From Fodinicola acaciae (lineage in GTDB: Bacteria > Actinomycetota > Actinomycetes > Mycobacteriales > HKI-0501), in assembly GCF_010993745.1 (NCBI RefSeq), contig NZ_WOTN01000003.1, positions 1,364,001 to 1,428,000 of the forward strand: a stretch of DNA of 64,000 nt, in the 5' to 3' direction. Below are positions 1 through 64,000 of this stretch, in pieces. A program made the position numbers and the translations under genes. Position 1 is the first letter of the stretch. Each line of letters opens with the position of its first letter. The notes under the pieces are model-generated. The model had not been told where the DNA came from. It saw only the letters and a program-made list of their open reading frames with translations, and searched no databases.

Positions 1-512
1 CTCACCTCGCGGCGGCGCTGCGGGTGCCGCTGGTGTCCAACCAGCCGCATTACTCGATGGTCTGGCGGGTGCCCGAGTCGCAGGTTTTCCCTCTCTGCCA
101 ACGACTCGGCATCGGACAGCTGGCCTGCGCTCCGCTCATCCAGGGCGTGGCAACCGGAAAGTACGCCGGCGGCGAGCGACCGGCCGGGTCGCGAGCGGCC
201 AACCCGGCCACCTCGGCCGCCGTCGCACCACTGCTGTTCCCGGATCTCCTCGACCGGATCGGCCTGCTCGCCGGCGTCGCGCAAGCGGCAGGACTCACCC
301 CGGCGCAGCTCGCCATCGCATGGGTTCTGCAGAACGAGACCGTGGCCAGCGCGGTGATCGGCGCGTCGACTCCCGAGCAGATCGAGGAAAACGCCGCCGC
401 GTCCGGTGTCGAGCTGTCGCTCGACGTGCTGACCCAGATCGACGAGCTGCTGGGTCGTGTGGTCCAGACCGATCCGCGCATGACGTTTTCCCCGCCGCAG
501 CACGCGTTCTGA
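1..512 (+). CDS. Aldo/keto reductase, C-terminal part (5' end outside window)
   Basis: The reading frame is open from the first bases of the window and ends at 512, so only about 170 C-terminal residues are present. The visible part carries the TIM-barrel half of an NADP-dependent aldo/keto reductase: NQPHYSMVWR, then the LACAPLIQGVATGKY stretch and the AWVLQ..ASAVIGASTPEQIEENAAA segment that binds the cofactor phosphate in this family. The pattern is closest to the potassium-channel-beta-like AKR branch. The substrate cannot be told. It converges on the lipase gene with 2 bases between stops. Confidence 0.85.
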   Translation, partial: HLAAALRVPLVSNQPHYSMVWRVPESQVFPLCQRLGIGQLACAPLIQGVATGKYAGGERPAGSRAANPATSAAVAPLLFPDLLDRIGLLAGVAQAAGLTPAQLAIAWVLQNETVASAVIGASTPEQIEENAAASGVELSLDVLTQIDELLGRVVQTDPRMTFSPPQHAF

Positions 513-514
513 CC

Positions 515-1678
515 TCAGCAGTTCGAAGTGGCCGCCACGCCGGCGAAGCGGTCCTTGACGAACTGCGCGACATCCGCGTTTCCGGTGTAGACCAAGGTGA
601 TGTGATCGGTCGCGTACGTCTTCCACTGCACCTTCACGCCGGCCTTGCAGTACGTGTCGCGCAAAGCCGCCGCCTGACCGGGATCGACCAGGTCGTCCTG
701 CGTGCCGTGGAAGTCGAAGACCGGCACCTTGATCGGCACCGCGCCGAGCTTGTTCTCCTGCAGCCTGGCCATCCATTCCGGTTTGAGAAACGGACTGCTC
801 GTGCTGTAGTCGTTGAAATGCTTGTCGCGATATTGCGTGAGCAGCTCCAACACGCAGTCCTCGCGCGACATCTTGGCGAACTCGGCCTTGCCCGCGTCGG
901 TCAGATAGGACGACAGTTTCAGCTCCGGATAGGCGTTGTCCAGGCCGATCAGGCCATACGCGAGCAGGCCGAAGCCCGGTTTTCCGTCCAACGGCAGGGT
1001 GACCTGCACCAGGTCGGCCGGTACGCCGCCGGCCGCGATGCCGACCAGGTTGAGCTCCGGCGCGTACGACGGCTGCAGCTGCCCGGCCCACATGGCCGCG
1101 CCACCGCCCTGCGAATAGCCGCGGATCGCGACCTTCGCGTTGGCGGAAAGTCCGGTCGCCGGCAGTCGCTGGCTCGCGCGTATCATGTCGATGACCGCCG
1201 CGCCCTCAGATTTTCCGGTGATGTAAGTGGTCCGTGGCGTGGGCTGGTAACCCTCGTAATCGGCCGCGACCACCGCATAGCCGCTGGCCAGCATGTCGTT
1301 GACCGCCGGCTGCTCGTAAAGCGCGCCGACCTGGATCATTTTCGAGGTGGCGCACCGAAACGCCGGCCCCTGCGTGCCGGCCGCGAAACTCACGATCGGC
1401 GCGGTCGCCGGGTTGACGCCGTCCGGCACGAGTACGGTGCCGGTCACCGCGTCCGGTTGCCCGAGCGCGTTGGTCGACAGATACATGATCTGCCAGGCGT
1501 GCACCTGATATTTCGGCGCGCCAGCGATGGACGGCCGCCACCGGATGACATCTCCCGGCGCGCCGGCCGGAAGCGGCGACGGTGGGACGTAGAAGTCGTC
1601 GGAAACGGTGGCGGCGGCCGACACCGGCGGCGCGCCGATCCCAACCGCCACCAGCAACAACACCAGCAGGAACTTCAC
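515..1678 (-). CDS. Secreted lipase/esterase (secretory LIP family)
   Basis: A 387-residue alpha/beta hydrolase. The GTG at 1678 is chosen because GGGAGG lies just upstream and it puts a signal peptide (FLLVLLLVAVGIG..PPVSAA) at the N-terminus; an ATG 17 codons upstream would bury it. The nucleophile elbow GYSQGG places the catalytic Ser near residue 189; DFHGTQDDLVDP and TDHITLV near the C-terminus fit the acid and His. This arrangement is that of secretory triacylglycerol lipases (LIP, PF03583). Likely exported to hydrolyse lipid esters outside the cell. Located downstream of the secreted DUF6801-type gene, separated from it by a strong hairpin. Confidence 0.85.
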   Translation of the reverse strand: MKFLLVLLLVAVGIGAPPVSAAATVSDDFYVPPSPLPAGAPGDVIRWRPSIAGAPKYQVHAWQIMYLSTNALGQPDAVTGTVLVPDGVNPATAPIVSFAAGTQGPAFRCATSKMIQVGALYEQPAVNDMLASGYAVVAADYEGYQPTPRTTYITGKSEGAAVIDMIRASQRLPATGLSANAKVAIRGYSQGGGAAMWAGQLQPSYAPELNLVGIAAGGVPADLVQVTLPLDGKPGFGLLAYGLIGLDNAYPELKLSSYLTDAGKAEFAKMSREDCVLELLTQYRDKHFNDYSTSSPFLKPEWMARLQENKLGAVPIKVPVFDFHGTQDDLVDPGQAAALRDTYCKAGVKVQWKTYATDHITLVYTGNADVAQFVKDRFAGVAATSNC

Positions 1679-1704
1679 CTCTTGCCTCCCGTAAAAGAAG
1701 AACC

Positions 1705-1746
1705 GGGATTCCGGCCACCCCGCCGTCATGGAGTGGCCGGAATCCC
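1705..1746 (-). terminator. Perfect 14-bp stem hairpin
   Basis: GGGATTCCGGCCAC (1705-1718) is exactly complementary to 1733-1746 with a 14-base loop. It lies just after the stop of the secreted protein gene ending at 1781 and before the lipase start at 1678, so it probably ends the upstream transcript or attenuates read-through into the lipase. Confidence 0.65.
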
Positions 1747-1780
1747 GCTGTGCTGGCAGCCGTTGCCAGCGGCCCGGTGC

Positions 1781-3112
1781 CTAGGCCCGCGAGTGCGCGT
1801 GCGGGGCTTTTCCGCCAAAACCCCGCCGCGGGTTGGACACCTGGTTGTTCGCGGCGCCGGCCGGCGTGACCTGCACGCTGATCGAGTTGTTCGGCCCGGC
1901 GGTGAAATAGCTGATGTAGTCGTTGAAACTGCCGCAACCCTGCAGCGGCGGGATGGTGTACGTGCCGGTCAGCTTGCCACCGTTCTGCACGCTGAAGTCA
2001 GGGCCGGAGACCATCGGGATGTCGGCCGGCGTCTTGGTCTGGCAGGTCGTCGAGTTGCTGACGATCGGGAAGCCGAAGAGCGCCACGTCGGTCAGCCGGA
2101 TGGTTTCCCTGCTGTCGGAGTTGACCGTGTTGTTCTTGAACGTACCCGTCGTCTGGCCATCCGGGATCAGCTTCACCTTTGCCGTACCCGGCAGGAAGCC
2201 GAAAATCGTGAAGCTCGAGCTGGTGTCCGGCAGCGCCAGGTCACCGGCCAGGTTGCCGGACTGCAGGTCCACCTTGACTTTCAGCGTGCCGGGGCCGACT
2301 TTCACGTCCGATCCGAGCGCCTGGATGTGCGTCGAACCGGCCACCGCGTAGTTCAGGTCGAGCGAGCCGCCACCAGGAGGCGGCGACGACGCGGGTGGCG
2401 TCGAAGGTGAGGACGACGGAGACGACGACGGAGACGACGAAGGCGACGAGGATGGTGAGGACGACGGTGACGACGACGGCGAGGACGACGGTCCAGGTTG
2501 GACGGTGAACTTCGCCAATGTCGTGTCCTGACCGGAATCCACCGTGCACTTCGAGTCGAAGGTGCCAAGGCCGGTCGGCGTACCGTCGGATTTCTTCGGT
2601 GTCAACGTGGTCGTGTAGTCGCCTACCGTGATCGAGCTCGCGCCCGCGTTGGGGAAGGAAACCGACGGCGCCTTACCGGTCGCGTGCACGGTGAACGCCT
2701 TGCCGTCGGCCGGCACGTCCGTCTTCGGAATGCTCAGCACCGGCGAGATGTCCAGGCCGAGACCGGCGTTGTCCAGGTGCGCGTTGGCTTTCGCGCTGCC
2801 TTCGATCGTGGTGGCACCGACCAGGTTGAGGCCCTGCGTCGCGGTCGCCGGCACGGTCACGTCGGCGCTGATCGGGATTTCCGGCGTCGGCTGGTTGACC
2901 ACGACCGAGTCCGGCAGCGTCACGGTGATCTTGGTGACCAGCGCCTGGTTGCCGATCAACGGAAACGGACAGGTGTAGTTGAGCGTCAGGCTGGAGTCGG
3001 CCGCCGAGCTCGCGGTCGCACCCGCGAAGCCGACGGTCGCCACCATGGCGGTGACGACTCCCGCGCCGGCCAGGATTCGGGGCAGCAACCCCAGTTGCGG
3101 TGTCACTTTCAT
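1781..3112 (-). CDS. Secreted two-domain protein with Ser/Pro linker (DUF6801-like N-terminus)
   Basis: 443 residues from the ATG at 3112; the longer open frame upstream has no signal sequence and is ignored. A signal peptide (ending near ASSAA) is followed by a beta-rich domain starting LNYTCPFPLIGNQALV, which resembles the DUF6801 family of actinobacterial secreted proteins. A linker of repeated PSSS units follows, then a second domain of about 180 residues ending TYTIPPLQGCGSF..TAGPNNSISVQV. That second domain is clearly homologous to the whole mature protein encoded at 5262-5924 (TYAIPPFVGCGG..ISGPDNALHLTL). No enzymatic motif is visible; a surface or adhesion role is a guess. It is transcribed away from the PucR-type regulator at 3739. 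Confidence 0.75.
   Translation of the reverse strand: MKVTPQLGLLPRILAGAGVVTAMVATVGFAGATASSAADSSLTLNYTCPFPLIGNQALVTKITVTLPDSVVVNQPTPEIPISADVTVPATATQGLNLVGATTIEGSAKANAHLDNAGLGLDISPVLSIPKTDVPADGKAFTVHATGKAPSVSFPNAGASSITVGDYTTTLTPKKSDGTPTGLGTFDSKCTVDSGQDTTLAKFTVQPGPSSSPSSSPSSSPSSSPSSSPSSSPSSSPSTPPASSPPPGGGSLDLNYAVAGSTHIQALGSDVKVGPGTLKVKVDLQSGNLAGDLALPDTSSSFTIFGFLPGTAKVKLIPDGQTTGTFKNNTVNSDSRETIRLTDVALFGFPIVSNSTTCQTKTPADIPMVSGPDFSVQNGGKLTGTYTIPPLQGCGSFNDYISYFTAGPNNSISVQVTPAGAANNQVSNPRRGFGGKAPHAHSRA
2404..2492 (-). repeat. 12-bp tandem repeat coding (SSSP)n linker
   Basis: About seven imperfect 12-base units (GACGACGGAGAC-like on the + strand) encode the low-complexity Ser/Pro linker between the two domains of the secreted protein. 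Such tracts change length easily by slippage. Confidence 0.7.
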
Positions 3113-3738
3113 CGCTGTGTCTCCAGGTGAGAAGAGGTGGAACGTCTCGACGGAAAATCGGAACGCGGTGAAAATCTCCCCTTTCCAGATCGGGGACATA
3201 GTGAATCGACAACGCCTCTTTCCCTTGTACGGCCCGGAAAAGTAACCGAGCGGAAATACCGGCGCCACCGCCAGGTAACGTACTCGCCGGTAAGTTGAGG
3301 TGGCAAGAATCACCGGCACAGTCGGCGCTCAGGAGCGATTTTCCGCACTCGCGACGTTTTTTGTTGTCACGTTCGGATGGATACGCGACGGCCCGGTTGG
3401 CACCGCAATGCACATCAATCCTGCATACATTCCACCGTCCGCCGGCGCACCGGCGACCAGCCGCCGAGTCGGCCGGCAAGCGTTTTCTTGTCACGTACGT
3501 GACAATCGCTGGCGTACGTTTTGTCCGCGAGCGGCCAAGAAGCGGCCAGAACGGCGCCCGGTATTCCGTTTCGTATGCCGATCTTGGTAGGCCGGCGCCG
3601 ACGCAACGCCAAGATTTCTGGGATCCGGCCGGCAATACGAGGTGTCATCAGGCTCTTGACACTGAATCAGTGGCATCTTTATCGTTCGGTTCACAACTTC
3701 CGCCGATTTCGGACAAACCGCGTCGAGGGTGGGTCGCC
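3113..3738. promoter_or_regulatory. 626-bp divergent intergenic region; candidate promoter and operator
   Basis: The region separates the secreted-protein gene and the PucR-type regulator. It is less GC-rich than its surroundings and codes for nothing I believe. A TTGACA (3656-3661) overlaps a perfect palindrome CACTGA-A-TCAGTG (3660-3672), a plausible autoregulatory operator for the regulator; a convincing -10 box is not present (TTTATC at 3678 is weak). A GAGGGTGGG ribosome site precedes the ATG at 3739. Confidence 0.35.
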
Positions 3739-5073
3739 ATGACAGGTTTCTCGAACAGGGCCAGACCGGACAGTACGGACCGGCCTGCCGCCGGTCGTGC
3801 CGGTGCGGCCGGGGTTCGCGCTCGGCCGGCCAACCGGCGCAACGGAATCGCGCCGTACGGCAGCCGGGTCACGCACACCGAGCCGGGCTTTACTTCCGCC
3901 GGCCTGTGGTCGTCGCTGCCGCGCGAGCTCGGCAGTGTCTACCGGCCGTACGCTGACCGGATCGCGCGCGAGGTGTTGGCCGAGATCAAGCGGTCGGTGC
4001 CGGAGTACGCCGTCGACCTGACCGGCGGCTGTGTGGAGAAATACCTGACCGAGGCGGTGCGCGAGGCGATTCTTTACAGCATCGACAGCCTCGGTGGTTC
4101 GACCGCGCCGCGCGGCGCGTGGGCCGAGGTGTTCGTCCAACGTGGACGGATGGAATATCGCGAAGGCCGCACGATGGACGCGCTGCAGACGGCATATCGG
4201 GTCGGCGGCCGCGCGGCTTGGCGTACGGTCTCGGAAATCGCGCAGTCGATGGGGATCCCGGCGAAGATGACCTCGATCGCCGCGGAGGCGATTTTCGCCT
4301 TCGTCAACGACCTTTCCGCGCTGTCGCTGCAGGGATACGCGGCCGAGCAGGCGCGTACGGCCGGCGCGCTGGACCGCCGCCGGCGGCGGCTGGTCGAGCT
4401 GATCCTGTCGCAGCCAGCGGTTTCCGCGCAGGCGGTGGCGGATCTGGCCGACGGTGCACAGTGGACGATCCCGGAGCGCCTTGCCGTGGTGGCGCTGGAA
4501 AGACGCGACGGCGGCGTGGAACCGCCGGCGGTGCATTTCGACGAGGACGTGCTCGTCGACCTGGAAGGCAGCCAGCCGTGCGTCATCGCGGCCGACCCGG
4601 ACACCGCGTTGCGGGACATCGCCGACGGCCTGCCAGGATGGCGCGCAGCCGTCGGACCGTCGGTGCCGTTCGCCGAAGCACCGGCGTCATTGCGCTGGGC
4701 CCGTCGTACGCTCAAAACCGCACGCCGTGGCCTGATTCCGGACTCCGGCCTGATCTGGTGCCGCGAACACCTGTCGACCCTGTGGCTGCTCGCTGACGAG
4801 GTGCTGGTCGACGAGTTGGCTCGGCGCGTGCTGCGGCCGATGGACGGCCTCACCACCAACCAGCGCAACCGGCTCAGCGAAACGCTGCTCGCCTGGCTGG
4901 AAACCCGTGGTGGCGCACCGGAAATCGCGCGTACGCTCAACGTACATCCGCAGACGGTGCGCTATCGGATGCACCAGATCGAGGCGCTGTTCGGCGACCG
5001 GCTGAACAGTCCGTCCGAGCGTTTCGACCTGCAGGTGGCGTTGTCGGCTCGCCGGTTGGTGCAGGACGACTGA
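3739..5073 (+). CDS. PucR/CdaR-type transcriptional regulator
   Basis: 444 residues from the ATG at 3739. An open frame continues upstream but has no plausible start or protein-like sequence there. The middle contains a GGxTAPRGAWAEVFVQRGRMEYREGRTMDAL helical region typical of actinobacterial PucR-like proteins, and the C-terminus has the PucR helix-turn-helix: TLLAWLETRGGAPEIARTL..HPQTVRYRMHQIEALFG. This family senses a metabolite through its N-terminal half and activates or represses adjacent genes. The two paralogous secreted-protein genes on either side (1781-3112 and 5262-5924) are its obvious candidate targets. Confidence 0.85.
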   Translation: MTGFSNRARPDSTDRPAAGRAGAAGVRARPANRRNGIAPYGSRVTHTEPGFTSAGLWSSLPRELGSVYRPYADRIAREVLAEIKRSVPEYAVDLTGGCVEKYLTEAVREAILYSIDSLGGSTAPRGAWAEVFVQRGRMEYREGRTMDALQTAYRVGGRAAWRTVSEIAQSMGIPAKMTSIAAEAIFAFVNDLSALSLQGYAAEQARTAGALDRRRRRLVELILSQPAVSAQAVADLADGAQWTIPERLAVVALERRDGGVEPPAVHFDEDVLVDLEGSQPCVIAADPDTALRDIADGLPGWRAAVGPSVPFAEAPASLRWARRTLKTARRGLIPDSGLIWCREHLSTLWLLADEVLVDELARRVLRPMDGLTTNQRNRLSETLLAWLETRGGAPEIARTLNVHPQTVRYRMHQIEALFGDRLNSPSERFDLQVALSARRLVQDD

Positions 5074-5088
5074 ACACCTGTCGCTGCC

Positions 5089-5120
5089 AAAGGCCATCCT
5101 CCGCGGCGAGGATGGCCTTT
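5089..5120 (+). terminator. Rho-independent-type terminator after the PucR-type gene
   Basis: AAAGGCCATCCTC (5089-5101) pairs perfectly with GAGGATGGCCTTT (5108-5120) across a 6-base loop and is followed by TGTTCT. It begins 15 bases after the stop codon. Confidence 0.8.
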
Positions 5121-5261
5121 GTTCTACGTATGCGAGGAGGGTAAAACTCAAAAACGCCCGGCGCGGTTTCGCACCACCGTCACAAGTTTTCGGGTGAAAA
5201 TCCGGCAACATTGTTGAGACTGGAAACCCGGCGGTAACATCGGCAGCCATTCAGGCGAACC

Positions 5262-5924
5262 ATGAAACGGGTTGGCATGCCGAGAATCCGACGATTGGCC
5301 GGCGCGGTGGCGCTGACCGTTTTCCTGGCGATGTCCGCGAGCGGAGCGACCGCGCGCGCTGGCGAGGAGAAGCCGCCAGCGGCACCACAGGCCGGCTTGG
5401 CCGTCTCGTACTGGGTTGACGGGTTGTCCACCATCAACAAGCTCGACTCCTCCATCGTCGTCGGTCGCGGCCATTTCGACTCGATGGTCGACCTCGCCAC
5501 CGGGAAAATCACCGGCGATCTGCACCTTCCACCGTCCAAGGGCCAGTTTCTGGCCTTCCGGTTCATGCCGGTCGGCGCGGTCACCGACTTCATCCCGGCC
5601 GGACCGTCCAGCGGCACCATCACCGCCGGCATCGTCGACATCACCAGCGAGGTCTATCTGCGTACGCGTGACGCCAACCAGAACGGCGTGCCGCTGGACC
5701 TCGGCGCGGAATGCGTCACCTCGACACCGGTCAAGATGCACATCCGCGGACCGCTCAACCTGCTCGGCAAAAGCGAGTTCGACACGACGTACGCGATCCC
5801 GCCTTTCGTCGGCTGTGGCGGAAAGGAAAACCTCGACCGGCTGCTGACCGCGATGATCTCCGGGCCGGACAACGCACTGCACCTGACGCTGACCTTCCGG
5901 TGCTCCGGCGTCAACTGCTCCTGA
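5262..5924 (+). CDS. Secreted protein paralogous to the C-terminal domain of the 1781-3112 product
   Basis: 220 residues from the ATG at 5262 (an in-frame ATG at 5277 is a possible alternative). A signal peptide ends near ASGATARA. The mature part aligns along its length with the C-terminal domain encoded at 1781-3112: both have an early YxVxG strand, a GxL..VDLxxGxxxGDL segment, two cysteines about 60 residues apart, TYxIPPxxGCG and a closing GPxNxxxxxxT. The cysteines may form a disulfide after export. Function unknown. The stop codon overlaps an ATG by one base, but the next gene more likely starts at 5936. Confidence 0.75.
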   Translation: MKRVGMPRIRRLAGAVALTVFLAMSASGATARAGEEKPPAAPQAGLAVSYWVDGLSTINKLDSSIVVGRGHFDSMVDLATGKITGDLHLPPSKGQFLAFRFMPVGAVTDFIPAGPSSGTITAGIVDITSEVYLRTRDANQNGVPLDLGAECVTSTPVKMHIRGPLNLLGKSEFDTTYAIPPFVGCGGKENLDRLLTAMISGPDNALHLTLTFRCSGVNCS

Positions 5925-5935
5925 TGGAGGAAGAC

Positions 5936-6433
5936 ATGAAGCTCAAGCCCATGCTGATCGGCGCCGCGGTCGTCGTCGTCCTCGCCGCGGCCACGACCGC
6001 TTTTGTGCTGGTACGCAACCACATCGAGGCGGAGAACCGTGCCGACGCTGCGGCCCGCGCCGCGGTTCTGGCCGCCGGCCGCAGCGGCATCGCGGCCATG
6101 ACCACAGTGGACTATCGCGACATTCCCGGGCTGCGTAAGCGCTGGCTGGACGTATCGACTGGCAGTTTGCACGCGACAATCGCGAAAAGTGGCGACGTCC
6201 TCGCCAAACAGCTGCAGCTGGCGCAGGTCACGGTGTCCGGGACGGTCGCCACCGCCGAGGTTTCGTCGGTCGACCGCGAGACCGGCACGGCCGGCATGAC
6301 CGCCTCGGTCGACATCGTGATGACCATGCACGGCCAGAAAGCGACCACCACCCGCAACAAGATCACCGCACTGCTGCAGCGTACGGCCAACGGCTGGAAA
6401 CTCACGTCGATGACCGGAGGACCGTCTTTCTAG
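5936..6433 (+). CDS. Membrane-anchored Mce-associated-like protein
   Basis: 165 residues starting at the ATG at 5936, which has an excellent GGAGGAAG ribosome site; the ATG at 5924 does not. One N-terminal transmembrane helix (MLIGAAVVVVLAAATTAFVL) is followed by an extracytoplasmic domain with AAARAAVLAAGRSGIAAMTTVDYRD and a TANGWKLTSM ending, the pattern of small Mce-associated/SnoaL-fold anchored proteins in actinobacteria. It lies 11 bases after the secreted-protein gene, so the two are probably co-transcribed. Its stop TAG sits in a CTAG that immediately precedes an IS5-like terminal sequence. Confidence 0.65.
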   Translation: MKLKPMLIGAAVVVVLAAATTAFVLVRNHIEAENRADAAARAAVLAAGRSGIAAMTTVDYRDIPGLRKRWLDVSTGSLHATIAKSGDVLAKQLQLAQVTVSGTVATAEVSSVDRETGTAGMTASVDIVMTMHGQKATTTRNKITALLQRTANGWKLTSMTGGPSF

Positions 6434-6446
6434 GGCCTGTCTCCAT
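6430..6446 (+). mobile_element. Solo IS5-type terminus at a stop codon
   Basis: CTAG (6430-6433, containing the stop TAG) is followed by GGCCTGTCTCCAT, which matches the first 13 bases of the terminal inverted repeat of the MITE at 51403-51561. No matching right end occurs before 7700, so this is a decayed or truncated insertion. Confidence 0.55.
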
Positions 6447-7119
6447 CGACCCAGCGTGCTCGACAGCTTGCACCTATCGTGGCCATCGGTGTGCCGCGCC
6501 AGACTCGTCGCCAAATCGCCGGCCAGTGCGAGCGGTCACGCTCACGGTGGACGGCTGGAAGCCAACCCATGGCGCGCCGTTCGTACGCCACCAGTCGAGC
6601 TGGCTCAACCGCGTACGCTCCGAACTCAACGCCGACGCGGTGATCCCCCTCCACCGTGACCGCGACCTGGCGCCCGTAAGAGCAGCGGTTGAGCGTTTTG
6701 CCAACGGCATCTCAGCCTCGAACGCTGATCTCGGTCTCGTCGGCGCCACTGGTTATGACACATACGATCCCGTGTTGCAATGCCATTAAGTTAAGGGAAT
6801 TGCAACACACGTTCAACTCCACGCCTCAGCAGTCGGCATGTTTGAGACGAGGAACGCGTGTGCCCTCATGCCTTCAGCCTGGCATGGGGGCGAAGCTCCG
6901 TTCGCCGTCGCGCCGATACCCCATCGGCTCCCATAGCACCGTCGGAGCGTGGGAATGGTTGCTTGATGGGGCACGAGCAAGTCCCGCCGCTGCCTAACCT
7001 CGGGATTTCATCTGATGGCCGAAGACACGGTCTGAAACACGGAAGTGCCTGTCCAGGGCGGGAAGCTTGGGGTTGCGAAGTCTCAAGGCACCGCGTCTGG
7101 AAGGCAAGACACGAACCGG
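6447..7119. other. Gene-poor stretch, probably mobile-element debris
   Basis: No open frame here looks like a real protein: several short frames exist on both strands but none has a start site or recognisable domain. A 10-bp perfect inverted repeat, GTGTTGCAAT (6772-6781) and ATTGCAACAC (6799-6808), flanks an AT-richer core containing TTAAGTTAAGGG; it looks like an element end or a terminator. Between about 6840 and 7119 the sequence has RNA-like stems (for example around 6870-6925) but I cannot assign a family. Confidence 0.4.
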
Positions 7120-7660
7120 ATCCACAACCGTGGATCACCGTGGTTATGTTGTCCACTCGGCTCACGCAGTACTACGACCGCCTCCGGCGCCCACCCGGCC
7201 AGCGACTCACTTCCCGAGGTCATCGGTTATAGAGCGCCCCGCGCCGGCAACAAGCTCCCGCAGATCACCGGGCCGGGGAGGGCCTCACCAGTTCCCGCCG
7301 CCACTGTCTGAACGTTCCGCACCCCATACGCCGGGGAGTTCCTCAGCGCCTGCACATCCAGGTCTTCAGCGCCTTCCATGGCCTTCACCCTGATTTCGGG
7401 GGCTCGGCACTCCCTCTACCCGCCCCAAAGGCAGGCCCCTAACGACGCCGCAGGTTTCGCGTCATGCCACGGACCACTCAGTCACTCCCCCGACAGGGCT
7501 TTCGACACGGGCTTCAACCCGACCGGTTTCCAGACCAAGCCGCCAGTCTGCTACCGGGCTTTCCTGACAGCTACCCGGACCGGACTCACACCGGCAAGCG
7601 ACAACGAGCTGACGACCACAGATCACCTACACGTGGCAACCTCCAGTCTGCTGGTCGCAC
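7120..7660 (-). mobile_element. 5' portion of a group II intron, apparently truncated
   Basis: Read on the minus strand, the segment begins GTGCGACC at 7660, matching the GUGYG 5' end of group II introns. It continues with unusual, highly structured non-coding sequence including GGAACGTTCAGACAGTGG, GCTCTATAACCGATGACC and GGCGGTCGTAGTACTG. From memory these resemble actinobacterial group II intron domains I-IV leading into the intron-encoded protein; I could not align them. A reading frame begins GTGAGCCGAGTGGACAACAT (VSRVDNITTVIHG) at 7165, but no reverse transcriptase domain follows and no domain V is recognisable. The 5' end lies 12 bases after the stop of the flippase gene. Confidence 0.5.
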
Positions 7661-7672
7661 GAAAGATCGAGG

Positions 7673-8836
7673 CTAGTCGTCTCGTACACATCTGGGCTCA
7701 GTGACTTCCGCTGAAGACGAGATCCGCCAGAGCCACAGCGCCGCCACCAGACCACCGACGGACATCACCCATGGCACCCACTCGAAGCCAGCACCCGGCG
7801 CCAAGACCAGCGACGCCAGCGCGGCGCCGAGCACGGAATCCACGACGCGTACGACGAAAACCTCTCGCGACCGCTTCTGCGCCACCAGCTTGCTGACGTA
7901 CGGCAACGTGGCGGCCCAGGTCGCCAGATAGCCGGACCAGCCGATGACGGCCAGCCACGGCAACGAAAACCTGCCGCCGGTCACCAGCCAGCCAAGCGGC
8001 CCCGAAAACGCGGCCGCGATCACACCGACCAGCACGACGACACCGACGAGCAGCCACACAGCGCGGTCGGCCAGCCTCTTGGAAGGTGTGGCGGCAGCGA
8101 ATGTCGGCAGCAGAAAGCTTCCGGCACCGTTGACCACGGTTTGCGCCGGAGCAAGAAGCAATCGTGCGCCTTCCAGTGCGCCAACCGCCGCGAGTGAGCC
8201 AAAAGACGCCACCAGTACGCGCGCGAGCAGCAGCGACGCCGGCCGCAGCGTCGCCTGCGCGGACCGCCAGGTCGCGAAGCCGGCGACCGTACGAAGGCCG
8301 GTCAGGCCTGGCCGTACGACCAGAAACTCCTTGCGCGGCAGCTGAAACACCGCCACTGCGCTAGCCGCCACGGCACCGGCGGACATCGCGCCGAGAAAGC
8401 CGTCCACCGACCACGGCAGGACCCACACCACGGCGACCGACACGGCGAAATACGTCGCATCGTTGACGACGAGCCGGCCAAACTCCCGTCGCGCCATCAG
8501 CAGACGCCGGCCGGTCTCCTCGACCAGCCAGCAGCAGATCAGGATCCCCAGAAACCAGCCGTAAAACAGCACGCCGACCACCAGCCCGGCCAGACAGCCG
8601 CAGAAAAAACTCAACGACAACGCCGGTCGTACGGCCGGATCGAAGCGGTCGAGCACGGTCAGGCTGTCGCCGACCCAGCCGGTGTAGAGCGCGGTCGCGG
8701 CCACCAGAACGGCCGTACACAAGGCAAAACCGCCATAGCCGCCGGCCCCGAGCGTACGCGCCGCGAGCAGCTGCAGCACCAGGCTGGCCAAAGCGGTGAT
8801 GCCCTGCGAGACAATCGCGTACGACGCGCGCCTCAC
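7673..8836 (-). CDS. Polysaccharide flippase (Wzx/MATE-like)
   Basis: 387 residues from a GTG at 8836 that overlaps the stop of the upstream gene in a GTGA; the longer open frame is a shadow of that gene. The protein is almost entirely hydrophobic, with about 11-12 predicted transmembrane segments beginning YAIVSQGITALASLVLQLLAARTLGAGGYG, the typical N-terminus of oligosaccharide flippases of the MOP superfamily. Its job would be moving lipid-linked repeat units across the membrane for the exopolysaccharide pathway of this region. Translational coupling to the Wzc-like gene supports that. The C-terminus (after LWLWRISSSAEV) runs into sequence just before the group II intron remnant and might be altered by it. 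Confidence 0.8.
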   Translation of the reverse strand: MRRASYAIVSQGITALASLVLQLLAARTLGAGGYGGFALCTAVLVAATALYTGWVGDSLTVLDRFDPAVRPALSLSFFCGCLAGLVVGVLFYGWFLGILICCWLVEETGRRLLMARREFGRLVVNDATYFAVSVAVVWVLPWSVDGFLGAMSAGAVAASAVAVFQLPRKEFLVVRPGLTGLRTVAGFATWRSAQATLRPASLLLARVLVASFGSLAAVGALEGARLLLAPAQTVVNGAGSFLLPTFAAATPSKRLADRAVWLLVGVVVLVGVIAAAFSGPLGWLVTGGRFSLPWLAVIGWSGYLATWAATLPYVSKLVAQKRSREVFVVRVVDSVLGAALASLVLAPGAGFEWVPWVMSVGGLVAALWLWRISSSAEVTEPRCVRDD

Positions 8837-10329
8837 GGCTGCGGCGCGGCGGCCCGCCGAGTCGGTCGCGCGGTGGCGCTGAAGGTGAAGACGTGGCCGA
8901 CGACCGTCACCGAATAGAGGTCGAGCTGCTGGACCAGCCGGCGCAGCGGTCCGAGCGTGGTGCCGCGCCGAGTGACCACCAACGCGGCGCCGCAGTGCCG
9001 CGCCATCGCGGCCGCGTCCGGCGAGCTGACCAGCGGCGACGAGTCGACGATCACCAGGTCGTACTTGGTCCGCATCTCGACCAGCGCCTTGGCCATCGCG
9101 GCGGAGGAAAACAGGCTCGGCGTGTTGCCGTACGACCCGCCGGCCGGCATCAGCCACAGCGTGCTGTCGCCGCCGAGGTCGACCGAATACGTGCACTCGT
9201 CGACGGTGGCGTGCTGCGAGGCCAGCGCCGCCAGGCCGCGCCCCTCCCTGGCCAGGCCGAACAGCTCGGAAAGCCGCTGCACGCGCAGGTCGCCGTCGAC
9301 GATCAGCACGCGCGCACCGTCACGCGCCGCAGCCGCGGCGAGGTGCAACGCGGTGGTCGTGCGCCCCTCGGCACGGGTCGCACCGGTGATCATCAGGACG
9401 CCGCCACCCATCGTCGCCTGCAGTCCAGAGGCCACCAGTTGGTAACTCTCCGAAGGCATGTTGGCGACATGGTCGAGCGTCACGGCCTCCGTGCGGGGCA
9501 CCTCCGGCACCTCGCCGAGCAGCGGCGCGCCGATGATCGCGCCGGCGTCCTCGGCCGAGCGCGCTCGCCGGTCGCGGTCGGCGCGCAGCCAGGCCAGCGC
9601 GCCGGCGAGCAGCAGCCCGAGCGCCAGACCGACGGCCGCCTCGCGCAACGGCAGGCCGCCACCGGTCGCCGCGTCCGTGGTCGCCGGCGACACAAACGAC
9701 ACGCCACTGCCGAAAAGTGACGACGTCAGGCGGATGTTGTTCGCCTCGACGTCCAATTTGGACAGTGCTGCCGCCGCCGAGCTCTGGCCGGCGCGGTCCG
9801 CCGGCGTACGCGGCACGGCGGCGAGTTGCTCGACGACCTTGGCTCTGGTGGCGGCCACCGCGGCCAGCGCCGAGTCGGTCGCCGCGGCGACGTCCTGCTT
9901 GGTTTCGTCCTGGTAGGCCTGCACCACGGCGTTGGCGACGCGCACCGCCTGCGCCGCGCCGTACGCCGTCGCGGTCACCACGATCGCCTCGCCGCTGTCA
10001 CTCGCGGTAGCGGTGACGTTGGTCCGCAGGTCGGCCGCGGACGTGTCCTTGAGAAGCTTCGCGGCCTGCTGGAGGACGCGGTCGGAGGTCGCGTAGATCG
10101 CGCGCTGCTTCACATAGCGTACGAACGCGGCCTCGCTGTTGATCGTCACGCCGATGACGTTGTCCTGCGCCGGCGTCGCGAGCGCCATCTCCGCCTTCGC
10201 GGTCGACTCGCCTTTCAGCACGAAGGTGGCGACGACGCTGAGCAGCACGACGAACAGGACGATGGCCGCGGAGGTGGCCCGATAGCGCCACAGCGCCTCC
10301 AGGATCCCCGGCGCGGATCGGTCATCCAT
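8833..10329 (-). CDS. Wzz/Wzc-like polysaccharide chain-length protein with degenerate kinase domain
   Basis: 498 residues. Two transmembrane helices (about 20-38 and 230-248) flank an extracytoplasmic Wzz-type domain, followed by a cytoplasmic BY-kinase/ParA-like domain. The Walker A' box is intact (VLIVDGDLR, 341-349), as is Walker B (YDLVIVDSSP, 423-432). In Walker A the normally invariant Lys is Arg (TGATRAEGRTTTA, R323), and the C-terminus lacks the tyrosine cluster of autophosphorylating kinases. It probably regulates polymer length or export as a scaffold rather than as a normal tyrosine kinase. Operon with the flippase; divergent from the beta-helix gene 51 bases away. Confidence 0.85.
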   Translation of the reverse strand: MDDRSAPGILEALWRYRATSAAIVLFVVLLSVVATFVLKGESTAKAEMALATPAQDNVIGVTINSEAAFVRYVKQRAIYATSDRVLQQAAKLLKDTSAADLRTNVTATASDSGEAIVVTATAYGAAQAVRVANAVVQAYQDETKQDVAAATDSALAAVAATRAKVVEQLAAVPRTPADRAGQSSAAAALSKLDVEANNIRLTSSLFGSGVSFVSPATTDAATGGGLPLREAAVGLALGLLLAGALAWLRADRDRRARSAEDAGAIIGAPLLGEVPEVPRTEAVTLDHVANMPSESYQLVASGLQATMGGGVLMITGATRAEGRTTTALHLAAAAARDGARVLIVDGDLRVQRLSELFGLAREGRGLAALASQHATVDECTYSVDLGGDSTLWLMPAGGSYGNTPSLFSSAAMAKALVEMRTKYDLVIVDSSPLVSSPDAAAMARHCGAALVVTRRGTTLGPLRRLVQQLDLYSVTVVGHVFTFSATARPTRRAAAPQP

Positions 10330-10380
10330 GCACTCAGGTTACTGCCGGCGCGAGCGCGAAACGGCGGAACGGACGAATTC

Positions 10381-12189
10381 ATGGTTTACGCTTTTGCGAT
10401 GCGGCGGCTGATTGTGACCGGCGTCGTGGCCATCGTGGCGGTGGTCGCGGCGGTGGTAGGCGTACGGCTTTTCTGGACCGACCAGCCCGGCGCGATGAGC
10501 TCGGAAAACGGTGACCCGCCGGCGGCCGACCAGGCACGCACCGACCGCGCGAACGCCGTTTCGGCGAGCATTCCGGTCACGCATTATCCTGTCCCGGCGG
10601 ACAGCGTTTTCGTGGCACCCGGCGGCGATGACAACGCGGCCGGCAGCAAAACCTCGCCATTGCGTACGGTCGGGGCCGCGCTGCGCAAGGTCTCCGCCGG
10701 CGGCACTGTCGTGCTGCGCGCCGGTGTTTACCGCGAAACGGTCGGCGGAGTGTCGCGGCCGTTCGTGCTGCAGCCCTATCCCGGCGAACAGGCCTGGTTG
10801 TCCGGCGCTGACGTCGTACGGGGTTGGACCGCGGACGGCTCCGCGTGGCGACACGACGGCTGGAACATCACTTTGTGCCACACCTGTTTCCTGCCGGAGA
10901 TCGTCGACCCGGCCGATCCGCTGGCTGGCTGGCCAGACATGGTTTTTCTGGACGGTCGGGCATTGCGGCAGGTGCCCAGCCGGTCGGCCGTACGCGCCGG
11001 CACGTTTTTCGTTGACCCGGACCGGCATGCGCTCTACGTCGGCACGTCGCCAGACGGCCACGCGGTCGAGTCGGCCACCCGGCCGCAGTTCATGGTGCTC
11101 AATCCCGGAGCGACCGGCACAGTGATCCGCGGCATCGGCTTCCGGCATTTCGCGTCCAACCAGGAATATTCCGATCGTCCAGCGATGGTGTCGGTGAACG
11201 CACGGCACGTGACGTTCGAGAAGGACGCGTTCGTCGAGTCGGCTTCGACCGGCATTCTGGTCGGCCAACCCGAGGCAACCGTCACCGGCAGCGTCTTCGT
11301 GCGCAACGGTCTGGTCGGTCTGCTGGCCAACCGCGCCGACGGCATCCGGATCGTCGGGAACACCGTCATCGGCAACAACGCCGAGCATTTCGCGCTGAGC
11401 GGTCAGGCCGTCGGCGCGGCCGGCATCAAGATCACCCGTACGAAACGGCCGTATGTCGCGGAAAACGTGTTCCGCGACAACAATGCCAACGGCTGGTGGT
11501 GCGACCTGGGCTGCAGCGACGCGGTGGTGATCGGCAACCTGTCCGCCGGCAACCGTGGCAGCGGACTGTTCTACGAGGTGTCCACGCGCGCGCTGATCGC
11601 CTCCAACGTGATGTCCGGAAACAGCAGGCTCGGTCTGAAAATTTCCAGCGCCGACAACGTACGCGTCGTCAACAACACGTTCGTCGGCACGCAGCTCGGC
11701 GTCTACAACGACCCGCGCGACTCCGACTCCGACGCGTACTCGTCCGGCCAGCCATGGGTCAGCACCGACACCCGGCTGCTCAACAACCTGATGGTCGGCG
11801 GCGGCACCTTCATCGACACCGCCGACTACAAGGACCCGCCGCGGATGGACGCCGGCAGGATGATCGTGCAAAGCGACGGCGGTGTTTACGCGCGTACGGA
11901 CACCTCTGGCGTCCTGGTGTCGTGGTGGCTGTCACCGTCCAATGTGGACACCTACGGCTCGGTGGCGGCGTGGCGGTCGGCCACCGGCCGCGAGCCACAC
12001 GGCATCGAGACGACATCGTCGGCCAACGCGCTTTTCGTCAATCCGTCCGGGTACGATTTCCGGCTCCGTCCAGGCATTCCTGCCGCCGACGGTGGACAGC
12101 CGCTGCCGGCCGACATCGCCGGCATTCTCGGCGTGTCCGTCGACAGCTCACCGGCTCGCGGTGCGCTGGCCGGCGCCGGCGTCAGCTGA
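10381..12189 (+). CDS. Exported right-handed parallel beta-helix protein
   Basis: 602 residues from the ATG at 10381 (an in-frame ATG at 10399 is possible). One N-terminal membrane anchor or uncleaved signal (LIVTGVVAIVAVVAAVVGVRLFW) is followed by VFVAPGGDDNAAGSKTSPLRTVGAAL, the entry motif of pectate-lyase-like beta-helix proteins, then many short coils with GNTVIGN, ENVFRDNNA, GNLSAGNRGSG, SNVMSGNS and NNTFVGT. These stacked repeats bind or cleave polysaccharides in relatives (lyases, epimerases). The position beside flippase and Wzc genes suggests modification of the exopolymer outside the membrane. The 3' end overlaps the convergent propeller pseudogene by 8 bases. Confidence 0.8.
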   Translation: MVYAFAMRRLIVTGVVAIVAVVAAVVGVRLFWTDQPGAMSSENGDPPAADQARTDRANAVSASIPVTHYPVPADSVFVAPGGDDNAAGSKTSPLRTVGAALRKVSAGGTVVLRAGVYRETVGGVSRPFVLQPYPGEQAWLSGADVVRGWTADGSAWRHDGWNITLCHTCFLPEIVDPADPLAGWPDMVFLDGRALRQVPSRSAVRAGTFFVDPDRHALYVGTSPDGHAVESATRPQFMVLNPGATGTVIRGIGFRHFASNQEYSDRPAMVSVNARHVTFEKDAFVESASTGILVGQPEATVTGSVFVRNGLVGLLANRADGIRIVGNTVIGNNAEHFALSGQAVGAAGIKITRTKRPYVAENVFRDNNANGWWCDLGCSDAVVIGNLSAGNRGSGLFYEVSTRALIASNVMSGNSRLGLKISSADNVRVVNNTFVGTQLGVYNDPRDSDSDAYSSGQPWVSTDTRLLNNLMVGGGTFIDTADYKDPPRMDAGRMIVQSDGGVYARTDTSGVLVSWWLSPSNVDTYGSVAAWRSATGREPHGIETTSSANALFVNPSGYDFRLRPGIPAADGGQPLPADIAGILGVSVDSSPARGALAGAGVS

Positions 12190-13674
12190 CCACCACCGAC
12201 GCGGAGTTCGGCGTGGATCGCGCGTTGCCAAACGGATCCACCGCGCGTACGCGGTAATAGTGTGACGAGCCGGTGACAAGTCCACTGTCGGTGAACGAAA
12301 CCGACGGCAGAGTCCAGAAGTTCGACGCGACCGTGGTCGTGTGGACCGAAGTCGCCGCGTTGTCACGGACCACCCCGTAGCGGAGGTTGGCGTTGTCCCT
12401 GTCCCAGGTCGTCTTCCAGGTCACCTTCAGCTTTCCGCCGCCGGCCTCCGTGACGGTCGGCGCGGCATAAGGCACCTCGGCCGGATCGACGTCCGGCGCG
12501 ACCGAGGTCGGCGCGAACCGCGTCAGACCCTGTTGCGCCACCCCGCCGACCTGGGTGAACTCGCCGCCGACCCAGAGATAGCTGTTGTCGTTGGCCATAG
12601 CCCACGGACCCTGCTTGTAGTACGAGTCGGCCGGTCCGTAGTTGATCTGCGGAAACCAGTGCAGTAGCTGGTTTTTGGCGGCTCCGCCGGAACTCGCGGT
12701 CTCGGCGAGCAGTCGCTGGTAGGTCGCCGGACTGGTCTGCGGCCAGCCACCCATCGAACTGCAGTCATGTGCGTGCGATCCGCTGTAGACAACGCCGTTT
12801 TGCACGGCGACCGTCGTGGTCGCGCCGAGACACGTGTCTTTCCACAGCAGATTGCCGGTGTTCGTGTCGACCGCCAGCCGGCCGTCGAAGACACCGCCGC
12901 CTTCGCCATACGCTCCGGCGTACACGGTCGGCCCGGAGACCGCCAGGCTGGTGACACCGGAATAGCGCGTGCCGACGCGCGCCGGAATCGGCCGGCTGTT
13001 CCACTGCGTCAGCGCTCCGTTTCCGGTCGCGCTCACCGCGCCGATGGCGTTTTCGGTGCTGCCGTTGAGATGATCGAAGTCGCCGCCGACGATGACGCGA
13101 GTGCCGTCGGAGCTGAGCGCCAACGAGCGTACGGGACCGCCGCGGAAATCGGCTCCAGCGCGCCTGTCGACAGATTCACACCGGCGAACCTGCTCCGCGA
13201 CTGGCCGTCCACCGCGGTGAAATCGCCACCGAAATAGACGACGTTGCCGTCAGGCGACGCACCGACACCGAAAACCGCCTCACAGAGCCAGCGGTTGGTG
13301 CCGACCGACTCGCATTCCGCACCTGGATTGGAGGTCGAGGTGTACGTCGTACCCGTGACGGTGTGGTGGAAGGACGTCGGCGCGCCGGTCGCGATGTTCA
13401 GCGCGGCGAGATTTTTGTGCGCCTGCTGGCCAGAGCCACCCGGTGCGGCGCCCGGCGGTCGCAGGTTGTTGAAGTTTCCACCGGCCACGATGGTGTCGCC
13501 GGCACGCGCGAGAGACCACACGATGCCGTCGGCCTGCCAGGTGGACAGCGGATCGGCGGTGACCGTCGCCGGCTGGCCGGCCGGTGGCGCGGTGTCGGCG
13601 ACGGCCGGCGCGGCGACCGCGATCCCCGCCAAAAGCACCGAAACAGCGACAAGGCGACCCAGCGTACGCGACAT
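12182..13674 (-). pseudogene. Secreted beta-propeller/fibronectin III protein, broken by a one-base frameshift
   Basis: The N-terminal part (from ATG 13674; signal peptide ending APAVADTAP) reads in one frame to about 13150. The rest, from ADFRGGPVRSLALSSDGTRV onward, reads in another. The join falls at GAGCC/GATTTC (about 13150-13153); restoring one base gives a continuous protein of roughly 497 residues. The sequence has YxGGDF propeller blades and a C-terminal fibronectin III domain (APTVTEAGGGKLKVTW..SNFWTLPSVSF). The intact paralogue at 16900-19236 shares blade order and spacing, and has one more blade and a LamG domain. Both pieces are well conserved, so the lesion is recent or a sequence error. 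Confidence 0.8.
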
Positions 13675-13726
13675 TCGTGGCTTTCTGCCTGGAAAAGTTC
13701 GCCGACCGCGTCACGCTAACCGGCGC

Positions 13727-13763
13727 GCCGATCTGGACGAATAGGCTGTTCGTCCAGATCGGC
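13727..13763. promoter_or_regulatory. Perfect 15-bp palindrome in a divergent promoter region
   Basis: GCCGATCTGGACGAA (13727-13741) and its exact reverse complement (13749-13763) are separated by 7 bases. The palindrome lies upstream of both the propeller gene (start 13674) and the small gene starting at 13810, so it is not an ordinary terminator. A dimeric repressor site or a 5'-leader hairpin are the likely readings. Confidence 0.6.
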
Positions 13764-13809
13764 CTCGACCCCGCGGCCGGTCATCGGCATATCGCGTAGA
13801 ATGCGGCGG

Positions 13810-14148
13810 ATGACGACGAGGACGGCGCGGGCCAGGAGCTGGGCTCTTGCCGTGCTGCTCGCCGTCGTCGCCTCCTTCGCCGTTGGCGGCTTCCAGGCTT
13901 CACGTACGGTGCCGGCGGCGGTGTCCGTGGCGGCGAGCCACGCGACATACGAGGCGACCGCGCCGCAACGCGCGATCGGGCCGGTGCACACACCGCCGGC
14001 GCACGAGATTTTGCCGTACGCCATCGCGAGCACACCGGCGACCGTCGATCCACCGTCATGGCAGCAGACCCGGCTCACCATTGTGGAGCCACCGAAAACC
14101 GCCGAGCGGCTTCCCGGCACCGGCGTACGCGCACCACCTTTCCGGTAG
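13810..14148 (+). CDS. Small secreted or membrane-anchored protein of unknown function
   Basis: 112 residues from the ATG at 13810. A TAGAAT box (13797-13802) ends 7 bases before this ATG, which suggests a leaderless mRNA and favours it over the in-frame ATG at 13801. An Arg-rich start (TTRTARARS) precedes one hydrophobic helix (WALAVLLAVVASFAVGGF) and a short Ala/Pro/Thr-rich outer part ending APPFR. I recognise no family. The gene runs 62 bases ahead of secDF in the same direction and may be part of its transcript. Confidence 0.55.
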   Translation: MTTRTARARSWALAVLLAVVASFAVGGFQASRTVPAAVSVAASHATYEATAPQRAIGPVHTPPAHEILPYAIASTPATVDPPSWQQTRLTIVEPPKTAERLPGTGVRAPPFR

Positions 14149-14210
14149 CAGACCGCATCTTTCCTCACCTGGCCCCGGCCAGGACTTCTGCCGTGAAGGA
14201 AACCCTTTCC

Positions 14211-16442
14211 ATGCCGCGTACATCCGCGCGGCGAGACCTGATCTGGCGTGCTCTGCTGTCGCTGATCGTGCTCGCCGCCTCTGCCTATCTGCTGTTGACC
14301 ACGGTGCCTCGCCTCGGCCTCGACCTGCGCGGCGGCACCCAGATCGTGTTGGACGCACACGATTCTCCGACCGCCAAAGCCGACGCGGCCGCCACCGACC
14401 GCACGATCGAGGTGCTGCGCCGGCGGATCGACGCGCTCGGTGTGAGCGAGCCGACCTTGGCTCGCAGCGGCGAAAAACGCATCGTCGTCGAGCTGCCCGG
14501 CGTGCAGGATCCGGCCGAGGCCGTCCGGGTCATCGGCCGTACGGCCAAGCTCAGCTTCCATTCCGTCGCCGGTGTCGCCGGCCAGACGCGTGACGAGTCC
14601 GGTCAGCCGCTGCAACTCGGACCGGCCGCGCTGAGCGGCGACGGCGTCGAGTCGGCACAGGCCGGCTCCGATCCGCAGGTCGGTCCCGGCTGGTTCGTGA
14701 ACGTCGAGTTCAAGGCACATGCCGGCCAGTCGTGGGAAAAGCTCACCGCTCAGGCCGCCTGTGCCGAGTCCGGCGATCCGCGGCGACGCGTCGCGATCGT
14801 GCTTGACGGCAAGGTGATCTCGTCGCCGCAGGTCGACGAGAAAGTCGGCTGCGGCACCGGGATGATCGGCGGGAAAACCACGATCACCGGCCGGTTCACC
14901 GCGGAAGAAGCACAAAACCTCGCGCTGCTGATCAATGCGGGAGCACTGCCGTTGCCGGTGCAGATCGTCGAGCAGCGTACGATCGGACCGACGCTCGGCG
15001 CCGAAGCGATCGATGCCAGCGCACAGGCCGCGGTGATCGGCCTGGCGTTGACGGCGATATTCCTGATCGTCGTCTACTGGGCCGCCGGTGCGATCGCGGT
15101 CGTCTCACTTCTGGGATATGCGGCCGTTTCGTACGCCGCGTTGCTCGCGATCGGCGCGACACTCACGTTGCCGGGCCTGGCCGGATTCGTGCTGGCGATC
15201 GGAATGGCGGTCGACGCGACCGTACTTGTCTTTGAGAGAGCCAGAGAAGAACGACTGTTGCGCGGCGTCGCATTGCACGCCGCGATCGACCGTGGTTTCC
15301 GCGGTGCGATGTCGGCGATCATCGACTCCAACGTCACCACTCTGCTCGCCGCCGGCCTGCTGTTCTGGCTCGCGTCCGGACCGGTACGCGGTTTCGGTGT
15401 CACGCTGACCATCGGCGTGCTCGCGTCGCTGTTCACCTCGCTGGTGCTGACCAGGCTGCTGCTCCGGATCGCCCTGCGGGGACCGGAAAAACTGAGCGGC
15501 CTGAGTCATGAGGGCGGCGTGCGGCGGTGGGTCAATCGGCGCAACCCGAATTTCCTGGCGCATCCACGCAAATGGCTGATCGGCGCCGGCGTCGCGCTCT
15601 GCCTGGCGCTGACCGGGCTGGTCGTGCAGGGACCCAACTTCGGCGTCGAGTTCACCGGCGGCCGGGTGCTGGAATATCAGACGGCGACCAAGACCGAGGT
15701 CGAGCGCGTCCGTACGGCCGTATCGTCGGCCGGTTTTCCGCGCGCTGTGGTGCAAACCTCCGGCGACGACAAGATCTCGGTGCGGACCGAGCCGGTCGAC
15801 CAGCAGCAGGCGACGCGGATCCGCGCTGCCATCGAGAAAGTCGCCGGCAAGGCGACCCAGGTCAGGGACGACAAGATCGGCCCGAGCCTCGGTGAGGAGT
15901 TGCGTACGAGTGCCGTGATCGCACTCTGCCTCGCCGTCGCCGCGCAGCTGGTGTATTTGGCCGTACGCTTCGACTGGCGGCTCGGCCTGGCCAGTGTGAT
16001 CGCGATGACGCAGGACGCGCTGCTCGTCATCGGCGTTTTCGCCTGGCTCGGCAAAAGTTTCGACGGCGTGTTCCTGGCCGCGCTGCTCACCGTGATCGGC
16101 TATTCGGTGAACGACACGGTCGTCGTCTTCGACCGCGTACGCGAGATCCGGCAACGAAAACGCCGCCAGCCGTTCGCCGAGACGGTCGGCAGCGCGGTGC
16201 TGCAGACCCTGCCGCGTACGGTCAACACCGGCATCGGTGTCATCTTCGTGCTCGGTGCGTTGTTGGTCCTTGGCGACGGATCGCTGTCGGACTTCGCGTT
16301 GGCATTGTTGCTGGGGTTGATCGTGGGGACCGCCTCGACGGTCGTGACGGCCGGTCCGATCGCGATCGTCCTGGATCGTCACCGCAAACCGTCGGCCGTA
16401 CGCACCAAACCCCAGCCTCGGCGGCGAGGCGCCGTCGTCTGA
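14211..16442 (+). CDS. secDF: Protein-export membrane protein SecDF (fused SecD and SecF)
   Basis: 743 residues from the ATG at 14211 with GAAGGA upstream; a GTG at 14193 is a possible longer start. The SecD half has the D1 motif LGLDLRGGTQIVL near residue 40, the P1 periplasmic domain, and the D4-type GMAVDATVLVFERAREE. The SecF half follows directly (NFGVEFTGGRVLEYQ..IGYSVNDTVVVFDRVREIR). About twelve transmembrane segments are expected. SecDF uses the proton gradient to finish protein export through SecYEG. Most actinomycetes have separate secD and secF beside yajC; a fused copy inside an exopolysaccharide/secreted-protein region looks like an accessory export factor, perhaps for the large secreted proteins next to it. 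Confidence 0.92.
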   Translation: MPRTSARRDLIWRALLSLIVLAASAYLLLTTVPRLGLDLRGGTQIVLDAHDSPTAKADAAATDRTIEVLRRRIDALGVSEPTLARSGEKRIVVELPGVQDPAEAVRVIGRTAKLSFHSVAGVAGQTRDESGQPLQLGPAALSGDGVESAQAGSDPQVGPGWFVNVEFKAHAGQSWEKLTAQAACAESGDPRRRVAIVLDGKVISSPQVDEKVGCGTGMIGGKTTITGRFTAEEAQNLALLINAGALPLPVQIVEQRTIGPTLGAEAIDASAQAAVIGLALTAIFLIVVYWAAGAIAVVSLLGYAAVSYAALLAIGATLTLPGLAGFVLAIGMAVDATVLVFERAREERLLRGVALHAAIDRGFRGAMSAIIDSNVTTLLAAGLLFWLASGPVRGFGVTLTIGVLASLFTSLVLTRLLLRIALRGPEKLSGLSHEGGVRRWVNRRNPNFLAHPRKWLIGAGVALCLALTGLVVQGPNFGVEFTGGRVLEYQTATKTEVERVRTAVSSAGFPRAVVQTSGDDKISVRTEPVDQQQATRIRAAIEKVAGKATQVRDDKIGPSLGEELRTSAVIALCLAVAAQLVYLAVRFDWRLGLASVIAMTQDALLVIGVFAWLGKSFDGVFLAALLTVIGYSVNDTVVVFDRVREIRQRKRRQPFAETVGSAVLQTLPRTVNTGIGVIFVLGALLVLGDGSLSDFALALLLGLIVGTASTVVTAGPIAIVLDRHRKPSAVRTKPQPRRRGAVV

Positions 16443-16899
16443 GCCGGACAACCGTCACCCCGCGACGACACCTGCGGGATGTCCGTTGCCACAAGATCAA
16501 CATACGACCAACGCACCAGAAGAGGCCGCAATACGAGATGACTGTTCACATTCTGGGACGACATCTGGTCAGACACATGTCGCGGTTGTCTGTGTTGCTG
16601 ATGTGACCCATGTGGTGGCGATCCGGCTGCCTGAGGCCTGTATAGGTTCCTCGCTATGTCCGATTGCGACGCTGTTGCTCTTCTGTACCGCTACACAAGC
16701 CAACAAAGCCGCAATCGGACATAGCTGAGGACCGACGCATCCGATTATCGGACAGAAAGGCCGAGAAGCAGCCTCTGGAGTCACACCAACCTCACCCACA
16801 CCCACGAAATGCGTGAAACCAGAACCAATCCCACATCATGACACAGCGGCCCGCCCCCACATCGGGCCAAAAGCCCGAGCGGAGCTCGGCTCCTGAGGC
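16443..16899. other. 457-bp convergent intergenic region with a long imperfect palindrome
   Basis: It lies between the stops of secDF and of the LamG protein gene. GCTATGTCCGATTGCG (16653-16668) pairs perfectly with 16710-16725, and flanking TCCTC/GAGGA extends the stem to 21 bp with one bulge (16648-16731, loop about 41 bases). A smaller palindrome CCGAT-T-ATCGG follows near 16740. Short frames through it on both strands are not convincing genes. The large loop and the repeated TCCGAT motif suggest a mobile palindromic repeat as much as a bidirectional terminator. Confidence 0.5.
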
Positions 16900-19236
16900 C
16901 TAGTGAGCGGCGGACCAGTGTGAGGCGACCTGGGCCGGGGTGAGCGCGGTCGGATAGGTGGCGAAATCGTCGATGCCGCCATGGAACCAGTTGCCTGCCG
17001 GTTTTCCCGGCCAGCCATTGAGGTTGTCACCGCCGAGGCGCCAGACGCCGTTGTACGCCGGCGCCGTCGTCGTCGGATTGGTGCCGACCAGCTGACCGTC
17101 GACGTACAACGCCATTCCGGACGCGCCTTGGGTCGCGACGACGTGATGCCAGCCGCCACTGGTGTACGACGCGGGTGACACGATCGTCTGCGGACCGCCG
17201 CTCCACACACCGAAGACGATTTTCCCCGCATTGTTGACATAAACATGGCGGTCGAAGGTCCCACTGGTGCCGGTGGCGGCATTCCCGAAGCCGGCGATCT
17301 TGCCACCGGTGGTGTAGCTGGTGCCAAACCAGAACTCGATCGAGTAGGTGGCCGGTGCGGCGATCGCGGCGGCGTTGCTGACGATGCCGGTCGCGGTGCC
17401 ATTGGTGCGGATCCCGATGCTCGGCAACACGTTTGGCGCGCCGGACTGGCCGATCGTCACGCCGGCGCCAAACTTTCCATAGCGGGAGCCGAGAGCGTCG
17501 CCGGCCACGATGCCGCTCTTCTCGTTGAGCCGCCAATACTGGTTGGAGCCGGCGGCCGCGACGGCTGCGCCGTAGGTCCCAAGTGGACTGTTGGCCGCGG
17601 TCACCGGCGCGGATGCCGGAGAACTGCGCGAATTGTCGAACGCGTCGCGTACGCGCACCTGATAGGTGTGCGAGCTGCCGGCGGCCAGGCCGTTGTCGAC
17701 GTAGCTGAGCGTCGGCAGCGTCCAGAAGGTGGATTTCGCTGTCGTCGTGTAGATCGGCTGCGTGCCGCCGTCGCGATAGACCGAGTACGTCAGGGTGGCA
17801 TTGTCGCGATCCCAGGTCGTCTGCCAGCTCACGCCGAGCGACGTGCTGCTGCGCGAGGTGACCACCGGCGCGGCGAACGGCACCTCCGGCGGGTTCACAT
17901 CCCTGGCCGTCGCCTTGTAGACATATCGCGTCAATCCCTGCTGTGCCTGGCCGTTGGTCGTGGTGAACTCGCCGCCGACCCAGAGATTGGTGTCGTCGTT
18001 GGCCATCGCCCACGGGCCCTGGAAATAGTACGAGTCGGACGGGCCGGCGTTGACCAGCGGAAACCAGTGCAGCAGCGTCGGTTTGGCCGCACCGTTGGAA
18101 TTCGCGGTCTCGGCCAGCAGCCGCTGATAGCGTCTCGGTGTCACCTCGGGAAAAGCGCCGAGGTCACTGCAGTCGTGCGCGTGCGATGCGCTGTAGAGGA
18201 CGCCTTTCATCAGCGAAATCGCCGATGTGGCGCCCAGGCAGCTGTCCTTCCAGATCAGGTTGCCGGTGGTCACGTCGGCGGCGAACCGGCCGTCGAAAAC
18301 GCCGGGACCATGGCCGTTGGCGCCGGCGTAGACGGTGTTGCCGCTGACGACCAGGTCCCAGACGGTCGAGTACGAGTCGCCGTTGCGCGGCGGCACCGGC
18401 CGGCTGCTCCACGGCATCGACGCACCGGTGCCGGCGTTGACCGTGGCGATGCCGTTGATGGTGTTTCCGTTGATGTGGTCGAAAACTCCACCGACGATGA
18501 CGCGCGAGCCGTCCGAGCTCATGGCCATCGTGTAGACCGTGCGGTCGGCGGTCGGAGCCCACGGCAGCAGCGCGCCGGTGGCCCGGCTGAAGGCGGCGAG
18601 TCGCGAGCGCGGCTGGCCGTTGACGCTGGTGAAGTCGCCGCCAATGTAGACGGTCGTGGCCGACACGGCGATCGCGCGGACCCGGCTGTTGATGCTGGCG
18701 GCCATGTTGGCCACCAGCGCGCCGTCGCGCAGGGTGTACGCGGCGAACTTCTGCCGCGTCTGACCCTGCGCCCTGTCGAAATCGCCACCGAGATAAACCG
18801 TGCCGCCGTCTGGCGAGACCTTGACCCGCAGCACTGCCTTGCAGACGTACTGACCGGTGCCGGCCGCGTCGCACTCACCTGGCGACGGATTGCTCGGCGC
18901 GGAGAAGGTGCTGCCGGCGATCACCGGCCGGAACGGCGTCGGCTCACCGGTCGACGAGTCGAAGGACGCGACGCCGTTTCTGGTCTGCTGCCGCGAATCC
19001 CCCGGCGCGGCCCCCGGTGGCCGGATGGCGGTGAAATCGCCACCGGCGATGATCGTCGAGCCGACGCGGTCGAGTGCCCAGACGATACGGTCGGTCTGCC
19101 AGGTCGGCTGCGGATCGGCGGTCGCCGTCTCCAGCGTGCCGGCCGGCGGGTCCGTGTCGGCCGCCACCGGAGCCGCCGCGACCAGGCCGCTCGCCACCAG
19201 TGCCAGGACGAGAATCGCGCTGCGTGCTGCTTTCAC
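16900..19236 (-). CDS. Large secreted beta-propeller protein with fibronectin III and LamG domains
   Basis: 778 residues from a GTG at 19236 that overlaps the glycosyltransferase stop (GTGA). A signal peptide ends near APVAADTD. Propeller blades follow (YLGGDF, YIGGDF, VIVGGVF, AGANGHG, LWVGGEF), then a fibronectin III domain with TWDRDN and STFWTLPTLSYVDNGL (about 475-565), then a LamG-like jellyroll (YWRLNEKSG..YSIEFWFGTS..GWHHVVATQ..MALYVDGQLVG..GGIDDFATYPTALT), a carbohydrate-binding fold. Probably a surface protein that binds the exopolymer made by its operon partners. The frameshifted gene at 12182-13674 is its paralogue without LamG. Confidence 0.8.
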   Translation of the reverse strand: MKAARSAILVLALVASGLVAAAPVAADTDPPAGTLETATADPQPTWQTDRIVWALDRVGSTIIAGGDFTAIRPPGAAPGDSRQQTRNGVASFDSSTGEPTPFRPVIAGSTFSAPSNPSPGECDAAGTGQYVCKAVLRVKVSPDGGTVYLGGDFDRAQGQTRQKFAAYTLRDGALVANMAASINSRVRAIAVSATTVYIGGDFTSVNGQPRSRLAAFSRATGALLPWAPTADRTVYTMAMSSDGSRVIVGGVFDHINGNTINGIATVNAGTGASMPWSSRPVPPRNGDSYSTVWDLVVSGNTVYAGANGHGPGVFDGRFAADVTTGNLIWKDSCLGATSAISLMKGVLYSASHAHDCSDLGAFPEVTPRRYQRLLAETANSNGAAKPTLLHWFPLVNAGPSDSYYFQGPWAMANDDTNLWVGGEFTTTNGQAQQGLTRYVYKATARDVNPPEVPFAAPVVTSRSSTSLGVSWQTTWDRDNATLTYSVYRDGGTQPIYTTTAKSTFWTLPTLSYVDNGLAAGSSHTYQVRVRDAFDNSRSSPASAPVTAANSPLGTYGAAVAAAGSNQYWRLNEKSGIVAGDALGSRYGKFGAGVTIGQSGAPNVLPSIGIRTNGTATGIVSNAAAIAAPATYSIEFWFGTSYTTGGKIAGFGNAATGTSGTFDRHVYVNNAGKIVFGVWSGGPQTIVSPASYTSGGWHHVVATQGASGMALYVDGQLVGTNPTTTAPAYNGVWRLGGDNLNGWPGKPAGNWFHGGIDDFATYPTALTPAQVASHWSAAH

Positions 19237-20336
19237 CGCTTCGACGCCTCCGTCAGCAGATCCACGATCGCCCGCCGATAGCCGGCCGGCGAGAACATTG
19301 CGATGGCTCTTTCCTTGCCACGCTGGGCAAACTGGACCGCCCGCGGCCAGTCTTTCAACAGCCGCACCACGGCGTCGGCCAGCGCGGCCGCATTTCCGGC
19401 CGGCACGGCCACACCGGTCTCGCCGGCCGCCACCGCCTCGACCAGGCCTTCGGCGTCCGAGCTCAGCACCGGCCGGCCAGCCAGTTGCGCCTCGACCGCC
19501 ACCAGGCCGAAGGGCTCCAGCCGCGACGGTACGAGCACGATGTCGGCACGCTCGTACGCCGACCAGACATCGTTGCTGAAACCGCCGAAAGTCACGTCCA
19601 GGTCGCGCGCGCGAGCGCGCAGCTCGGCCTCAAACGCCTCGTTTCCCGGAAAAACGCTGCCGATGATGTCCAGCCGTGCCGGAATTCCGCGCTCCGCCAA
19701 CAAGGCGACCGCGTCGATCGCAACATCGGTGCCTTTACGATGTGACAGCCGGCCGACGTAGCCGAGGCGCACCGGATCCGGCGCGGTCGTGGAGATCTCC
19801 GCGATCGGCCGCGGCGGCTCGGCCACACCGTTGTAGACCAGCCGCGACCGGCAACCAGAACGTGCGAGGAATTCCTTTGTGGCGGCGCTGTTGGCGATGA
19901 CGTGGCGCGCCAGCAGCAGCGGTTTGACCAGTCCGGCGCGTACGATCCGGCCGGCGCTCGCCTCCAGCTCGTGGACGTGCGCGACCACCGGCCGGCGCGC
20001 CAGCCGGGCGGCGATGATCCACGACGGAATGGTCACGGTGTTGACGTAGACGACATCCGAGCGGCGCGCCAACCGTACGCACGACGGCAACGCCACCAAG
20101 GTTTCCCAGAGAATACGGAGAATGCCGGTCGCCGACAGACAGCCTCGGCGCAGCACCGGCACCGGACGCACCACGACCGGCACGCCAAGCTCTGCCAGCT
20201 TTTCCCGCAGCGGGCCGGCAACCGGCGTGGTGACGACCACGTCGACGCCGTTTTCCCGAAGCGCCGCAACGGTTTCCAGCGCCATCCGGTCGGCGCCGTA
20301 GAGATCCGTGGACGGATTCGCGACGAGTACGGTCAT
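19233..20336 (-). CDS. Glycosyltransferase family 4 (GT-B fold)
   Basis: 367 residues from the ATG at 20336, which overlaps the stop of the upstream polymerase gene. The N-terminal Rossmann half begins VLVANPSTDLYGADRMALETVAAL, and the C-terminal half has LGYVGRLSHRKGTDVAIDAV and the donor-binding EPFGLVAVEAQLAGRPVLSSDAEGL with the E(x7)E spacing of GT4 enzymes. It would add a sugar from a nucleotide donor to the lipid-linked repeat unit on the cytoplasmic face. Tightly coupled in a three-gene operon: polymerase, this enzyme, LamG protein. Confidence 0.87.
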   Translation of the reverse strand: MTVLVANPSTDLYGADRMALETVAALRENGVDVVVTTPVAGPLREKLAELGVPVVVRPVPVLRRGCLSATGILRILWETLVALPSCVRLARRSDVVYVNTVTIPSWIIAARLARRPVVAHVHELEASAGRIVRAGLVKPLLLARHVIANSAATKEFLARSGCRSRLVYNGVAEPPRPIAEISTTAPDPVRLGYVGRLSHRKGTDVAIDAVALLAERGIPARLDIIGSVFPGNEAFEAELRARARDLDVTFGGFSNDVWSAYERADIVLVPSRLEPFGLVAVEAQLAGRPVLSSDAEGLVEAVAAGETGVAVPAGNAAALADAVVRLLKDWPRAVQFAQRGKERAIAMFSPAGYRRAIVDLLTEASKR

Positions 20337-21673
20337 CGCGGCCTCACCGGAGTCGCCACCGCGACCCGCTCCGGTGCGGCCACCGGCTCGCTCCGCGCTC
20401 GCAGGATCTCGGCCCATGCGACGATGACGAAAAGCCAGGTGCTGGCCACGTTGGCGGCGGCACCGAGGCTTTCCACGAACATCCCGTCGACGAGCAGGAA
20501 TGTGACCAGCCCCAACAACATCGCGCGATCGGGCACGACCGACGCACGTATGCGATAAAGCGTGACGACGAGCGTCACGATCAGCGCGATCCAGCTGCCG
20601 GCGGCGACCAGGCCGCCGTCGACCAGCAGGTTGACCAGCGCGTTGTGACCGCCGCCAAGCCCGATGGTGTCGAGGAAAAGCCCGCGCGTGGACTCCAGAC
20701 CCCAGCCGTAGAGCGGCTTCTGCAGGAAAAACTGCCACGCCTGGGCCCACAGATCGGTGCGAGAGTTCAGCGTGGCCAGCTTGCTGGCCGTCTCGCCGCG
20801 TTCGAAGAACGCGAGAACCGCCGGCGTCGCGGCCACCGCCAGCAGCCCGGCGAACACCGCGCCGACCAGGGTGATCTCGATTTTTCGCCGGCCGCGCCAA
20901 TGCGACCAGCCGAGTACGGTCAGGCCGACGACCGCGCCGAGCACCGCGCCGCGGGTCTGCGTCGCGACCAGGCCGCCGCCGACGATCGCCAGCAAAACCA
21001 GGTAAACCACCGGATGCCAGCGCGGACCCGGCCGCTCGGCGCGGTGGCCGAGCAGATAGCCGACCACGATCGTGGTGGCGATGCCGAGGAAAACCCCGGC
21101 CATCACCGGATGGACGAACAGCCAGCTGAACCGGCCCTGGTCGGCCTGCGCGTGTGGCAATGGAAAGGCCACCCCGAAAACCACCGAACCCGCCACCAGC
21201 ACGGCGAACGCGTGCGCGAACCAGTGCAGCTGGTCTCGGCCGGCGTGCTTGGCGATGCATCTGGTCAGCACCACCACGACGACGAGCTGAGCCGCGCGTA
21301 CGACCGCCAGCTGCGGATAAGGCGCGTACGTCGCGGACAACACCAGCACCGCCACGAAGGCGTACGCGAAGAAGACCAACGCGGTGCTCCTCGTCGGCCG
21401 CGGCGCACGGCCGTAGCGCAAAACGCAAAAAGCCCCAACTGTGAGGTATATGGCGATTTCTGCCAGTACGAACGGATCGGCGTTGCCGCCGACCGTCTCG
21501 TTCGGCGGCCGCAGTCGGAACTTGTAATCACTGGCAACAATGATTGCCAGCAAACACAATGGGACCCACCAATCCCACCGGCGGCCGGCTGGATCGGACA
21601 GCCGGTCAATTCCGAGCCGGCGGCCGATGACGGCTGCGCGACCGGCCACCCGGTGGCGCGTATCCTCCGTCAT
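20333..21673 (-). CDS. O-antigen ligase/Wzy-like polysaccharide polymerase
   Basis: 446 residues with about 11 transmembrane segments. A large extracytoplasmic loop precedes the Wzy_C-type signature: ATQTRGAVLGAVVGL, then LNSRTDLWAQAWQFFLQKPLYGWGLESTRG and GHNALVNLLVDGGL. These residues match O-antigen ligases and polymerases that join lipid-linked repeat units outside the membrane. The start has a strong ribosome site (GGGAGGTTCTTC before the ATG). First gene of a translationally coupled operon and divergent from the glycosyltransferase at 21824. Confidence 0.85.
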   Translation of the reverse strand: MTEDTRHRVAGRAAVIGRRLGIDRLSDPAGRRWDWWVPLCLLAIIVASDYKFRLRPPNETVGGNADPFVLAEIAIYLTVGAFCVLRYGRAPRPTRSTALVFFAYAFVAVLVLSATYAPYPQLAVVRAAQLVVVVVLTRCIAKHAGRDQLHWFAHAFAVLVAGSVVFGVAFPLPHAQADQGRFSWLFVHPVMAGVFLGIATTIVVGYLLGHRAERPGPRWHPVVYLVLLAIVGGGLVATQTRGAVLGAVVGLTVLGWSHWRGRRKIEITLVGAVFAGLLAVAATPAVLAFFERGETASKLATLNSRTDLWAQAWQFFLQKPLYGWGLESTRGLFLDTIGLGGGHNALVNLLVDGGLVAAGSWIALIVTLVVTLYRIRASVVPDRAMLLGLVTFLLVDGMFVESLGAAANVASTWLFVIVAWAEILRARSEPVAAPERVAVATPVRPR

Positions 21674-21823
21674 GAAGAACCTCCCGGCCGCAGAGTAACG
21701 ATCAGCCGGATGGGCGATAAGGAAAAGCCAGAAATTCGATCCGTTCGGATGGCGCGGTGGATACCGTCAGTTGGGATTGTTGTCCAGGGCCTAACGGCAG
21801 CATTTTCGGTGAACAGGAGATCG

Positions 21824-22993
21824 ATGCGCGTCGCCTTGGTCGGCACCCGGGGCGTCCCGGCCCGCTACGGCGGATTCGAGACGTGCGTCGAGGAGGTCGG
21901 TGCGCGGCTCGCCGATCGCGGCCATGACGTGCTGGTTTACGCGCGTTCCAGCGATTTTCAAGATCACCGGGAAACGCATCGCGGCATGACGGTCAAACAC
22001 CTTCCGGCCGTACGCCACAAGGCGTTGGAGACCCTCAGCCACACCGCGTTGTCGGTCGCGCATCTGCTCACCCGGCGCGTCGACGTGGCGATTGTTTTCA
22101 ATGCAGCCAACGCATTGTTTCTGCCGCTGATCCGCATGCGGCGAATTCCGGTCGCGACGCACGTCGACGGCCTGGAGTGGAAGCGTGCGAAGTGGGGTGG
22201 CGCCGGCCGGCGTTACTACCGGATGGCCGAGGCGATGGCGGTCCGCTGGTCGGACGACCTGATCGCCGACGCGGCCGGCATCGCCGAGTACTACCGCGAC
22301 GAGTTCGGCGCCGCGTCGACCAATATCGCTTACGGCGCGCCACTGCTGGACGGCATCGGCACCGACAGGCTGACCGAGCGCGGCCTGCGGCCGGGCGGAT
22401 ATCACCTGGTCGTCGCGCGGTTCGAGCCGGAAAACCACGTGCACGTCGCGGTCGACGCATACGTACGCTCGGCGGCCAAACATCCGCTGGTGGTCGTCGG
22501 ATCGGCGCCGTACAGCGACGAATACACCGCACGGATACGCGATTTGGCATCCAGCAGCCGGAATGTCCGGTTTCTTGGCGCTGTCTGGGATCAGATCCTG
22601 CTCGACCAGCTCTACGCCGGCGCGTTCACGTATGTGCACGGCCATTCCGTCGGTGGCACCAATCCATCCCTGCTGCGCGCGATGGGTGCGAGTGCGCCGA
22701 CGATCGCTTTCGACGTACGGTTCAACCGCGAGGTCCTCGGTGACGCCGGTCACTTTTTCACCGACGCGGCCGAGCTTTCCGCGTTGCTCGAGAAGGCAGA
22801 GGCCGATCCGGCCGCGACCGCTTCGCGTGGCAGCGCGTCCCGGGCGGCCGCCGCTCGTTATGACTGGGACGACGTGGCCGAGAAATACGAGCGGCTGTGC
22901 GTGCGGCTGGCCGGCGGAGCGCGCCAGCCGAGGGTGTCCGGACGGCGGAAGGGAGCGACCGATGCGAACAGGCTTCGTGTTCGGACTTTTTGA
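21824..22993 (+). CDS. Glycosyltransferase with DUF1972 N-terminus (rhamnosyltransferase-like)
   Basis: 389 residues from the ATG at 21824 with CAGGAG upstream. The N-terminus RVALVGTRGVPARYGGFETCVEEVG is the DUF1972 signature of GT4 enzymes such as capsule rhamnosyltransferases. GLEWKRAKWG and YGAPLLDGIG follow, and the C-terminal half has VARFEPENHVHVAVDAYVRS and VHGHSVGGTNPSLLRAMG for nucleotide-sugar binding. It probably adds an early sugar of the repeat unit. First gene of a + strand operon; its last 32 bases overlap the next gene. Confidence 0.85.
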   Translation: MRVALVGTRGVPARYGGFETCVEEVGARLADRGHDVLVYARSSDFQDHRETHRGMTVKHLPAVRHKALETLSHTALSVAHLLTRRVDVAIVFNAANALFLPLIRMRRIPVATHVDGLEWKRAKWGGAGRRYYRMAEAMAVRWSDDLIADAAGIAEYYRDEFGAASTNIAYGAPLLDGIGTDRLTERGLRPGGYHLVVARFEPENHVHVAVDAYVRSAAKHPLVVVGSAPYSDEYTARIRDLASSSRNVRFLGAVWDQILLDQLYAGAFTYVHGHSVGGTNPSLLRAMGASAPTIAFDVRFNREVLGDAGHFFTDAAELSALLEKAEADPAATASRGSASRAAAARYDWDDVAEKYERLCVRLAGGARQPRVSGRRKGATDANRLRVRTF

Positions 22994-23378
22994 TCTCTTC
23001 CACGTCGGGGATCTCGACCTGCTGCGGCAGGCCGCGCAGCGGTGCGACCGGCTGATCGCCGGGGCGTACGCGGACGAGCTGGCCGCCCGGCTGTGGTCGA
23101 CTCCGTACGTGCCGCTGGCCGAGCGCCTCGACATCCTGGTCAACATCCGTTATGTGGCCGGTGCGATCGCGTTGTCGTCACTGGATATCGCCGCCGCGGC
23201 AAGGAAAGTGGACGCGGACGTGGTGTTCGTCGGCCCCGGCCGGCCGGGCGAGCCGACCGCGGCAGAGCTTCGCGCGGTTGCGCAAGACACGGAAATTGTC
23301 ACGCTGGTGCCAAAAATCGCGACCGGCAGCTCCGTCCTGCGGCGCGTCCTGGAACCGACGCGGACCGCGGTGGCATGA
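22962..23378 (+). CDS. Cytidylyltransferase-like protein with degenerate catalytic motif
   Basis: 138 residues of the small nucleotidyltransferase fold that makes CDP-glycerol and related compounds. The start of the fold is clear (GFVFGLFDLFHVGDLDLLRQA, written here in part), with PLAERLDILVNIRYV as in TagD-like enzymes. The catalytic HxGH motif reads HVGD, and the C-terminal ISSTxxR equivalent is reduced to TGSSVLRR. It is therefore either inactive, with a structural or regulatory role, or works on an unusual substrate. It overlaps both neighbours and lies two genes before an intact homologue (24073-24492). Confidence 0.75.
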   Translation: MRTGFVFGLFDLFHVGDLDLLRQAAQRCDRLIAGAYADELAARLWSTPYVPLAERLDILVNIRYVAGAIALSSLDIAAAARKVDADVVFVGPGRPGEPTAAELRAVAQDTEIVTLVPKIATGSSVLRRVLEPTRTAVA

Positions 23379-24076
23379 GCCGCTTCGCCGACGCGTTGCG
23401 CGGACTGCCGGCCGCGCAGAAGTCCGCGAAAGGCGCACCGGCATACTCGCGCTTCGTCAACCGCGGGCTCGGCCGTTTCCTGGCCGCCGGCGCGTACGCG
23501 CTCAAGCTGTCCCCCAACCAGGTCACCATCATCAGCGCGCTCTGCAGTTTTGCCGGCATCGCGGTGATCGCCGTGGTCGCGCCGTCCGTTCCGATGGCCG
23601 TCGCGGTCTGCCTGCTGCTGGTGATCGGCTATGCGCTGGACTCCGCCGACGGACAGCTGGCCCGGCTGACCGGTCGCGGCTCGACCGCCGGAGAATGGTT
23701 GGACCACCTGGTGGACAGCGGCAAGCTCGTCTCCCTGCACGCCGCGGTGCTGGTCTCCTTCTATCGGTTTTTCCAGCTGCCACCGGCATTCCTGTTGGTG
23801 CCGCTGGTTTTCGCCTGTGTGGCCACGGTGTTGTTCTTCGGCATGATCCTCAAGGACGTGTTGCGCTCCGCGCCACCCGCGGCCACCGGCCGGCCGTCGG
23901 TCGTACGGTCATTGGTCGTCGTCCCGACCGACTATGGCCTGCTGTGCCTGGTGTTCTTGCTCTACGGACTCCGTCCGGTTTTCCTTGTGATCTACACGCT
24001 TCTGCTGGTCGCCAACGCACTTTTCCTGTGCGCCGCGGTCGTGAAGTGGTTTCGTGAGCTGGCGGCACGGCCATGA
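23375..24076 (+). CDS. CDP-alcohol phosphatidyltransferase family enzyme
   Basis: 233 residues, six or so transmembrane helices. The complete family motif D(x)2DG(x)2AR(x)8G(x)3D(x)3D is present: D89, D92-G93, A96-R97, G106, D110 and D114. Such enzymes displace CMP from a CDP-activated alcohol onto an acceptor. With a cytidylyltransferase gene on either side, the donor is probably a CDP-polyol or CDP-glycerol made locally and the acceptor a lipid or polymer intermediate. ATGA overlap with the upstream gene and 4-base overlap with the downstream one show a tight operon. Confidence 0.88.
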   Translation: MSRFADALRGLPAAQKSAKGAPAYSRFVNRGLGRFLAAGAYALKLSPNQVTIISALCSFAGIAVIAVVAPSVPMAVAVCLLLVIGYALDSADGQLARLTGRGSTAGEWLDHLVDSGKLVSLHAAVLVSFYRFFQLPPAFLLVPLVFACVATVLFFGMILKDVLRSAPPAATGRPSVVRSLVVVPTDYGLLCLVFLLYGLRPVFLVIYTLLLVANALFLCAAVVKWFRELAARP

Positions 24077-24492
24077 CCGTCGTCGGCTATGTCCCCGGTG
24101 CGTACGACCTCTTCCACGTCGGCCACCTCAACATCCTGCGGCGGGCGCGGCCCGACTGCGACGTGCTGATCGCCGGGGTGGTGACCGACGAGACCGTCCT
24201 GCGCGCGAAAGGAAAACCGCCGGTCGTGCCGCTGGTGGAGCGGCTGCAGATCGTCGCGAGCATCGGCTTCGTCGACCAGGCCGTCGTCGACACCTCCACC
24301 GACAAGCGGGTCATGTGGGAACGGCTGCATTTCGACGTACTGTTCAAGGGCGACGACTGGAAAGGCACCGAGAAGGGTGCCCTGCTGGAGTCGTCGATGG
24401 CCTCGGTCGGCGTACGCGTCGTCTATTTTCCTTACACGGCACACACATCCAGCACGTCCCTGCGTGCTCTGCTGGCCCGTCAGTTGACGTAG
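24073..24492 (+). CDS. Glycerol-3-phosphate cytidylyltransferase-like enzyme
   Basis: 139 residues, the usual length for TagD-type enzymes. HxGH is intact (GAYDLFHVGHLNILRRA), as are PLVERLQIVASIGFVD, FKGDDWKGTEKG and the closing HTSSTSLRALL that matches ISSTxxR. It would activate glycerol phosphate or a similar polyol phosphate with CTP, feeding the phosphotransferase encoded just upstream. The last 13 bases overlap the convergent deacetylase gene. Confidence 0.85.
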   Translation: MTVVGYVPGAYDLFHVGHLNILRRARPDCDVLIAGVVTDETVLRAKGKPPVVPLVERLQIVASIGFVDQAVVDTSTDKRVMWERLHFDVLFKGDDWKGTEKGALLESSMASVGVRVVYFPYTAHTSSTSLRALLARQLT

Positions 24493-25280
24493 TCCTCCAG
24501 GCGCGCCACCGAATAACCCGGTGAGGCCGCGATCGCGTTGAGCAGCACGTGCATGTCGCGCTCGAAGTCCGGCGTGAAGTGCATCAGCAGCACCATGCCG
24601 GGATAGACCGGGTTGTTGACCGGATGGAACGGATGTTGCGCGATGTAGAGGACGCCGCCGATCACCGACCCCTCCCACATCATCATCGCGACCAGGCCGC
24701 CGCAGCTCTGCGCCACTTTCAGCGTCGTCAGGTCGTAGACACCGTACGGTGGCCGGAAGAGCGTCGGCCGCCGCCCGGCCACGCCTTCCAGTTTGTCGAC
24801 CGAGCCGCAGATCTCGAACCGCTGCGTCTGCTCCGGCAGGCCCTTGAGCTGCTTGTGCGACTGCGTGTGTGCCTGGATCGTGGCGCGCTCTGCCTGCAGC
24901 TGGCGGAAGAAGTCGGGGTGTTGGGTCGCCGGCGAGGAAATCAGGAACAGCGAGGTCGGGATGTTGGCTTCCCGCAACACCCGCCCGGCCTCCGGCGGCT
25001 GGTATCCGCCGTCGTCGATGGTGATGAAGACGACCTTCTGGTCGACCGGTATGCGCAGCACGGTCTGGATGTATTCGCCGGACGACTTGAGACGTACGCG
25101 CTGCGGTTTCGGTGCCGGCGGCAGCTTCGGCCACGGACCGAGGTCGGCCAACCGCGGACCGGCGCCGGCCGGACCTGGACGTTCGTCGCCGTATGGCACC
25201 GGAGGACTCGCCACCGCGGGTGTCGTGCCGGCCAGCATGGCCGCGGCCAGCAGCGCGGCCGCGAGTGTTTTCCCCGTCAT
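24480..25280 (-). CDS. Secreted polysaccharide deacetylase (NodB family)
   Basis: 266 residues. A signal peptide (TLAAALLAAAMLAGTTPAVAS) leads to a Pro-rich spacer and a NodB domain: metal and catalytic motif TIDDGG near residue 90 (TFDDG in most relatives), the zinc histidines in HTQSHKQL, and the RPPYGVYD arginine motif. It removes N-acetyl groups from an extracytoplasmic GlcNAc-containing polymer, here plausibly the exopolysaccharide or peptidoglycan. Six bases separate it from the sugar transferase upstream, so the two form an operon. Confidence 0.87.
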   Translation of the reverse strand: MTGKTLAAALLAAAMLAGTTPAVASPPVPYGDERPGPAGAGPRLADLGPWPKLPPAPKPQRVRLKSSGEYIQTVLRIPVDQKVVFITIDDGGYQPPEAGRVLREANIPTSLFLISSPATQHPDFFRQLQAERATIQAHTQSHKQLKGLPEQTQRFEICGSVDKLEGVAGRRPTLFRPPYGVYDLTTLKVAQSCGGLVAMMMWEGSVIGGVLYIAQHPFHPVNNPVYPGMVLLMHFTPDFERDMHVLLNAIAASPGYSVARLEDYVN

Positions 25281-25286
25281 AATGTC

Positions 25287-26738
25287 TCAGTATGCCCCAG
25301 CACTTCTGATTACCGCGGTGATCGTCCGGAGCAGGACGACCAGGTCCAGGGTCAGCGACCAGTTTTCGACATATCGCAGGTCGAGCCGCATCGAGTCCTC
25401 CCACGACAGGTCGGCGCGGCCGCTCACCTGCCACAGGCCGGTGACTCCGGGTTTGACCACCAGGCGGCGCATCAGGTCGTCCGGATAGGCCGCCACCTCC
25501 GACGGCAGCGGCGGACGCGGGCCGACCAGGCTCATCTGCCCGGCGACGACGTTGAACAACTGCGGCAGCTCGTCGACGGAAAACCGGCGCAGCCAGCGGC
25601 CGAGCGGCGTCACCCGCGGATCGTGGCGGATCTTGAAAAGCAGGCCGTCGTGCTCGTTGTGCGGGGCCAGCTCGTCGAGACGGCGTTCGGCGTCGGCGTA
25701 CATGGTGCGCAGCTTCAGGATCGTGAACGTCTCACCGTCCTTGCCGACCCTGGTCTGCCGGAAGAACGCCGGCCCCGGCGAGCCGTGCCGGATCGCCACC
25801 GCGAGTGCGGCGAGCAGCGGCATGGCGAAAAGCAGCAGCAGCGACGCGAAAAACACGTCGAACAGCCGCTTGACGACCCAGCGGCTGCCGGTCAGCTCGG
25901 CGTGGTCGAGGTGCAGCATCGGCAGGCCGTCGATTGGCCGCAGGGACGTACGCGGTCCGGCGACGTCGAGCAACGCGCCGGCGACGATCACGTCGGTGCC
26001 GGTGTTTTCCAGCGACCACAGCAATCTGCGCAGCATGGCCGAGGTGAGCTCCGGCGACGGCAGGATGGCGACGGTGTCCGCGCGATGGTCGGCGACCGCG
26101 GCGACGATCGTGTCGAACGTACCAACGACGTCGATGCCGGCGAGGCTGTCGCGGCCGGCACGTTTGGGTGGTACGCACACGCCGATCACCTGCATGCCGT
26201 GATAGCGGTGGCGCGCGAGCAGCTGGTGCAGCTCGCTGACCGCCGGGCCGTCGCCGACCACGATCACCCGGCGCATGCAGCGGCCGCGTTCGCGTTGGCT
26301 CACCAGGTGGCGGCGGAGAAAATAGCGGGCGAGCAAAGTCGCGACCGTGACGACCGGGAAAACGACGACGACGTAGCCGCGTGCCAGCTCGATGCTGAAG
26401 ACGTACGAGACGAAGGCGGTCGCCGCGGTCAGGAAGATGCCGGCGTTGAGCACGCGGCGGTATTCCTCGTTGCCGACGAACAGATAGCGCGACTCGTACG
26501 CTCTGGCCATCATCAGCACGAGCACCCAGATCGCCGGGAAGAAGGCCGAGCCCACCACGTACGCGACCGCGTGATGCGGGATCGCGCCAAACCTGACCCA
26601 GAAGCCCAGGGCCGCCGCGACTATCGCCGCCGACCCGTCGACGATCGCCAGCTGCCGCGGATAACGGCGTTCCCAACCTGGGGTTTCCGGCGCGACGTCG
26701 AGCCGGGGTCTGCGCACCCGGTCCTGCAGATCGGCCAT
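25287..26738 (-). CDS. Polyprenyl-phosphate sugar phosphotransferase (WbaP/CpsE-like)
   Basis: 483 residues. Four or five N-terminal transmembrane helices, a CoA-binding-like Rossmann domain (RRVIVVGDGPAVSELHQLL), a further helix and the C-terminal catalytic domain: KRLFDVFFASLLLL, RQTRVGKDGETFTILKLRTM, VDELPQLFNVVAGQMSLVGPRP and KPGVTGLWQVSGR. This enzyme primes repeat-unit synthesis by moving a sugar 1-phosphate onto undecaprenyl phosphate. It gives the locus its committed first step and is the best single proof that 7.7-26.7 kb makes a Wzx/Wzy-type polymer. Confidence 0.93.
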   Translation of the reverse strand: MADLQDRVRRPRLDVAPETPGWERRYPRQLAIVDGSAAIVAAALGFWVRFGAIPHHAVAYVVGSAFFPAIWVLVLMMARAYESRYLFVGNEEYRRVLNAGIFLTAATAFVSYVFSIELARGYVVVVFPVVTVATLLARYFLRRHLVSQRERGRCMRRVIVVGDGPAVSELHQLLARHRYHGMQVIGVCVPPKRAGRDSLAGIDVVGTFDTIVAAVADHRADTVAILPSPELTSAMLRRLLWSLENTGTDVIVAGALLDVAGPRTSLRPIDGLPMLHLDHAELTGSRWVVKRLFDVFFASLLLLFAMPLLAALAVAIRHGSPGPAFFRQTRVGKDGETFTILKLRTMYADAERRLDELAPHNEHDGLLFKIRHDPRVTPLGRWLRRFSVDELPQLFNVVAGQMSLVGPRPPLPSEVAAYPDDLMRRLVVKPGVTGLWQVSGRADLSWEDSMRLDLRYVENWSLTLDLVVLLRTITAVIRSAGAY

Positions 26739-26759
26739 GACACCCCGCGTTCCCGTACG

Positions 26760-26795
26760 CCGGCCTGCACCGACAGTAAATGTCGCGGTGGCCGG
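26760..26795 (-). terminator. Bulged hairpin after prs
   Basis: CCGGCC (26760-26765) and GGCCGG (26790-26795) enclose an inner CACCG/CGGTG and ACA/TGT stem with a two-base bulge and a GTAAA loop. It lies 45 bases after the prs stop and before the sugar transferase start. Confidence 0.55.
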
Positions 26796-26839
26796 ACGGA
26801 ACCTACGTACGCAGGCGAAAAGGTGGCTGATCGGATGAG

Positions 26840-27820
26840 CTAGCTGACACCGCCGAAGAGGCTGGTCACCGAACCGTCCGAGAACACCTCGCTGATGGCG
26901 CGGGCGATCAGCGGCGCGATCGAGAGCAGCGTGAGCTTGTCGAGGTTTTTCTCCGGCGGCACCGGCAACGTGTTGGTGAGCACGACCTCGCTGATCCGGC
27001 TGTTCTTCAGCCGCTCGGTCGCCGGGTCGGACAGCACGCCATGGGTCGCGGCCACGATCACGTCACCTGCGTCGGCGGCGAACAGCGCCTCGGACGCCTT
27101 GGCGATCGTGCCGCCGGTGTCGATCATGTCGTCGACCAGGATGCACGTGCGGCCCTCGACGTCGCCGACGACGCGGTTGGCGACCACCTCGTTGGGCACC
27201 AGCGGGTCGCGGGTCTTGTGGATGAAGGCCAGCGGACAGCCGCCGAGCTCGTCGGTCCACCGCTCCGCCACGCGTACGCGGCCGGAGTCGGGCGCGACCA
27301 CGGTGAACTTGCGGCCCTCGTACTGCTTCTTCACGTAGTCGGCCAGGATCGACAGCGCGAACAGGTGGTCGACCGGGCCGTCGAAGAAGCCGGAGATCTG
27401 CGCGGTGTGCAGGTCGACGGTGAGGATGCGGTCGGCGCCGGCGGTCTTGAACATGTCGGCGACCAGCCGCGCCGAGATCGGCTCACGGCCGCGGTGCTTC
27501 TTGTCCTGGCGAGCGTACGGGAAGAACGGCACGACGACGGTGATCCGCTTGGCCGAGCCGCGCTTGAGCGCGTCGACCATGATCAGCGCCTCGACCAGCC
27601 ACTTGTTGATCGGCTCGGTCATCGACTGCACCACGAAGGCGTCGGAGCCGCGGACCGACTCCTCGAAGCGTACGAAGATCTCGCCGTTGGCGAAGTCGTA
27701 CGCGGCCGTCGGCGTCGGCTGCAGGCCCAGGTGCGCGCCGATCTCGTCGGCGAGCTCCGGGTAGGCCCGGCCGGAGAAGAGCATCAGGCTCTTGCGGTTT
27801 TCCGCCTGCAAACTGTTCAC
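26840..27820 (-). CDS. prs: Ribose-phosphate pyrophosphokinase
   Basis: 326 residues from a GTG at 27820 with GGGGGAG upstream. It makes PRPP from ribose 5-phosphate and ATP for nucleotide, His and Trp synthesis. Visible motifs: FSGRAYPELADEIG at the start, the FVVQSMTEPINKWLVE loop, PFFPYARQDKKHRGREPISARLV at the ATP site, VDLHTAQISGFF, and the PRPP loop CILVDDMIDTGGTI. Full length for the family. It begins 3 bases after glmU ends, the same gene pair found in many actinomycetes. Confidence 0.97.
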   Translation of the reverse strand: MNSLQAENRKSLMLFSGRAYPELADEIGAHLGLQPTPTAAYDFANGEIFVRFEESVRGSDAFVVQSMTEPINKWLVEALIMVDALKRGSAKRITVVVPFFPYARQDKKHRGREPISARLVADMFKTAGADRILTVDLHTAQISGFFDGPVDHLFALSILADYVKKQYEGRKFTVVAPDSGRVRVAERWTDELGGCPLAFIHKTRDPLVPNEVVANRVVGDVEGRTCILVDDMIDTGGTIAKASEALFAADAGDVIVAATHGVLSDPATERLKNSRISEVVLTNTLPVPPEKNLDKLTLLSIAPLIARAISEVFSDGSVTSLFGGVS

Positions 27821-27823
27821 TGC

Positions 27824-29269
27824 CTACTCCCCCTCGACGCCGCCGGCCTCCTTGGCGGCGCGCGCCGCCGCCTCAGCCGCCGGGGTGCCGGGCCGCTTGC
27901 GCTCGACCCAGCCCTCGATGACCCGCTGCTTCGCTCCCGGCACGGCCAGCGCCCCTGCTGGCACGTCGTCGAGCAGCACCGTACCGGCGCCGGAGTAAGC
28001 CCCGTCGCCGATGTGCACCGGCGCCACGTACATGTTGTCCGAACCCATGCGGCAGTGGCTACCCACGACCGTGCGGTGTTTGTTGACCCCGTCGTAGTTG
28101 ACGAACACGCTCGCCGCGCCGATGTTGCTGTGCTCTCCGATGGTGGCGTCGCCGACGTAGGACAGGTGCGGCACCTTGCTGCCCTCGCCGACCTGCGACC
28201 CCTTGACCTCGACGAAGGTGCCGATCTTGGCGGCGGTGTGCAGGACCGTGCCGGGCCGCAGATATGCGTACGGACCGACGCTGACGCGCTCACCGACGCG
28301 CGCGCCGACGCAGTGTGAGCGGATCACCTTGGCGTCGGCGCCGACCAGGCAGTCGGTGAGCGTGGTGTCCGGCCCGATCTCGGCGCCGCCGGCCACGCTC
28401 GTCTCGCCATGCAGCTGGACGCCGGGGTGCAGCACCGCGTCCTGCGCGAGCTCGACGCTCACGTCGACCCAGGTGGTCGCCGGGTCGATCACCGTGACGC
28501 CGGCGGCCATCCAGCGGCGCAGCGTCGCGTCGCGCAGCAACGCGCCCAGACGCGCCAGCTCGATGCGGTCGTTGCAGCCGAGCGCCTCCTCCGGCGCGCC
28601 GGCGTAGGTGCCGACGCCGCGGCCTTCGCGTACCAGCATCGCGACCGCGTCGGTCAGGTATTCCTCGCCCTGCGCGTTGGCGGTGGACAGCCGGGACAGC
28701 GCGTCGCGCACGGCGGCGGCGTCGAAGACGTAGATGCCGGCGTTGATCTCGTGGATGGTGCGCTGCAGGTCGTCGCAGTCGCGCTCCTCGACGATCTCGG
28801 CCAGGTCGCCGGCGTTGTCCCTGACGATCCGGCCGAGACCGGTCGGGTCGTCGACGCGCGCGGTCAGCACGGTGGCGGCGCGGCCGGCGTTGGCGTGCTC
28901 GGAGACCATGCCGGCCAGCGTGTCCTGGCGCAGCAGCGGCACGTCGGCGTTGAGGACGACGACCGTACCCGCATTGGCGTCGAGGGCCTCCAGCGCGACC
29001 CTGACGGCGTGGCCGGTGCCGCGCTGCTCGGCCTGCACGACCGCCTCGGCGGCCGGCGCGATCTGGCCGAGGTGCGCCTTCACCTCGTCGCGGCCGTGGC
29101 CGACGACCACGACCGTACGCTCGGCGCCCAGCGGCGCGGCGGCGGCGAGCACGTGGCCCAGCAGCGACCGGCCGCCGATCTCGTGCAACGCCTTGGGAGT
29201 CGTCGACCGCATCCGCTTGCCGTGGCCGGCCGCGAGGACCACCACGGCCGCCGGACGGACAGTCCTCAC
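27824..29269 (-). CDS. glmU: Bifunctional UDP-N-acetylglucosamine pyrophosphorylase/glucosamine-1-phosphate acetyltransferase
   Basis: 481 residues from the GTG at 29269, 8 bases after a GGAGGGGG ribosome site. The longer open frame upstream is not supported. The N-terminal uridylyltransferase domain starts VVVLAAGHGKRMRSTTPKAL and contains QRGTGHAVR and LNADVPLL. The C-terminal left-handed beta-helix acetyltransferase has YLRPGTVL, HLSYVGDATIGEHSNIGA and NYDGVNKHRT. It makes UDP-GlcNAc for peptidoglycan and, here, probably for the neighbouring exopolysaccharide pathway. Confidence 0.96.
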   Translation of the reverse strand: MRTVRPAAVVVLAAGHGKRMRSTTPKALHEIGGRSLLGHVLAAAAPLGAERTVVVVGHGRDEVKAHLGQIAPAAEAVVQAEQRGTGHAVRVALEALDANAGTVVVLNADVPLLRQDTLAGMVSEHANAGRAATVLTARVDDPTGLGRIVRDNAGDLAEIVEERDCDDLQRTIHEINAGIYVFDAAAVRDALSRLSTANAQGEEYLTDAVAMLVREGRGVGTYAGAPEEALGCNDRIELARLGALLRDATLRRWMAAGVTVIDPATTWVDVSVELAQDAVLHPGVQLHGETSVAGGAEIGPDTTLTDCLVGADAKVIRSHCVGARVGERVSVGPYAYLRPGTVLHTAAKIGTFVEVKGSQVGEGSKVPHLSYVGDATIGEHSNIGAASVFVNYDGVNKHRTVVGSHCRMGSDNMYVAPVHIGDGAYSGAGTVLLDDVPAGALAVPGAKQRVIEGWVERKRPGTPAAEAAARAAKEAGGVEGE

Positions 29270-29417
29270 CCGGATTTCCCCCTCCAGCATTTGCGACACG
29301 TCACATGCTAACGACGGCACGGCCTCGTCCGTGCCCTGCCCTCATCCGTACCCGACCGTACGCGCTCCCATGACGGCGTCGCGAGCCCGGTTAGCGCTGC
29401 TCACCAACCCACCATGC

Positions 29418-29837
29418 GCGACGAAACTGTCGTACGGGGTGGTTATGTTTGCCCCCACCCAGATCGGGTGGGGGGTGGGTTGAGAGGCCGCGAGCGCGCG
29501 CAAAAATTTATCGCCAAGTGCCGTTTTAGCGATACATGTCCTCTTTGTGCGCCTGTGTTTGGGTCGCATGGACGCCATGCGTGCGTCTGACGCACGCATG
29601 GGGTCCATGCGACCACAACCCGCGTACGCAAAGCGGACATTTGCCGCCACAGGCACTGCGTATGCAACAAAGGTGACCGCGACACGCCAGCAAGGCGGTT
29701 ACGTTCGTGACATAGACGCCGCCGACGCCGCGACCAAGATCGACTTTTCGAACTTATCTAAGTAGCCACGCGAACCCACCCCCCGCCCGATCTGGGTGGG
29801 GGTCCAGATTGGCACCTGGGTACGACAGTTTCGCGCT
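29418..29837. repeat. Hairpin element, copy 1, with long imperfect terminal inverted repeats
   Basis: The ends are about 72-base imperfect inverted repeats (29418-29490 and 29765-29837). Each starts with CGAAACTGTCGTAC and continues with a G/C-skewed CCCCCACCCAGATCGGGTGG tract. The interior carries a copy of the 53-bp palindrome at 29562-29614 and an A/T-richer stretch. No credible gene is inside. The same termini occur at 32024-32200. Confidence 0.7.
29562..29614. repeat. 53-bp palindromic repeat, copy 1
   Basis: Two 25-base arms beginning GGTCGCATGGAC pair with a single mismatch around a 3-base CTG loop. Each arm also holds a short internal palindrome (CATGG/CCATG-like). Homologous copies are at 37476-37528 and 62868-62920. 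It is nested inside the hairpin element 29418-29837. Confidence 0.8.
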
Positions 29838-29866
29838 GTAGCGGGTAAAGGCTTAGCGGTGAGGAA

Positions 29867-30262
29867 TCAGTGCGCGGCGCGGAGGGGGCCGATCTGGGGG
29901 TCGGCATACCAGACCTTCCGCAGGATGCCGCGGTTGCGATATCGCAGCACGACCAGGACCGGGGGCGCCTCGACGTGGCTGAGTTCGACGACGACGGCGT
30001 CGATCGACTCCTCCTTGAGTCGCGAGTCGTACGCGACGGCGACCGCGCGGCACTCCGGCGACAGGCGTGAGGAGACCTGGTCACGGTAGGTGTCGAAGTC
30101 GACGTCGGTGACCTGGGTCGGTTCGGAGCCGGTGAGCTCGAAGACATACCAGTAGAACCTGCCCGACCACCGGATCCGTCGGTCGGTGACCCGCAGCACC
30201 GCGGTCAGCAGCCGCTGGAGATCGGCGCGCGCGGTGGCCGGCAGCCAGTCGGGCAACTCCAC
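29867..30262 (-). CDS. Conserved-looking hypothetical protein next to tRNA-Gln
   Basis: 131 residues from a GTG at 30262. The sequence looks genuine (WSGRFYWYVFELTG, YDSRLKEESIDAVVVELSHVE, LVVLRYRNRGILRKVWYADP) and suggests a small mixed alpha/beta cytoplasmic protein, but I recognise no family. There is no ribosome site: the start lies only 5 bases after the mature 3' end of the tRNA-Gln gene, so it would be read from the tRNA transcript after processing. Ends 29 bases before hairpin element copy 1. Confidence 0.55.
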   Translation of the reverse strand: MELPDWLPATARADLQRLLTAVLRVTDRRIRWSGRFYWYVFELTGSEPTQVTDVDFDTYRDQVSSRLSPECRAVAVAYDSRLKEESIDAVVVELSHVEAPPVLVVLRYRNRGILRKVWYADPQIGPLRAAH

Positions 30263-30267
30263 ATCCG

Positions 30268-30346
30268 CTCCCGGGGTAGGAATCGAACCTACGTCGCTAG
30301 TCCAGATTCAAAGTCTGGCGGCCCCTGCCAACAGAGCAACCCGGGA
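30268..30346 (-). tRNA. tRNA-Gln (anticodon TTG)
   Basis: On the minus strand an acceptor stem TCCCGGG (30346-30340) pairs with CCCGGGA (30275-30269), followed by discriminator G. The anticodon arm is CCAGA-CTTTGAA-TCTGG, giving anticodon TTG for CAA codons. The T arm is GTAGG-TTCGATT-CCTAC. CCA is not encoded. At 79 bases it is slightly long, because the region between anticodon and T arms is 9 bases. Confidence 0.88.
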
Positions 30347-30410
30347 ATGACGCGCTCATACCGTACCGTCTCCGCGCCAAGGCGTCTTAATGTCGGTCCC
30401 ACCTGGCACC

Positions 30411-31052
30411 ATGGGCCCGGTGAGCGAACAGCGCAAGACCGTGCCGCGGGTACGGATGACCGGCAAGCAGCGGCGCGAGCAGCTGCTGGACATCGGCCGC
30501 AGCCTGTTCGCCGAGCGGGGGTACGAGGCGACCTCGATCGAGGAGGTCGCGGCCCGCGCCGGCGTCAGCAAACCGGTCGTCTACGAGCATTTCGGCGGCA
30601 AGGAAGGGCTCTACGCGGTCGTCGTCGACCGGGAGATGCGCCATCTGCTCGACTCGGTGACCGGAGCGCTGACCGCCGGGCACCCGCGGTTGCTGCTGGA
30701 GCAGGCGGCGATGGCCCTGCTGACCTACATCGAGACCCAGACCGACGGTTTCCGCATCCTGGTACGCGACTCGCCGGTGACCTCGGCGACCGGCAACTTC
30801 TCCAGCCTGATCGGCGACATCGCCAGCCAGGTCGAGTACATCCTGGCCGGCAAGTTCAAGGCCCGGTCGTACGACCCGAAACTGGCCAGCCTCTACTCGC
30901 ACGCGCTGGTCGGCATGGTCGCGCTCACCGGCCAGTGGTGGCTGGAGGCACGCAAGCCGCGTAAGGAGGAGGTGGCCGCCCATCTGGTCAACCTCGCCTG
31001 GAACGGACTGTCCCATCTGGAGAAGAAGCCGCGCCTACGCGCACGTCGCTAG
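30411..31052 (+). CDS. TetR-family transcriptional regulator
   Basis: 213 residues from the ATG at 30411; a GTG at 30420 is equally possible. The N-terminal helix-turn-helix reads RREQLLDIGRSLFAERGYEATSIEEVAARAGVSKPVVYEHFGGKEGLY, the classic TetR pattern. The C-terminal ligand domain has few polar pockets that I can interpret. It diverges from the tRNA-Gln gene. Homologues occupy the same place next to glmU/prs in other actinomycetes as far as I recall; the ligand is unknown. Confidence 0.9.
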   Translation: MGPVSEQRKTVPRVRMTGKQRREQLLDIGRSLFAERGYEATSIEEVAARAGVSKPVVYEHFGGKEGLYAVVVDREMRHLLDSVTGALTAGHPRLLLEQAAMALLTYIETQTDGFRILVRDSPVTSATGNFSSLIGDIASQVEYILAGKFKARSYDPKLASLYSHALVGMVALTGQWWLEARKPRKEEVAAHLVNLAWNGLSHLEKKPRLRARR

Positions 31053-31137
31053 TGCTGTCAAGTTGCTGACCGTAACCGGTCGCGCGAAAATTTCCCCATC
31101 AATACATACGTCGGGTATGTGGAGATGAGGGGGCAAC

Positions 31138-31944
31138 ATGCTGCAAGCGTTGATCGACGGCCTTGGCGCCGCGTGGACGTCCATCGCGACATTCGTACCG
31201 AAACTCGTCGGTTTCCTGGTCATCCTGCTGATCGGCTGGCTGATCGCCAAAGGCATCTCGAAGGCGGTCGAGATGCTGCTGACCCGCACCGGCTTCCCGC
31301 GGCTGATCGAGCGGTCCGGGCTCGGTGGCGTGATGTCGCGGGCCAATTTCGACGCGACGACGCTGATCGTCAAGCTGGTCTACTACTTCATCCTGCTGAT
31401 GGCGCTGCAGCTGGCCCTCACGCCGTTCGGCAGCAGCAACCCGGTGAGCCAGCTGCTGAACCAGGTCGTCGCCTTCCTGCCGCGGATCGCGGTGGCGATC
31501 GTGCTGGTCGTGGTGGCCGCGGCGGTCGGCAAGGTGGTCAGTGACCTGATCCGTACGGCGCTCGGCAACCGCGCGTACGCCGGCCTGCTCGGCACGGTGG
31601 CGCAGGTCTTCCTGGTCGCGCTCGGCATCATCGCGGCGCTGAACCAGATGGACATCGCCACCACCGTCACCACCCCGGTGCTGATCTTCATCCTGGCCAC
31701 CGTCGGCGGCATCCTGGTCGTCGGCATCGGCGGCGGCATGGTCAAGCCGATGCAGCAGCGCACCGACGGCTGGCTGAGCCGGATGGAGAGCGAACTGAAG
31801 TCGCGTCCGGCCGCCTCCGCGACACCACCGATGCCGGCCGGCCCGCAGAACGGCATGCCGGAGAACGGCACGTACGCCTACGCCGGCGGCGAACAGCGCA
31901 CCGAACGGCTGCCCGGCAACGACCAGGGCGGTTCCGTACGCTGA
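31138..31944 (+). CDS. CmpX/mechanosensitive-channel-like membrane protein
   Basis: 268 residues from the ATG at 31138, with GAGGGGG upstream. Four to five transmembrane helices carry the TM-helix repeat pattern of the CmpX family (PF05552): PKLVGFLVILLIGWLIAKGISK, LVYYFILLMALQLAL, FLPRIAVAIVLVVVAAAVGKVVSDLI and VLIFILATVGGILVVGIGGGM. The C-terminal 60 residues are a disordered Pro/Gly tail. Related proteins are linked to osmotic or membrane-stress responses but transport is unproven. A strong terminator follows. Confidence 0.8.
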   Translation: MLQALIDGLGAAWTSIATFVPKLVGFLVILLIGWLIAKGISKAVEMLLTRTGFPRLIERSGLGGVMSRANFDATTLIVKLVYYFILLMALQLALTPFGSSNPVSQLLNQVVAFLPRIAVAIVLVVVAAAVGKVVSDLIRTALGNRAYAGLLGTVAQVFLVALGIIAALNQMDIATTVTTPVLIFILATVGGILVVGIGGGMVKPMQQRTDGWLSRMESELKSRPAASATPPMPAGPQNGMPENGTYAYAGGEQRTERLPGNDQGGSVR

Positions 31945-31950
31945 CCCGCC

Positions 31951-31989
31951 GCGAAGGCCCCCTTCTGCGTGGTGGAAGGGGGCCTTCGC
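31951..31989 (+). terminator. Perfect 15-bp terminator hairpin
   Basis: GCGAAGGCCCCCTTC (31951-31965) and its exact complement (31975-31989) with a 9-base loop, followed by GCGTTCGTT. It starts 7 bases after the CmpX-like gene. Confidence 0.85.
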
Positions 31990-32023
31990 GCGTTCGTTAG
32001 CCTGACCAACGACCGACCCAAGC

Positions 32024-32200
32024 GGCGCGAAACTGTCGTACCCCTCGACCAAAGTTGCCCCCACCCAGTGGTCGGGTGGGGGGTGGGTCGAGAGGCTCAC
32101 CATGACGCAAATTTTCGTCAAGGCGAAAGGCCTCTCACCCACCCCCCACCCGATCTGGGTGGGGGCCAAAACTGCCACCTGGGTACGACAGTTTCGCGCC
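32024..32200. repeat. 177-bp hairpin element, copy 2
   Basis: The terminal 20 bases GGCGCGAAACTGTCGTACCC form a perfect inverted repeat, and the pairing continues imperfectly for about 70 bases per arm, including CCCCCACCCAG and GGGTGGGGGGTGGGT tracts. The central unpaired part is about 35 bases (around CGCAAATTTTCG). It encodes nothing and lies between a terminator and a MarR promoter. Confidence 0.75.
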
Positions 32201-32238
32201 GTAGCAGGTAGATCGGGGGCAGGGACTAGTCTCGGTGC

Positions 32239-32679
32239 GTGGAGACGAGGACGGCGCCCGCTCGGTTAAAGTCGACGCCGAGTTGGTTGCTCAACCAGGC
32301 CGGCGGATACGCGGCGCGGCTGGTCGGTGAGGGGCTCGGCGCGGTGGGCGCCAGGCGTTATCACTACTCGCTGCTGGCCGCGCTGGCCGAGTTCGGGCCG
32401 GACAGCCAGGCGGCGTTGGGGCGGCGCTGCGGCATCGATCCGAGCGACATGGTGGCCACCGTCAACGACCTCGAGGAGCGCGACCTGGTGCGCCGTACGA
32501 CCGATCCGAGCGATCGGCGGCGCAACGCCATCACCATCACCGCCGCCGGCAAACGTCACCTGCGAAAGCTCGACGACGTACTCGCCGGCGCGCAGGACCG
32601 GCTGCTCGACGCGCTGTCGGCCACCGAGCGCGGCGAGCTGGTCAGGCTGCTGACGAAGGTCATCGAGTCAGCCGGCTAG
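32239..32679 (+). CDS. MarR-family transcriptional regulator
   Basis: 146 residues from a GTG at 32239. TAGTCT (32227-32232) ends 6 bases before this GTG, so the mRNA is probably leaderless. Winged helix-turn-helix: HYSLLAALAEFGPDSQAALGRRCGIDPSDMVATVNDLEERDLVRR, wing TDPSDRRRNAITITAAG. Binds DNA as a dimer and is usually released by small aromatic compounds. The last 20 bases overlap the convergent nitronate monooxygenase gene. Confidence 0.9.
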   Translation: METRTAPARLKSTPSWLLNQAGGYAARLVGEGLGAVGARRYHYSLLAALAEFGPDSQAALGRRCGIDPSDMVATVNDLEERDLVRRTTDPSDRRRNAITITAAGKRHLRKLDDVLAGAQDRLLDALSATERGELVRLLTKVIESAG

Positions 32680-33625
32680 CGGCGCGCAGGCAGTCCTCCG
32701 CCTCCGCGACCAGGCGATGCAGGATGTCGGCGACCGGCTCCTCGGCGCGTACGAAGGCAGACGCCGGACCGGCATAGACGACGGCCTGCGAATAGTCGCC
32801 GGCGCGGGTGGCGTCCTTGAGCGCCTCGCCGGCCGCCGGGTCGGCGGCCAGGTCCGGCTCGTTACCGTGCCAGCGGTCGGAGAAGTCGTTGCGCAGAGCA
32901 CGTCCCGGATAGCGCTCCGGCCAGGCGATGCCGGCGCCGATGTCGAAGACACGGGTGAGCACGGTGTCGCTCTCCTCCGCCTCCAACACGCGTTTGCGCG
33001 CGCCAGCCGTGCCGGCCGACTCGGTGGCGCCGAGCAGCCGCGTGCCGATCCAGGCCGCCTGCGCGCCGGCCGCCAACACGGCCGCCAGGCCGCGACCGGA
33101 GCCGATCCCGCCGGCCGCGACCACCGGCGCGGCGTCGCCCACCGCGGCCAACACCGACTGCAGCAGCGGCAACGTACCGATCGTCGCGCCGCTGTGACCG
33201 CCGGCGTCACCGCCTTGGGCGACCACGACATCGACACCGGCGTCGACCGCGTGCCTGGCCTCGGCGACGGTGTTGACCTGCGTGGCGACCAGCATGCCGG
33301 CCTCGTGCAGCGGCCGCACGTACGGGCCGGGGTCACCGAAGGACACCGACACCAGTGTCGCGCCGGATTCCAGCACTGCCTCGAAAACACCCGGCTGCCG
33401 GTCCAGCGACCACAGCTGCACACCGATGCCGAACGGCACCTCCGCGGCGACCGCGGCCTCACGGCGTACGAAGTCGGCGTCGGAGCGGTTGGACACGCCG
33501 ATCATTCCGAGGCCGCCGGCGGCGCCGACCGCCTTGGTCAGCTCACCCCACGAGGCGCCGCCCATCGGAGCGCCGATGATCGGCAACCGCAGGCCCAGCC
33601 GGCGGGTAAGTTCGGTGGAGATCAT
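32660..33625 (-). CDS. Nitronate monooxygenase-type flavoprotein (2-nitropropane dioxygenase family)
   Basis: 321 residues. FMN-dependent TIM barrel: PIIGAPMGGASWGELTKAVGAAGGLGMIG, QGGDAGGHSG for the active-site His region, APVVAAGGIGSGRGLAAVLAAGAQAAWIGTRLLG for phosphate binding. Such enzymes oxidise alkyl nitronates such as propionate 3-nitronate, or act as enoyl reductases in some branches; which applies here is open. Starts 36 bases from the esterase gene, divergently. Confidence 0.85.
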   Translation of the reverse strand: MISTELTRRLGLRLPIIGAPMGGASWGELTKAVGAAGGLGMIGVSNRSDADFVRREAAVAAEVPFGIGVQLWSLDRQPGVFEAVLESGATLVSVSFGDPGPYVRPLHEAGMLVATQVNTVAEARHAVDAGVDVVVAQGGDAGGHSGATIGTLPLLQSVLAAVGDAAPVVAAGGIGSGRGLAAVLAAGAQAAWIGTRLLGATESAGTAGARKRVLEAEESDTVLTRVFDIGAGIAWPERYPGRALRNDFSDRWHGNEPDLAADPAAGEALKDATRAGDYSQAVVYAGPASAFVRAEEPVADILHRLVAEAEDCLRAASRLTR

Positions 33626-33661
33626 GCGACTTTTCTATCGCTTACACGGCAAGGAGGCCAG

Positions 33662-34693
33662 ATGCTCCCCTGGTCAACCGACGAGTTCGCCGGCCGGCTG
33701 GACAAACAGGTGTTCAGCAGCGACCTGCTCCGCGACAACCCGCTCGGCGATCCCGCCGACCGTCCACTGTGGATATACACGCCGCCGGGATACGACGACG
33801 AGCCCGACCGGCGCTATCCGAGCGTGTACGTCATCCAGGGATACACCGGCCACCTCGGCATGTGGGACAACCGCACGCCGTACGCGCTGACTTTTCCCGA
33901 ACTGGCCGACAAAGTCTTCGCCTCCGGGGAGGCGCCGCCGGCGATCGTCGTGTATGTCGACGCGTGGACGGCCTACGGCGGCAGCCAGTTCGTCGACTCA
34001 CCCGGCACCGGCAAATACCACTCGTATCTGTGCGACGAGATCGTGCCGTACGTCGACGCCGGCTTCCGCACCATCGACGCGCCGGAAAACCGTGGTATCA
34101 CCGGAAAATCCTCCGGCGGTTTCGGTGCGATGATCACGCCGATGCTGCGGCCGGACCTGTTCGGCGGCCTGGCGACGCACGCCGGCGACAGCCTGTACGA
34201 GCTGTCCTACATCCCCGAGTTCATCAGGGCCGTCCGCTTTCTGCGCGACTACGACGGCGACATTTTCACGTGGTGGAACGAGTTCCAGAGCCGTCCGGCG
34301 CTGAGCAAGCCGGCCGACGTACCACTGCTGGTGACGCTCGGCTGCGCGGCGGCGTTCTCGGCGAGCGACGATGGCAAGCCGCTGCTGCCGTTCAAACCGC
34401 ACAGCGGCGAGCTCATCCCCGAACTGTGGCAGCGCTGGCTGGACTGGGACCCGGTGCGGATGGCGCCGAAGTACGCCGACGCGTTGCTCAGCCTGCGGGC
34501 GATCTGGATCGACGCCGGCAAGAGCGACGAGTTTCAGCTGGACCTCGGCGCGGAGGCGTTCCGTGACGCACTGCTGGACGTCGGCGTGCCCGAGGACGTG
34601 ATCCACTTCGAGTTGTTCGAGGGTACGCACGCCGGCATCGGCTATCGCTATCCGATGTCGCTCGCGTGGCTGGCGACCCGCCTCACGCCGTAA
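33662..34693 (+). CDS. Esterase D-type alpha/beta hydrolase
   Basis: 343 residues from the ATG at 33662, which has an AAGGAGG ribosome site. The fold is the esterase family PF00756: PLWIYTPPGYDDEPDRRYPSVYVIQGY, the nucleophile motif GKSSGGFGAM (Ser near residue 160), and a C-terminal EGTHAGIGYRYP supplying the His. No signal peptide, so it acts in the cytoplasm. Relatives include S-formylglutathione hydrolases and enterochelin esterases; the substrate here is not evident. Confidence 0.85.
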   Translation: MLPWSTDEFAGRLDKQVFSSDLLRDNPLGDPADRPLWIYTPPGYDDEPDRRYPSVYVIQGYTGHLGMWDNRTPYALTFPELADKVFASGEAPPAIVVYVDAWTAYGGSQFVDSPGTGKYHSYLCDEIVPYVDAGFRTIDAPENRGITGKSSGGFGAMITPMLRPDLFGGLATHAGDSLYELSYIPEFIRAVRFLRDYDGDIFTWWNEFQSRPALSKPADVPLLVTLGCAAAFSASDDGKPLLPFKPHSGELIPELWQRWLDWDPVRMAPKYADALLSLRAIWIDAGKSDEFQLDLGAEAFRDALLDVGVPEDVIHFELFEGTHAGIGYRYPMSLAWLATRLTP

Positions 34694-34698
34694 GCGCG

Positions 34699-34731
34699 CG
34701 GGACTCCCACGTGCGCACGTAGGGAGTCCCG
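34699..34731. terminator. Bidirectional terminator between convergent genes
   Basis: CGGGACTCCC (34699-34708) pairs with GGGAGTCCCG (34722-34731), with a 13-base loop that itself contains CGTG/CACG. It serves the esterase gene and the convergent DUF4383 gene. Confidence 0.75.
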
Positions 34732-34739
34732 TGGCGTGG

Positions 34740-35213
34740 TCAGGGCTGCGACGGCTCCGGCGCCGGCTCGTCCGTACGCTGCGCGTTGCGTGACTTGCCG
34801 GAGACCCGGCCGTAGAAGCCGAAGGTCAGCAACATCAGGCCGACCACGAAGCTGAAGATCACGTTTTGCATCTTGAAGCCGAAGTAGTTCAGCTCGGTCC
34901 GCAGCAGGCAGATGTTGACCAGGCCGCTGACCAGGAACAGAATGCCGAACGTCACGTTGGTGTGCGCCGCGAGGTTGCGGCCGATCAGGGCGGCGACCAG
35001 CAGCAACGCGCCGACCACCACGGAGACGATCGAGAGCAGCCCGTTGGAGGAGAGCCCCAACACGGACTGGCCGTCGACCGCGAAGTACGGCAGCTTGTCG
35101 ACCAGCCCGATCACACCGAAGATGACCAGCGCCAAGCCGACCAGCCCGCCACCGACCCGATACACCGTGCCAAGCCGGTGATCGACCGGAAACTCGGACT
35201 CGTGCTCGGACAT
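34740..35213 (-). CDS. DUF4383 integral membrane protein
   Basis: 157 residues with four transmembrane helices, arranged as in DUF4383 proteins: YRVGGGLVGLALVIFGVIGLV, LLSIVSVVVGALLLVAALIG, NVTFGILFLVSGLVNICL with the conserved NYFGFKMQN, and IFSFVVGLMLLTFGFYGRV. The C-terminal tail is charged and disordered. Function unknown. Its upstream region holds the 67-bp tandem repeats. Confidence 0.85.
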   Translation of the reverse strand: MSEHESEFPVDHRLGTVYRVGGGLVGLALVIFGVIGLVDKLPYFAVDGQSVLGLSSNGLLSIVSVVVGALLLVAALIGRNLAAHTNVTFGILFLVSGLVNICLLRTELNYFGFKMQNVIFSFVVGLMLLTFGFYGRVSGKSRNAQRTDEPAPEPSQP

Positions 35214-35370
35214 CGACTCATCACTCCCTTACCGCCATGCTGCCGACCTTCTACCGACCGTCGACATTCCGGCATCACGGTATCCGCTGTCGCGCCGGCG
35301 CGCCGCACCGGGACACCCATCCGCGCCAACGTCACACCTCCGCCCGCGCGCGCGTACGAGCAGCCGGCGC

Positions 35371-35571
35371 GAAACTGTCGTACCGGCGTGGAAACGTTGA
35401 AACCGGGGGTCCCCCAAGCGCCGGAGCCGTGGTCGCCGAAACTGTCGTACCCATGTGGAAACGTTGAAGTCGGGGGTCCCCCAAGCGCCGGAGCGGTCCT
35501 CGCCAAAAATGTCGTACCCGCGTGGAAACGTAGAAAACGGGGGGTCCCCCATCACGCGCGCGTACGGGGGA
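35371..35571. repeat. Three tandem 67-bp repeats with a GGGGGTCCCCC core
   Basis: Units start at 35371, 35438 and 35505, exactly 67 bases apart. Each begins GAAACTGTCGTACC (degenerate in the third), continues with GTGGAAACGTTGAA and has the palindrome GGGGGTCCCCC. Units one and two also share CAAGCGCCGGAGC. After the third unit a second palindrome, GGGGGACCCCC (35566-35576), completes a large stem. The repeats lie downstream of the ABC-F gene and upstream of the DUF4383 gene on the minus strand. The first 14 bases match the termini of the hairpin elements at 29418 and 32024. Confidence 0.85.
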
Positions 35572-35623
35572 CCCCCGGCATCAATTCTTCCAGGTGCCTG
35601 TGACAGTTTCGGCGACCGCTGGC

Positions 35624-37414
35624 TCAGCCTTCGATCTGCTCGCCGAGCAGCAGCCAGCGCTCCTCCGTCGCCTCGACGCGTAACCGTACGTCCCGCAGCC
35701 GCGCGTCCAGCTCGATGACCCGCTCGTGATCGGCGGCGTGCTCGGCGAGGTCGGCCAGCAGCCGCTGCTCGGTCTCGGCCAGCTTGGCCAGCTCACGCTC
35801 CAAGCGAGACAGCTCCTTGCGCGCCTGCCGCTGCTCACCAGCCGACATGCCGACCGGCGCGGCCGGCGCGACCTTCGCCGCGGTGGCCGGCTGCTCGACC
35901 TTCTCCCGCCGCTCCAGATACTCGGCCACACCGCCAGGCAGCATCGTCAGCCTGCCGTCGCCGAGCAGCGCGTAGACGGTGTCACAGACCCGCTCGATCA
36001 GGTAACGGTCGTGGCTGACCACCACCAGCGTCCCCGGCCAGGAGTCGAGCAGGTCCTCGAGCGCGGCCAGCGTGTCGGTGTCCAGGTCGTTGGTCGGCTC
36101 GTCGAGCAGCAGCACGTTCGGCTCACCCATCAGCAGGCGCAACAGCTGCAGGCGGCGCCGCTGGCCGCCGGACAGGTCGGCGACCGGCGTCCACTGCGAC
36201 GACGTGCCGAAACCGAACATCTCGGCCAGCTGTCCCGCGGTCAGCTCGCGCTTGCCCACATGCAGGCGGCCGGCGACCTCCTGCACCGCCTCCAGTACGC
36301 GCAGGCCGCCGGGCAGCTCGACGGCGTCCTGCGACAGGTACGCGACCTTCACCGTCCTGCCGACCTCGACCGACCCGTCGTCCGGCGCGCGCTGGCCGGC
36401 GAGCGTACGCAGCAGCGTCGTCTTGCCGGAGCCGTTCGGCCCCATCAGCGCGACCCGGTCACCGGGACCGATCCGCCAGGTCGTCGTGCCGAGCAGCTCA
36501 CGGCCGTCCGGTGTCCGCAGCTGGATGTCCTCCGCGTCGTACACGCTGCGGCCGAGCCGAGCGGTCGCGAACCGCCGCAACTCCACGTTGTCGCGCACCG
36601 GCGGCTCGTCGGCGATCAGCGCGTTGGCCGCGTCGATGCGGAACTTCGGCTTGCTGGTCCGCGCCGGCGGCCCGCGGCGCAGCCACGCCAGTTCCTTGCG
36701 CAGCAGGTTTTGCCGTCGCGCCTCCGACGCGGCCGCCTGCCGGGCGCGCTCGGCGCGCGCAAGGACCCACGACGAATAGCCGCCGTCATAGCTCTGCACC
36801 GACGCGTCGACGACCTCCCAGGTCGTCTGGCACACCTCGTCCAGGAACCAGCGGTCATGCGTGACGACGAGTACGGCGATCTTGTTGCGCGCGTTCAGAT
36901 GCCGCGCCAACCAGCCGACACCCTCGACGTCGAGGTGGTTGGTCGGCTCGTCGAGCACGAGCAGGTCGAGGTCGCGGACGAGCAGGCCGGCCAGCCCGAC
37001 GCGGCGCTTCTCGCCGCCGGACAGCGGGTCCACGACCGTGTCCAGGCCGATCCGGCCGAGCCCGAGGCCGTCCAGGATCTCGCGCACCCGCGCGTCGGAG
37101 GCCCACTCGTGCTCGGCACCGAGGTCGTCGGACAGCCAGGCCGAACCGAGCACCACGTCGCGTACGGTCGCGCCGGCCGGCAGCGTGAGCTGCTGGTCGA
37201 GGCTGCCGAGCCGGAGGCCGCCGCGGCGCGCGACCCGGCCGGAGTCCGGCTGCTCGGCGCCGGTCACCATCCGCAGCAGCGTCGACTTGCCGGCGCCGTT
37301 CAGGCCGACGACGCCGACCCGCTGCGCGGCCGCGATGCCGAGCGACACGCCGTCCAGCGGCACGGTGGTCCCGTACGTCTTGCCGACGCGCTCCAGGTTG
37401 ACGAGGTTGGCCAC
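35624..37414 (-). CDS. ABC-F ATPase, Uup-like
   Basis: 596 residues from a GTG at 37414 (MANLVNLERVGKTYG); the longer frame upstream only reads through the 53-bp palindrome. Two nucleotide-binding domains without membrane segments: Walker A GLNGAGKSTLL and GPNGSGKTTLL, signatures LSGGEKRR and LSGGQRRR, Walker B LLVLDEPTNHLD and VLLLDEPTNDLD. The C-terminus is a coiled coil (about 520-596) as in Uup. ABC-F proteins act on the ribosome; this one is a housekeeping translation factor or, less likely, a ribosome-protection factor. Confidence 0.93.
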   Translation of the reverse strand: MANLVNLERVGKTYGTTVPLDGVSLGIAAAQRVGVVGLNGAGKSTLLRMVTGAEQPDSGRVARRGGLRLGSLDQQLTLPAGATVRDVVLGSAWLSDDLGAEHEWASDARVREILDGLGLGRIGLDTVVDPLSGGEKRRVGLAGLLVRDLDLLVLDEPTNHLDVEGVGWLARHLNARNKIAVLVVTHDRWFLDEVCQTTWEVVDASVQSYDGGYSSWVLARAERARQAAASEARRQNLLRKELAWLRRGPPARTSKPKFRIDAANALIADEPPVRDNVELRRFATARLGRSVYDAEDIQLRTPDGRELLGTTTWRIGPGDRVALMGPNGSGKTTLLRTLAGQRAPDDGSVEVGRTVKVAYLSQDAVELPGGLRVLEAVQEVAGRLHVGKRELTAGQLAEMFGFGTSSQWTPVADLSGGQRRRLQLLRLLMGEPNVLLLDEPTNDLDTDTLAALEDLLDSWPGTLVVVSHDRYLIERVCDTVYALLGDGRLTMLPGGVAEYLERREKVEQPATAAKVAPAAPVGMSAGEQRQARKELSRLERELAKLAETEQRLLADLAEHAADHERVIELDARLRDVRLRVEATEERWLLLGEQIEG

Positions 37415-37475
37415 CCCTCCATCCTGCCTCACGCTTACGCGTGCGCCATTAGTTACCACTTGCTTAGAACTAGGT

Positions 37476-37528
37476 GGTCGCATGGCCACCATGCTTGCGT
37501 TCAATGCACGCATGGTGGCCATGCGGCC
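37476..37528. repeat. 53-bp palindromic repeat, copy 2
   Basis: Arms begin GGTCGCATGGCCACCATG and pair with three mismatches around a TCA loop. It lies in the 129-base gap between the divergent ABC-F and MarR genes and therefore in both promoter regions. Confidence 0.8.
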
Positions 37529-37543
37529 GCTGAGGTTAGTAAG

Positions 37544-38002
37544 ATGTTGCTTATGGATGCGGAGACGGTGCGGCTGGTAAGGCGAGGGGCGGCCAGGCTG
37601 GCCAAGCGGCTGCGCCGCGAACGGCCGGAAGGCTCGGTGAGCGCGTCGAAGATCAGCGTCCTCGGCCAGCTGGCCAACGCCGGCGCACTGACCGTCGGCG
37701 AGCTGGCCAGGCGCGAGCGGCTGCAGCCGCAGGCCCTGACCCGCACGCTCGCCGCGCTCGAGGAGGACGAGCTGATCAGCCGGGTGACCGCCGCCGACGA
37801 CCGGCGCAGAACTGTCGTACGCCTCACCGAAGCTGGATGCGAGGTGCTGACGAAGGACACCGCACAGCGAGAGGCGTGGTTGGCGATGGCGATGGCTCAG
37901 GAGCTCAACGACACCGAGATCGGCCTGCTGCGGCTCGCCGGCCCGCTGCTGGAGCGGCTGGCCGAGTGCGAGACGGCGGCCTCGGTCCGGCGGGCGTCAT
38001 GA
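37544..38002 (+). CDS. MarR-family transcriptional regulator
   Basis: 152 residues from the ATG at 37544, 8 bases after GAGG; an ATG three codons on is possible. Winged helix-turn-helix: SASKISVLGQLANAGALTVGELARRERLQPQALTRTLAALEEDELISR with the wing AADDRRRTVVRLT. The stop overlaps the start of the ABC exporter (ATGA), so this regulator probably controls that exporter, the standard arrangement for multidrug export operons. Confidence 0.92.
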   Translation: MLLMDAETVRLVRRGAARLAKRLRRERPEGSVSASKISVLGQLANAGALTVGELARRERLQPQALTRTLAALEEDELISRVTAADDRRRTVVRLTEAGCEVLTKDTAQREAWLAMAMAQELNDTEIGLLRLAGPLLERLAECETAASVRRAS

Positions 38003-39765
38003 CGGTCAGCCTCAAGAAGGAGGACACCAAGGTCCCGGTGCGCCGGATCGTCGCGCTCTTCCGGCCGTACGTGCCGCAGATGGTCCTGCTGGTGCTGGTG
38101 GTGATCGTCCAGGCGCTGGCCGGCATCTCGTCGCCGTTCCTGTTGCGCGAGATCCTGGACCGTGCGCTGCCGGCCCGCGACCTCGCACTGGTCAGCCTGT
38201 TCGCCGGCGGCATGATCGCGGCCGCGGTGCTCAGCGGCGCGCTCGGCGTGGCGACGACCCGGCTGTCCAACACGGTCGGCCAGCAGGTCATGCACGACGT
38301 GCGGGTGTCGGTGTACGAGCACCTGCAGCGGCTCTCGTTCGCGTTCTTCACGCGTACGCGCACCGGCGAGATCCAGTCACGGATCGCCAACGACATCGGC
38401 GGCATCAACAACGTCATCACCAACACCGCCACCTCGGCGGTGCAGAGCGCGACGACGGCGATCGCGGTGGCGGTCGCGCTGTTCGTACTCGACTGGCGGC
38501 TGGCTCTGCTCGCGCTGCTGGTCGTGCCGGTGTTCCTGCTGTTCACCTTCCGGCTCGGCCGGCAGCGGCGGCAGCTCACCCACGGCCGCGCGCAGCGATT
38601 CGCCGCGATGACCTCGCTGATCTCCGAGTCGATCTCGGTTTCCGGCGTCCTGCTGGCCAAGACGATGGGCCAGCGGCAGACGCTCGCGGACCGGTTCGCC
38701 GCCGAGTCGCGGCAGATCTCCGACCTGGAGGTGCAGGCCACCATGGCCGGCCGCTGGCGGATGGCCACCCGCGGCATGAGCCTGACCATCATCCCGGCGA
38801 TCGTCTACTGGCTGGCCGGCATCGAGTTCGCCCACGGAGTCTCACCGGTCACGCTCGGCACGGTCGTCGCGTTCACCAGCATGACCAACCGGTTCGTCCA
38901 GCCAGCCACCTCGCTGCAGTCGGTGGGTCTCAACGTGTCCACGTCCATGGCGTTGTTTGGCCGGGTCTTCGAGGTGCTCGACCTGCCGGTCGAGATCGCC
39001 GACCGGCCGGGCGCCACCCCGCTGCGGATCAAACGCGCGGACGTGGAGCTGCGCGAGGTCTCGTTTCGGTACGAGCAGGACGGTCCGTGGACACTGCGGG
39101 GCATCTGCGCGCGGATCCCGGCCGGCACCACCACGGCGATCGTCGGCGCCACCGGATCCGGCAAGACGACGCTGGCCTATCTGGTCGCGCGGCTGTACGA
39201 GCCGGAGCACGGTGCCGTGCTCCTCGACGGCACCGACATCCGCGACATCACCCTCGACTCGCTCGCCGACTCGGTCGGTCTGGTGGCGCAGGAGACGATG
39301 CTCCTGCACGCCTCCATCAAGGAAAACCTGGCGTTCGCCAAGCCCGACGCCACCGACGACGAGATCATGCGGGCCACCAAGGCGGCGCACATCCACGACC
39401 TGATCGCGTCGCTGCCAGACGGCTACGACACGATCGTCGGCGAGCGCGGTTATCGCTTCTCCGGCGGCGAACGCCAGCGCATCGCCATCGCGCGCGTACT
39501 GTTGCGCAATCCGCCGGTGCTCATCCTGGACGAGGCGACCAGCGCGCTCGACAACAAGACCGAGCGGCTGGTGCAGCAGGCGCTGGACGAGCTTTCCCGT
39601 GGCCGCACGACGATCGCCATCGCACACCGACTGTCCACTGTGGAGAGTGCCGACCAGATCCTGGTGCTCGACCACGGAGAAATCGCCGAGCGCGGCACGC
39701 ACGCCGAACTGATGGCTCTCGGCGGCCGTTACGCGCACCTGGCGGCCAGTCAGCTCACCGCCTGA
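37999..39765 (+). CDS. ABC exporter (fused membrane and ATPase domains)
   Basis: 588 residues from the ATG at 37999. Six transmembrane helices in the first 320 residues (type IV exporter fold), then an ATPase domain with Walker A GATGSGKTTL, Q-loop VGLVAQETML, signature FSGGERQR and Walker B VLILDEATSALD, and the switch His in IAIAHRLST. It would work as a homodimer. No N-terminal C39 peptidase is present, so it cannot itself remove a peptide leader. It converges on the RiPP-like genes with a shared terminator; whether it exports their product or simply drugs is unknown. Confidence 0.92.
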   Translation: MTVSLKKEDTKVPVRRIVALFRPYVPQMVLLVLVVIVQALAGISSPFLLREILDRALPARDLALVSLFAGGMIAAAVLSGALGVATTRLSNTVGQQVMHDVRVSVYEHLQRLSFAFFTRTRTGEIQSRIANDIGGINNVITNTATSAVQSATTAIAVAVALFVLDWRLALLALLVVPVFLLFTFRLGRQRRQLTHGRAQRFAAMTSLISESISVSGVLLAKTMGQRQTLADRFAAESRQISDLEVQATMAGRWRMATRGMSLTIIPAIVYWLAGIEFAHGVSPVTLGTVVAFTSMTNRFVQPATSLQSVGLNVSTSMALFGRVFEVLDLPVEIADRPGATPLRIKRADVELREVSFRYEQDGPWTLRGICARIPAGTTTAIVGATGSGKTTLAYLVARLYEPEHGAVLLDGTDIRDITLDSLADSVGLVAQETMLLHASIKENLAFAKPDATDDEIMRATKAAHIHDLIASLPDGYDTIVGERGYRFSGGERQRIAIARVLLRNPPVLILDEATSALDNKTERLVQQALDELSRGRTTIAIAHRLSTVESADQILVLDHGEIAERGTHAELMALGGRYAHLAASQLTA

Positions 39766-39772
39766 CCGGGAC

Positions 39773-39809
39773 CGCGGCTGTGACGGTCGGCCTGACTGTC
39801 ACAGCCGCG
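39773..39809. terminator. Bidirectional terminator between ABC exporter and RiPP precursor
   Basis: CGCGGCTGTGAC (39773-39784) pairs perfectly with GTCACAGCCGCG (39798-39809), followed by AAAAACGACAA. It sits 7 bases after the exporter stop and 11 bases beyond the end of the precursor gene on the other strand. Confidence 0.85.
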
Positions 39810-39820
39810 AAAAACGACAA

Positions 39821-39970
39821 CTACGGACACTTGGCGGTCGTCTGGCAGGCCGGATAGCAGCTCACGTCCCTGCTGTGGCAGGTGCCCTGCTGCGTCGGCT
39901 CCGGATAGTCGGCGATGATCGTCCGGTGGTCGTCGACGCGGATGTCCAGGTCGAACTCGTCAGCGGTCAT
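39821..39970 (-). CDS. Putative RiPP precursor peptide with FxLD leader and Cys-rich core
   Basis: 49 residues from the ATG at 39970, which has a very strong AGGAGGAGAAAG ribosome site. The acidic leader contains FDLDIRV (residues 6-12), matching the FxLD/FNLD box that class I lanthipeptide enzymes recognise. The C-terminal half, from about residue 27, is QQGTCHSRDVSCYPACQTT followed by AKCP: four Cys (31, 38, 42, 48), several Ser/Thr, no hydrophobic helix. It lies 34 bases downstream of a radical SAM gene in the same direction. I infer a modified peptide in which the radical enzyme acts on the core; the modification, cleavage site and bioactivity are unknown. The gene is too short for routine gene finders but its start and context are convincing. 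Confidence 0.75.
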   Translation of the reverse strand: MTADEFDLDIRVDDHRTIIADYPEPTQQGTCHSRDVSCYPACQTTAKCP

Positions 39971-40004
39971 CTTTCTCCTCCTGTTGGTTGAGCCGGTTTT
40001 CCCG

Positions 40005-41012
40005 TCAAACCGGCGAGAACTCCGGCCGGCCGTCGATCCGCGCGCGGACCTGCGCCGACCCGAAGTGATAGTCGATCCGGCGGACCGCGGCGGCCCAGTC
40101 ACGGATCGTGCGTACGCTGGAAAACGCCTCCAGTACGAATGGATCGCGTGCCCGCGCGAGCGCTTTCTGCCAGAGCACGTCGCCTGGCTCGGCCAGGATG
40201 TTGCCGACGATCCCCTCGTAGTAAGGGAAAGACCGCACACCGCCGTCCGGCTCGATCTCCATGAACGCCGGCACCGGCGTCTGGGGGCTGAGATAGGGAT
40301 GCGCGGACCGGTGGTCGGCGGTGGCCACGTGTACGGTCGGCGGCGCGATCGACCGGAGCCGGTCGCGCAGCTCGTCGCCGACCAGGATCTCGGCCTGCTC
40401 GTCGGTCAGCAGCTCGTGGGCGGCGAAACTGTCCCGGCTCGCCAGCCCGATTGGCAGCGCCGCACCAAAACTGATGAAGCCCAGCCGGGGAAACCGCGGC
40501 GCCACCTCAGCGCAAAACCGCTCCAGCTGGTCGAAGTTGCTTCTGGTGACGACACAGTCGAATCCGAAATGGACCGGCCGGTGCCGCGCGGCCCCGTCCA
40601 GCATCGCCAGCGCGGCCATCACCTTGTCGTACGACCCCTTGCGTGCACGAATGCGGTCGTGCACCTCGGCCGTCGCGCCGTCGAGGCTGACATGGACACG
40701 CGTAAAGGAACCGACCAGCTCGTCGACCATCGCCTGGTGAAACGTCCAGCCACTGGTCCAGACGGCCGCGCTGATCCCGGCGGCGGTGATTTTCCGTGCG
40801 AGGTCGTAAATCCCTTTGACCAGCAGCGGCTCGCCACCGGCGATGGCGATTTCCGGCGGTCGCATGGAAATCAGCGCGTCGGTGACCCGCAGCATGTCCG
40901 CGGGACCGAGCTGGCGCGCCGGCCGCCGGCCGGACTCGGTGTAGCAGTGCACGCACCGCAGCGGACAGGCAAACGTGACGGCCCACGTTATCCCCGGCAG
41001 ATCGACGCCCAT
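40005..41012 (-). CDS. Radical SAM enzyme, likely RiPP maturase with Cys-less SPASM-like tail
   Basis: 335 residues. The radical SAM motif CxxxCxxC is ACPLRCVHCY (Cys 16, 20, 23), GGEPLL follows near residue 60 and SLDG near 110, all as in peptide-modifying members. The C-terminal part has the outline of a SPASM domain (MEIEPDGGVRSFPYYEGIVGNILAE..VLW), but the cysteines that would bind auxiliary clusters are missing; only two other Cys exist (about 152 and 166). No separate leader-binding (RRE/PqqD-like) domain is obvious. It is the first gene of a two-gene unit with the FxLD peptide. Alternatives: a PqqE/MoaA-like enzyme for an unrelated substrate. Confidence 0.85.
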   Translation of the reverse strand: MGVDLPGITWAVTFACPLRCVHCYTESGRRPARQLGPADMLRVTDALISMRPPEIAIAGGEPLLVKGIYDLARKITAAGISAAVWTSGWTFHQAMVDELVGSFTRVHVSLDGATAEVHDRIRARKGSYDKVMAALAMLDGAARHRPVHFGFDCVVTRSNFDQLERFCAEVAPRFPRLGFISFGAALPIGLASRDSFAAHELLTDEQAEILVGDELRDRLRSIAPPTVHVATADHRSAHPYLSPQTPVPAFMEIEPDGGVRSFPYYEGIVGNILAEPGDVLWQKALARARDPFVLEAFSSVRTIRDWAAAVRRIDYHFGSAQVRARIDGRPEFSPV

Positions 41013-41074
41013 CGCACCTACTTTCCCCGTGTACGCCGGAAAACCTCCGGCCCTGCTCCAGACTGCGTCTTAAA

Positions 41075-41120
41075 CGGTCCCGATCACCGGGACCGAGCGG
41101 CGGGAAAAGGCGGGAAAAGG
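41075..41120. promoter_or_regulatory. Palindrome and direct repeat upstream of the radical SAM gene
   Basis: CGGTCCCG (41075-41082) and CGGGACCG (41088-41095) form a palindrome 63 bases upstream of the radical SAM start, next to an exact tandem pair CGGGAAAAGG (41101-41120). It could be the operator of the RiPP-like operon or the terminator of lipB, which ends at 41129; the short stem and lack of a T-tract favour the former slightly. Confidence 0.4.
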
Positions 41121-41128
41121 TCCCGGGG

Positions 41129-41764
41129 TCAGCAGAGCGCGGCGGCGACCGCGTCGCGTACGTCGGCGTCGGAGGGCACCGGCCGGCCCTGCTCGGCGGC
41201 CAGCTCGGCCAGCGAGACCATTGTGACGTCGTGCAACCGGCAGGCGGCGAACTGGTGAAAAGCGGTCATGTCCGGGTCGACGTTGATCGCGAAGCCGTGG
41301 CTGGTCACGCCGTGCCGGATCCGCATGCCGATCGAGGCCAGCTTGCGGTGGTCCGGTGTCCACACGCCGACCAGGCTGTCGGCGCCTTTCGGGGTGTCCC
41401 GCCGTACGGTCGGGAAACCGAGGTCGGCCAGCGCGTCGATCAACCCGCACTCCAGCCACCGCACGATGTCGACCGGTCCGCGCTCGCGCAGGTGGATCAC
41501 CAGATAGCCGACCAGCTGGCCGGGGCCGTGATAGGTGGCATAGCCACCGCGGTCGACCTCGACGGCCGGCAGTCCGGACACCGCGGCCGGCAGCTCCTCC
41601 GGGGACGTACGCGGACCGTAGGTGACGATCGGCGGATGGCTGAGGAAGAACAGCCGGTCCGGCGCCAGCCCCGCCCGCCGCTGCTCGACCCAGCCACGCA
41701 TGTCGCGCGCGGCCTGCTCGTACTCGACACTGCCGAGGTCAACGCGCTCAATCGGCCATCCCAC
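41129..41764 (-). CDS. lipB: Octanoyl-[acyl carrier protein]:protein N-octanoyltransferase
   Basis: 211 residues from a GTG at 41764. TAGGGT ends 7 bases upstream, so a leaderless mRNA is likely and this start is preferred to one at 41794. LipB moves octanoyl groups from ACP to lipoyl domains. Motifs: HPPIVTYGPRT, VDRGGYATYHGPGQLVGYLVIHL, the catalytic Lys in DHRKLASIGMRI and the catalytic Cys in FAACRLHDVTMVSLAEL. The usual PCG around the Cys is AAC-R here, a small deviation. lipA is not in the window. Confidence 0.93.
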   Translation of the reverse strand: MGWPIERVDLGSVEYEQAARDMRGWVEQRRAGLAPDRLFFLSHPPIVTYGPRTSPEELPAAVSGLPAVEVDRGGYATYHGPGQLVGYLVIHLRERGPVDIVRWLECGLIDALADLGFPTVRRDTPKGADSLVGVWTPDHRKLASIGMRIRHGVTSHGFAINVDPDMTAFHQFAACRLHDVTMVSLAELAAEQGRPVPSDADVRDAVAAALC

Positions 41765-41802
41765 AGCGCCAACCCTAGAACGCGCGCCAGACAACCGAAA
41801 AC

Positions 41803-42636
41803 TCAGACGTGGTCGCGCCAGGAATGCCGTGGTTCGAAACCGAGCACGGCGCGAGCCAGGTCGATCGACAGCAGCGTCTCGTGCTCGTCGACCTCGCGGG
41901 TCAGCGGCGTCTGCGGATAGACCTCTTTGAGCAGCTGCGCCGAAGACTGCCGCATCACCGTGTCGGCGGCCGCGATGATGTAGCTGGTGCTGCCGCTGAC
42001 GTCGGCCTCCAGCGCGAGCCGGCAGGACACCGCGGCGTCACGCTCGTCGACGTAACCCCACAGGTTCCACTTACGCAGCGCCGGGTCGTCGGAAAAAGCC
42101 GGAAAGTCCGGATAGTTGGCCGGACTCAGGATGTTGGAGAAGCGCAGCGCCACGAACGGAATGCCGGACCACCGCGCGAAATGTCCGGCCGCGGTCTCAC
42201 TGACCACTTTGGACAGTGCGTACGTCGAGGTCGGATGCGGATAGTGCGCCTCGTCGACCGGCGCGTACGCCGGCGGCGTGTCGAACGGCAGGCCGAGCGT
42301 CGTCTCACTGGAGGCCCACACCACCTTGGTCAAGCCGACTTTGGTGGCGGCGTTGAAAATGTTGGCGTTCATCGTCACGTTCGCGTTGAACGTGGTCGCA
42401 CTGGTGTGGATCTCCGGCGCCGGAATGTTGGCCAGGTGGACGACGGCGTCGGTGCCGTGCAGCACCTCGACCGCCTCGCCGAAATCGGTCAGGTCGGCCC
42501 GGATGACACGTACGCCGAGGTCGTCGGCCGGCGCCACCGCGTCGGTCGCCACCACCTCGTAACCGTGTGCCAGCAGCTCTCGTACGGTCACGCGGCCGGC
42601 CTTGCCGCTCGCGCCGGTCACGCACACTCGGGTCAT
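41803..42636 (-). CDS. NAD-dependent epimerase/dehydratase (extended SDR)
   Basis: 277 residues from the ATG at 42636; TAGGAT lies 7 bases upstream (leaderless). Rossmann motif VTGASGKAGRVTVREL, DLTDF for the adenine, the catalytic Ser in VVWASSETTLG and the YALSK Tyr/Lys pair near residue 142. Nucleotide-sugar epimerases share this layout, but many members act on other substrates and none is indicated by neighbours. It is 38 bases upstream of lipB in the same direction. Confidence 0.85.
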   Translation of the reverse strand: MTRVCVTGASGKAGRVTVRELLAHGYEVVATDAVAPADDLGVRVIRADLTDFGEAVEVLHGTDAVVHLANIPAPEIHTSATTFNANVTMNANIFNAATKVGLTKVVWASSETTLGLPFDTPPAYAPVDEAHYPHPTSTYALSKVVSETAAGHFARWSGIPFVALRFSNILSPANYPDFPAFSDDPALRKWNLWGYVDERDAAVSCRLALEADVSGSTSYIIAAADTVMRQSSAQLLKEVYPQTPLTREVDEHETLLSIDLARAVLGFEPRHSWRDHV

Positions 42637-42775
42637 GTCGTAGATCCTATCCGATCGCGAATCCGGACTTTCTGGACGGATTTCCGGTCGTCATCCGCTG
42701 TTCACGGCTTTGTCCGTGCACGATCCGATTTTCTCCGGCATTGTCGATCGGTCTGCCTCTCGAAAGGAGTCCGCC

Positions 42776-44176
42776 ATGCTCCGCAGGATCCTGTTCCTGA
42801 CGGCTCTCGCGTGCCTCGCCCTACCGGCGATCCACCCGGTCGCCGCGGCGACCCCGAAACGGATTCTGTTCGACAACAGCAAGGCCGAGACCGCCGGCAA
42901 CGCCGACTGGATCATCGGCACCAGCCAGCCGGATCCGACCGGACAGAATCCCAGTCCCAGCACCGAAACCGACTGGACCGGCGCGCTGTCGGCCTGGGGT
43001 GTGGCGCTGCAGCGGACCGGTCAGTACAGCCTGAGGACGCTGCCGGCCGGCAACACGATCAGCTATGGAAACACGGCGAACGCGTTGGATCTCAGCAATT
43101 TCGACGCTTTCGTGCTGCCGGAGCCGAACATCGTCCTGAGCGCCGCGGAGAAGACGGCAGTCCTGCGGTTCGTGCAGAACGGCGGCGGGCTTTTCCTGGT
43201 CTCCGACCACACCGGCAGCGACCGCAACAACGACGGCTGGGACTCGCCGGAGATCATCAACGACCTGATGACCTCCAACGGCGTGGACAACACCGATCCG
43301 TTCGGGTTTTCCGTCGACCTGAAGAACATCGGCTCGGATCATCCGGTCGCCATCGCCGACAGCGGCAACGCCGTGCTGAACGGACCGTTCGGCACCGTAC
43401 GCCACAGCCTCATCGCCAACGGCACGACGTTTACGTTGAAGCCGGCGGACAATCCGGCCGTCAAGGGGTTGCTCTATCTGAGCACGTCGAGCCCCGGCAA
43501 CGCCAACGCCTTCTTCGCCACCAGCACGTTCGGCTCCGGACGCGTGGCGGTCTGGGGCGACAGCTCGCCGATCGACGACGGCACCGGCCAGCCGGGCAAC
43601 ACGCTCTACGACGGCTGGAGCGACCCGTCCGCCGACAACGCCGCGCTGGCGCTGAACGCGACCGCGTGGCTGGCCGGCGGCGGTGGTGGCGGCACGACCA
43701 GCTGCGCGAGCGCGGGGCAGAAACTTCTCAACCCCGGCTTCGAATCCGGCACGACCGCGTGGACCGGCACCACCGGTGTGATCGGCCAGTACGGCACCGA
43801 CGAACCGGCGCACGCCGGCACGTGGAGCGCCTGGCTCGACGGCTATGGCTCGGCGCGTACGGACACGCTCTCGCAGTCGGTCACGCTGCCGGCCAACTGC
43901 CGGTCGACGTTGGCGTTCTGGCTGCACATCGACACCGCGGAGACCGGCACGACCGCGTACGACACGCTGAAAGTGCAGCTGCTGAACGGATCCGGCGCGG
44001 TGCTGTCCACCTTGGCCACCTACAGCAACGTGAACGCGGCCGGCGGCTATGTGCAGCGTACGTTCGACGTGTCGGCGTACGCTGGACAGACGGTGACGCT
44101 GCGGTTCACCGGCACAGAGGGCAGCATCAAGCAGACGTCCTTCGTCATCGACGACACGGCTCTCACCGCCTCGTAA
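42776..44176 (+). CDS. Secreted protein with GATase-like and jellyroll domains
   Basis: 466 residues from the ATG at 42776, which has GAAAGGAG upstream. A signal peptide ends near IHPVAAATP. The first domain (about 30-310) contains RILFDNSKAETAGNADWII, FDAFVLPEPNIVLSAAEKTAVLRFVQNGGGLFLVSDHTG and GRVAVWGDSSP, which resembles the class-I-glutaminase-like folds of secreted DUF4350-type proteins. After a Gly-rich linker, a C-terminal jellyroll follows (NPGFESGTTAWTG..WLDGYGSA..TLRFTGTEGSIKQTSFVIDD), typical of carbohydrate-binding modules. No catalytic Cys is evident in the first domain. Function unknown. Confidence 0.75.
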   Translation: MLRRILFLTALACLALPAIHPVAAATPKRILFDNSKAETAGNADWIIGTSQPDPTGQNPSPSTETDWTGALSAWGVALQRTGQYSLRTLPAGNTISYGNTANALDLSNFDAFVLPEPNIVLSAAEKTAVLRFVQNGGGLFLVSDHTGSDRNNDGWDSPEIINDLMTSNGVDNTDPFGFSVDLKNIGSDHPVAIADSGNAVLNGPFGTVRHSLIANGTTFTLKPADNPAVKGLLYLSTSSPGNANAFFATSTFGSGRVAVWGDSSPIDDGTGQPGNTLYDGWSDPSADNAALALNATAWLAGGGGGGTTSCASAGQKLLNPGFESGTTAWTGTTGVIGQYGTDEPAHAGTWSAWLDGYGSARTDTLSQSVTLPANCRSTLAFWLHIDTAETGTTAYDTLKVQLLNGSGAVLSTLATYSNVNAAGGYVQRTFDVSAYAGQTVTLRFTGTEGSIKQTSFVIDDTALTAS

Positions 44177-44197
44177 CTGTCGGTGCATGATGAGGCC

Positions 44198-45580
44198 ATG
44201 AGCGACTACGACGTGGTGGTTGTCGGCGCCGGCCCGACCGGCGAGAACGTGGCCGACCGGGCGGTCAGGGCCGGCCTGAGCGCGGTGATCGTGGAGAGCG
44301 AGCTGGTCGGCGGCGAGTGCTCGTACTGGGCCTGCATGCCGAGCAAGGCGCTGCTGCGGCCGGCCGCCGCGCTGGCCGACGCCAGGGCGGTGGCCGGCGC
44401 GCGCGAGGCGGTCACCGGTGGGCTCGACGCGCAGGCCGTGCTGAGCCGGCGCGACGAGTTCACCTCGCACTGGCGCGACGACGGCCAGGTCGGCTGGCTC
44501 GACGGTGCCGGCATCACGCTGGTGCGCGGCCACGGCCGGCTGGCCGGCGAGAAGCAGGTGCGGGTCGGCGACCAGACGCTGACCGCACGGCTCGCGGTCG
44601 TACTCGCCACTGGGTCCGACGCCGCGGTGCCGCGGATCGACGGCATCGACACCATCGGCGTGTGGACCAGCCGCGAGGCGACCTCGGCGAAGGCCGTGCC
44701 GGCGCGGCTCGCGGTGATCGGCGGCGGCGTGGTGGCCTGCGAGATGGCCGCGGCCTGGTCGGCGCTCGGCTCGCGGGTCACCATGCTCGTACGCTCCGGC
44801 CTGCTCGGCGGCATGGAGCCGTTCGCCGGTGAGGCGGTCGCGGCCGGCCTGCGCGAGGCCGGCGTGGACGTACGCGTAGGCGTCAACGCGACGAAGGTCG
44901 CGCGCGACGGCGCCGTCACGGTCACGCTCGACAACGGTGAGACGCTGGAGTGCGACGAGTTGCTGGTGGCGGCCGGCCGGCGGCCGAAGACCGCCGACCT
45001 GGGACTGGAGACGGTCGGCCTCACGCCGGGCTCGTGGCTCGAGGTCGACGACAATTGCCTGGTCGATGGCTTCGACTGGCTCTACGCGGCCGGCGATGTC
45101 AATCACCGCGCGCTGCTGACGCACATGGGGAAATACCAGGCGCGCGCGTGTGCTGCCGCGATCGTCGCGGGCGACAGGGCGACGACCGAGCCGTACGCGA
45201 AGTGGTCGGCCACCGCTGACCGGACCGCGGTGCCGCAGATCGTCTTCACGCATCCGGAGGTCGCCGCGGTCGGCCTGACCGAGCGACAGGCGCGGGACAA
45301 CGGTTTGGACGTACGCGCGGTGGAATACGAGATCGGCAACGTCTCCGGCGCGTCGCTTTACGCCGACGGCTACACAGGCACCGCGAAGATGGTGGTGGAC
45401 GAGCGGCGGAAGGTGGTCGTCGGCGTCACGATGACCGGGCCCAACGTCGGCGAGCTGATCCACGCCGGCACGGTCGCGGTGGTCGGCGAGGTGCCGCTGG
45501 AGCGCCTCTGGCACGCCGTACCGTCCTATCCGGCGGTCAGCGAGATCTGGCTCCGCCTCCTGGAGACGTACGGTCTCTAG
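44198..45580 (+). CDS. Pyridine nucleotide-disulfide oxidoreductase (class I, mercuric reductase/lipoamide dehydrogenase type)
   Basis: 460 residues from the ATG at 44198. FAD motif VVVVGAGPTGENVADRA, redox-active pair in GGECSYWACMPSKALL, NAD(P) motif RLAVIGGGVVACEMAAAWSALG, FAD-binding WLYAAGDVN, and the C-terminal dyad HAVPSYPAVSE. The spacing CxxxxC is canonical. The substrate cannot be decided: relatives reduce Hg(II), dihydrolipoamide or unknown disulfides, and no merP/merR or lipoyl enzyme gene is adjacent. Not clearly in an operon with its neighbours. Confidence 0.9.
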   Translation: MSDYDVVVVGAGPTGENVADRAVRAGLSAVIVESELVGGECSYWACMPSKALLRPAAALADARAVAGAREAVTGGLDAQAVLSRRDEFTSHWRDDGQVGWLDGAGITLVRGHGRLAGEKQVRVGDQTLTARLAVVLATGSDAAVPRIDGIDTIGVWTSREATSAKAVPARLAVIGGGVVACEMAAAWSALGSRVTMLVRSGLLGGMEPFAGEAVAAGLREAGVDVRVGVNATKVARDGAVTVTLDNGETLECDELLVAAGRRPKTADLGLETVGLTPGSWLEVDDNCLVDGFDWLYAAGDVNHRALLTHMGKYQARACAAAIVAGDRATTEPYAKWSATADRTAVPQIVFTHPEVAAVGLTERQARDNGLDVRAVEYEIGNVSGASLYADGYTGTAKMVVDERRKVVVGVTMTGPNVGELIHAGTVAVVGEVPLERLWHAVPSYPAVSEIWLRLLETYGL

Positions 45581-45655
45581 TGTCACCGACAAACGGACGA
45601 TGCCGGCACGAGCAGGACCGGCGCGGGCGGCGCCGGCGTGGGTAGGGTGACGAGC

Positions 45656-46255
45656 ATGGCACTGATAACGCCGGGGTTTCGGGGGCGGCGGCGGGATGGT
45701 GGCGTCGAGCTGCCACCCGGCCAATATCCGACCGAGGACTTTCCGGTGCTCTCGGCCGGACCGACGCCGCGCGTCCCGGTCGACCGGTGGGAATTCGCGA
45801 TCCTCACCGAGACCGGCGAGAAACACACGTGGTCGTGGCCGGAGTTGCTGGCACTGCCGAGCCAGACGCCGACCGTCGACATCCACTGCGTCACGAAATG
45901 GTCGAAGCTGCGCACCAACTGGCAGGGCGTCTCGCTCGACCTGCTGATGGAAAACGTCGAATCCGCCGCCGACTACGCGGTGATCCACTCGTACGGCGGC
46001 TACACGACCAACCTGCCGGTGGAGGATCTGCTCGACGGCCAGGCGTGGATCGCATACCGGTTCGACGGCGACGACCTCGCGCCGGAGCACGGCGGTCCGG
46101 CGCGGCTGCTGGTGCCACACCTGTATTTCTGGAAGTCCGCCAAATGGGTCCGCGGCATCGAGCTGACGCTGGCCGACGAGCCGGGTTTCTGGGAGACCGC
46201 CGGTTATCACAATTACGGCGATCCGTGGCTTGAGCAGCGTTATCGGGGTGACTGA
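45656..46255 (+). CDS. Molybdopterin-dependent oxidoreductase (sulfite oxidase-like, YuiH-type)
   Basis: 199 residues from the ATG at 45656; a TAGGGT box ends exactly 7 bases upstream, so the operon mRNA is probably leaderless. The molybdenum-ligand Cys lies in TVDIHCVTKWSK; FWKSAKWVRGIEL and GFWETAGYHNYGDPW are conserved in the family. It lacks heme and dimerisation domains. No Tat signal is present, so it is cytoplasmic. The next two genes follow without gaps: a flavin reductase that could supply electrons and a small zinc-ribbon protein. Confidence 0.9.
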   Translation: MALITPGFRGRRRDGGVELPPGQYPTEDFPVLSAGPTPRVPVDRWEFAILTETGEKHTWSWPELLALPSQTPTVDIHCVTKWSKLRTNWQGVSLDLLMENVESAADYAVIHSYGGYTTNLPVEDLLDGQAWIAYRFDGDDLAPEHGGPARLLVPHLYFWKSAKWVRGIELTLADEPGFWETAGYHNYGDPWLEQRYRGD

Positions 46256-46951
46256 ATGAAATGGCGCGTCGCGACGGTGGTCGAGAGCCGCGCGGAAACG
46301 GCCACCGCGCGTACGCTCGTGCTCGACGTGCCGGACTGGCCGGGACATCTCGGCGGCCAGCACGTCGATCTGCGGCTGACCGCCGATGACGGCTATTCGG
46401 TGCAGCGCAGCTATTCGCTGGCTTCTCCCGACCGGGTGGAAATCGCCGTGCAGCGCGTCGACGACGGCGAGGTTTCCCCTTATCTGACCGACGTTTTCGC
46501 GGTCGGCGACGCGATCGAGCTGCGCGGCCCGGTCGGCGGCTGGTTCGTCTGGCGGCCGGCCGCGACCGAGCCGGTGCTGTTGGTCGCCGGCGGATCCGGC
46601 ATCGTGCCGCTGATGGCGATGATCCGCGCTCGCCGCGCGGCTGGCAGCAAAGTGCCGTTCCGGCTGATCTATTCGGTGCGTACGCCGGAGGAGATCTTCT
46701 ACGCCGACGAGTTGCGCCGTCCTGATCCCGGCGTCGACGTGTCGTACGTTTTCAGCAGGAAAGCGCCGGAAGGAGCGCGGCGGCCGGTGAAACGGATCGG
46801 ATTGGCCGATGTCACAACGCATGGCTGGCCGCCGGATTTCCAGCCGAGCTGTTTTGTCTGCGGTCCAACGGGTTTCGTCGAGACGGTGGCCGACCTGCTG
46901 GTGGCGGTCGGCCACGACCCGAGCCGGGTGAAGACGGAGAGGTTCGGCTGA
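46256..46951 (+). CDS. FAD/NAD(P)-binding ferredoxin reductase-like electron donor
   Basis: 231 residues starting directly after the stop of the molybdenum enzyme. FNR fold: FAD-binding RSYSLAS (about 61-67), PVGGWFVW, NAD(P) motif LLVAGGSGIVPLMAMIRAR and CGPTGFVETVADLL. There is no iron-sulfur domain, so electrons would go straight from NAD(P)H through FAD to a partner. The gapless operon points to the molybdopterin protein as that partner. Confidence 0.9.
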   Translation: MKWRVATVVESRAETATARTLVLDVPDWPGHLGGQHVDLRLTADDGYSVQRSYSLASPDRVEIAVQRVDDGEVSPYLTDVFAVGDAIELRGPVGGWFVWRPAATEPVLLVAGGSGIVPLMAMIRARRAAGSKVPFRLIYSVRTPEEIFYADELRRPDPGVDVSYVFSRKAPEGARRPVKRIGLADVTTHGWPPDFQPSCFVCGPTGFVETVADLLVAVGHDPSRVKTERFG

Positions 46952-47199
46952 TGTACCAGGACGGCAACGCGCTCGCCGGTCCACTGACCGAGATTTTCGC
47001 GGTGGACATGACCTCCGCGGAAAGCGTCTGCGCCGGCTGCGGCCGCGCCGGCGCGGTGGCGAGCCTTCGCGTCTACTGGCACGCCGGCGACGCTGTCGTC
47101 CGGTGTCCTGGCTGCGAGCAGGTGGTGTTTCGGTTGGTACGCCTGGAAAACCGGCTCTGCCTGGAGGTCACCGGCCTGCGCCGGCTCACGTTTTCCTGA
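46951..47199 (+). CDS. Small zinc-ribbon protein (DUF6510-like)
   Basis: 82 residues. The start shares one base with the previous stop (TGATG). Two CxxC pairs, VCAGCG and VRCPGCEQ, about 25 residues apart, predict one bound zinc or iron. The beginning DGNALAGPLTEIFAVDMT is a pattern I associate with DUF6510. The strict third place in this operon suggests an accessory of the oxidoreductase pair. The last 14 bases overlap the convergent methyltransferase gene. Confidence 0.8.
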   Translation: MYQDGNALAGPLTEIFAVDMTSAESVCAGCGRAGAVASLRVYWHAGDAVVRCPGCEQVVFRLVRLENRLCLEVTGLRRLTFS

Positions 47200-47944
47200 C
47201 ATACTCGGCGACATACATCGACGTGTGCGGTGTGAAGGCGCCAGGCTGCCAACCAGGTGTCAGTGCGACGCGGCGCAGGCCAGCCAGCTCCGCCATCAGA
47301 TCCAGCTCGCTCGGCCAGAGAAACCGGTGCCACACCGGCTGCACGCGTACGCCGTCGGGCGTGAACATGGTGATCTCACTGGACATCACCTGCGACACCG
47401 GGTCGAGCCGCGCGGTCTCGATCATCGGTCCGGTCGCGCCGGCGCCGATGTGGCGCACCCGCCGGCCGTCGGCGTCGAACGACGCGAGCCGTGGCATCTG
47501 CACCTCCAGCACCAGCCGGCCGTCGTCGCCCAACACCGAGGCGGCCGCGGCCACACACCGCTTCTGCGCGTCGGCATCCGGCAGCGCGGAGATCGTTGTG
47601 AAGACACAGAAAACAAGGTCGTATGGGCCATCGCCGAAGGTGGTGGCATCGGTCATGTCCCCGACCGCGCAGGTCAGGTTTTCCGGCACGCCCTTGGAGC
47701 GCAGCACGTCCAGCATCGCCGGCTCCAGGTCGATGCCGTGCACGCGGATCCCCCGCTCGGCCAGCGGAATCGCGATCCGGCCGGTGCCGGTCCCCAGCTC
47801 CAGCGCACGCGGCCGCTCGGCGCCACTTTTCCACGCGTACGCGACAAGAGCGGCCACCGTCTCGTCCACGCCTGGCCCGTCCGGAAAAATGCGGTCGTAC
47901 TGTTGGGCCCAGTCGCCGCCGTAGGTCTCGACGTTCATGGTCAT
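47186..47944 (-). CDS. Class I SAM-dependent methyltransferase
   Basis: 252 residues from the ATG at 47944, with TAGTGT 7 bases upstream (leaderless); the long open frame beyond is a shadow. Motif I ALELGTGTGRIAIPLAERG, motif II GIDLEPAMLDVLR, then AVGDMTDATTFGDGPYDLVFCVF for motifs III-IV. A C-terminal beta-sheet region (FTPDGVRVQPVWHRFLWPSELDLMAELAGL) is common in small-molecule methyltransferases. Substrate unknown. Confidence 0.88.
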   Translation of the reverse strand: MTMNVETYGGDWAQQYDRIFPDGPGVDETVAALVAYAWKSGAERPRALELGTGTGRIAIPLAERGIRVHGIDLEPAMLDVLRSKGVPENLTCAVGDMTDATTFGDGPYDLVFCVFTTISALPDADAQKRCVAAAASVLGDDGRLVLEVQMPRLASFDADGRRVRHIGAGATGPMIETARLDPVSQVMSSEITMFTPDGVRVQPVWHRFLWPSELDLMAELAGLRRVALTPGWQPGAFTPHTSMYVAEYVRKT

Positions 47945-48138
47945 GATCAGCACACTACGTAAAGTGTCCTTTGAGTGGACAACTGTTACGGCGCGCGTGT
48001 CCTGAGCTGGCCGGATTTCCCCGCCACCGCACCGCTCTGTTAACTGAACGGAACGTTCACCCAACCAGTGGCATCGGCCCCGATACGGCATAGGTTGCGC
48101 GCCGTCCAGACGCGTCAACCTGCCGTTGGAGGATGCGC

Positions 48139-51100
48139 ATGTCCAGATCCCTGTCCAGGGTGGGGGTGGCCGCGGTCGCGGCCTGCCTCGCCGCCGCCTC
48201 GCTGTCGGTGTGCTCCGCGCCGGCGGCCGCGGACGCCCGCGTGCCTCTCGGCACGCATGGCCCGGCTTTACCGCGCGGCGCAACGAAAAACGCCGCGCTA
48301 GCCGCGGATCGTACGGTCGATGTCGCGGTCGCGTTGCGGCCGCACGACCAAGCCGGCCTCGACCGGTTCGTCGCCGCGGTGACCGACCCGAAGTCGCCGT
48401 CCTATCGGCATTATCTGACCGCCGCGCAGTACAACGACCTGTTCGCGCCACGACAGTCCGATGTGGACAAGGTCAGCACTTTCCTGTCCGGCAACGGGTT
48501 CCGGGTCACCGGCGTCTCGGCCAACCGGCAGGTGGTGGACGCGCGCGGCACCGCCAGCCAGGTCAGGGCGGCCTTCGGCACGACCTTGCGCGACTACACC
48601 GGCACCGACGGAAAGCGTTTCTACGCCAACGATTCCGCGCCGTCGGTGCCGGCGTCGCTGGCCGGCGTCGTACGCGCGGTGGCCGGCCTGACCGACCTGC
48701 CGGCGGCGCATCGTGCCAGCGCTCCGGCCGGTCCGGCGGGTCCGGCCGGCGGCTACACACCGGCGCAGTTTCGCACCGCCTACAGCATGAAGTCGCTGTC
48801 GTCCTCGTACGACGGCTCCGGGCAGACGGTCGGCCTGATCGAGTTCGACGCCTTCAAGCAGTCCGACATCGACGCCTGGACCAGCTATTTCAAGCAACCC
48901 TCGGTCACGCCGACGGTCGTCGCCGTGGACGGTGGGAAACCCTCGCCCGGCAGCGACCAGCTGGAGGTCACGCTCGACGTCGAGGCGGTCGCCGCGACCG
49001 CGCCGAAAGCCAGGCAGATCGTCTACGAGGCGCCTAACAGCGACCGCGCGTGGGTCGACGAGATGGCCAGGATCGCCAGCGACAACGCCATCACGGTCCT
49101 GTCCGGCTCGTGGCTGAACGGCGAGGTCTGCGAGTCGGACCCGATCCAGGCCTCGCACGACTCCTACACGCAGATGGCCGCGCAGGGCATCACCATGCTG
49201 TCGGCCTCCGGTGACTGGGGTGCCTACGGTTGCGGCTACCAGGGCGACAACTCGACCGTACAGGCCGATTTTCCGCCGAGCGACCCGCTTTTCACCGGTG
49301 TCGGCGGCACTCAGCTGCGCACCAGCGACAGCGCCGGGACCTACCAGTCGGAGTCGTGCTGGAACCAGGGCTCGACCGGAAACACGCGTTCTGGCGGCGG
49401 TTACTCGAAGATCTACGACCGGCCGAGCTGGCAGCCGGGCAGCGACGCGCACCGATCCGTACCGGACGTGGCGCTCGACGCCGACTACGGCGCCGGCGCG
49501 CTTTCGGTGTACATGAACGGCGGCTGGCAGGATGTCGGTGGTACGAGCCTGTCGTCGCCGCTGTGGGCCGGTTATGTCGCGATGGTCAACCAGAAAGCCA
49601 AGGCCGCCGGCAAGGCCAACGTCGGCGCGATGAACCCGACGATCTACGCGGTCGCGCAGTCTTCGCAGTATTCCTCGACTTTCCGCGACGTGACCAGTGG
49701 CAACAACGGCACGTACAACGCCGGCACCGGCTATGACCTGTGCACCGGTTGGGGTTCGCCGCAGGGCGACAACCTCGCCGACCCGCTGATCAACGGCGGT
49801 GGCCCGGCGCCGGCCAACGACTTCTCCATCGCCGCCGACCCGTCCTCGGTCAGCGTCGATCCCGGAAAATCCGTTACCAGTACGATCAAAACCGCCGTCA
49901 CCAAGGGCGACGCGCAGACCGTGTCGCTGACCGCCAGCGGCCTGCCGTCCGGTGTCACCGCGAGCTTCAACCCCACCTCGGTGACCGCGGGGCAGTCCTC
50001 GACGCTGACCCTGTCGGCCGCCGCGTCGGCCTCGCCGGGCAACGCTTCGGTGAAGGTGAACGGAAAAACCACCGACGCGAGCCATGACGCGACGGTCGCG
50101 CTGACCGTCAACGGCACCGGTCCTGGCGACTTCTCCCTGAGCGTCGACCCGGCGTCGGCGACCGTGACCGCCGGCCAGTCCACCGGCACCACGGTGAAGG
50201 CCACCGCTGTCTCCGGTGCACGGCCGAGCGTCGTCGGCGGCGACCCGACCACGGTCGAGCAATATCCGTTCATCATTTCCATGCGCCGCGAGGGAAGCGC
50301 GTTCCCGGGCCAGCAGTCGTGCACGATGACGCTGATGGGGCCGCACACCGTGCTCGGCGCGGCGCACTGCCTGCTGGAAAAGCCTGGGGAAAAATGGTTC
50401 ATCTACGGTGCGACCAATCTCAACGACGAGGGTTTCCGTGCCAACATCAAGGAAAGCTGGACCGACCCCGACTACACCTCCTGGCAGACCGGCCACGACG
50501 TCGCGGTGATCACGCTCGACCGTGACGTGCCGGTGCCGGCCGGCATCAGTTATCCGACCGTGGCGACCGACACCAGCCTGAACAACCCCGGCACCATGGG
50601 CCGGGCCATCGGCTGGGGAAAGACCGACGCCAACACCTACTCGGATGTGTTGCGTACGGCCGAAATGCCGGTCGCCGCCGACTCCGGCTGCGCCAACCAG
50701 ATCGACCTGCGCCAGTACTACCGCACGGACGGGTCGATGCTGTGCGTCGGCTACAGCGACGGCCACAAGGGCGTCTGCGTCGGCGACAGCGGCAGTCCCT
50801 TCCTGGTCGGCAACCAGATCATCGGACTGTTCTCATGGATGTCCAACGCCTGCAACACCTACGGTGTCTACGCCAGGGTCACCACCTATGCCAACGAAAT
50901 CAAGGCACACCTGCCTGGCGGCGGCAATCCCGGCGGCAACATCGCGTTGACGGCCAGCGGCCTGCCATCCGGCGCGACGGCGAGTTTCGACCCGTCGTCG
51001 GTCAACGCCGGTGGTGCGTCGAAACTGACGATCGCCACCTCGTCGTCGACACCGGCCGGCACGTACGACGTGACCGTCACTGGAAAAAGCGGTGACTTCA

Positions 51101-51402
51101 CGCACACGACGAAGTTCACGCTGACCGTGCAGGGTGGCTCGCCGACGCCGATTTCGGTGACAAACCCTGGTTTCCAGTTCACGCAGCACGGAAAAAGCGT
51201 CAGCCTGGCGATGCGGGCCAGCGGCGGTTCGGGTGCGTACACGTGGTCGGCGACCGGTCTGCCGCCGGGACTGTCGATCAACAGCGGCACCGGCGTGATC
51301 AGCGGAACGCCAACGACGACAGGAAACTACCAGCCGACGGTCACCGCGACCGACAGCGGCGGCGGAAAGGGGTCCACGAGTTTCGGTTGGTTCGTCTACT
51401 AA
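48139..51402 (+). CDS. Secreted sedolisin (S53) protease with a nested trypsin (S1) domain
   Basis: 1,087 residues from the ATG at 48139, 7 bases after GGAGG. Signal peptide (to about AAADA), a pro-kumamolisin activation domain (about 55-195), then the S53 catalytic domain with the Glu/Asp pair in QLEVTLDVEAV (E276, D280), the oxyanion Asp in SASGDWGAYG (D359) and the Ser in GGTSLSSPLWAG (S470). An Ig-like repeat follows. A second copy is interrupted after TTVKATAVSG by a complete trypsin domain: VVGGDPTTVEQYPF, GAAHCLL (H743), GHDVAVITLDRD (D787), GVCVGDSGSPF (S884). The Ig repeat then resumes at NIALTASGLPSG. A third Ig-like domain ends the protein. Acid-type and trypsin-type proteolysis are combined in one exported enzyme. 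Confidence 0.9.
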   Translation: MSRSLSRVGVAAVAACLAAASLSVCSAPAAADARVPLGTHGPALPRGATKNAALAADRTVDVAVALRPHDQAGLDRFVAAVTDPKSPSYRHYLTAAQYNDLFAPRQSDVDKVSTFLSGNGFRVTGVSANRQVVDARGTASQVRAAFGTTLRDYTGTDGKRFYANDSAPSVPASLAGVVRAVAGLTDLPAAHRASAPAGPAGPAGGYTPAQFRTAYSMKSLSSSYDGSGQTVGLIEFDAFKQSDIDAWTSYFKQPSVTPTVVAVDGGKPSPGSDQLEVTLDVEAVAATAPKARQIVYEAPNSDRAWVDEMARIASDNAITVLSGSWLNGEVCESDPIQASHDSYTQMAAQGITMLSASGDWGAYGCGYQGDNSTVQADFPPSDPLFTGVGGTQLRTSDSAGTYQSESCWNQGSTGNTRSGGGYSKIYDRPSWQPGSDAHRSVPDVALDADYGAGALSVYMNGGWQDVGGTSLSSPLWAGYVAMVNQKAKAAGKANVGAMNPTIYAVAQSSQYSSTFRDVTSGNNGTYNAGTGYDLCTGWGSPQGDNLADPLINGGGPAPANDFSIAADPSSVSVDPGKSVTSTIKTAVTKGDAQTVSLTASGLPSGVTASFNPTSVTAGQSSTLTLSAAASASPGNASVKVNGKTTDASHDATVALTVNGTGPGDFSLSVDPASATVTAGQSTGTTVKATAVSGARPSVVGGDPTTVEQYPFIISMRREGSAFPGQQSCTMTLMGPHTVLGAAHCLLEKPGEKWFIYGATNLNDEGFRANIKESWTDPDYTSWQTGHDVAVITLDRDVPVPAGISYPTVATDTSLNNPGTMGRAIGWGKTDANTYSDVLRTAEMPVAADSGCANQIDLRQYYRTDGSMLCVGYSDGHKGVCVGDSGSPFLVGNQIIGLFSWMSNACNTYGVYARVTTYANEIKAHLPGGGNPGGNIALTASGLPSGATASFDPSSVNAGGASKLTIATSSSTPAGTYDVTVTGKSGDFTHTTKFTLTVQGGSPTPISVTNPGFQFTQHGKSVSLAMRASGGSGAYTWSATGLPPGLSINSGTGVISGTPTTTGNYQPTVTATDSGGGKGSTSFGWFVY

Positions 51403-51561
51403 GGCCTGTCTCCATATTCCGGGGGGATGAGAGTCGAGATCCAAACGTCGTCTGCCGGTGCGGCGGGACCGCCAGGCGTGGCAGCGCCACGTCGGCGGTT
51501 TCGCCGTGCCGGCAGGCGGCGTTTGGGCCCGGCTATCGCCCCCGGAATATGGAGACAGGCC
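51403..51561. mobile_element. 159-bp MITE with IS5-type ends and CTAA target duplication
   Basis: GGCCTGTCTCCATATTCC plus GGGGG (23 bases) at 51403-51425 is repeated exactly in inverse at 51539-51561. The element is flanked by CTAA at 51399-51402 and 51562-51565, the 4-base YTAR target of IS5-group elements. No transposase is inside; the interior is GC-rich with a further imperfect hairpin. Inserted between the stop codons of two convergent genes. Confidence 0.85.
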
Positions 51562-51565
51562 CTAA

Positions 51566-52486
51566 TCAGTCCCAGTCCCAGGTGAGTCCGATGATGCCGG
51601 GTCCGGCGTCGGTGACCACCAGATGAGCGGTGTTGGACGCTCCGATCCAGAGCCGGCCACCGGTGCGGCGCGGAGCGTCCAACGCCGTCTGCCGGTATGG
51701 CACGCAGGACGCCGGCGCGGCGCCGGCGAACCCGACCTGCAGCAGAAACTGGCGGACCGGCCGGGTGAACCTGCGGTGGTAGTAGGTCAGCTCGTCGTCG
51801 CCCGGCGAATACGCCGTGACGTACTCGACGACCGCGCACTCGCCGGCCGACAGCCGCTGGTCGAAGAGCAGCTCGCTGACCGTCGCGCCGGCCGCGGTGT
51901 TGGTGCGTACGCGGCCGAGCCGGCAATAGCGTACGTCGGTGATCACCGGCAACACCGGCTCCTCGTTCCAGTGATAGACAACGCAGCGGTCGACGCGGTC
52001 GGCCAGTGCCTGCAGCACCAGCCGGGTACGCACCTCGGCGAGCTGCCGTTTTTCGTTGAGCTGCACGTGTTCGTGGATGTCGAGCTGGCGCAGCTGGCTG
52101 TCCGGCGGCGCGTCCAGCTCGGCCAGCAACCGGCTGTGCGCCGGCCACAACCGGCGCCGGTCGACGGTCCCCGGCTCGGCGTGGGCACCGCGCGACCGCG
52201 GCGGTCCGAGCCGCGACATCAGCGACGCGGCCGGCAGCTCGAGCACGTTTTCCAGCAGCCGTACGGCACGCAGCGACTCGGCGCGCTCAGGCCGGCTGCG
52301 ACCGTGCCGCCAGTAGCTCAGCGCCGCGCGGCTGACCGTCACCCCGTGCGCCGCGAGGTGCCGCTGGACCCGCTCCAGGCTGAGCCCGCGTACGTTCAGC
52401 GCGTGGTCGAGGACCTGCGCGAACGTGCCGGTCCGGAGCAGCTGGCGCAGCTCGCGGTCGGCGACGAGAGTCTGGTCACCCCTCAT
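51566..52486 (-). CDS. Helix-turn-helix regulator with large C-terminal domain
   Basis: 306 residues from the ATG at 52486; TAGTGT lies 5 bases upstream, which supports this start over the upstream GTG. An N-terminal XRE-like DNA-binding domain (LDHALNVRGLSLERVQRHLAAHGVTVSRAALSYWRHGRSRP) is followed by about 200 residues of beta-rich sequence (RCVVYHWNEEPVLPVITDVRYCRLG..ELTYYHRRFTRPVRQFLLQVGF). I do not know a family for the second part; similar two-domain proteins occur in actinomycetes. The stop directly abuts the MITE target site. Diverges from the pirin gene by 64 bases. Confidence 0.75.
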   Translation of the reverse strand: MRGDQTLVADRELRQLLRTGTFAQVLDHALNVRGLSLERVQRHLAAHGVTVSRAALSYWRHGRSRPERAESLRAVRLLENVLELPAASLMSRLGPPRSRGAHAEPGTVDRRRLWPAHSRLLAELDAPPDSQLRQLDIHEHVQLNEKRQLAEVRTRLVLQALADRVDRCVVYHWNEEPVLPVITDVRYCRLGRVRTNTAAGATVSELLFDQRLSAGECAVVEYVTAYSPGDDELTYYHRRFTRPVRQFLLQVGFAGAAPASCVPYRQTALDAPRRTGGRLWIGASNTAHLVVTDAGPGIIGLTWDWD

Positions 52487-52550
52487 CCGCGACACTATCT
52501 CCGACGATACGAGCACATGTCCAGACTCTTTGCCGCGATACGCTGAGGCG

Positions 52551-53528
52551 GTGAGCAATCTGGAGGCGGCTCCAGCGGCGACCAGGTGCGAGCCGGCGAG
52601 CGGACCAGGTCCGGTCGCCGAGCGGCATGACAGCCGAGAGGTGCCACTCGGTGGCGTCCGCGGCATGTCGGTCAGCCGTACGCTTCCGCTGCGCGGCCGG
52701 CCGACCGTCGGCGCGTGGTGTTTCCTCGACCAGTTCGGGCCGCAGCACACCGACATGCGCGTCCTCCCCCATCCGCACATCGGCCTGCAGACGGTGACCT
52801 GGCCGCTCGGCGGCCTGATCCGGCACCGCGACAGCCTCGGCAGCGATGTCGTGCTGCGGCCCGGCCAGCTCAACCTGATGACCAGCGGCCGCGGTGTCGT
52901 ACACTCCGAGTTTTCGTTGGAAGGTGCCGATCTCCTGCACGCGCTGCAGCTGTGGGTCGCGTTGCCGGTCGACCGCGCCGCCGGCGAGGCCGCCTTCGAG
53001 CGGCACACCGAGCTGCCGTCGTACGAGGCGACCGGCCTGCGCGCGACCGTGATCATCGGAGAGATCGCCGACGCGAAGTCGCCGGCGACCGCGTACACAC
53101 CGTTGCTCGGCGCGGAAATCCGGGTGGAGCCGGGCCGGCGCGCGACCATCCCGGCGCGCCGCGACTTCGAGCACGCTGCGCTGGTCATCGCCGGCGAGGC
53201 CACGATCGGCGGCGAGCGGCTCGACGCCGGTCCGCTGCTCTATCTCGGTACGGGCCGCGACGAGTTGGAGATCGCCAGCGCCGCCGGCGCGACGCTCGTG
53301 TTGCTCGGCGGCGAGCCGTTCGCCGACGAGTTGGTCATGTGGTGGAACTTCGTCGGCCGCAGCCATGAGGAGATCGCCGCAGCGCGCGACGACTGGGAAC
53401 GTGCCGATCGCGGCCGGTTTGGCCTGGTTGCCGGCCATGTTGTCGGCCATGTTGCCGGCCATGGCGCCGACCGCATTCCGGCGCCGCCGCTGCCGGCCGT
53501 ACGGTTGACGGCACGTAAACGCGGCTGA
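52551..53528 (+). CDS. Pirin family protein
   Basis: 325 residues from a GTG at 52551, preceded by TACGCT 6 bases upstream (leaderless). N-terminal cupin with the pirin metal motif: HPHIGLQTVTWPLGG and GRGVVHSEFSL supply three His and one Glu. The second cupin half is also present (GEATIGGERLDAGPLLYLG). Bacterial pirins include quercetin dioxygenases and redox-sensing regulators of metabolism. A C-terminal tail repeats GHVVGHVAGHGAD, an odd His/Gly-rich stretch not needed for the fold. Confidence 0.9.
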   Translation: MSNLEAAPAATRCEPASGPGPVAERHDSREVPLGGVRGMSVSRTLPLRGRPTVGAWCFLDQFGPQHTDMRVLPHPHIGLQTVTWPLGGLIRHRDSLGSDVVLRPGQLNLMTSGRGVVHSEFSLEGADLLHALQLWVALPVDRAAGEAAFERHTELPSYEATGLRATVIIGEIADAKSPATAYTPLLGAEIRVEPGRRATIPARRDFEHAALVIAGEATIGGERLDAGPLLYLGTGRDELEIASAAGATLVLLGGEPFADELVMWWNFVGRSHEEIAAARDDWERADRGRFGLVAGHVVGHVAGHGADRIPAPPLPAVRLTARKRG

Positions 53529-53602
53529 CGCGGACTTGCCCGCCGCGCTCTAAAGGACGAAGATTCGTGCGATAGAAGCAACGGCAGGAGGAAGGTAGCG
53601 CA

Positions 53603-54823
53603 ATGCCATCGGACAACTTCGTGATCGTCGGTGGCGGCCTGGCCGCCGCGAAGGCCGCGGAAGCCCTGCGAGAGCAGCAATTCGGCGGACCGATCGTGCT
53701 GATCGGCGACGAGCGCCACCGGCCGTACGAGCGGCCGCCGCTGTCCAAGGACCTCCTGCTGGGCAAGGCCGAGGCCGACAGCGTGTACGTACACGACGAA
53801 AGCTGGTATGGCGAGCACGAGGTCGACCTGCGGCTCGGCACCGCCGTCACGGCCGTCGACCGCGACGCGCACGAGGTGCGGCTCGACGACGGAAGCACCG
53901 TGGCATACCGAAAACTGCTGCTGGCCACCGGCGCCAGCCCACGCCGGCTGCCGGTGCCCGGCGCCGACGCGCAGGGCGTCCATCACCTGCGCAAGGTGGA
54001 GGATTCGCAACGTATCAAGGAAATGCTCGGGTCGGTGTCCCGGCTGGTCGTCATCGGCGCCGGCTGGATCGGCTTGGAGGTCACCGCGGCTGCGCGCGAG
54101 GCGAACGTCGCGGTCACCGTCGTCGAGCTCGAGGAGCTGCCGCTGCTGGCCGCGCTCGGCCGTGAGCTGGCCGAGGTGTTCACCAAGCTGCACCGCGAGC
54201 ACGACGTCGACTTCCGGTTCGGACAGCAGGCCACCGAGATCAGCGTGACCGACGGCAGGGCCTCCGGGGTCGTGCTGGCCGACGGTACGCGCATGGAGGC
54301 CGACGCCGTACTGGTGTCGATCGGTGCCGCGCCGAACACGGATCTGGCCGCACAGGCCGGTTTGACGGTCGACAACGGCATCGTCGTCGACGCGGCGCTG
54401 CAGAGCAGCGACCCGGACATCGTCGCCGCCGGTGACGTGGCCAACGCCTTCCATCCGGTGCTCAAGCGACAGATTCGCGTGGAACACTGGCAAAACGCGA
54501 TCAGCCAGCCGGTCGTCGCGGCCACCACGATGCTCGGCAAGCCGGCCAGCTATGACGAGTTGCCGTACTTCTACACCGACCAGTACGACCTCGGCATGGA
54601 ATACCTCGGCGACCCGACCGGCTATGACAGGGTCGTCTTCCGCGGCGATGTCGACGGCCGCGAGTTCATCGCCTTCTGGACCAAGGAAAACCGCGTGCTC
54701 GCCGGCATGAACGTCAACGTCTGGGATGTCGGCGACCCGATCAAGGCCCTTATCCTGAGCGGGAAAGCCGTCGACCCGGCGGCGCTCGCCGATCCTGACA
54801 AGGCACTGGAGTCACTGGTCTAG
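53603..54823 (+). CDS. FAD-dependent ferredoxin/rubredoxin reductase-type oxidoreductase
   Basis: 406 residues from the ATG at 53603, with AGGAGGAAGG upstream. FAD motif FVIVGGGLAAAKAAEALRE, RPPLSKDLLLG, ATGASPRRLPVPG, NAD motif RLVVIGAGWIGLEVTAAARE, and DPDIVAAGDVANAF for the FAD ribityl. The C-terminal reductase domain contains VEHWQNAISQPVVAATTMLG. Enzymes of this type pass electrons from NADH to ferredoxins for P450s and oxygenases, though no such partner lies nearby. Confidence 0.92.
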   Translation: MPSDNFVIVGGGLAAAKAAEALREQQFGGPIVLIGDERHRPYERPPLSKDLLLGKAEADSVYVHDESWYGEHEVDLRLGTAVTAVDRDAHEVRLDDGSTVAYRKLLLATGASPRRLPVPGADAQGVHHLRKVEDSQRIKEMLGSVSRLVVIGAGWIGLEVTAAAREANVAVTVVELEELPLLAALGRELAEVFTKLHREHDVDFRFGQQATEISVTDGRASGVVLADGTRMEADAVLVSIGAAPNTDLAAQAGLTVDNGIVVDAALQSSDPDIVAAGDVANAFHPVLKRQIRVEHWQNAISQPVVAATTMLGKPASYDELPYFYTDQYDLGMEYLGDPTGYDRVVFRGDVDGREFIAFWTKENRVLAGMNVNVWDVGDPIKALILSGKAVDPAALADPDKALESLV

Positions 54824-54860
54824 CGCGCGGCTCGTCCCGCGGCACCTGCCGACGGTGCGT

Positions 54861-54918
54861 CGAGTGTGGGCAAATCCCGGTAAAATCGGTCTTGCGATGC
54901 GAGATATTCCCACACTCG
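54861..54918. terminator. Wide-loop hairpin between convergent genes
   Basis: CGAGTGTGGG (54861-54870) pairs with CCCACACTCG (54909-54918). The loop of 38 bases is relatively AT-rich. It lies between the reductase stop at 54823 and the MocR stop at 54944. The repeated YCGAGTGTGGG motif could instead be a protein-binding pair. Confidence 0.5.
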
Positions 54919-54943
54919 ATGTGCCGAGGTGCGGAGCTACGCG

Positions 54944-56344
54944 CTAGCGGCCGGCGTACGCGCGCCAGGCTTCGGCCAGGCGGGGGATCGCGGCCCGCAG
55001 GCGATCCGGCGGATGTGCGTAGCAGAGCCGGACCCGGTCCGCGTACGTGTTGTTCGGCGACGACAGCCAGCCCGGCGCGACCGGTACGCCGAACCGCCTG
55101 GCCACCGCGGCGAAACCGGCCCCGTCGCCGGTCGGCAGCGTGATCCACAGCAGATAGCCGCCGTCCGGCCGCCGCCACCGCCACTCCGGCAGGTGTGCGC
55201 GCAGCAGCGTCTCGACGCAGTCCAGTGACTCCAGCAGCCGCGCGCGCCGCCGCAGCTTGGCCGCGGGCAGGCCGTCGATGAGCCGCAGCGCGATGAGCTG
55301 CGACACCACCGACGTGCCGAGATCGGCCGCCTTCTTCGTCATCTCCACCGCCGGCAGCGAGCCGCGGATCCAGCCGATCCGCAGGCCCGGCCAGGCGAGC
55401 TTGCTCACCGATCCGATCGTCAGGATCGGCGCGTCCACGGCGAAACTCGCGAGCACCGGCGGCTCGTCCTCGAAAGCCAGACCGGCAAGCGTCGTGTCGT
55501 CGATCAGCGGCACCCCGTACGCACCGGCGACCTCGGCCACAGACTCACGCACCGCGACCGGCAGCACCGAGCCGGTCGGGCTGTGGCAGGTCGGGATCAG
55601 ATACGCCAGCCGCAGCCGCTGTTTTCTCAGCGCGTACGCCAAAATCTCGCCGTCGATGGCGGGACCGGCGGCCAACGGTACGGACATCAGACCCGCGGCG
55701 GCAAACGCGTCCAACGCACCGGGATAGGTTGGATTTTGCACGCCGGCAAGGCCTCCTGGCTCGGCCACCGCCGCGGCGACGATGTGAAGCGCCTGCTGCG
55801 CACCGCCGGTGACGACGATCTGCTCGGCGGTCGTCGGCAGGCCTTGATCGCGGTACGTCGAGGCGATCGCGTCACGCAGGTCGGCCAGGCCAAGCGGCTC
55901 GTATCCGCGCGTCGCCGTCGCCGCGCGCAGGTCCGGCAGCCAGTCGCCGTCGCCGATCAGCTCGGCCGCCTCCGGATCGGCGCAGCCGGCGCCGGACTCG
56001 AAGTCGCACAGCGCCTGCGGACTGCCGGCCGGCTCGCGCTGGTACGGCGGCCCCGGCGGATCCGGCCGTGCGACCGGCACCGACTCGGCGACCCAGGTGC
56101 CGGCGCCCTGCCGGCTGGCGATCACACCCTCCTGCCGCAGCTCCGCGTACGCGTTGACCACGGTCGTCCGGCTGACGCCGAGCGCGGTGGCCAGCGCCCG
56201 CTCGGTCGGCAGCTTGCTTCCGGCGGCCAGCCGGCCCGCGTGCACCTGCGTCGCGAGCGACCGCGCCAGCCGGAGATACGCCGGGCCGCGACCGCTCTGC
56301 CAGCCGGCAAGCAGCGCGATCGCGGTGTCCACATCGCGGTTCAT
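54944..56344 (-). CDS. MocR-type regulator (GntR helix-turn-helix fused to aminotransferase domain)
   Basis: 466 residues. The N-terminal winged helix is RSLATQVHAGRLAAGSKLPTERALATALGVSRTTVVNAYAELRQEGVIASRQGAGTWV. After a linker the fold-type I aminotransferase domain follows, with VVTGGAQQALHIV, NPTYPGALDAF, YLIPTCHSPTGSVLP and the PLP lysine in TIGSVSKLAWPGLRIGW. MocR proteins sense amino compounds with PLP and usually control a divergent gene. Here that is the GNAT acetyltransferase 67 bases away. Confidence 0.92.
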   Translation of the reverse strand: MNRDVDTAIALLAGWQSGRGPAYLRLARSLATQVHAGRLAAGSKLPTERALATALGVSRTTVVNAYAELRQEGVIASRQGAGTWVAESVPVARPDPPGPPYQREPAGSPQALCDFESGAGCADPEAAELIGDGDWLPDLRAATATRGYEPLGLADLRDAIASTYRDQGLPTTAEQIVVTGGAQQALHIVAAAVAEPGGLAGVQNPTYPGALDAFAAAGLMSVPLAAGPAIDGEILAYALRKQRLRLAYLIPTCHSPTGSVLPVAVRESVAEVAGAYGVPLIDDTTLAGLAFEDEPPVLASFAVDAPILTIGSVSKLAWPGLRIGWIRGSLPAVEMTKKAADLGTSVVSQLIALRLIDGLPAAKLRRRARLLESLDCVETLLRAHLPEWRWRRPDGGYLLWITLPTGDGAGFAAVARRFGVPVAPGWLSSPNNTYADRVRLCYAHPPDRLRAAIPRLAEAWRAYAGR

Positions 56345-56411
56345 TGGCTATGGATCCCTCGGCCATCGCTCGATATTGGTATTCACAGGACAGTCCAAAG
56401 GAGAATCTATC

Positions 56412-56864
56412 GTGGAGATCCGCCCAGCCACCACCGCGGACGCCGGCGCGCTCGGCGAGCTGGTGATCCTGATGTACGAGTCGATGGGCTTCGACGTGAC
56501 CGACCCGGCTGCCGACTGGATGGTGGCACTGCCGCGCTGGTACGAGCGGCGGCTGGCCGACGGCTCGATCGCCGCGTTCGTCGCCGAGCAGGACGGCCGA
56601 GTCATCGGCGGCTGCACCGTGTGGATCCTCGCCAGCCTGCCGCGCGAAGGCAGCCCGGACGGCCGGCGCGGCTATGTGGCCGGCATGTCCGTACGACCGG
56701 AGTGGCGTTCGCGCGGCATCGCGCGCCGACTGCTCACCGCCGGCCTCGACTGGCTGCGCGCTGCCGGCGCCGACTTCGCCGAGCTGCACGCCACCAAGCT
56801 CGGGCAGCCGTTGTACGAGTCGGTCGGCTTCGAAGAGACGCCAGCCTTCCGTCTGCGTCTTTAG
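56412..56864 (+). CDS. GNAT-family N-acetyltransferase
   Basis: 150 residues from a GTG at 56412, 8 bases after AAAGGAG. GNAT fold: EIRPATTADAGALGELV, FVAEQDGRVIGGCTV, the acetyl-CoA loop VRPEWRSRGIARRLLTAGLDW and ELHATKLGQPLYESVGFEE. It acetylates an unknown amine. The divergent MocR regulator suggests control by an amine or amino acid that may be the substrate. The stop TAG is part of a TTAG followed by an IS5-like terminal motif. Confidence 0.9.
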   Translation: MEIRPATTADAGALGELVILMYESMGFDVTDPAADWMVALPRWYERRLADGSIAAFVAEQDGRVIGGCTVWILASLPREGSPDGRRGYVAGMSVRPEWRSRGIARRLLTAGLDWLRAAGADFAELHATKLGQPLYESVGFEETPAFRLRL

Positions 56865-56891
56865 GGTCTGTTTCGAAGTCCCCAACAGTCT
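56865..56891. other. 27-bp convergent gap beginning with an IS5-like terminal motif
   Basis: After the GNAT stop (within TTAG) the gap starts GGTCTGTTTCGAAG and ends before CTAA, which holds the stop of the MFS gene. GGTCTGTTTC resembles the GGCCTGTCTC ends at 6434 and 51403. A small CTGTT/AACAG stem is possible. It could be a minimal remnant or only a terminator. Confidence 0.35.
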
Positions 56892-58049
56892 CTAAGGCTC
56901 GCGAAGGCCCAGGGCCGCGACGAACGCGACCACCGGCATGACGAACAGTGTCGACAGCGCCAGCTCCAGTCCGCCGGCGTCGGCGATCACGCCGACCACC
57001 GGCACGGCCAGGCCGCCGATGCTGACCGCCAGGCCGAGCGTCACGCCGCTGGCGGTGCCGTGCCGGCCCGGCAGATAGTCCTGGCCGAGCGTGACGTGCA
57101 GTGAGAACGGCAGATAGATCGCCAACGCGGTCAGCGCGATGAAGCCATACATCAACGGACCGCCGACCAGCACCATGCCGACCAGGCTCGGGATGGTGAC
57201 CGCGTAGCCGATCCGGACCGTACGCACCCGTCCCCACCGGCCGGAGACCCAGCCGCCGAGCAACGTGCCGCACGCGCCGAAACCGTAGAAGACGGCGAGC
57301 GCGACATCGCCGCCGACCGCGCCGACGCCGAGCCGCTTTTGCACGTACAAAGCCAAAAACGTGCCGAGGCCGAAGGTCACGACCGAGCGGGCGACGATCG
57401 CGAGCGTCAGCTTGCCAAAGCTCCACCAGTCGTCCGCCCCGGCCGCGACTCTGGCGCCGCTGACGGTCGCCGTGCCGAGCCGGCGGATCAGGATCCACGT
57501 GACGAAGGCGAAAACCAGCGCTGGTACGAGCAGCGGCAACGTACCGGTGACACCCAGGGTTTCCAACAGTGGCGCCACCGCCACCGGCGCCAACGCGAAA
57601 CCGACGTTGCCGCCAAGGGAAAACCACCCCATGCCGGTGTGATGGCTGTCCCGGCTGGCGACCCTGGCCAGCCGCGCGGCGCCCGGATGGTACGCGGCGA
57701 CGCCGAGGCCGGACAGCGCGATCGCCAGCCAGGTGACCCAGTATTGCGAGCTGAGGCCGGACAGTCCGATGCCGACTCCGGCGACACTCATGCCGACCGG
57801 CACCAGCCAGGCCATCGGCCACCGGTCGACCAGCGCGCCGAAAAGCGGCTGCGCGACCGACGACAGCAGCGTCGCGGCCAGGGTGATGCCACTGGCCGCC
57901 GCATAGTTCCAGTGGTGCGCCGCGACGAAAAACGGAATGAGGGCCGGCACCGCGCCCTGGTAGAAGTCGTCGACCGCGTGACCGATCGCGAGCAGCGCGA
58001 CGGCCGGGCCGTGCGCTTTCTGTTTCTGGATCGCCGGAGCCACTGTCAC
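56892..58049 (-). CDS. MFS transporter, fosmidomycin-resistance (Fsr)-like
   Basis: 385 residues, twelve transmembrane helices; the start is the GTG at 58049 (VTVAPAIQKQKAHGP), as the longer frame has no protein-like sequence. GHAVDDFYQGAVPALIPFF at the first helix and LGVAAYHPGAARLA further on match Fsr-type exporters. LPGRHGTASGVTLGLAVSIGG lies in the second half. Fsr proteins expel fosmidomycin and other small drugs; here the substrate is unknown. Convergent with the GNAT gene, 27 bases apart. Confidence 0.87.
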   Translation of the reverse strand: MTVAPAIQKQKAHGPAVALLAIGHAVDDFYQGAVPALIPFFVAAHHWNYAAASGITLAATLLSSVAQPLFGALVDRWPMAWLVPVGMSVAGVGIGLSGLSSQYWVTWLAIALSGLGVAAYHPGAARLARVASRDSHHTGMGWFSLGGNVGFALAPVAVAPLLETLGVTGTLPLLVPALVFAFVTWILIRRLGTATVSGARVAAGADDWWSFGKLTLAIVARSVVTFGLGTFLALYVQKRLGVGAVGGDVALAVFYGFGACGTLLGGWVSGRWGRVRTVRIGYAVTIPSLVGMVLVGGPLMYGFIALTALAIYLPFSLHVTLGQDYLPGRHGTASGVTLGLAVSIGGLAVPVVGVIADAGGLELALSTLFVMPVVAFVAALGLREP

Positions 58050-58187
58050 ACCATCAGTCTTGGCGACAGCGGGCCGGACGCTTAGCGGTTGTCGGCCGTC
58101 CCATACCGATTGTCCGCCAACGGTCACTTTTAGCGTTCCAATAGAATTGCGTACGCAGTTTTCGACTTCCGAAACGGAGAGCGTCTT

Positions 58188-59087
58188 TTGAAGCGCATAC
58201 TTGTCGCGGCCGTGTCGGCCGCGCTGCTGGCACTGGCCGTGAACGCGCCAGCACCGGCCGCCGCGAACACCGCGAGATCGAAGGTGACCATTCCCGCCGA
58301 CATGCAGGCCAGCTATCTGCTGTTCGACCGCCGCACCGACCGTACGGTCGTCAGCCACGACGCCGACAAACAATATCGGTCGGCGTCGGTGGTGAAGATC
58401 CTGCTCGCGCTGGACTACCTGTATCTCAAGGGATCGCTGGAAAACGTCCCGGCCGGCGACCTGGCGCGGCTGCGGTCGATGCTGCGCTCCAGCGACGACG
58501 CGGCGGCGAAGTACTTCTATCGCGGCGACGGCTACGAGGCGACCATCAACCGGATGGTCGCCAAGCTCGGCCTGCGGCACACCGAGCCGCCGCCGCTGCC
58601 GGAATGGCGCAACTACTGGGGCTACACCGCGCTCAGCGCGTCGGACATCCTGCGTACGTACCAGTATCTGCTCAACGACACGTCCGATCCGTTCGGCGCC
58701 TTCATCCTCGACAACCTCGGCCAGTCGACCCGCTGCGCCAAGGACGGCAGCGACCAGTATTTCGGCATCCCCAGCGCCGTACCAGCGCCGTTCCGGATCA
58801 AGCAGGGCTGGTCGGCTTTCGGTGACGTGATCCCGACGCCAGCCTGTCCCGGCACGCCACCGCAGACGCGCAAGGCGCAGATCGACTCCGGTGAGGAGGC
58901 GCCCAACCCGGCCGCGGCGCCGAGCAGCGTCGACCTGACCAGCCACCTGCTGCACACCACCGGCCTGGTCGACCACGACAGCAGGATCCTGATCGTGCTG
59001 AGCCTCTATCCGACCACGATCGACTGGGACCACGCGGCCGCCAAGATCACCGACGTGACGCGCCAGGTGTACGCCGCCGGCTGCTGA
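58188..59087 (+). CDS. Secreted class A beta-lactamase-like serine hydrolase
   Basis: 299 residues from a TTG at 58188, with GGAG 8 bases upstream. A signal peptide ends near APAAANTA. The active-site tetrad SVVK is at S67-K70 (YRSASVVKILLALDYLY). SSDDAAAK corresponds to the SDN element, and KQGWSAFG probably replaces KTG. The missing KTG and shortened sequence argue against true beta-lactamase activity; similar actinobacterial proteins are uncharacterised and may act on cell-wall peptides. Its stop and that of ribA are adjacent without a gap. Confidence 0.8.
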   Translation: MKRILVAAVSAALLALAVNAPAPAAANTARSKVTIPADMQASYLLFDRRTDRTVVSHDADKQYRSASVVKILLALDYLYLKGSLENVPAGDLARLRSMLRSSDDAAAKYFYRGDGYEATINRMVAKLGLRHTEPPPLPEWRNYWGYTALSASDILRTYQYLLNDTSDPFGAFILDNLGQSTRCAKDGSDQYFGIPSAVPAPFRIKQGWSAFGDVIPTPACPGTPPQTRKAQIDSGEEAPNPAAAPSSVDLTSHLLHTTGLVDHDSRILIVLSLYPTTIDWDHAAAKITDVTRQVYAAGC

Positions 59088-59708
59088 TCAGGACGCCAGC
59101 GCGGGCCGGCCGGGCAGCACGATGCGATGGCCGGCCTGCTCGACTTTCGCCTGCAGATAACGGATGTTGGCGTTGCTGGCGAAGACGCCGGTGGGGATCC
59201 GCTCACGCACGCCGATGCCGTAGGCGAGCAGCTGCTCGGCCTTGTCCGGGTTGTTGGACAGCAGATCGACCGTCTCGACCTCCAGCGCCGCCAGCATCTC
59301 GGCCGCCGGCCGGTAGTCGCGGCCGTCCTCCGGCAGGCCGAGCGCGGTGTTGGCGGCGTACGTGTCCAGGCCGCCGTCCTGCAGCGCGTACGCGTCGAGC
59401 TTGTTGTAGAGGCCGATGCCGCGGCCCTCCTGGCGCAGGTAGAGCAGATAGCCGCCGGCCGCCGCGATCCGCTCGACCGCCTCGCGCAGCTGCGGACCGC
59501 AGTCGCACCGCGCCGACCCGAAAACGTCGCCGGTGAGGCACTCGGAATGCAACCGTACGAGCGGCACCTCGGCCGGCTCGCCGAGCCGCAGCGCGAGATG
59601 CTCCAGACCGTCGGTCAGGCCGTGGAAGGTGACGGCCTCGGCCTCGACGGCGTACCCGTCGGCGAACCGGAGCGGGATGCGCACCTTCGCGCGGACACTC
59701 GTCGTCAT
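59088..59708 (-). CDS. ribA: GTP cyclohydrolase II
   Basis: 206 residues from the ATG at 59708, 9 bases after GAGGCGG; a TTG at 59732 is a longer possibility. It opens the imidazole ring of GTP, the first step to riboflavin. Zinc cysteines are in HSECLTGDVFGSARCDCG, the active-site loop is YLRQEGRGIGLYNKLDAYALQD, and LLSNNPDKAEQL and RIPTGVFASNANIRYL complete the signature. It stands alone, without the ribB part of the usual RibBA fusion or an rib operon, so it is a stand-alone or second copy. Confidence 0.95.
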   Translation of the reverse strand: MTTSVRAKVRIPLRFADGYAVEAEAVTFHGLTDGLEHLALRLGEPAEVPLVRLHSECLTGDVFGSARCDCGPQLREAVERIAAAGGYLLYLRQEGRGIGLYNKLDAYALQDGGLDTYAANTALGLPEDGRDYRPAAEMLAALEVETVDLLSNNPDKAEQLLAYGIGVRERIPTGVFASNANIRYLQAKVEQAGHRIVLPGRPALAS

Positions 59709-59965
59709 CTGTTCGGCCGCCTCTCGCGTCAAGATCAGATCCCCAACCTACGTCGGTCGTCTGACACTTGAAGGCCGCGCGACGCGCCGGGCATTTCCGA
59801 GGTGGCCGTGATCACTGCGCGTCATATGCAAGGTTGACAACTCTTGCGTACGAACAGCCAGGTCACGACCCTGTGGACGACGGATGAGGCATACTTGTGG
59901 ATGAATTCTGCGGCGTATGCGGCAAAATTGACAGACTGTCCGGGTCCGTGAAGGAGCTGAAAGCC

Positions 59966-60526
59966 ATGGCATGGCCCGCTCACCACCCCGGGCAGCGGAT
60001 GACTCTCGAGGAGTATTTCGCGCTCGATGGCGAGGAGTTCCGTCGCACCGAGTTGCAGGAAGGCACCCTCGTGATGTCGCCGAGTCCGGCCGACCCTCAC
60101 CAGCATGCGAGCTACCAGCTCACCGAACAGCTGAGCAACCAGGCTCCGGCCGAATGGAAAACGCGCCAGGCGCTCGACGTGATCATCGACGCCGGCATGC
60201 TGGCGACCGTCCGCCAGCCGGATATCGTCGTCAGGCGTCGCGGCACTCCGAAGCGCGTCAAGGCCGCGGACGTCGTACTGGCCGTCGAGATCATCTCGCC
60301 GGGGTCGCGGAAGATCGATCTCGGCCGCAAGGTCGAGGAGTACGCCGATGCCGGCATCCCGCACTACTGGGTCGTCGACCTCGACCCGCCGGCGCCGTCG
60401 ATCACCGTCTTCCACCTCGGCACCGACGGCTACGTCGAAGGCCCCGCGCCGACCGGTCAGCTCATCACGTCGGTGCCGTTCGACCTGGTGATCGACATCA
60501 ATGCCCTCCTCGACGAGGACGACTAG
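59966..60526 (+). CDS. Uma2 family putative restriction-endonuclease-fold protein
   Basis: 186 residues from the ATG at 59966, with AAGGAG upstream; a longer frame from about 59897 has no such site. The Uma2 fold is plain: MTLEEYFALDGEEFRRTELQEGTLVMSPSP, QPDIVVRRRG, DVVLAVEIISPGSRKIDLGRKVEEYADAGIPHYWVVDLD. The PD..E-x-x acidic residues and Lys of the PD-(D/E)XK core are visible. Uma2 genes are abundant in actinomycetes and their DNA substrates are unknown. Confidence 0.88.
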   Translation: MAWPAHHPGQRMTLEEYFALDGEEFRRTELQEGTLVMSPSPADPHQHASYQLTEQLSNQAPAEWKTRQALDVIIDAGMLATVRQPDIVVRRRGTPKRVKAADVVLAVEIISPGSRKIDLGRKVEEYADAGIPHYWVVDLDPPAPSITVFHLGTDGYVEGPAPTGQLITSVPFDLVIDINALLDEDD

Positions 60527-60530
60527 CAGG

Positions 60531-62210
60531 CTAGGGCAGGACGCCGACGTTGAGCAGGCTGATGTCGCTGTACTGCGAGTGCAGCCGCGCGCCGGTCACC
60601 TTCGAGCCGACCAGATAGACGGCTTTGGCATAGCGCAACGGGATCGTGGCGGCCAGCCCCTGCACCTGCTCGTCGATCTTGGCCCAGGCGGCCTGCGCGG
60701 CGGCCGGATCCCTGATCTTGGCGGCAGCGGCGATCGCGTCGTTGACGGACTTGTCGTTGAGCTGGGCCAGGTTCTGGTTGCCGGAGGGTACGATCTGGCC
60801 GCCGTCGAACAGCGGCGGGATCACCGTCGACGCCGACGGCCAGTCCGGCGACCAACTCGCGTAGACGAGCTCGTTTTCCACGGTCGGCTTGCCGACGGTC
60901 GCGTAATACTGGTTGCGGGCGATCGGGTTGGGCTTCACATTGACGCCGACAGCGGAAAAACTCTCCTTCACCGCCGCGGCCGTACGGTCGCCGGACGGCG
61001 TTTTGATGTAGTCGAACGTAATGCTCTTCGGACAGGTCGGCGACTGCGCGATCAGCTGCTTCGCTTTCGCCGCGTCACCCTGCGGTTTGGTCAGCGAGCC
61101 GTACGGGTCGATCCTGCGATAGGCGGCCAGCGCGGGCGTGACCATCGTGGTCGCGTACGCACCGAACCGCGTGCCGCCGAGCCCGGTGAGATAAGTCTGT
61201 TTGTTCATCGCGTATTCGTACGCCTGCCGGCATTTGAGGTCCTTGACCTTGGCGGTGTTGATCGCGATGTAGTAGACGAAACCGTCGTAGCCGCTGACGA
61301 CCCGCTTTTTCAGGTCGTCGCTGCCGAAAACCTGCGGCGCCTGCTGCACGGTCAGCTGCGTGTTGCCGAACGGGATCGCGCGCTGGTCGTCGTCGCGGTC
61401 GGCGATCAGCCGGTCGACGATCACCGACGCGTCCAGGCCGAGCTCGAAGTCGATCCGGTCCGGCAGGTTTTTCCTTATCCTGTCCTGGCTCTGGTCCCAG
61501 AACTGGTTGCGCACCAGCACCACACGCTTGTCGGCGACGTGCTGCTGGAACTTGTACGGACCATACGAGAACGGCATCTGGTCGTATTGCTGCTTGGTGT
61601 CCTTGTCCTTGCGTACGGCCGCGAAAATGCCGAGCGTCACCGCGTAGTTGAACTCCGGCACCGGCTGGCGCAACTTGTAGGTGATCGTGTCGCCGGCGCA
61701 GCTCACCGACGGCAGGCCGGCCGGCTGCTGGTATGCGCCTTTGTAGGTGTCACCGCCCTGCAGATACTGCTTCTGGTAGAGCGGCCCGTCGGTCAGCTCG
61801 GCGGCGAACGAGCGTTCCACGCCATACTTGAAATCCGCGCAGGTGACCGGCCGGCCATCCTGCCATGTCAGGTTTTTCCGTACGGTGAAGCTCCACTGGG
61901 TGAAATCGGCGTTCGGACGGCCGGTGTCGGTGGCCGCGTCCGCACCGATCTTCGTGCCGTCGACGCCGGCGGCGTTCACGTACGAGGTGAGCGTCGGAGC
62001 GTAGAGGACAGCCAGATGTTCTTCCGGCGTCACGTAGATCCGGGCCGGGTCGTAGTGCTCGAAATCGGCCTGGCCGAGCAGGTGCAGTGTGCCGCCGCGC
62101 TGTCCCGGCAGCGCGATCGAGCTGCTGGTGCCGCCAGCCGTACACGCGGCGGCCATCGAGGTGGCGACAAGTCCGGCGGCGAGAATACGCGCCGTTTTCT
62201 GCCAGCTCAC
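60531..62210 (-). CDS. Peptide/nickel-type ABC transporter substrate-binding lipoprotein
   Basis: 559 residues from a GTG at 62210 that overlaps the thpR stop (GTGA). A lipoprotein signal with lipobox MAAAC (Cys near 23) anchors it outside the membrane. The SBP family 5 fold follows: GGTLHLLGQADFEHYDPARIYV, WSFTVRKNLTWQDGRPVTCADFKYGVERSF, and a late YASWSPDWPSASTVIPPLF. No permease or ATPase genes lie nearby, so it either serves a transporter encoded elsewhere or works as an orphan. Confidence 0.9.
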   Translation of the reverse strand: MSWQKTARILAAGLVATSMAAACTAGGTSSSIALPGQRGGTLHLLGQADFEHYDPARIYVTPEEHLAVLYAPTLTSYVNAAGVDGTKIGADAATDTGRPNADFTQWSFTVRKNLTWQDGRPVTCADFKYGVERSFAAELTDGPLYQKQYLQGGDTYKGAYQQPAGLPSVSCAGDTITYKLRQPVPEFNYAVTLGIFAAVRKDKDTKQQYDQMPFSYGPYKFQQHVADKRVVLVRNQFWDQSQDRIRKNLPDRIDFELGLDASVIVDRLIADRDDDQRAIPFGNTQLTVQQAPQVFGSDDLKKRVVSGYDGFVYYIAINTAKVKDLKCRQAYEYAMNKQTYLTGLGGTRFGAYATTMVTPALAAYRRIDPYGSLTKPQGDAAKAKQLIAQSPTCPKSITFDYIKTPSGDRTAAAVKESFSAVGVNVKPNPIARNQYYATVGKPTVENELVYASWSPDWPSASTVIPPLFDGGQIVPSGNQNLAQLNDKSVNDAIAAAAKIRDPAAAQAAWAKIDEQVQGLAATIPLRYAKAVYLVGSKVTGARLHSQYSDISLLNVGVLP

Positions 62211-62857
62211 GATGCCTGCCCCTTGTCGTCCGGTTTCCCCCGACCGTAGCGGTCCCGGTCGCCGGCGTGGTCCGCATTCGCGGAATCGTGATCTTCACCG
62301 CGACCGGTCAACGGCCAGCTCGCGAGCACGGTGTAGTGCGACGAACCCCGGTCGCCGGCGCCGAGTTCGCTGGAGAAAAGCTGGAGCTCGTCGACCGTCC
62401 ACGATGGACCGCGATAGCCGCGTAGGAGATCCAGCGCCGGCCGTGCGTCGCGTACGTCCCGGGCGAGCGTGAGGTGGCCGTTGTAGGGCCTGGTGTCCGG
62501 CTCGACGCCGAGCGCGTCGCCGGTGGCCTGCCGGACGGCCGTCGCGAGGCTGGTGAGCCGGTCGGTCTGGCCGGCCAGACCGGCCCACACGATCTTGCGC
62601 GGCCCGCTGCCGAAGGTGCCAGCGCCGGCGATCCGCAGCCGCGCCGGAGCCGCGCGCTCGGCGACCGCGGCGAGGCACGCGCGTACGACCGGCTGGCGCT
62701 GGTCGTCGACCTGGCCGAGGAACTCCAGCGTCACGTGCCAGCCGTCGACCGGCGTCGGCCGTCCGGACCGCAGCCGCCGCCGAGCGATGTCCCAGCGCGC
62801 CGCCAACCCGTCGAGCGCCGCCGTCGCCGGCGTCACCGCCACGAACATCCGCGTCAT
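62207..62857 (-). CDS. thpR: RNA 2',3'-cyclic phosphodiesterase (2H phosphoesterase)
   Basis: 216 residues from the ATG at 62857. Two HxTx motifs, WHVTLEFLG and NGHLTLAR, define the 2H superfamily and lie about 80 residues apart as in ThpR. FVAVTP at the N-terminus and RLRIAGAGTFGSGPRKIVWAGL are also typical. It cleaves cyclic phosphates at RNA ends and can ligate 2'-5' bonds in vitro. The C-terminal 25 residues are a charged Asp/Arg tail. The 53-bp palindrome begins 11 bases upstream of the start, within the leader. Confidence 0.9.
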   Translation of the reverse strand: MTRMFVAVTPATAALDGLAARWDIARRRLRSGRPTPVDGWHVTLEFLGQVDDQRQPVVRACLAAVAERAAPARLRIAGAGTFGSGPRKIVWAGLAGQTDRLTSLATAVRQATGDALGVEPDTRPYNGHLTLARDVRDARPALDLLRGYRGPSWTVDELQLFSSELGAGDRGSSHYTVLASWPLTGRGEDHDSANADHAGDRDRYGRGKPDDKGQAS

Positions 62858-62867
62858 GAAACTCGAT

Positions 62868-62920
62868 GGTCGCATGGCCACCATGCGTGCGTTGGACGCA
62901 CGCATGGTGGCCATGCGACC
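62868..62920. repeat. 53-bp palindromic repeat, copy 3 (perfect)
   Basis: Two perfect 25-base arms, beginning GGTCGCATGGCCACCATG, flank a TGG loop. It fills the gap between the stop of the small membrane protein gene (62928) and the thpR start (62857), both on the minus strand, so it would be transcribed as a hairpin in the thpR leader. Confidence 0.9.
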
Positions 62921-62927
62921 GAAGACG

Positions 62928-63350
62928 TCAGCAGGGGTGGTGGCGGGGGGTGGGGAGGGCGAGCACCAGGCCGGCGCGCTCCAGCTCGGCCTCCACCCGG
63001 ATGCGCTCGACCGAGTGCGCGAAGCCGTGCACGGCGCACAGCTCCTCGTCGATGCCGAGCGTCGCGCAGGCGTCCGAGAGCGTCCGGTCGTACGCCAGCT
63101 GGATGCCGTGATAACGCGCGGCGGACAGGTGCCGTGGATCCTCAAGCATCCCCCGCAACCGGCGCAGAGTCGCAGCCGTGCACTCCAGCGGTGGCGAGAC
63201 CGGCTGCGGGCCGTGCCGCCACAGCCGCCAGTGCTCACCGAACCAGGCGCCGACCTGGCCGATGTCGAGGAACATGCGTACCAACAACGCGGGCACCGTA
63301 CACGTCACGAGAAGCAGGACAAGGTCGGCCGCTACCAGGAGGCCGTTCAT
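62928..63350 (-). CDS. Small membrane-anchored protein of unknown function
   Basis: 140 residues from the ATG at 63350. One N-terminal transmembrane helix (LLVAADLVLLLVTCTVPALLVRMFL) is followed by a cytoplasmic helical part: GAWFGEHWRLWRHGPQPVSPPLECTAATLRRLRGMLEDPRHLSAARYHGIQLAYDRTL..AVHGFAHSVERIRVEAELERAG. The sequence looks conserved and helical but I recognise no family. It lies 8 bases upstream of the perfect 53-bp palindrome. Confidence 0.65.
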   Translation of the reverse strand: MNGLLVAADLVLLLVTCTVPALLVRMFLDIGQVGAWFGEHWRLWRHGPQPVSPPLECTAATLRRLRGMLEDPRHLSAARYHGIQLAYDRTLSDACATLGIDEELCAVHGFAHSVERIRVEAELERAGLVLALPTPRHHPC

Positions 63351-63400
63351 GCTCTCCAACGGTATTCCTGTCCGCCGACCGGAACAAGGCAATATACGGC

Positions 63401-64000
63401 TCAGGAATCCTTGGTCTGACCTGCGGATACGGAGTCAGGCTCCGGTTGCTTGGAGCGCGCGATCACCCGCGAGTGCGAGCCGGGCGCCGGCGCCGGTTTG
63501 ACACCGGGCACCGCCTCCAGCGGGCCCTCGGCGCGGCTGGCCGTCTCCAGGTCGTCGGCGCTGCGTCCAGGAGCGATGCTGCGCGAGCCGTCGGTCACCA
63601 GCCGGACCCGTGGCAGCCGGCCGGATTCCCACTGCACGCGGGTGCCGTGCCGGTAAGCGCGCATCGCGGCGAGTACGCCGGCGGCAAGCAACACCGACAC
63701 GCCACCGACGACGAAGCCGGCGCGTACGCCCCACCACTGACAGATGGCGCCGATGACGATCGCGCCCAGCGGCGTGCCACCGAAGAACAGCACCATGTAG
63801 AGCGCCATCACGCGGCCGCGCAGATGCGGTGCCGCGCCGAGCTGGACACGCGCGTTTGCGGCGGTGTTGCAGGCGATCAGGAATCCACCGGTCGGTACGA
63901 GCACGAGGCCGGCGATCCAGAACCACGGCGCCGCGGCGACGGTGATCTCCAGAATTCCGAATATCGCGGCGAAGGCCAGCAGCGCCGAGGCTGGTGGACG
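63401..64000 (-). CDS. MFS exporter, C-terminal part (5' end outside window)
   Basis: About 199 C-terminal residues are in the window; the frame stays open to base 64000 (LLAFAAIFGILEITVAAAPWFW). FLIACNTAANARVQLGAAPHLRGRVMALYMVLFFGGTPLGAIVIGAICQWWG is characteristic of EntS-like MFS_3 exporters. It ends in a roughly 70-residue hydrophilic tail (SIAPGRSADDLETASRAEG..SVSAGQTKDS) that most relatives lack. Confidence 0.85.
   Translation of the reverse strand, partial: RPPASALLAFAAIFGILEITVAAAPWFWIAGLVLVPTGGFLIACNTAANARVQLGAAPHLRGRVMALYMVLFFGGTPLGAIVIGAICQWWGVRAGFVVGGVSVLLAAGVLAAMRAYRHGTRVQWESGRLPRVRLVTDGSRSIAPGRSADDLETASRAEGPLEAVPGVKPAPAPGSHSRVIARSKQPEPDSVSAGQTKDS

Follow-up and report, generated by a model that had tools for sequence, protein, structure and literature searches.

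What does a 49-residue FDLD-leader peptide make together with the radical SAM enzyme encoded beside it, when no LanB, LanC or LanKC gene lies within the window, i.e. the whole 64-kb stretch of DNA analyzed here? The sequence-only reading had answered with a new, lanthipeptide-free RiPP class. Based on the observed gene adjacency, family association, motif association and leader homology, we instead favor, with a probability of roughly 0.6, an orphan or satellite precursor of class I lanthipeptide type with a dedicated tailoring radical SAM enzyme, LanB and LanC being supplied in trans and the radical SAM enzyme acting at an aromatic-Pro-(x)-Cys site.

The outline of the locus given by the sequence-only reading was recovered (Table 1). 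Both genes lie on the minus strand, with the peptide gene (MTADEFDLDIRVDDHRTIIADYPEPTQQGTCHSRDVSCYPACQTTAKCP, including four Cys) 34 nt downstream of the radical SAM gene and its ATG preceded by AACAGGAGGAGAAAG, a strong ribosome site. The proposed shared terminator corresponds to a 16-nt inverted repeat (arms 39773–39788 and 39794–39809, 94%) located between the peptide stop and a convergent ABC transporter gene, while the palindrome proposed upstream reads CGGTCCCG-N5-CGGGACCG, with perfect 8-nt arms about 60 nt ahead of the radical SAM start, and its exact 19-mer occurs once in the window. LanB and LanC genes, expected in the cluster for a class I locus, are missing here. Two candidates for additional locus members were rejected: the ABC transporter (37837–39765) is convergent, shares just 36% identity with a cluster transporter, and is located directly 3' of a MarR-like frame, and is therefore probably an unrelated efflux gene, while lipB and an epimerase gene upstream are ordinary genes for which no link to the locus was seen. 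Elsewhere in the window, we observed a roughly 72-nt palindromic element in three copies (29554–29625, 37468–37539, and 62860–62931; GGTCGCATGGCCACCATGCTTGCG...CATGGTGGCCATGCG), as well as a tandem 67-nt unit in three copies at 35370–35570 (starting with CGAAACTGTCGTACC), with CGAAACTGTCGTAC also scattered close by, at 29412 and 32018.

Table 1. Features of the peptide and radical SAM locus (positions in the window)
Feature	Position	Strand	Basis
Terminator-type inverted repeat common to the convergent genes	39773..39809	.	16-nt arms, 94%
Precursor peptide, 49 aa, FDLD-type leader and four-Cys, Ser/Thr-containing core	39824..39970	-	leader homologous to the L041 class I LanA, own genome
Tyr-Pro-Ala-Cys, residues 39-42, candidate radical SAM site	39845..39856	-	predicted from family motif
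Leader motif FDLDIRV, residues 6-12, LanB/RRE recognition type	39935..39955	-	
Ribosome-binding site AGGAGGA 5' of peptide ATG	39971..39985	-	sequence
Radical SAM enzyme, 335 aa, lanthipeptide-associated family	40005..41012	-	PF04055, model pLDDT 87.2, tree
Hairpin and helix of SPASM-like type, no cluster Cys, residues 250-281	40170..40265	-	likeness by inspection
CPLRCVHC, radical SAM [4Fe-4S] motif, residues 16-23	40944..40967	-	three Cys invariant, 43/43 sequences
Palindrome CGGTCCCGATCACCGGGACCG 5' of radical SAM gene, candidate operator	41075..41095	.	function predicted

FxLD is a lanthipeptide recognition sequence (PMC12710340, PMC7268733), and the FDLDIRV leader of the window peptide is of this type. 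The only NCBIfam models matched by the peptide were FDLD and FxLD, both below their curated cut-offs (13.0 bits for a cut-off of 20, and 10.5 bits for a cut-off of 30, respectively). As in class I precursors, its core (TQQGTCHSRDVSCYPACQTTAKCP) combines six Ser/Thr with four Cys, which makes (methyl)lanthionines possible. We consider this peptide a real lanthipeptide-type precursor because it has a relative in its own genome. Outside the window, this genome (8.86 Mb, 4 contigs) yielded 8 full-length LanB and 14 LanC-like matches, hence the earlier statement that lanthipeptide machinery is absent holds for the window but not genome-wide. A scan of 13 LanB/LanC regions of the genome for FxLD-type peptides included a class I cluster on contig C3 (L041; LanB 552126–553961, LanC 554110–555219) whose precursor has nearly the same leader, namely MHSTDEFDLDIRLDEPPTLRPWSG... 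compared to MTADEFDLDIRVDDHRTIIADYP... in the window, or DEFDLDIRLDE compared to DEFDLDIRVDD. The two peptides aligned with a score of 56 for a shuffled mean of 23 and 0/2000 shuffles as high, and the leader part alone likewise exceeded all shuffles (0/5000). Clear homology between the cores was not evident, as the shuffle test indicated a marginal likeness: in global alignments, about 5–7% of shuffles scored equally under a strict gap cost and about 2% under a lax one, and in local alignments about 30% did so. The aligned cores appear to place Cys-Tyr-Pro-Ala-Cys of the window peptide opposite Cys-Gly-Val-Cys of the L041 precursor, which is suggestive. Under our favored reading, a LanB and LanC encoded elsewhere in the genome would dehydrate Ser/Thr and close the thioethers in trans, the most likely supplier being the L041 cluster (C3:552–556 kb) with its near-identical precursor leader.

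The genome is overall unusually rich in lanthipeptide loci (L036–L048, across contigs C1, C2, C3, and C4), with several distinct FxLD precursors. In one of these loci (L043; C1:2653000–2671000), which represents another candidate split class I locus, a LanC-like gene lacks a nearby LanB match and is accompanied by a possible precursor (MTAPVQDKATTEFDLVIGDLEVEIPELDDTVAALTDGHTNPSCARCTCINVYCF).

Radical SAM reactions begin with a 5'-deoxyadenosyl radical. The window enzyme matches the Radical_SAM model PF04055 at 72.9 bits (cut-off 29.5), and its only Cys outside of the radical SAM motif are residues 153 and 167, so that the earlier claim of an enzyme without auxiliary-cluster Cys stands. No Pfam match to SPASM was obtained, and neither the window enzyme nor any conserved column of the family alignment provides a Cys beyond residue 167, i.e. 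the SPASM/twitch auxiliary [4Fe-4S] Cys of sactipeptide, ranthipeptide, and triceptide enzymes are lacking. The C-terminal family sequence (EPDGxVRAMPxYEGTVGNLL..LW) is SPASM-like and Cys-free, with EPDG, R260, E266, VG, and W281 invariant in the family. The alignment-based model of the enzyme starts directly in the barrel, and its best structural match is SkfB (6efn, E 6e-13), followed by DesII, viperin, MoaA, and BlsE. When folded alone, the C-terminal 96 residues matched no PDB structure at E<=0.001, and therefore yielded no RRE; Pfam and the whole model likewise revealed no PqqD-like RRE, consistent with the earlier remark that an obvious leader-binding domain is missing; a divergent RRE retains a small probability. 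Given this SPASM-like but Cys-free C-terminus, the family looks like a SPASM-type maturase that may have lost its auxiliary clusters.

Homologues of the radical SAM enzyme were gathered from GTDB contigs and whole genomes, for a total of 43 loci outside the window, 50–57% identical within Actinomycetota, along with a small number of about 40% identity. A majority of these loci (37/43) were lanthipeptide-linked, including 34 of class III/IV, 2 of class V, and 1 split locus. A LanKC/LanL gene was found within about 10 kb of the radical SAM gene in 33 loci, to which L151 adds one more, and representative synthetases displayed RamC_N and LANC_like domains along with, for three of the four scanned, a Pkinase domain. 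The class V members are L084, with an APH-type kinase and an LxmA-like leader below its cut-off, and L089, with HopA1 and a luciferase-like enzyme, the precursor of the latter being devoid of aromatic-Pro. In L101 (G822:C6:203600–222500), the precursor (MELDVTALDMLPASQEVGLYPCAVTCSENTRCGDHGTVL) and radical SAM gene lie together while the LanC-domain synthetase is about 16 kb off, which makes this locus a second case of precursor and radical SAM gene apart from the synthetase. Three loci (L114, L115, and L116) include two LanKC-like proteins beside the radical SAM gene and a single WPC precursor, one of these proteins having no recognizable kinase domain (L115:10054–12651).

Six loci had no lan genes nearby. 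Four of these (L005, L006, L112, and L118) are about 40% identical to the window enzyme and fall outside the lanthipeptide-linked clade, and presumably differ in function; L005 and L006 are from Microvirga, where the homologue is found near hisI-like and folE-like genes. Of the other two, L004 falls within the clade and L152 is 50% identical and was left out of the tree, and no recognizable precursor peptide was detected at either. Maximum-likelihood phylogeny nested the window enzyme among the lanthipeptide-linked sequences, in a clade of 39 rows with 100/100 support, where it forms a long branch (0.79) and has no close relative. This enzyme was absent from the two other genomes of the window's family, including one of the same genus (74% complete), and a kinase-domain search of two genomes yielded nothing further. 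The pairing of an FxLD leader with a radical SAM enzyme noted earlier is thus real at this locus, where the two genes adjoin, but searches of the family, order, class, phylum, two other families, and plasmids revealed no second FDLD and radical SAM pair.

Taken together, the homologue neighborhoods and the LanB and LanC matches in the genome led us to set aside a lanthipeptide-free class as the main reading: most homologous loci are lanthipeptide-linked, the window enzyme belongs to their clade, and the leader recurs almost unchanged in a class I cluster of this genome. The sequence-only reading had also named two patterns that would speak against its pairing, namely radical SAM homologues consistently without a small peptide, or homologous peptides always beside LanB/LanC and without the radical SAM enzyme. 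Neither was observed in that form, and the small peptides beside homologous radical SAM genes are class III, IV, or V lanthipeptide precursors. From this gene association, the radical SAM family would tailor lanthipeptides of several classes.

Where such tailoring may occur is suggested by the precursors themselves, as those adjacent to the radical SAM gene share a core start of [W/Y/F/H]-Pro-Cys across unrelated leaders. After ALQxL-type leaders, for which five tested precursors scored above the NF038157 cut-off, this core start takes the forms LWPC, LYPC, LFPC, and GRYPC, and after LxLQxL class III leaders the forms AQWPC and AHPC (Trp-Pro-Cys or His-Pro-Cys). We re-scanned precursors using a rule based on leader and ribosome site only, hence blind to the motif, and compared them to 29 loci without the radical SAM gene from related genomes, including one (L046) from the window's own genome. 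The motif [WYFH]PC was present in 25 of the 27 radical SAM loci with a precursor and in 0/20 synthetase loci without the enzyme (Fisher p 2e-11, a value inflated by the kinship of the loci). At the motif position, relatives without the radical SAM gene and with a near-identical leader displayed LQVC, LKYC, LRDC, or LRPC. On the synthetase tree, 4 independent contrasts were available on well supported branches, of which on average 3.4 agreed and 0 disagreed, so that the direction is consistent and the number small (4 to 7 phylogenetically independent contrasts are too few for p < 0.05). A locus of the window's own order found after this analysis (L151) reads ALFPC.

The window peptide does not include an exact [WYFH]-Pro-Cys, but the related Tyr-Pro-Ala-Cys, along with a second Tyr-Pro closer to the leader (residues 22–23, DYPEP, i.e. 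Tyr-Pro-Glu). Since the aromatic-Pro dipeptide alone was found in 4/20 control loci, its presence in the window peptide is weak evidence. From the co-occurrence of motif and enzyme, the radical SAM enzyme would most likely modify the aromatic-Pro-(x)-Cys of the core, here Tyr-Pro-Ala-Cys. The aromatic-Pro-Cys signature also strengthens the hint of Cys-related radical crosslinks given in the sequence-only reading.

Among known systems, the window peptide resembles FDLD/FxLD lanthipeptides of class I (NF038155, TIGR04363; LanB PF04738, LanC PF05147), with the same FDLDIRV leader, a short peptide, a core with Ser/Thr and Cys, and a near-identical leader in a LanA-LanC-LanB cluster of its own genome; unlike these, it is accompanied by a radical SAM gene instead of LanB and LanC, and remains under the curated family cut-offs. 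Class III/IV clusters (LanKC/LanL; ALQxL NF038157) share the radical SAM family, a small precursor nearby, and aromatic-Pro(-Cys) in the core, whereas the window has an FDLD leader, no LanKC, and YPAC rather than YPC. Two class V clusters (lexapeptide/cacaoidin type: HopA1, APH-like kinase, LxmA leader) also encode the same radical SAM family, although with different precursor and dehydratase types. By fold (6efn) and sequence (TIGR03962, N-terminal half), the enzyme is nearest to SkfB and other SPASM maturases (sactipeptide, ranthipeptide, triceptide, mycofactocin), including the SPASM-like hairpin sequence, yet differs from them by the absence of auxiliary-cluster Cys or SPASM match and by scores far under all equivalog cut-offs. 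Triceptides (three-residue cyclophanes) carry a C–C bond within an aromatic-X-X motif, and an aromatic-Pro-X is present here. Finally, lanthipeptide clusters have been reported to include PF04055 genes, with a possible role in secondary tailoring (PMC7268733), but the main text of that study names no family, motif, or reaction, and the aromatic-Pro-Cys link comes from the present analysis.

The absence of lan genes from the window, and from around the close homologues L004 and L152, together with the four Cys retained in the peptide, would also fit a LanB-independent RiPP, in which the radical SAM enzyme alone matures the FDLD peptide and a dehydratase never acts. We consider this unlikely: L004 and L152 are themselves without any recognizable peptide, the radical SAM enzyme has no detected leader-binding domain, the core includes six Ser/Thr besides its Cys, and the lanthipeptide link of 37/43 homologues adds to a genome with eight LanBs, one of which has a partner with a near-identical leader. 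Quite improbable, in our view, is a decaying class I cluster that lost its LanB, LanC, and transporter, and whose remaining precursor and radical SAM gene yield no product. No same-orientation transporter, protease, or synthetase adjoins the locus, the enzyme branch is long, and the two other genomes of the family lack the enzyme, all of which could reflect decay; however, the radical SAM frame is intact, with W10, CxxxCxxC, GGE, EPDG, and other family-invariant residues kept, and a well-formed ribosome site and terminator are present.

The reaction itself could also differ: instead of crosslinking Cys, the radical SAM enzyme could target the aromatic residue, as a peptide epimerase or a cyclophane (C–C) synthase. 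Such an activity would be compatible with W, Y, F, and H all being found ahead of Pro, with C167 being kept in 38/43 sequences, and with the aromatic-Pro-X spacing, which matches that of triceptide enzymes, known to link an aromatic ring with the Cbeta of the second residue after it (PMC11002830). Yet characterized three-residue cyclophane enzymes have SPASM domains (PMC11002830), whose cluster Cys are absent here, and the nearly invariant Cys after Pro would be superfluous for an aromatic-only reaction. Moreover, C167 gives way to Ser in L107 and to Val in four distant relatives, and C153, present in 27/43 sequences, is often replaced by Tyr; therefore, no obligatory donor Cys is evident, which would speak weakly against a PoyD-like epimerase. 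On balance, an epimerase or cyclophane synthase seems somewhat unlikely. For the favored satellite precursor, we speculate that the product may be a bond between Cys and the aromatic residue (−2 Da), a tentative preference to which epimerization or a C–C cyclophane would be alternatives. Equally tentatively, a single radical SAM family without auxiliary-cluster Cys might crosslink aromatic-Pro-(x)-Cys in a new way, both in lanthipeptides of classes III, IV, and V and in the class I-type peptide described here with its LanB and LanC in trans.

Overall, instead of a new lanthipeptide-free class, the locus points to an uncharacterized reaction that tailors peptides, and to a predicted, uncharacterized family of lanthipeptide-tailoring radical SAM enzymes with a predicted site. 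The literature searched contained no characterized radical SAM enzyme of this family from a lanthipeptide cluster; subscription papers lay outside its scope, and an earlier description elsewhere is therefore possible. This reading is more ordinary than the new class proposed earlier, yet leads to a sharper testable prediction: a family-specific site, [WYFH]-Pro-Cys at the core start, found in loci with the radical SAM gene and absent from those without it, across class III and class IV-type leaders. From this site, a substrate can be proposed directly for an enzyme that has no auxiliary clusters, when the characterized crosslinking enzymes of PMC11002830 possess SPASM domains. With the window locus, the motif link would reach further, to a leader of FDLD type and a precursor encoded apart from its dehydratase.
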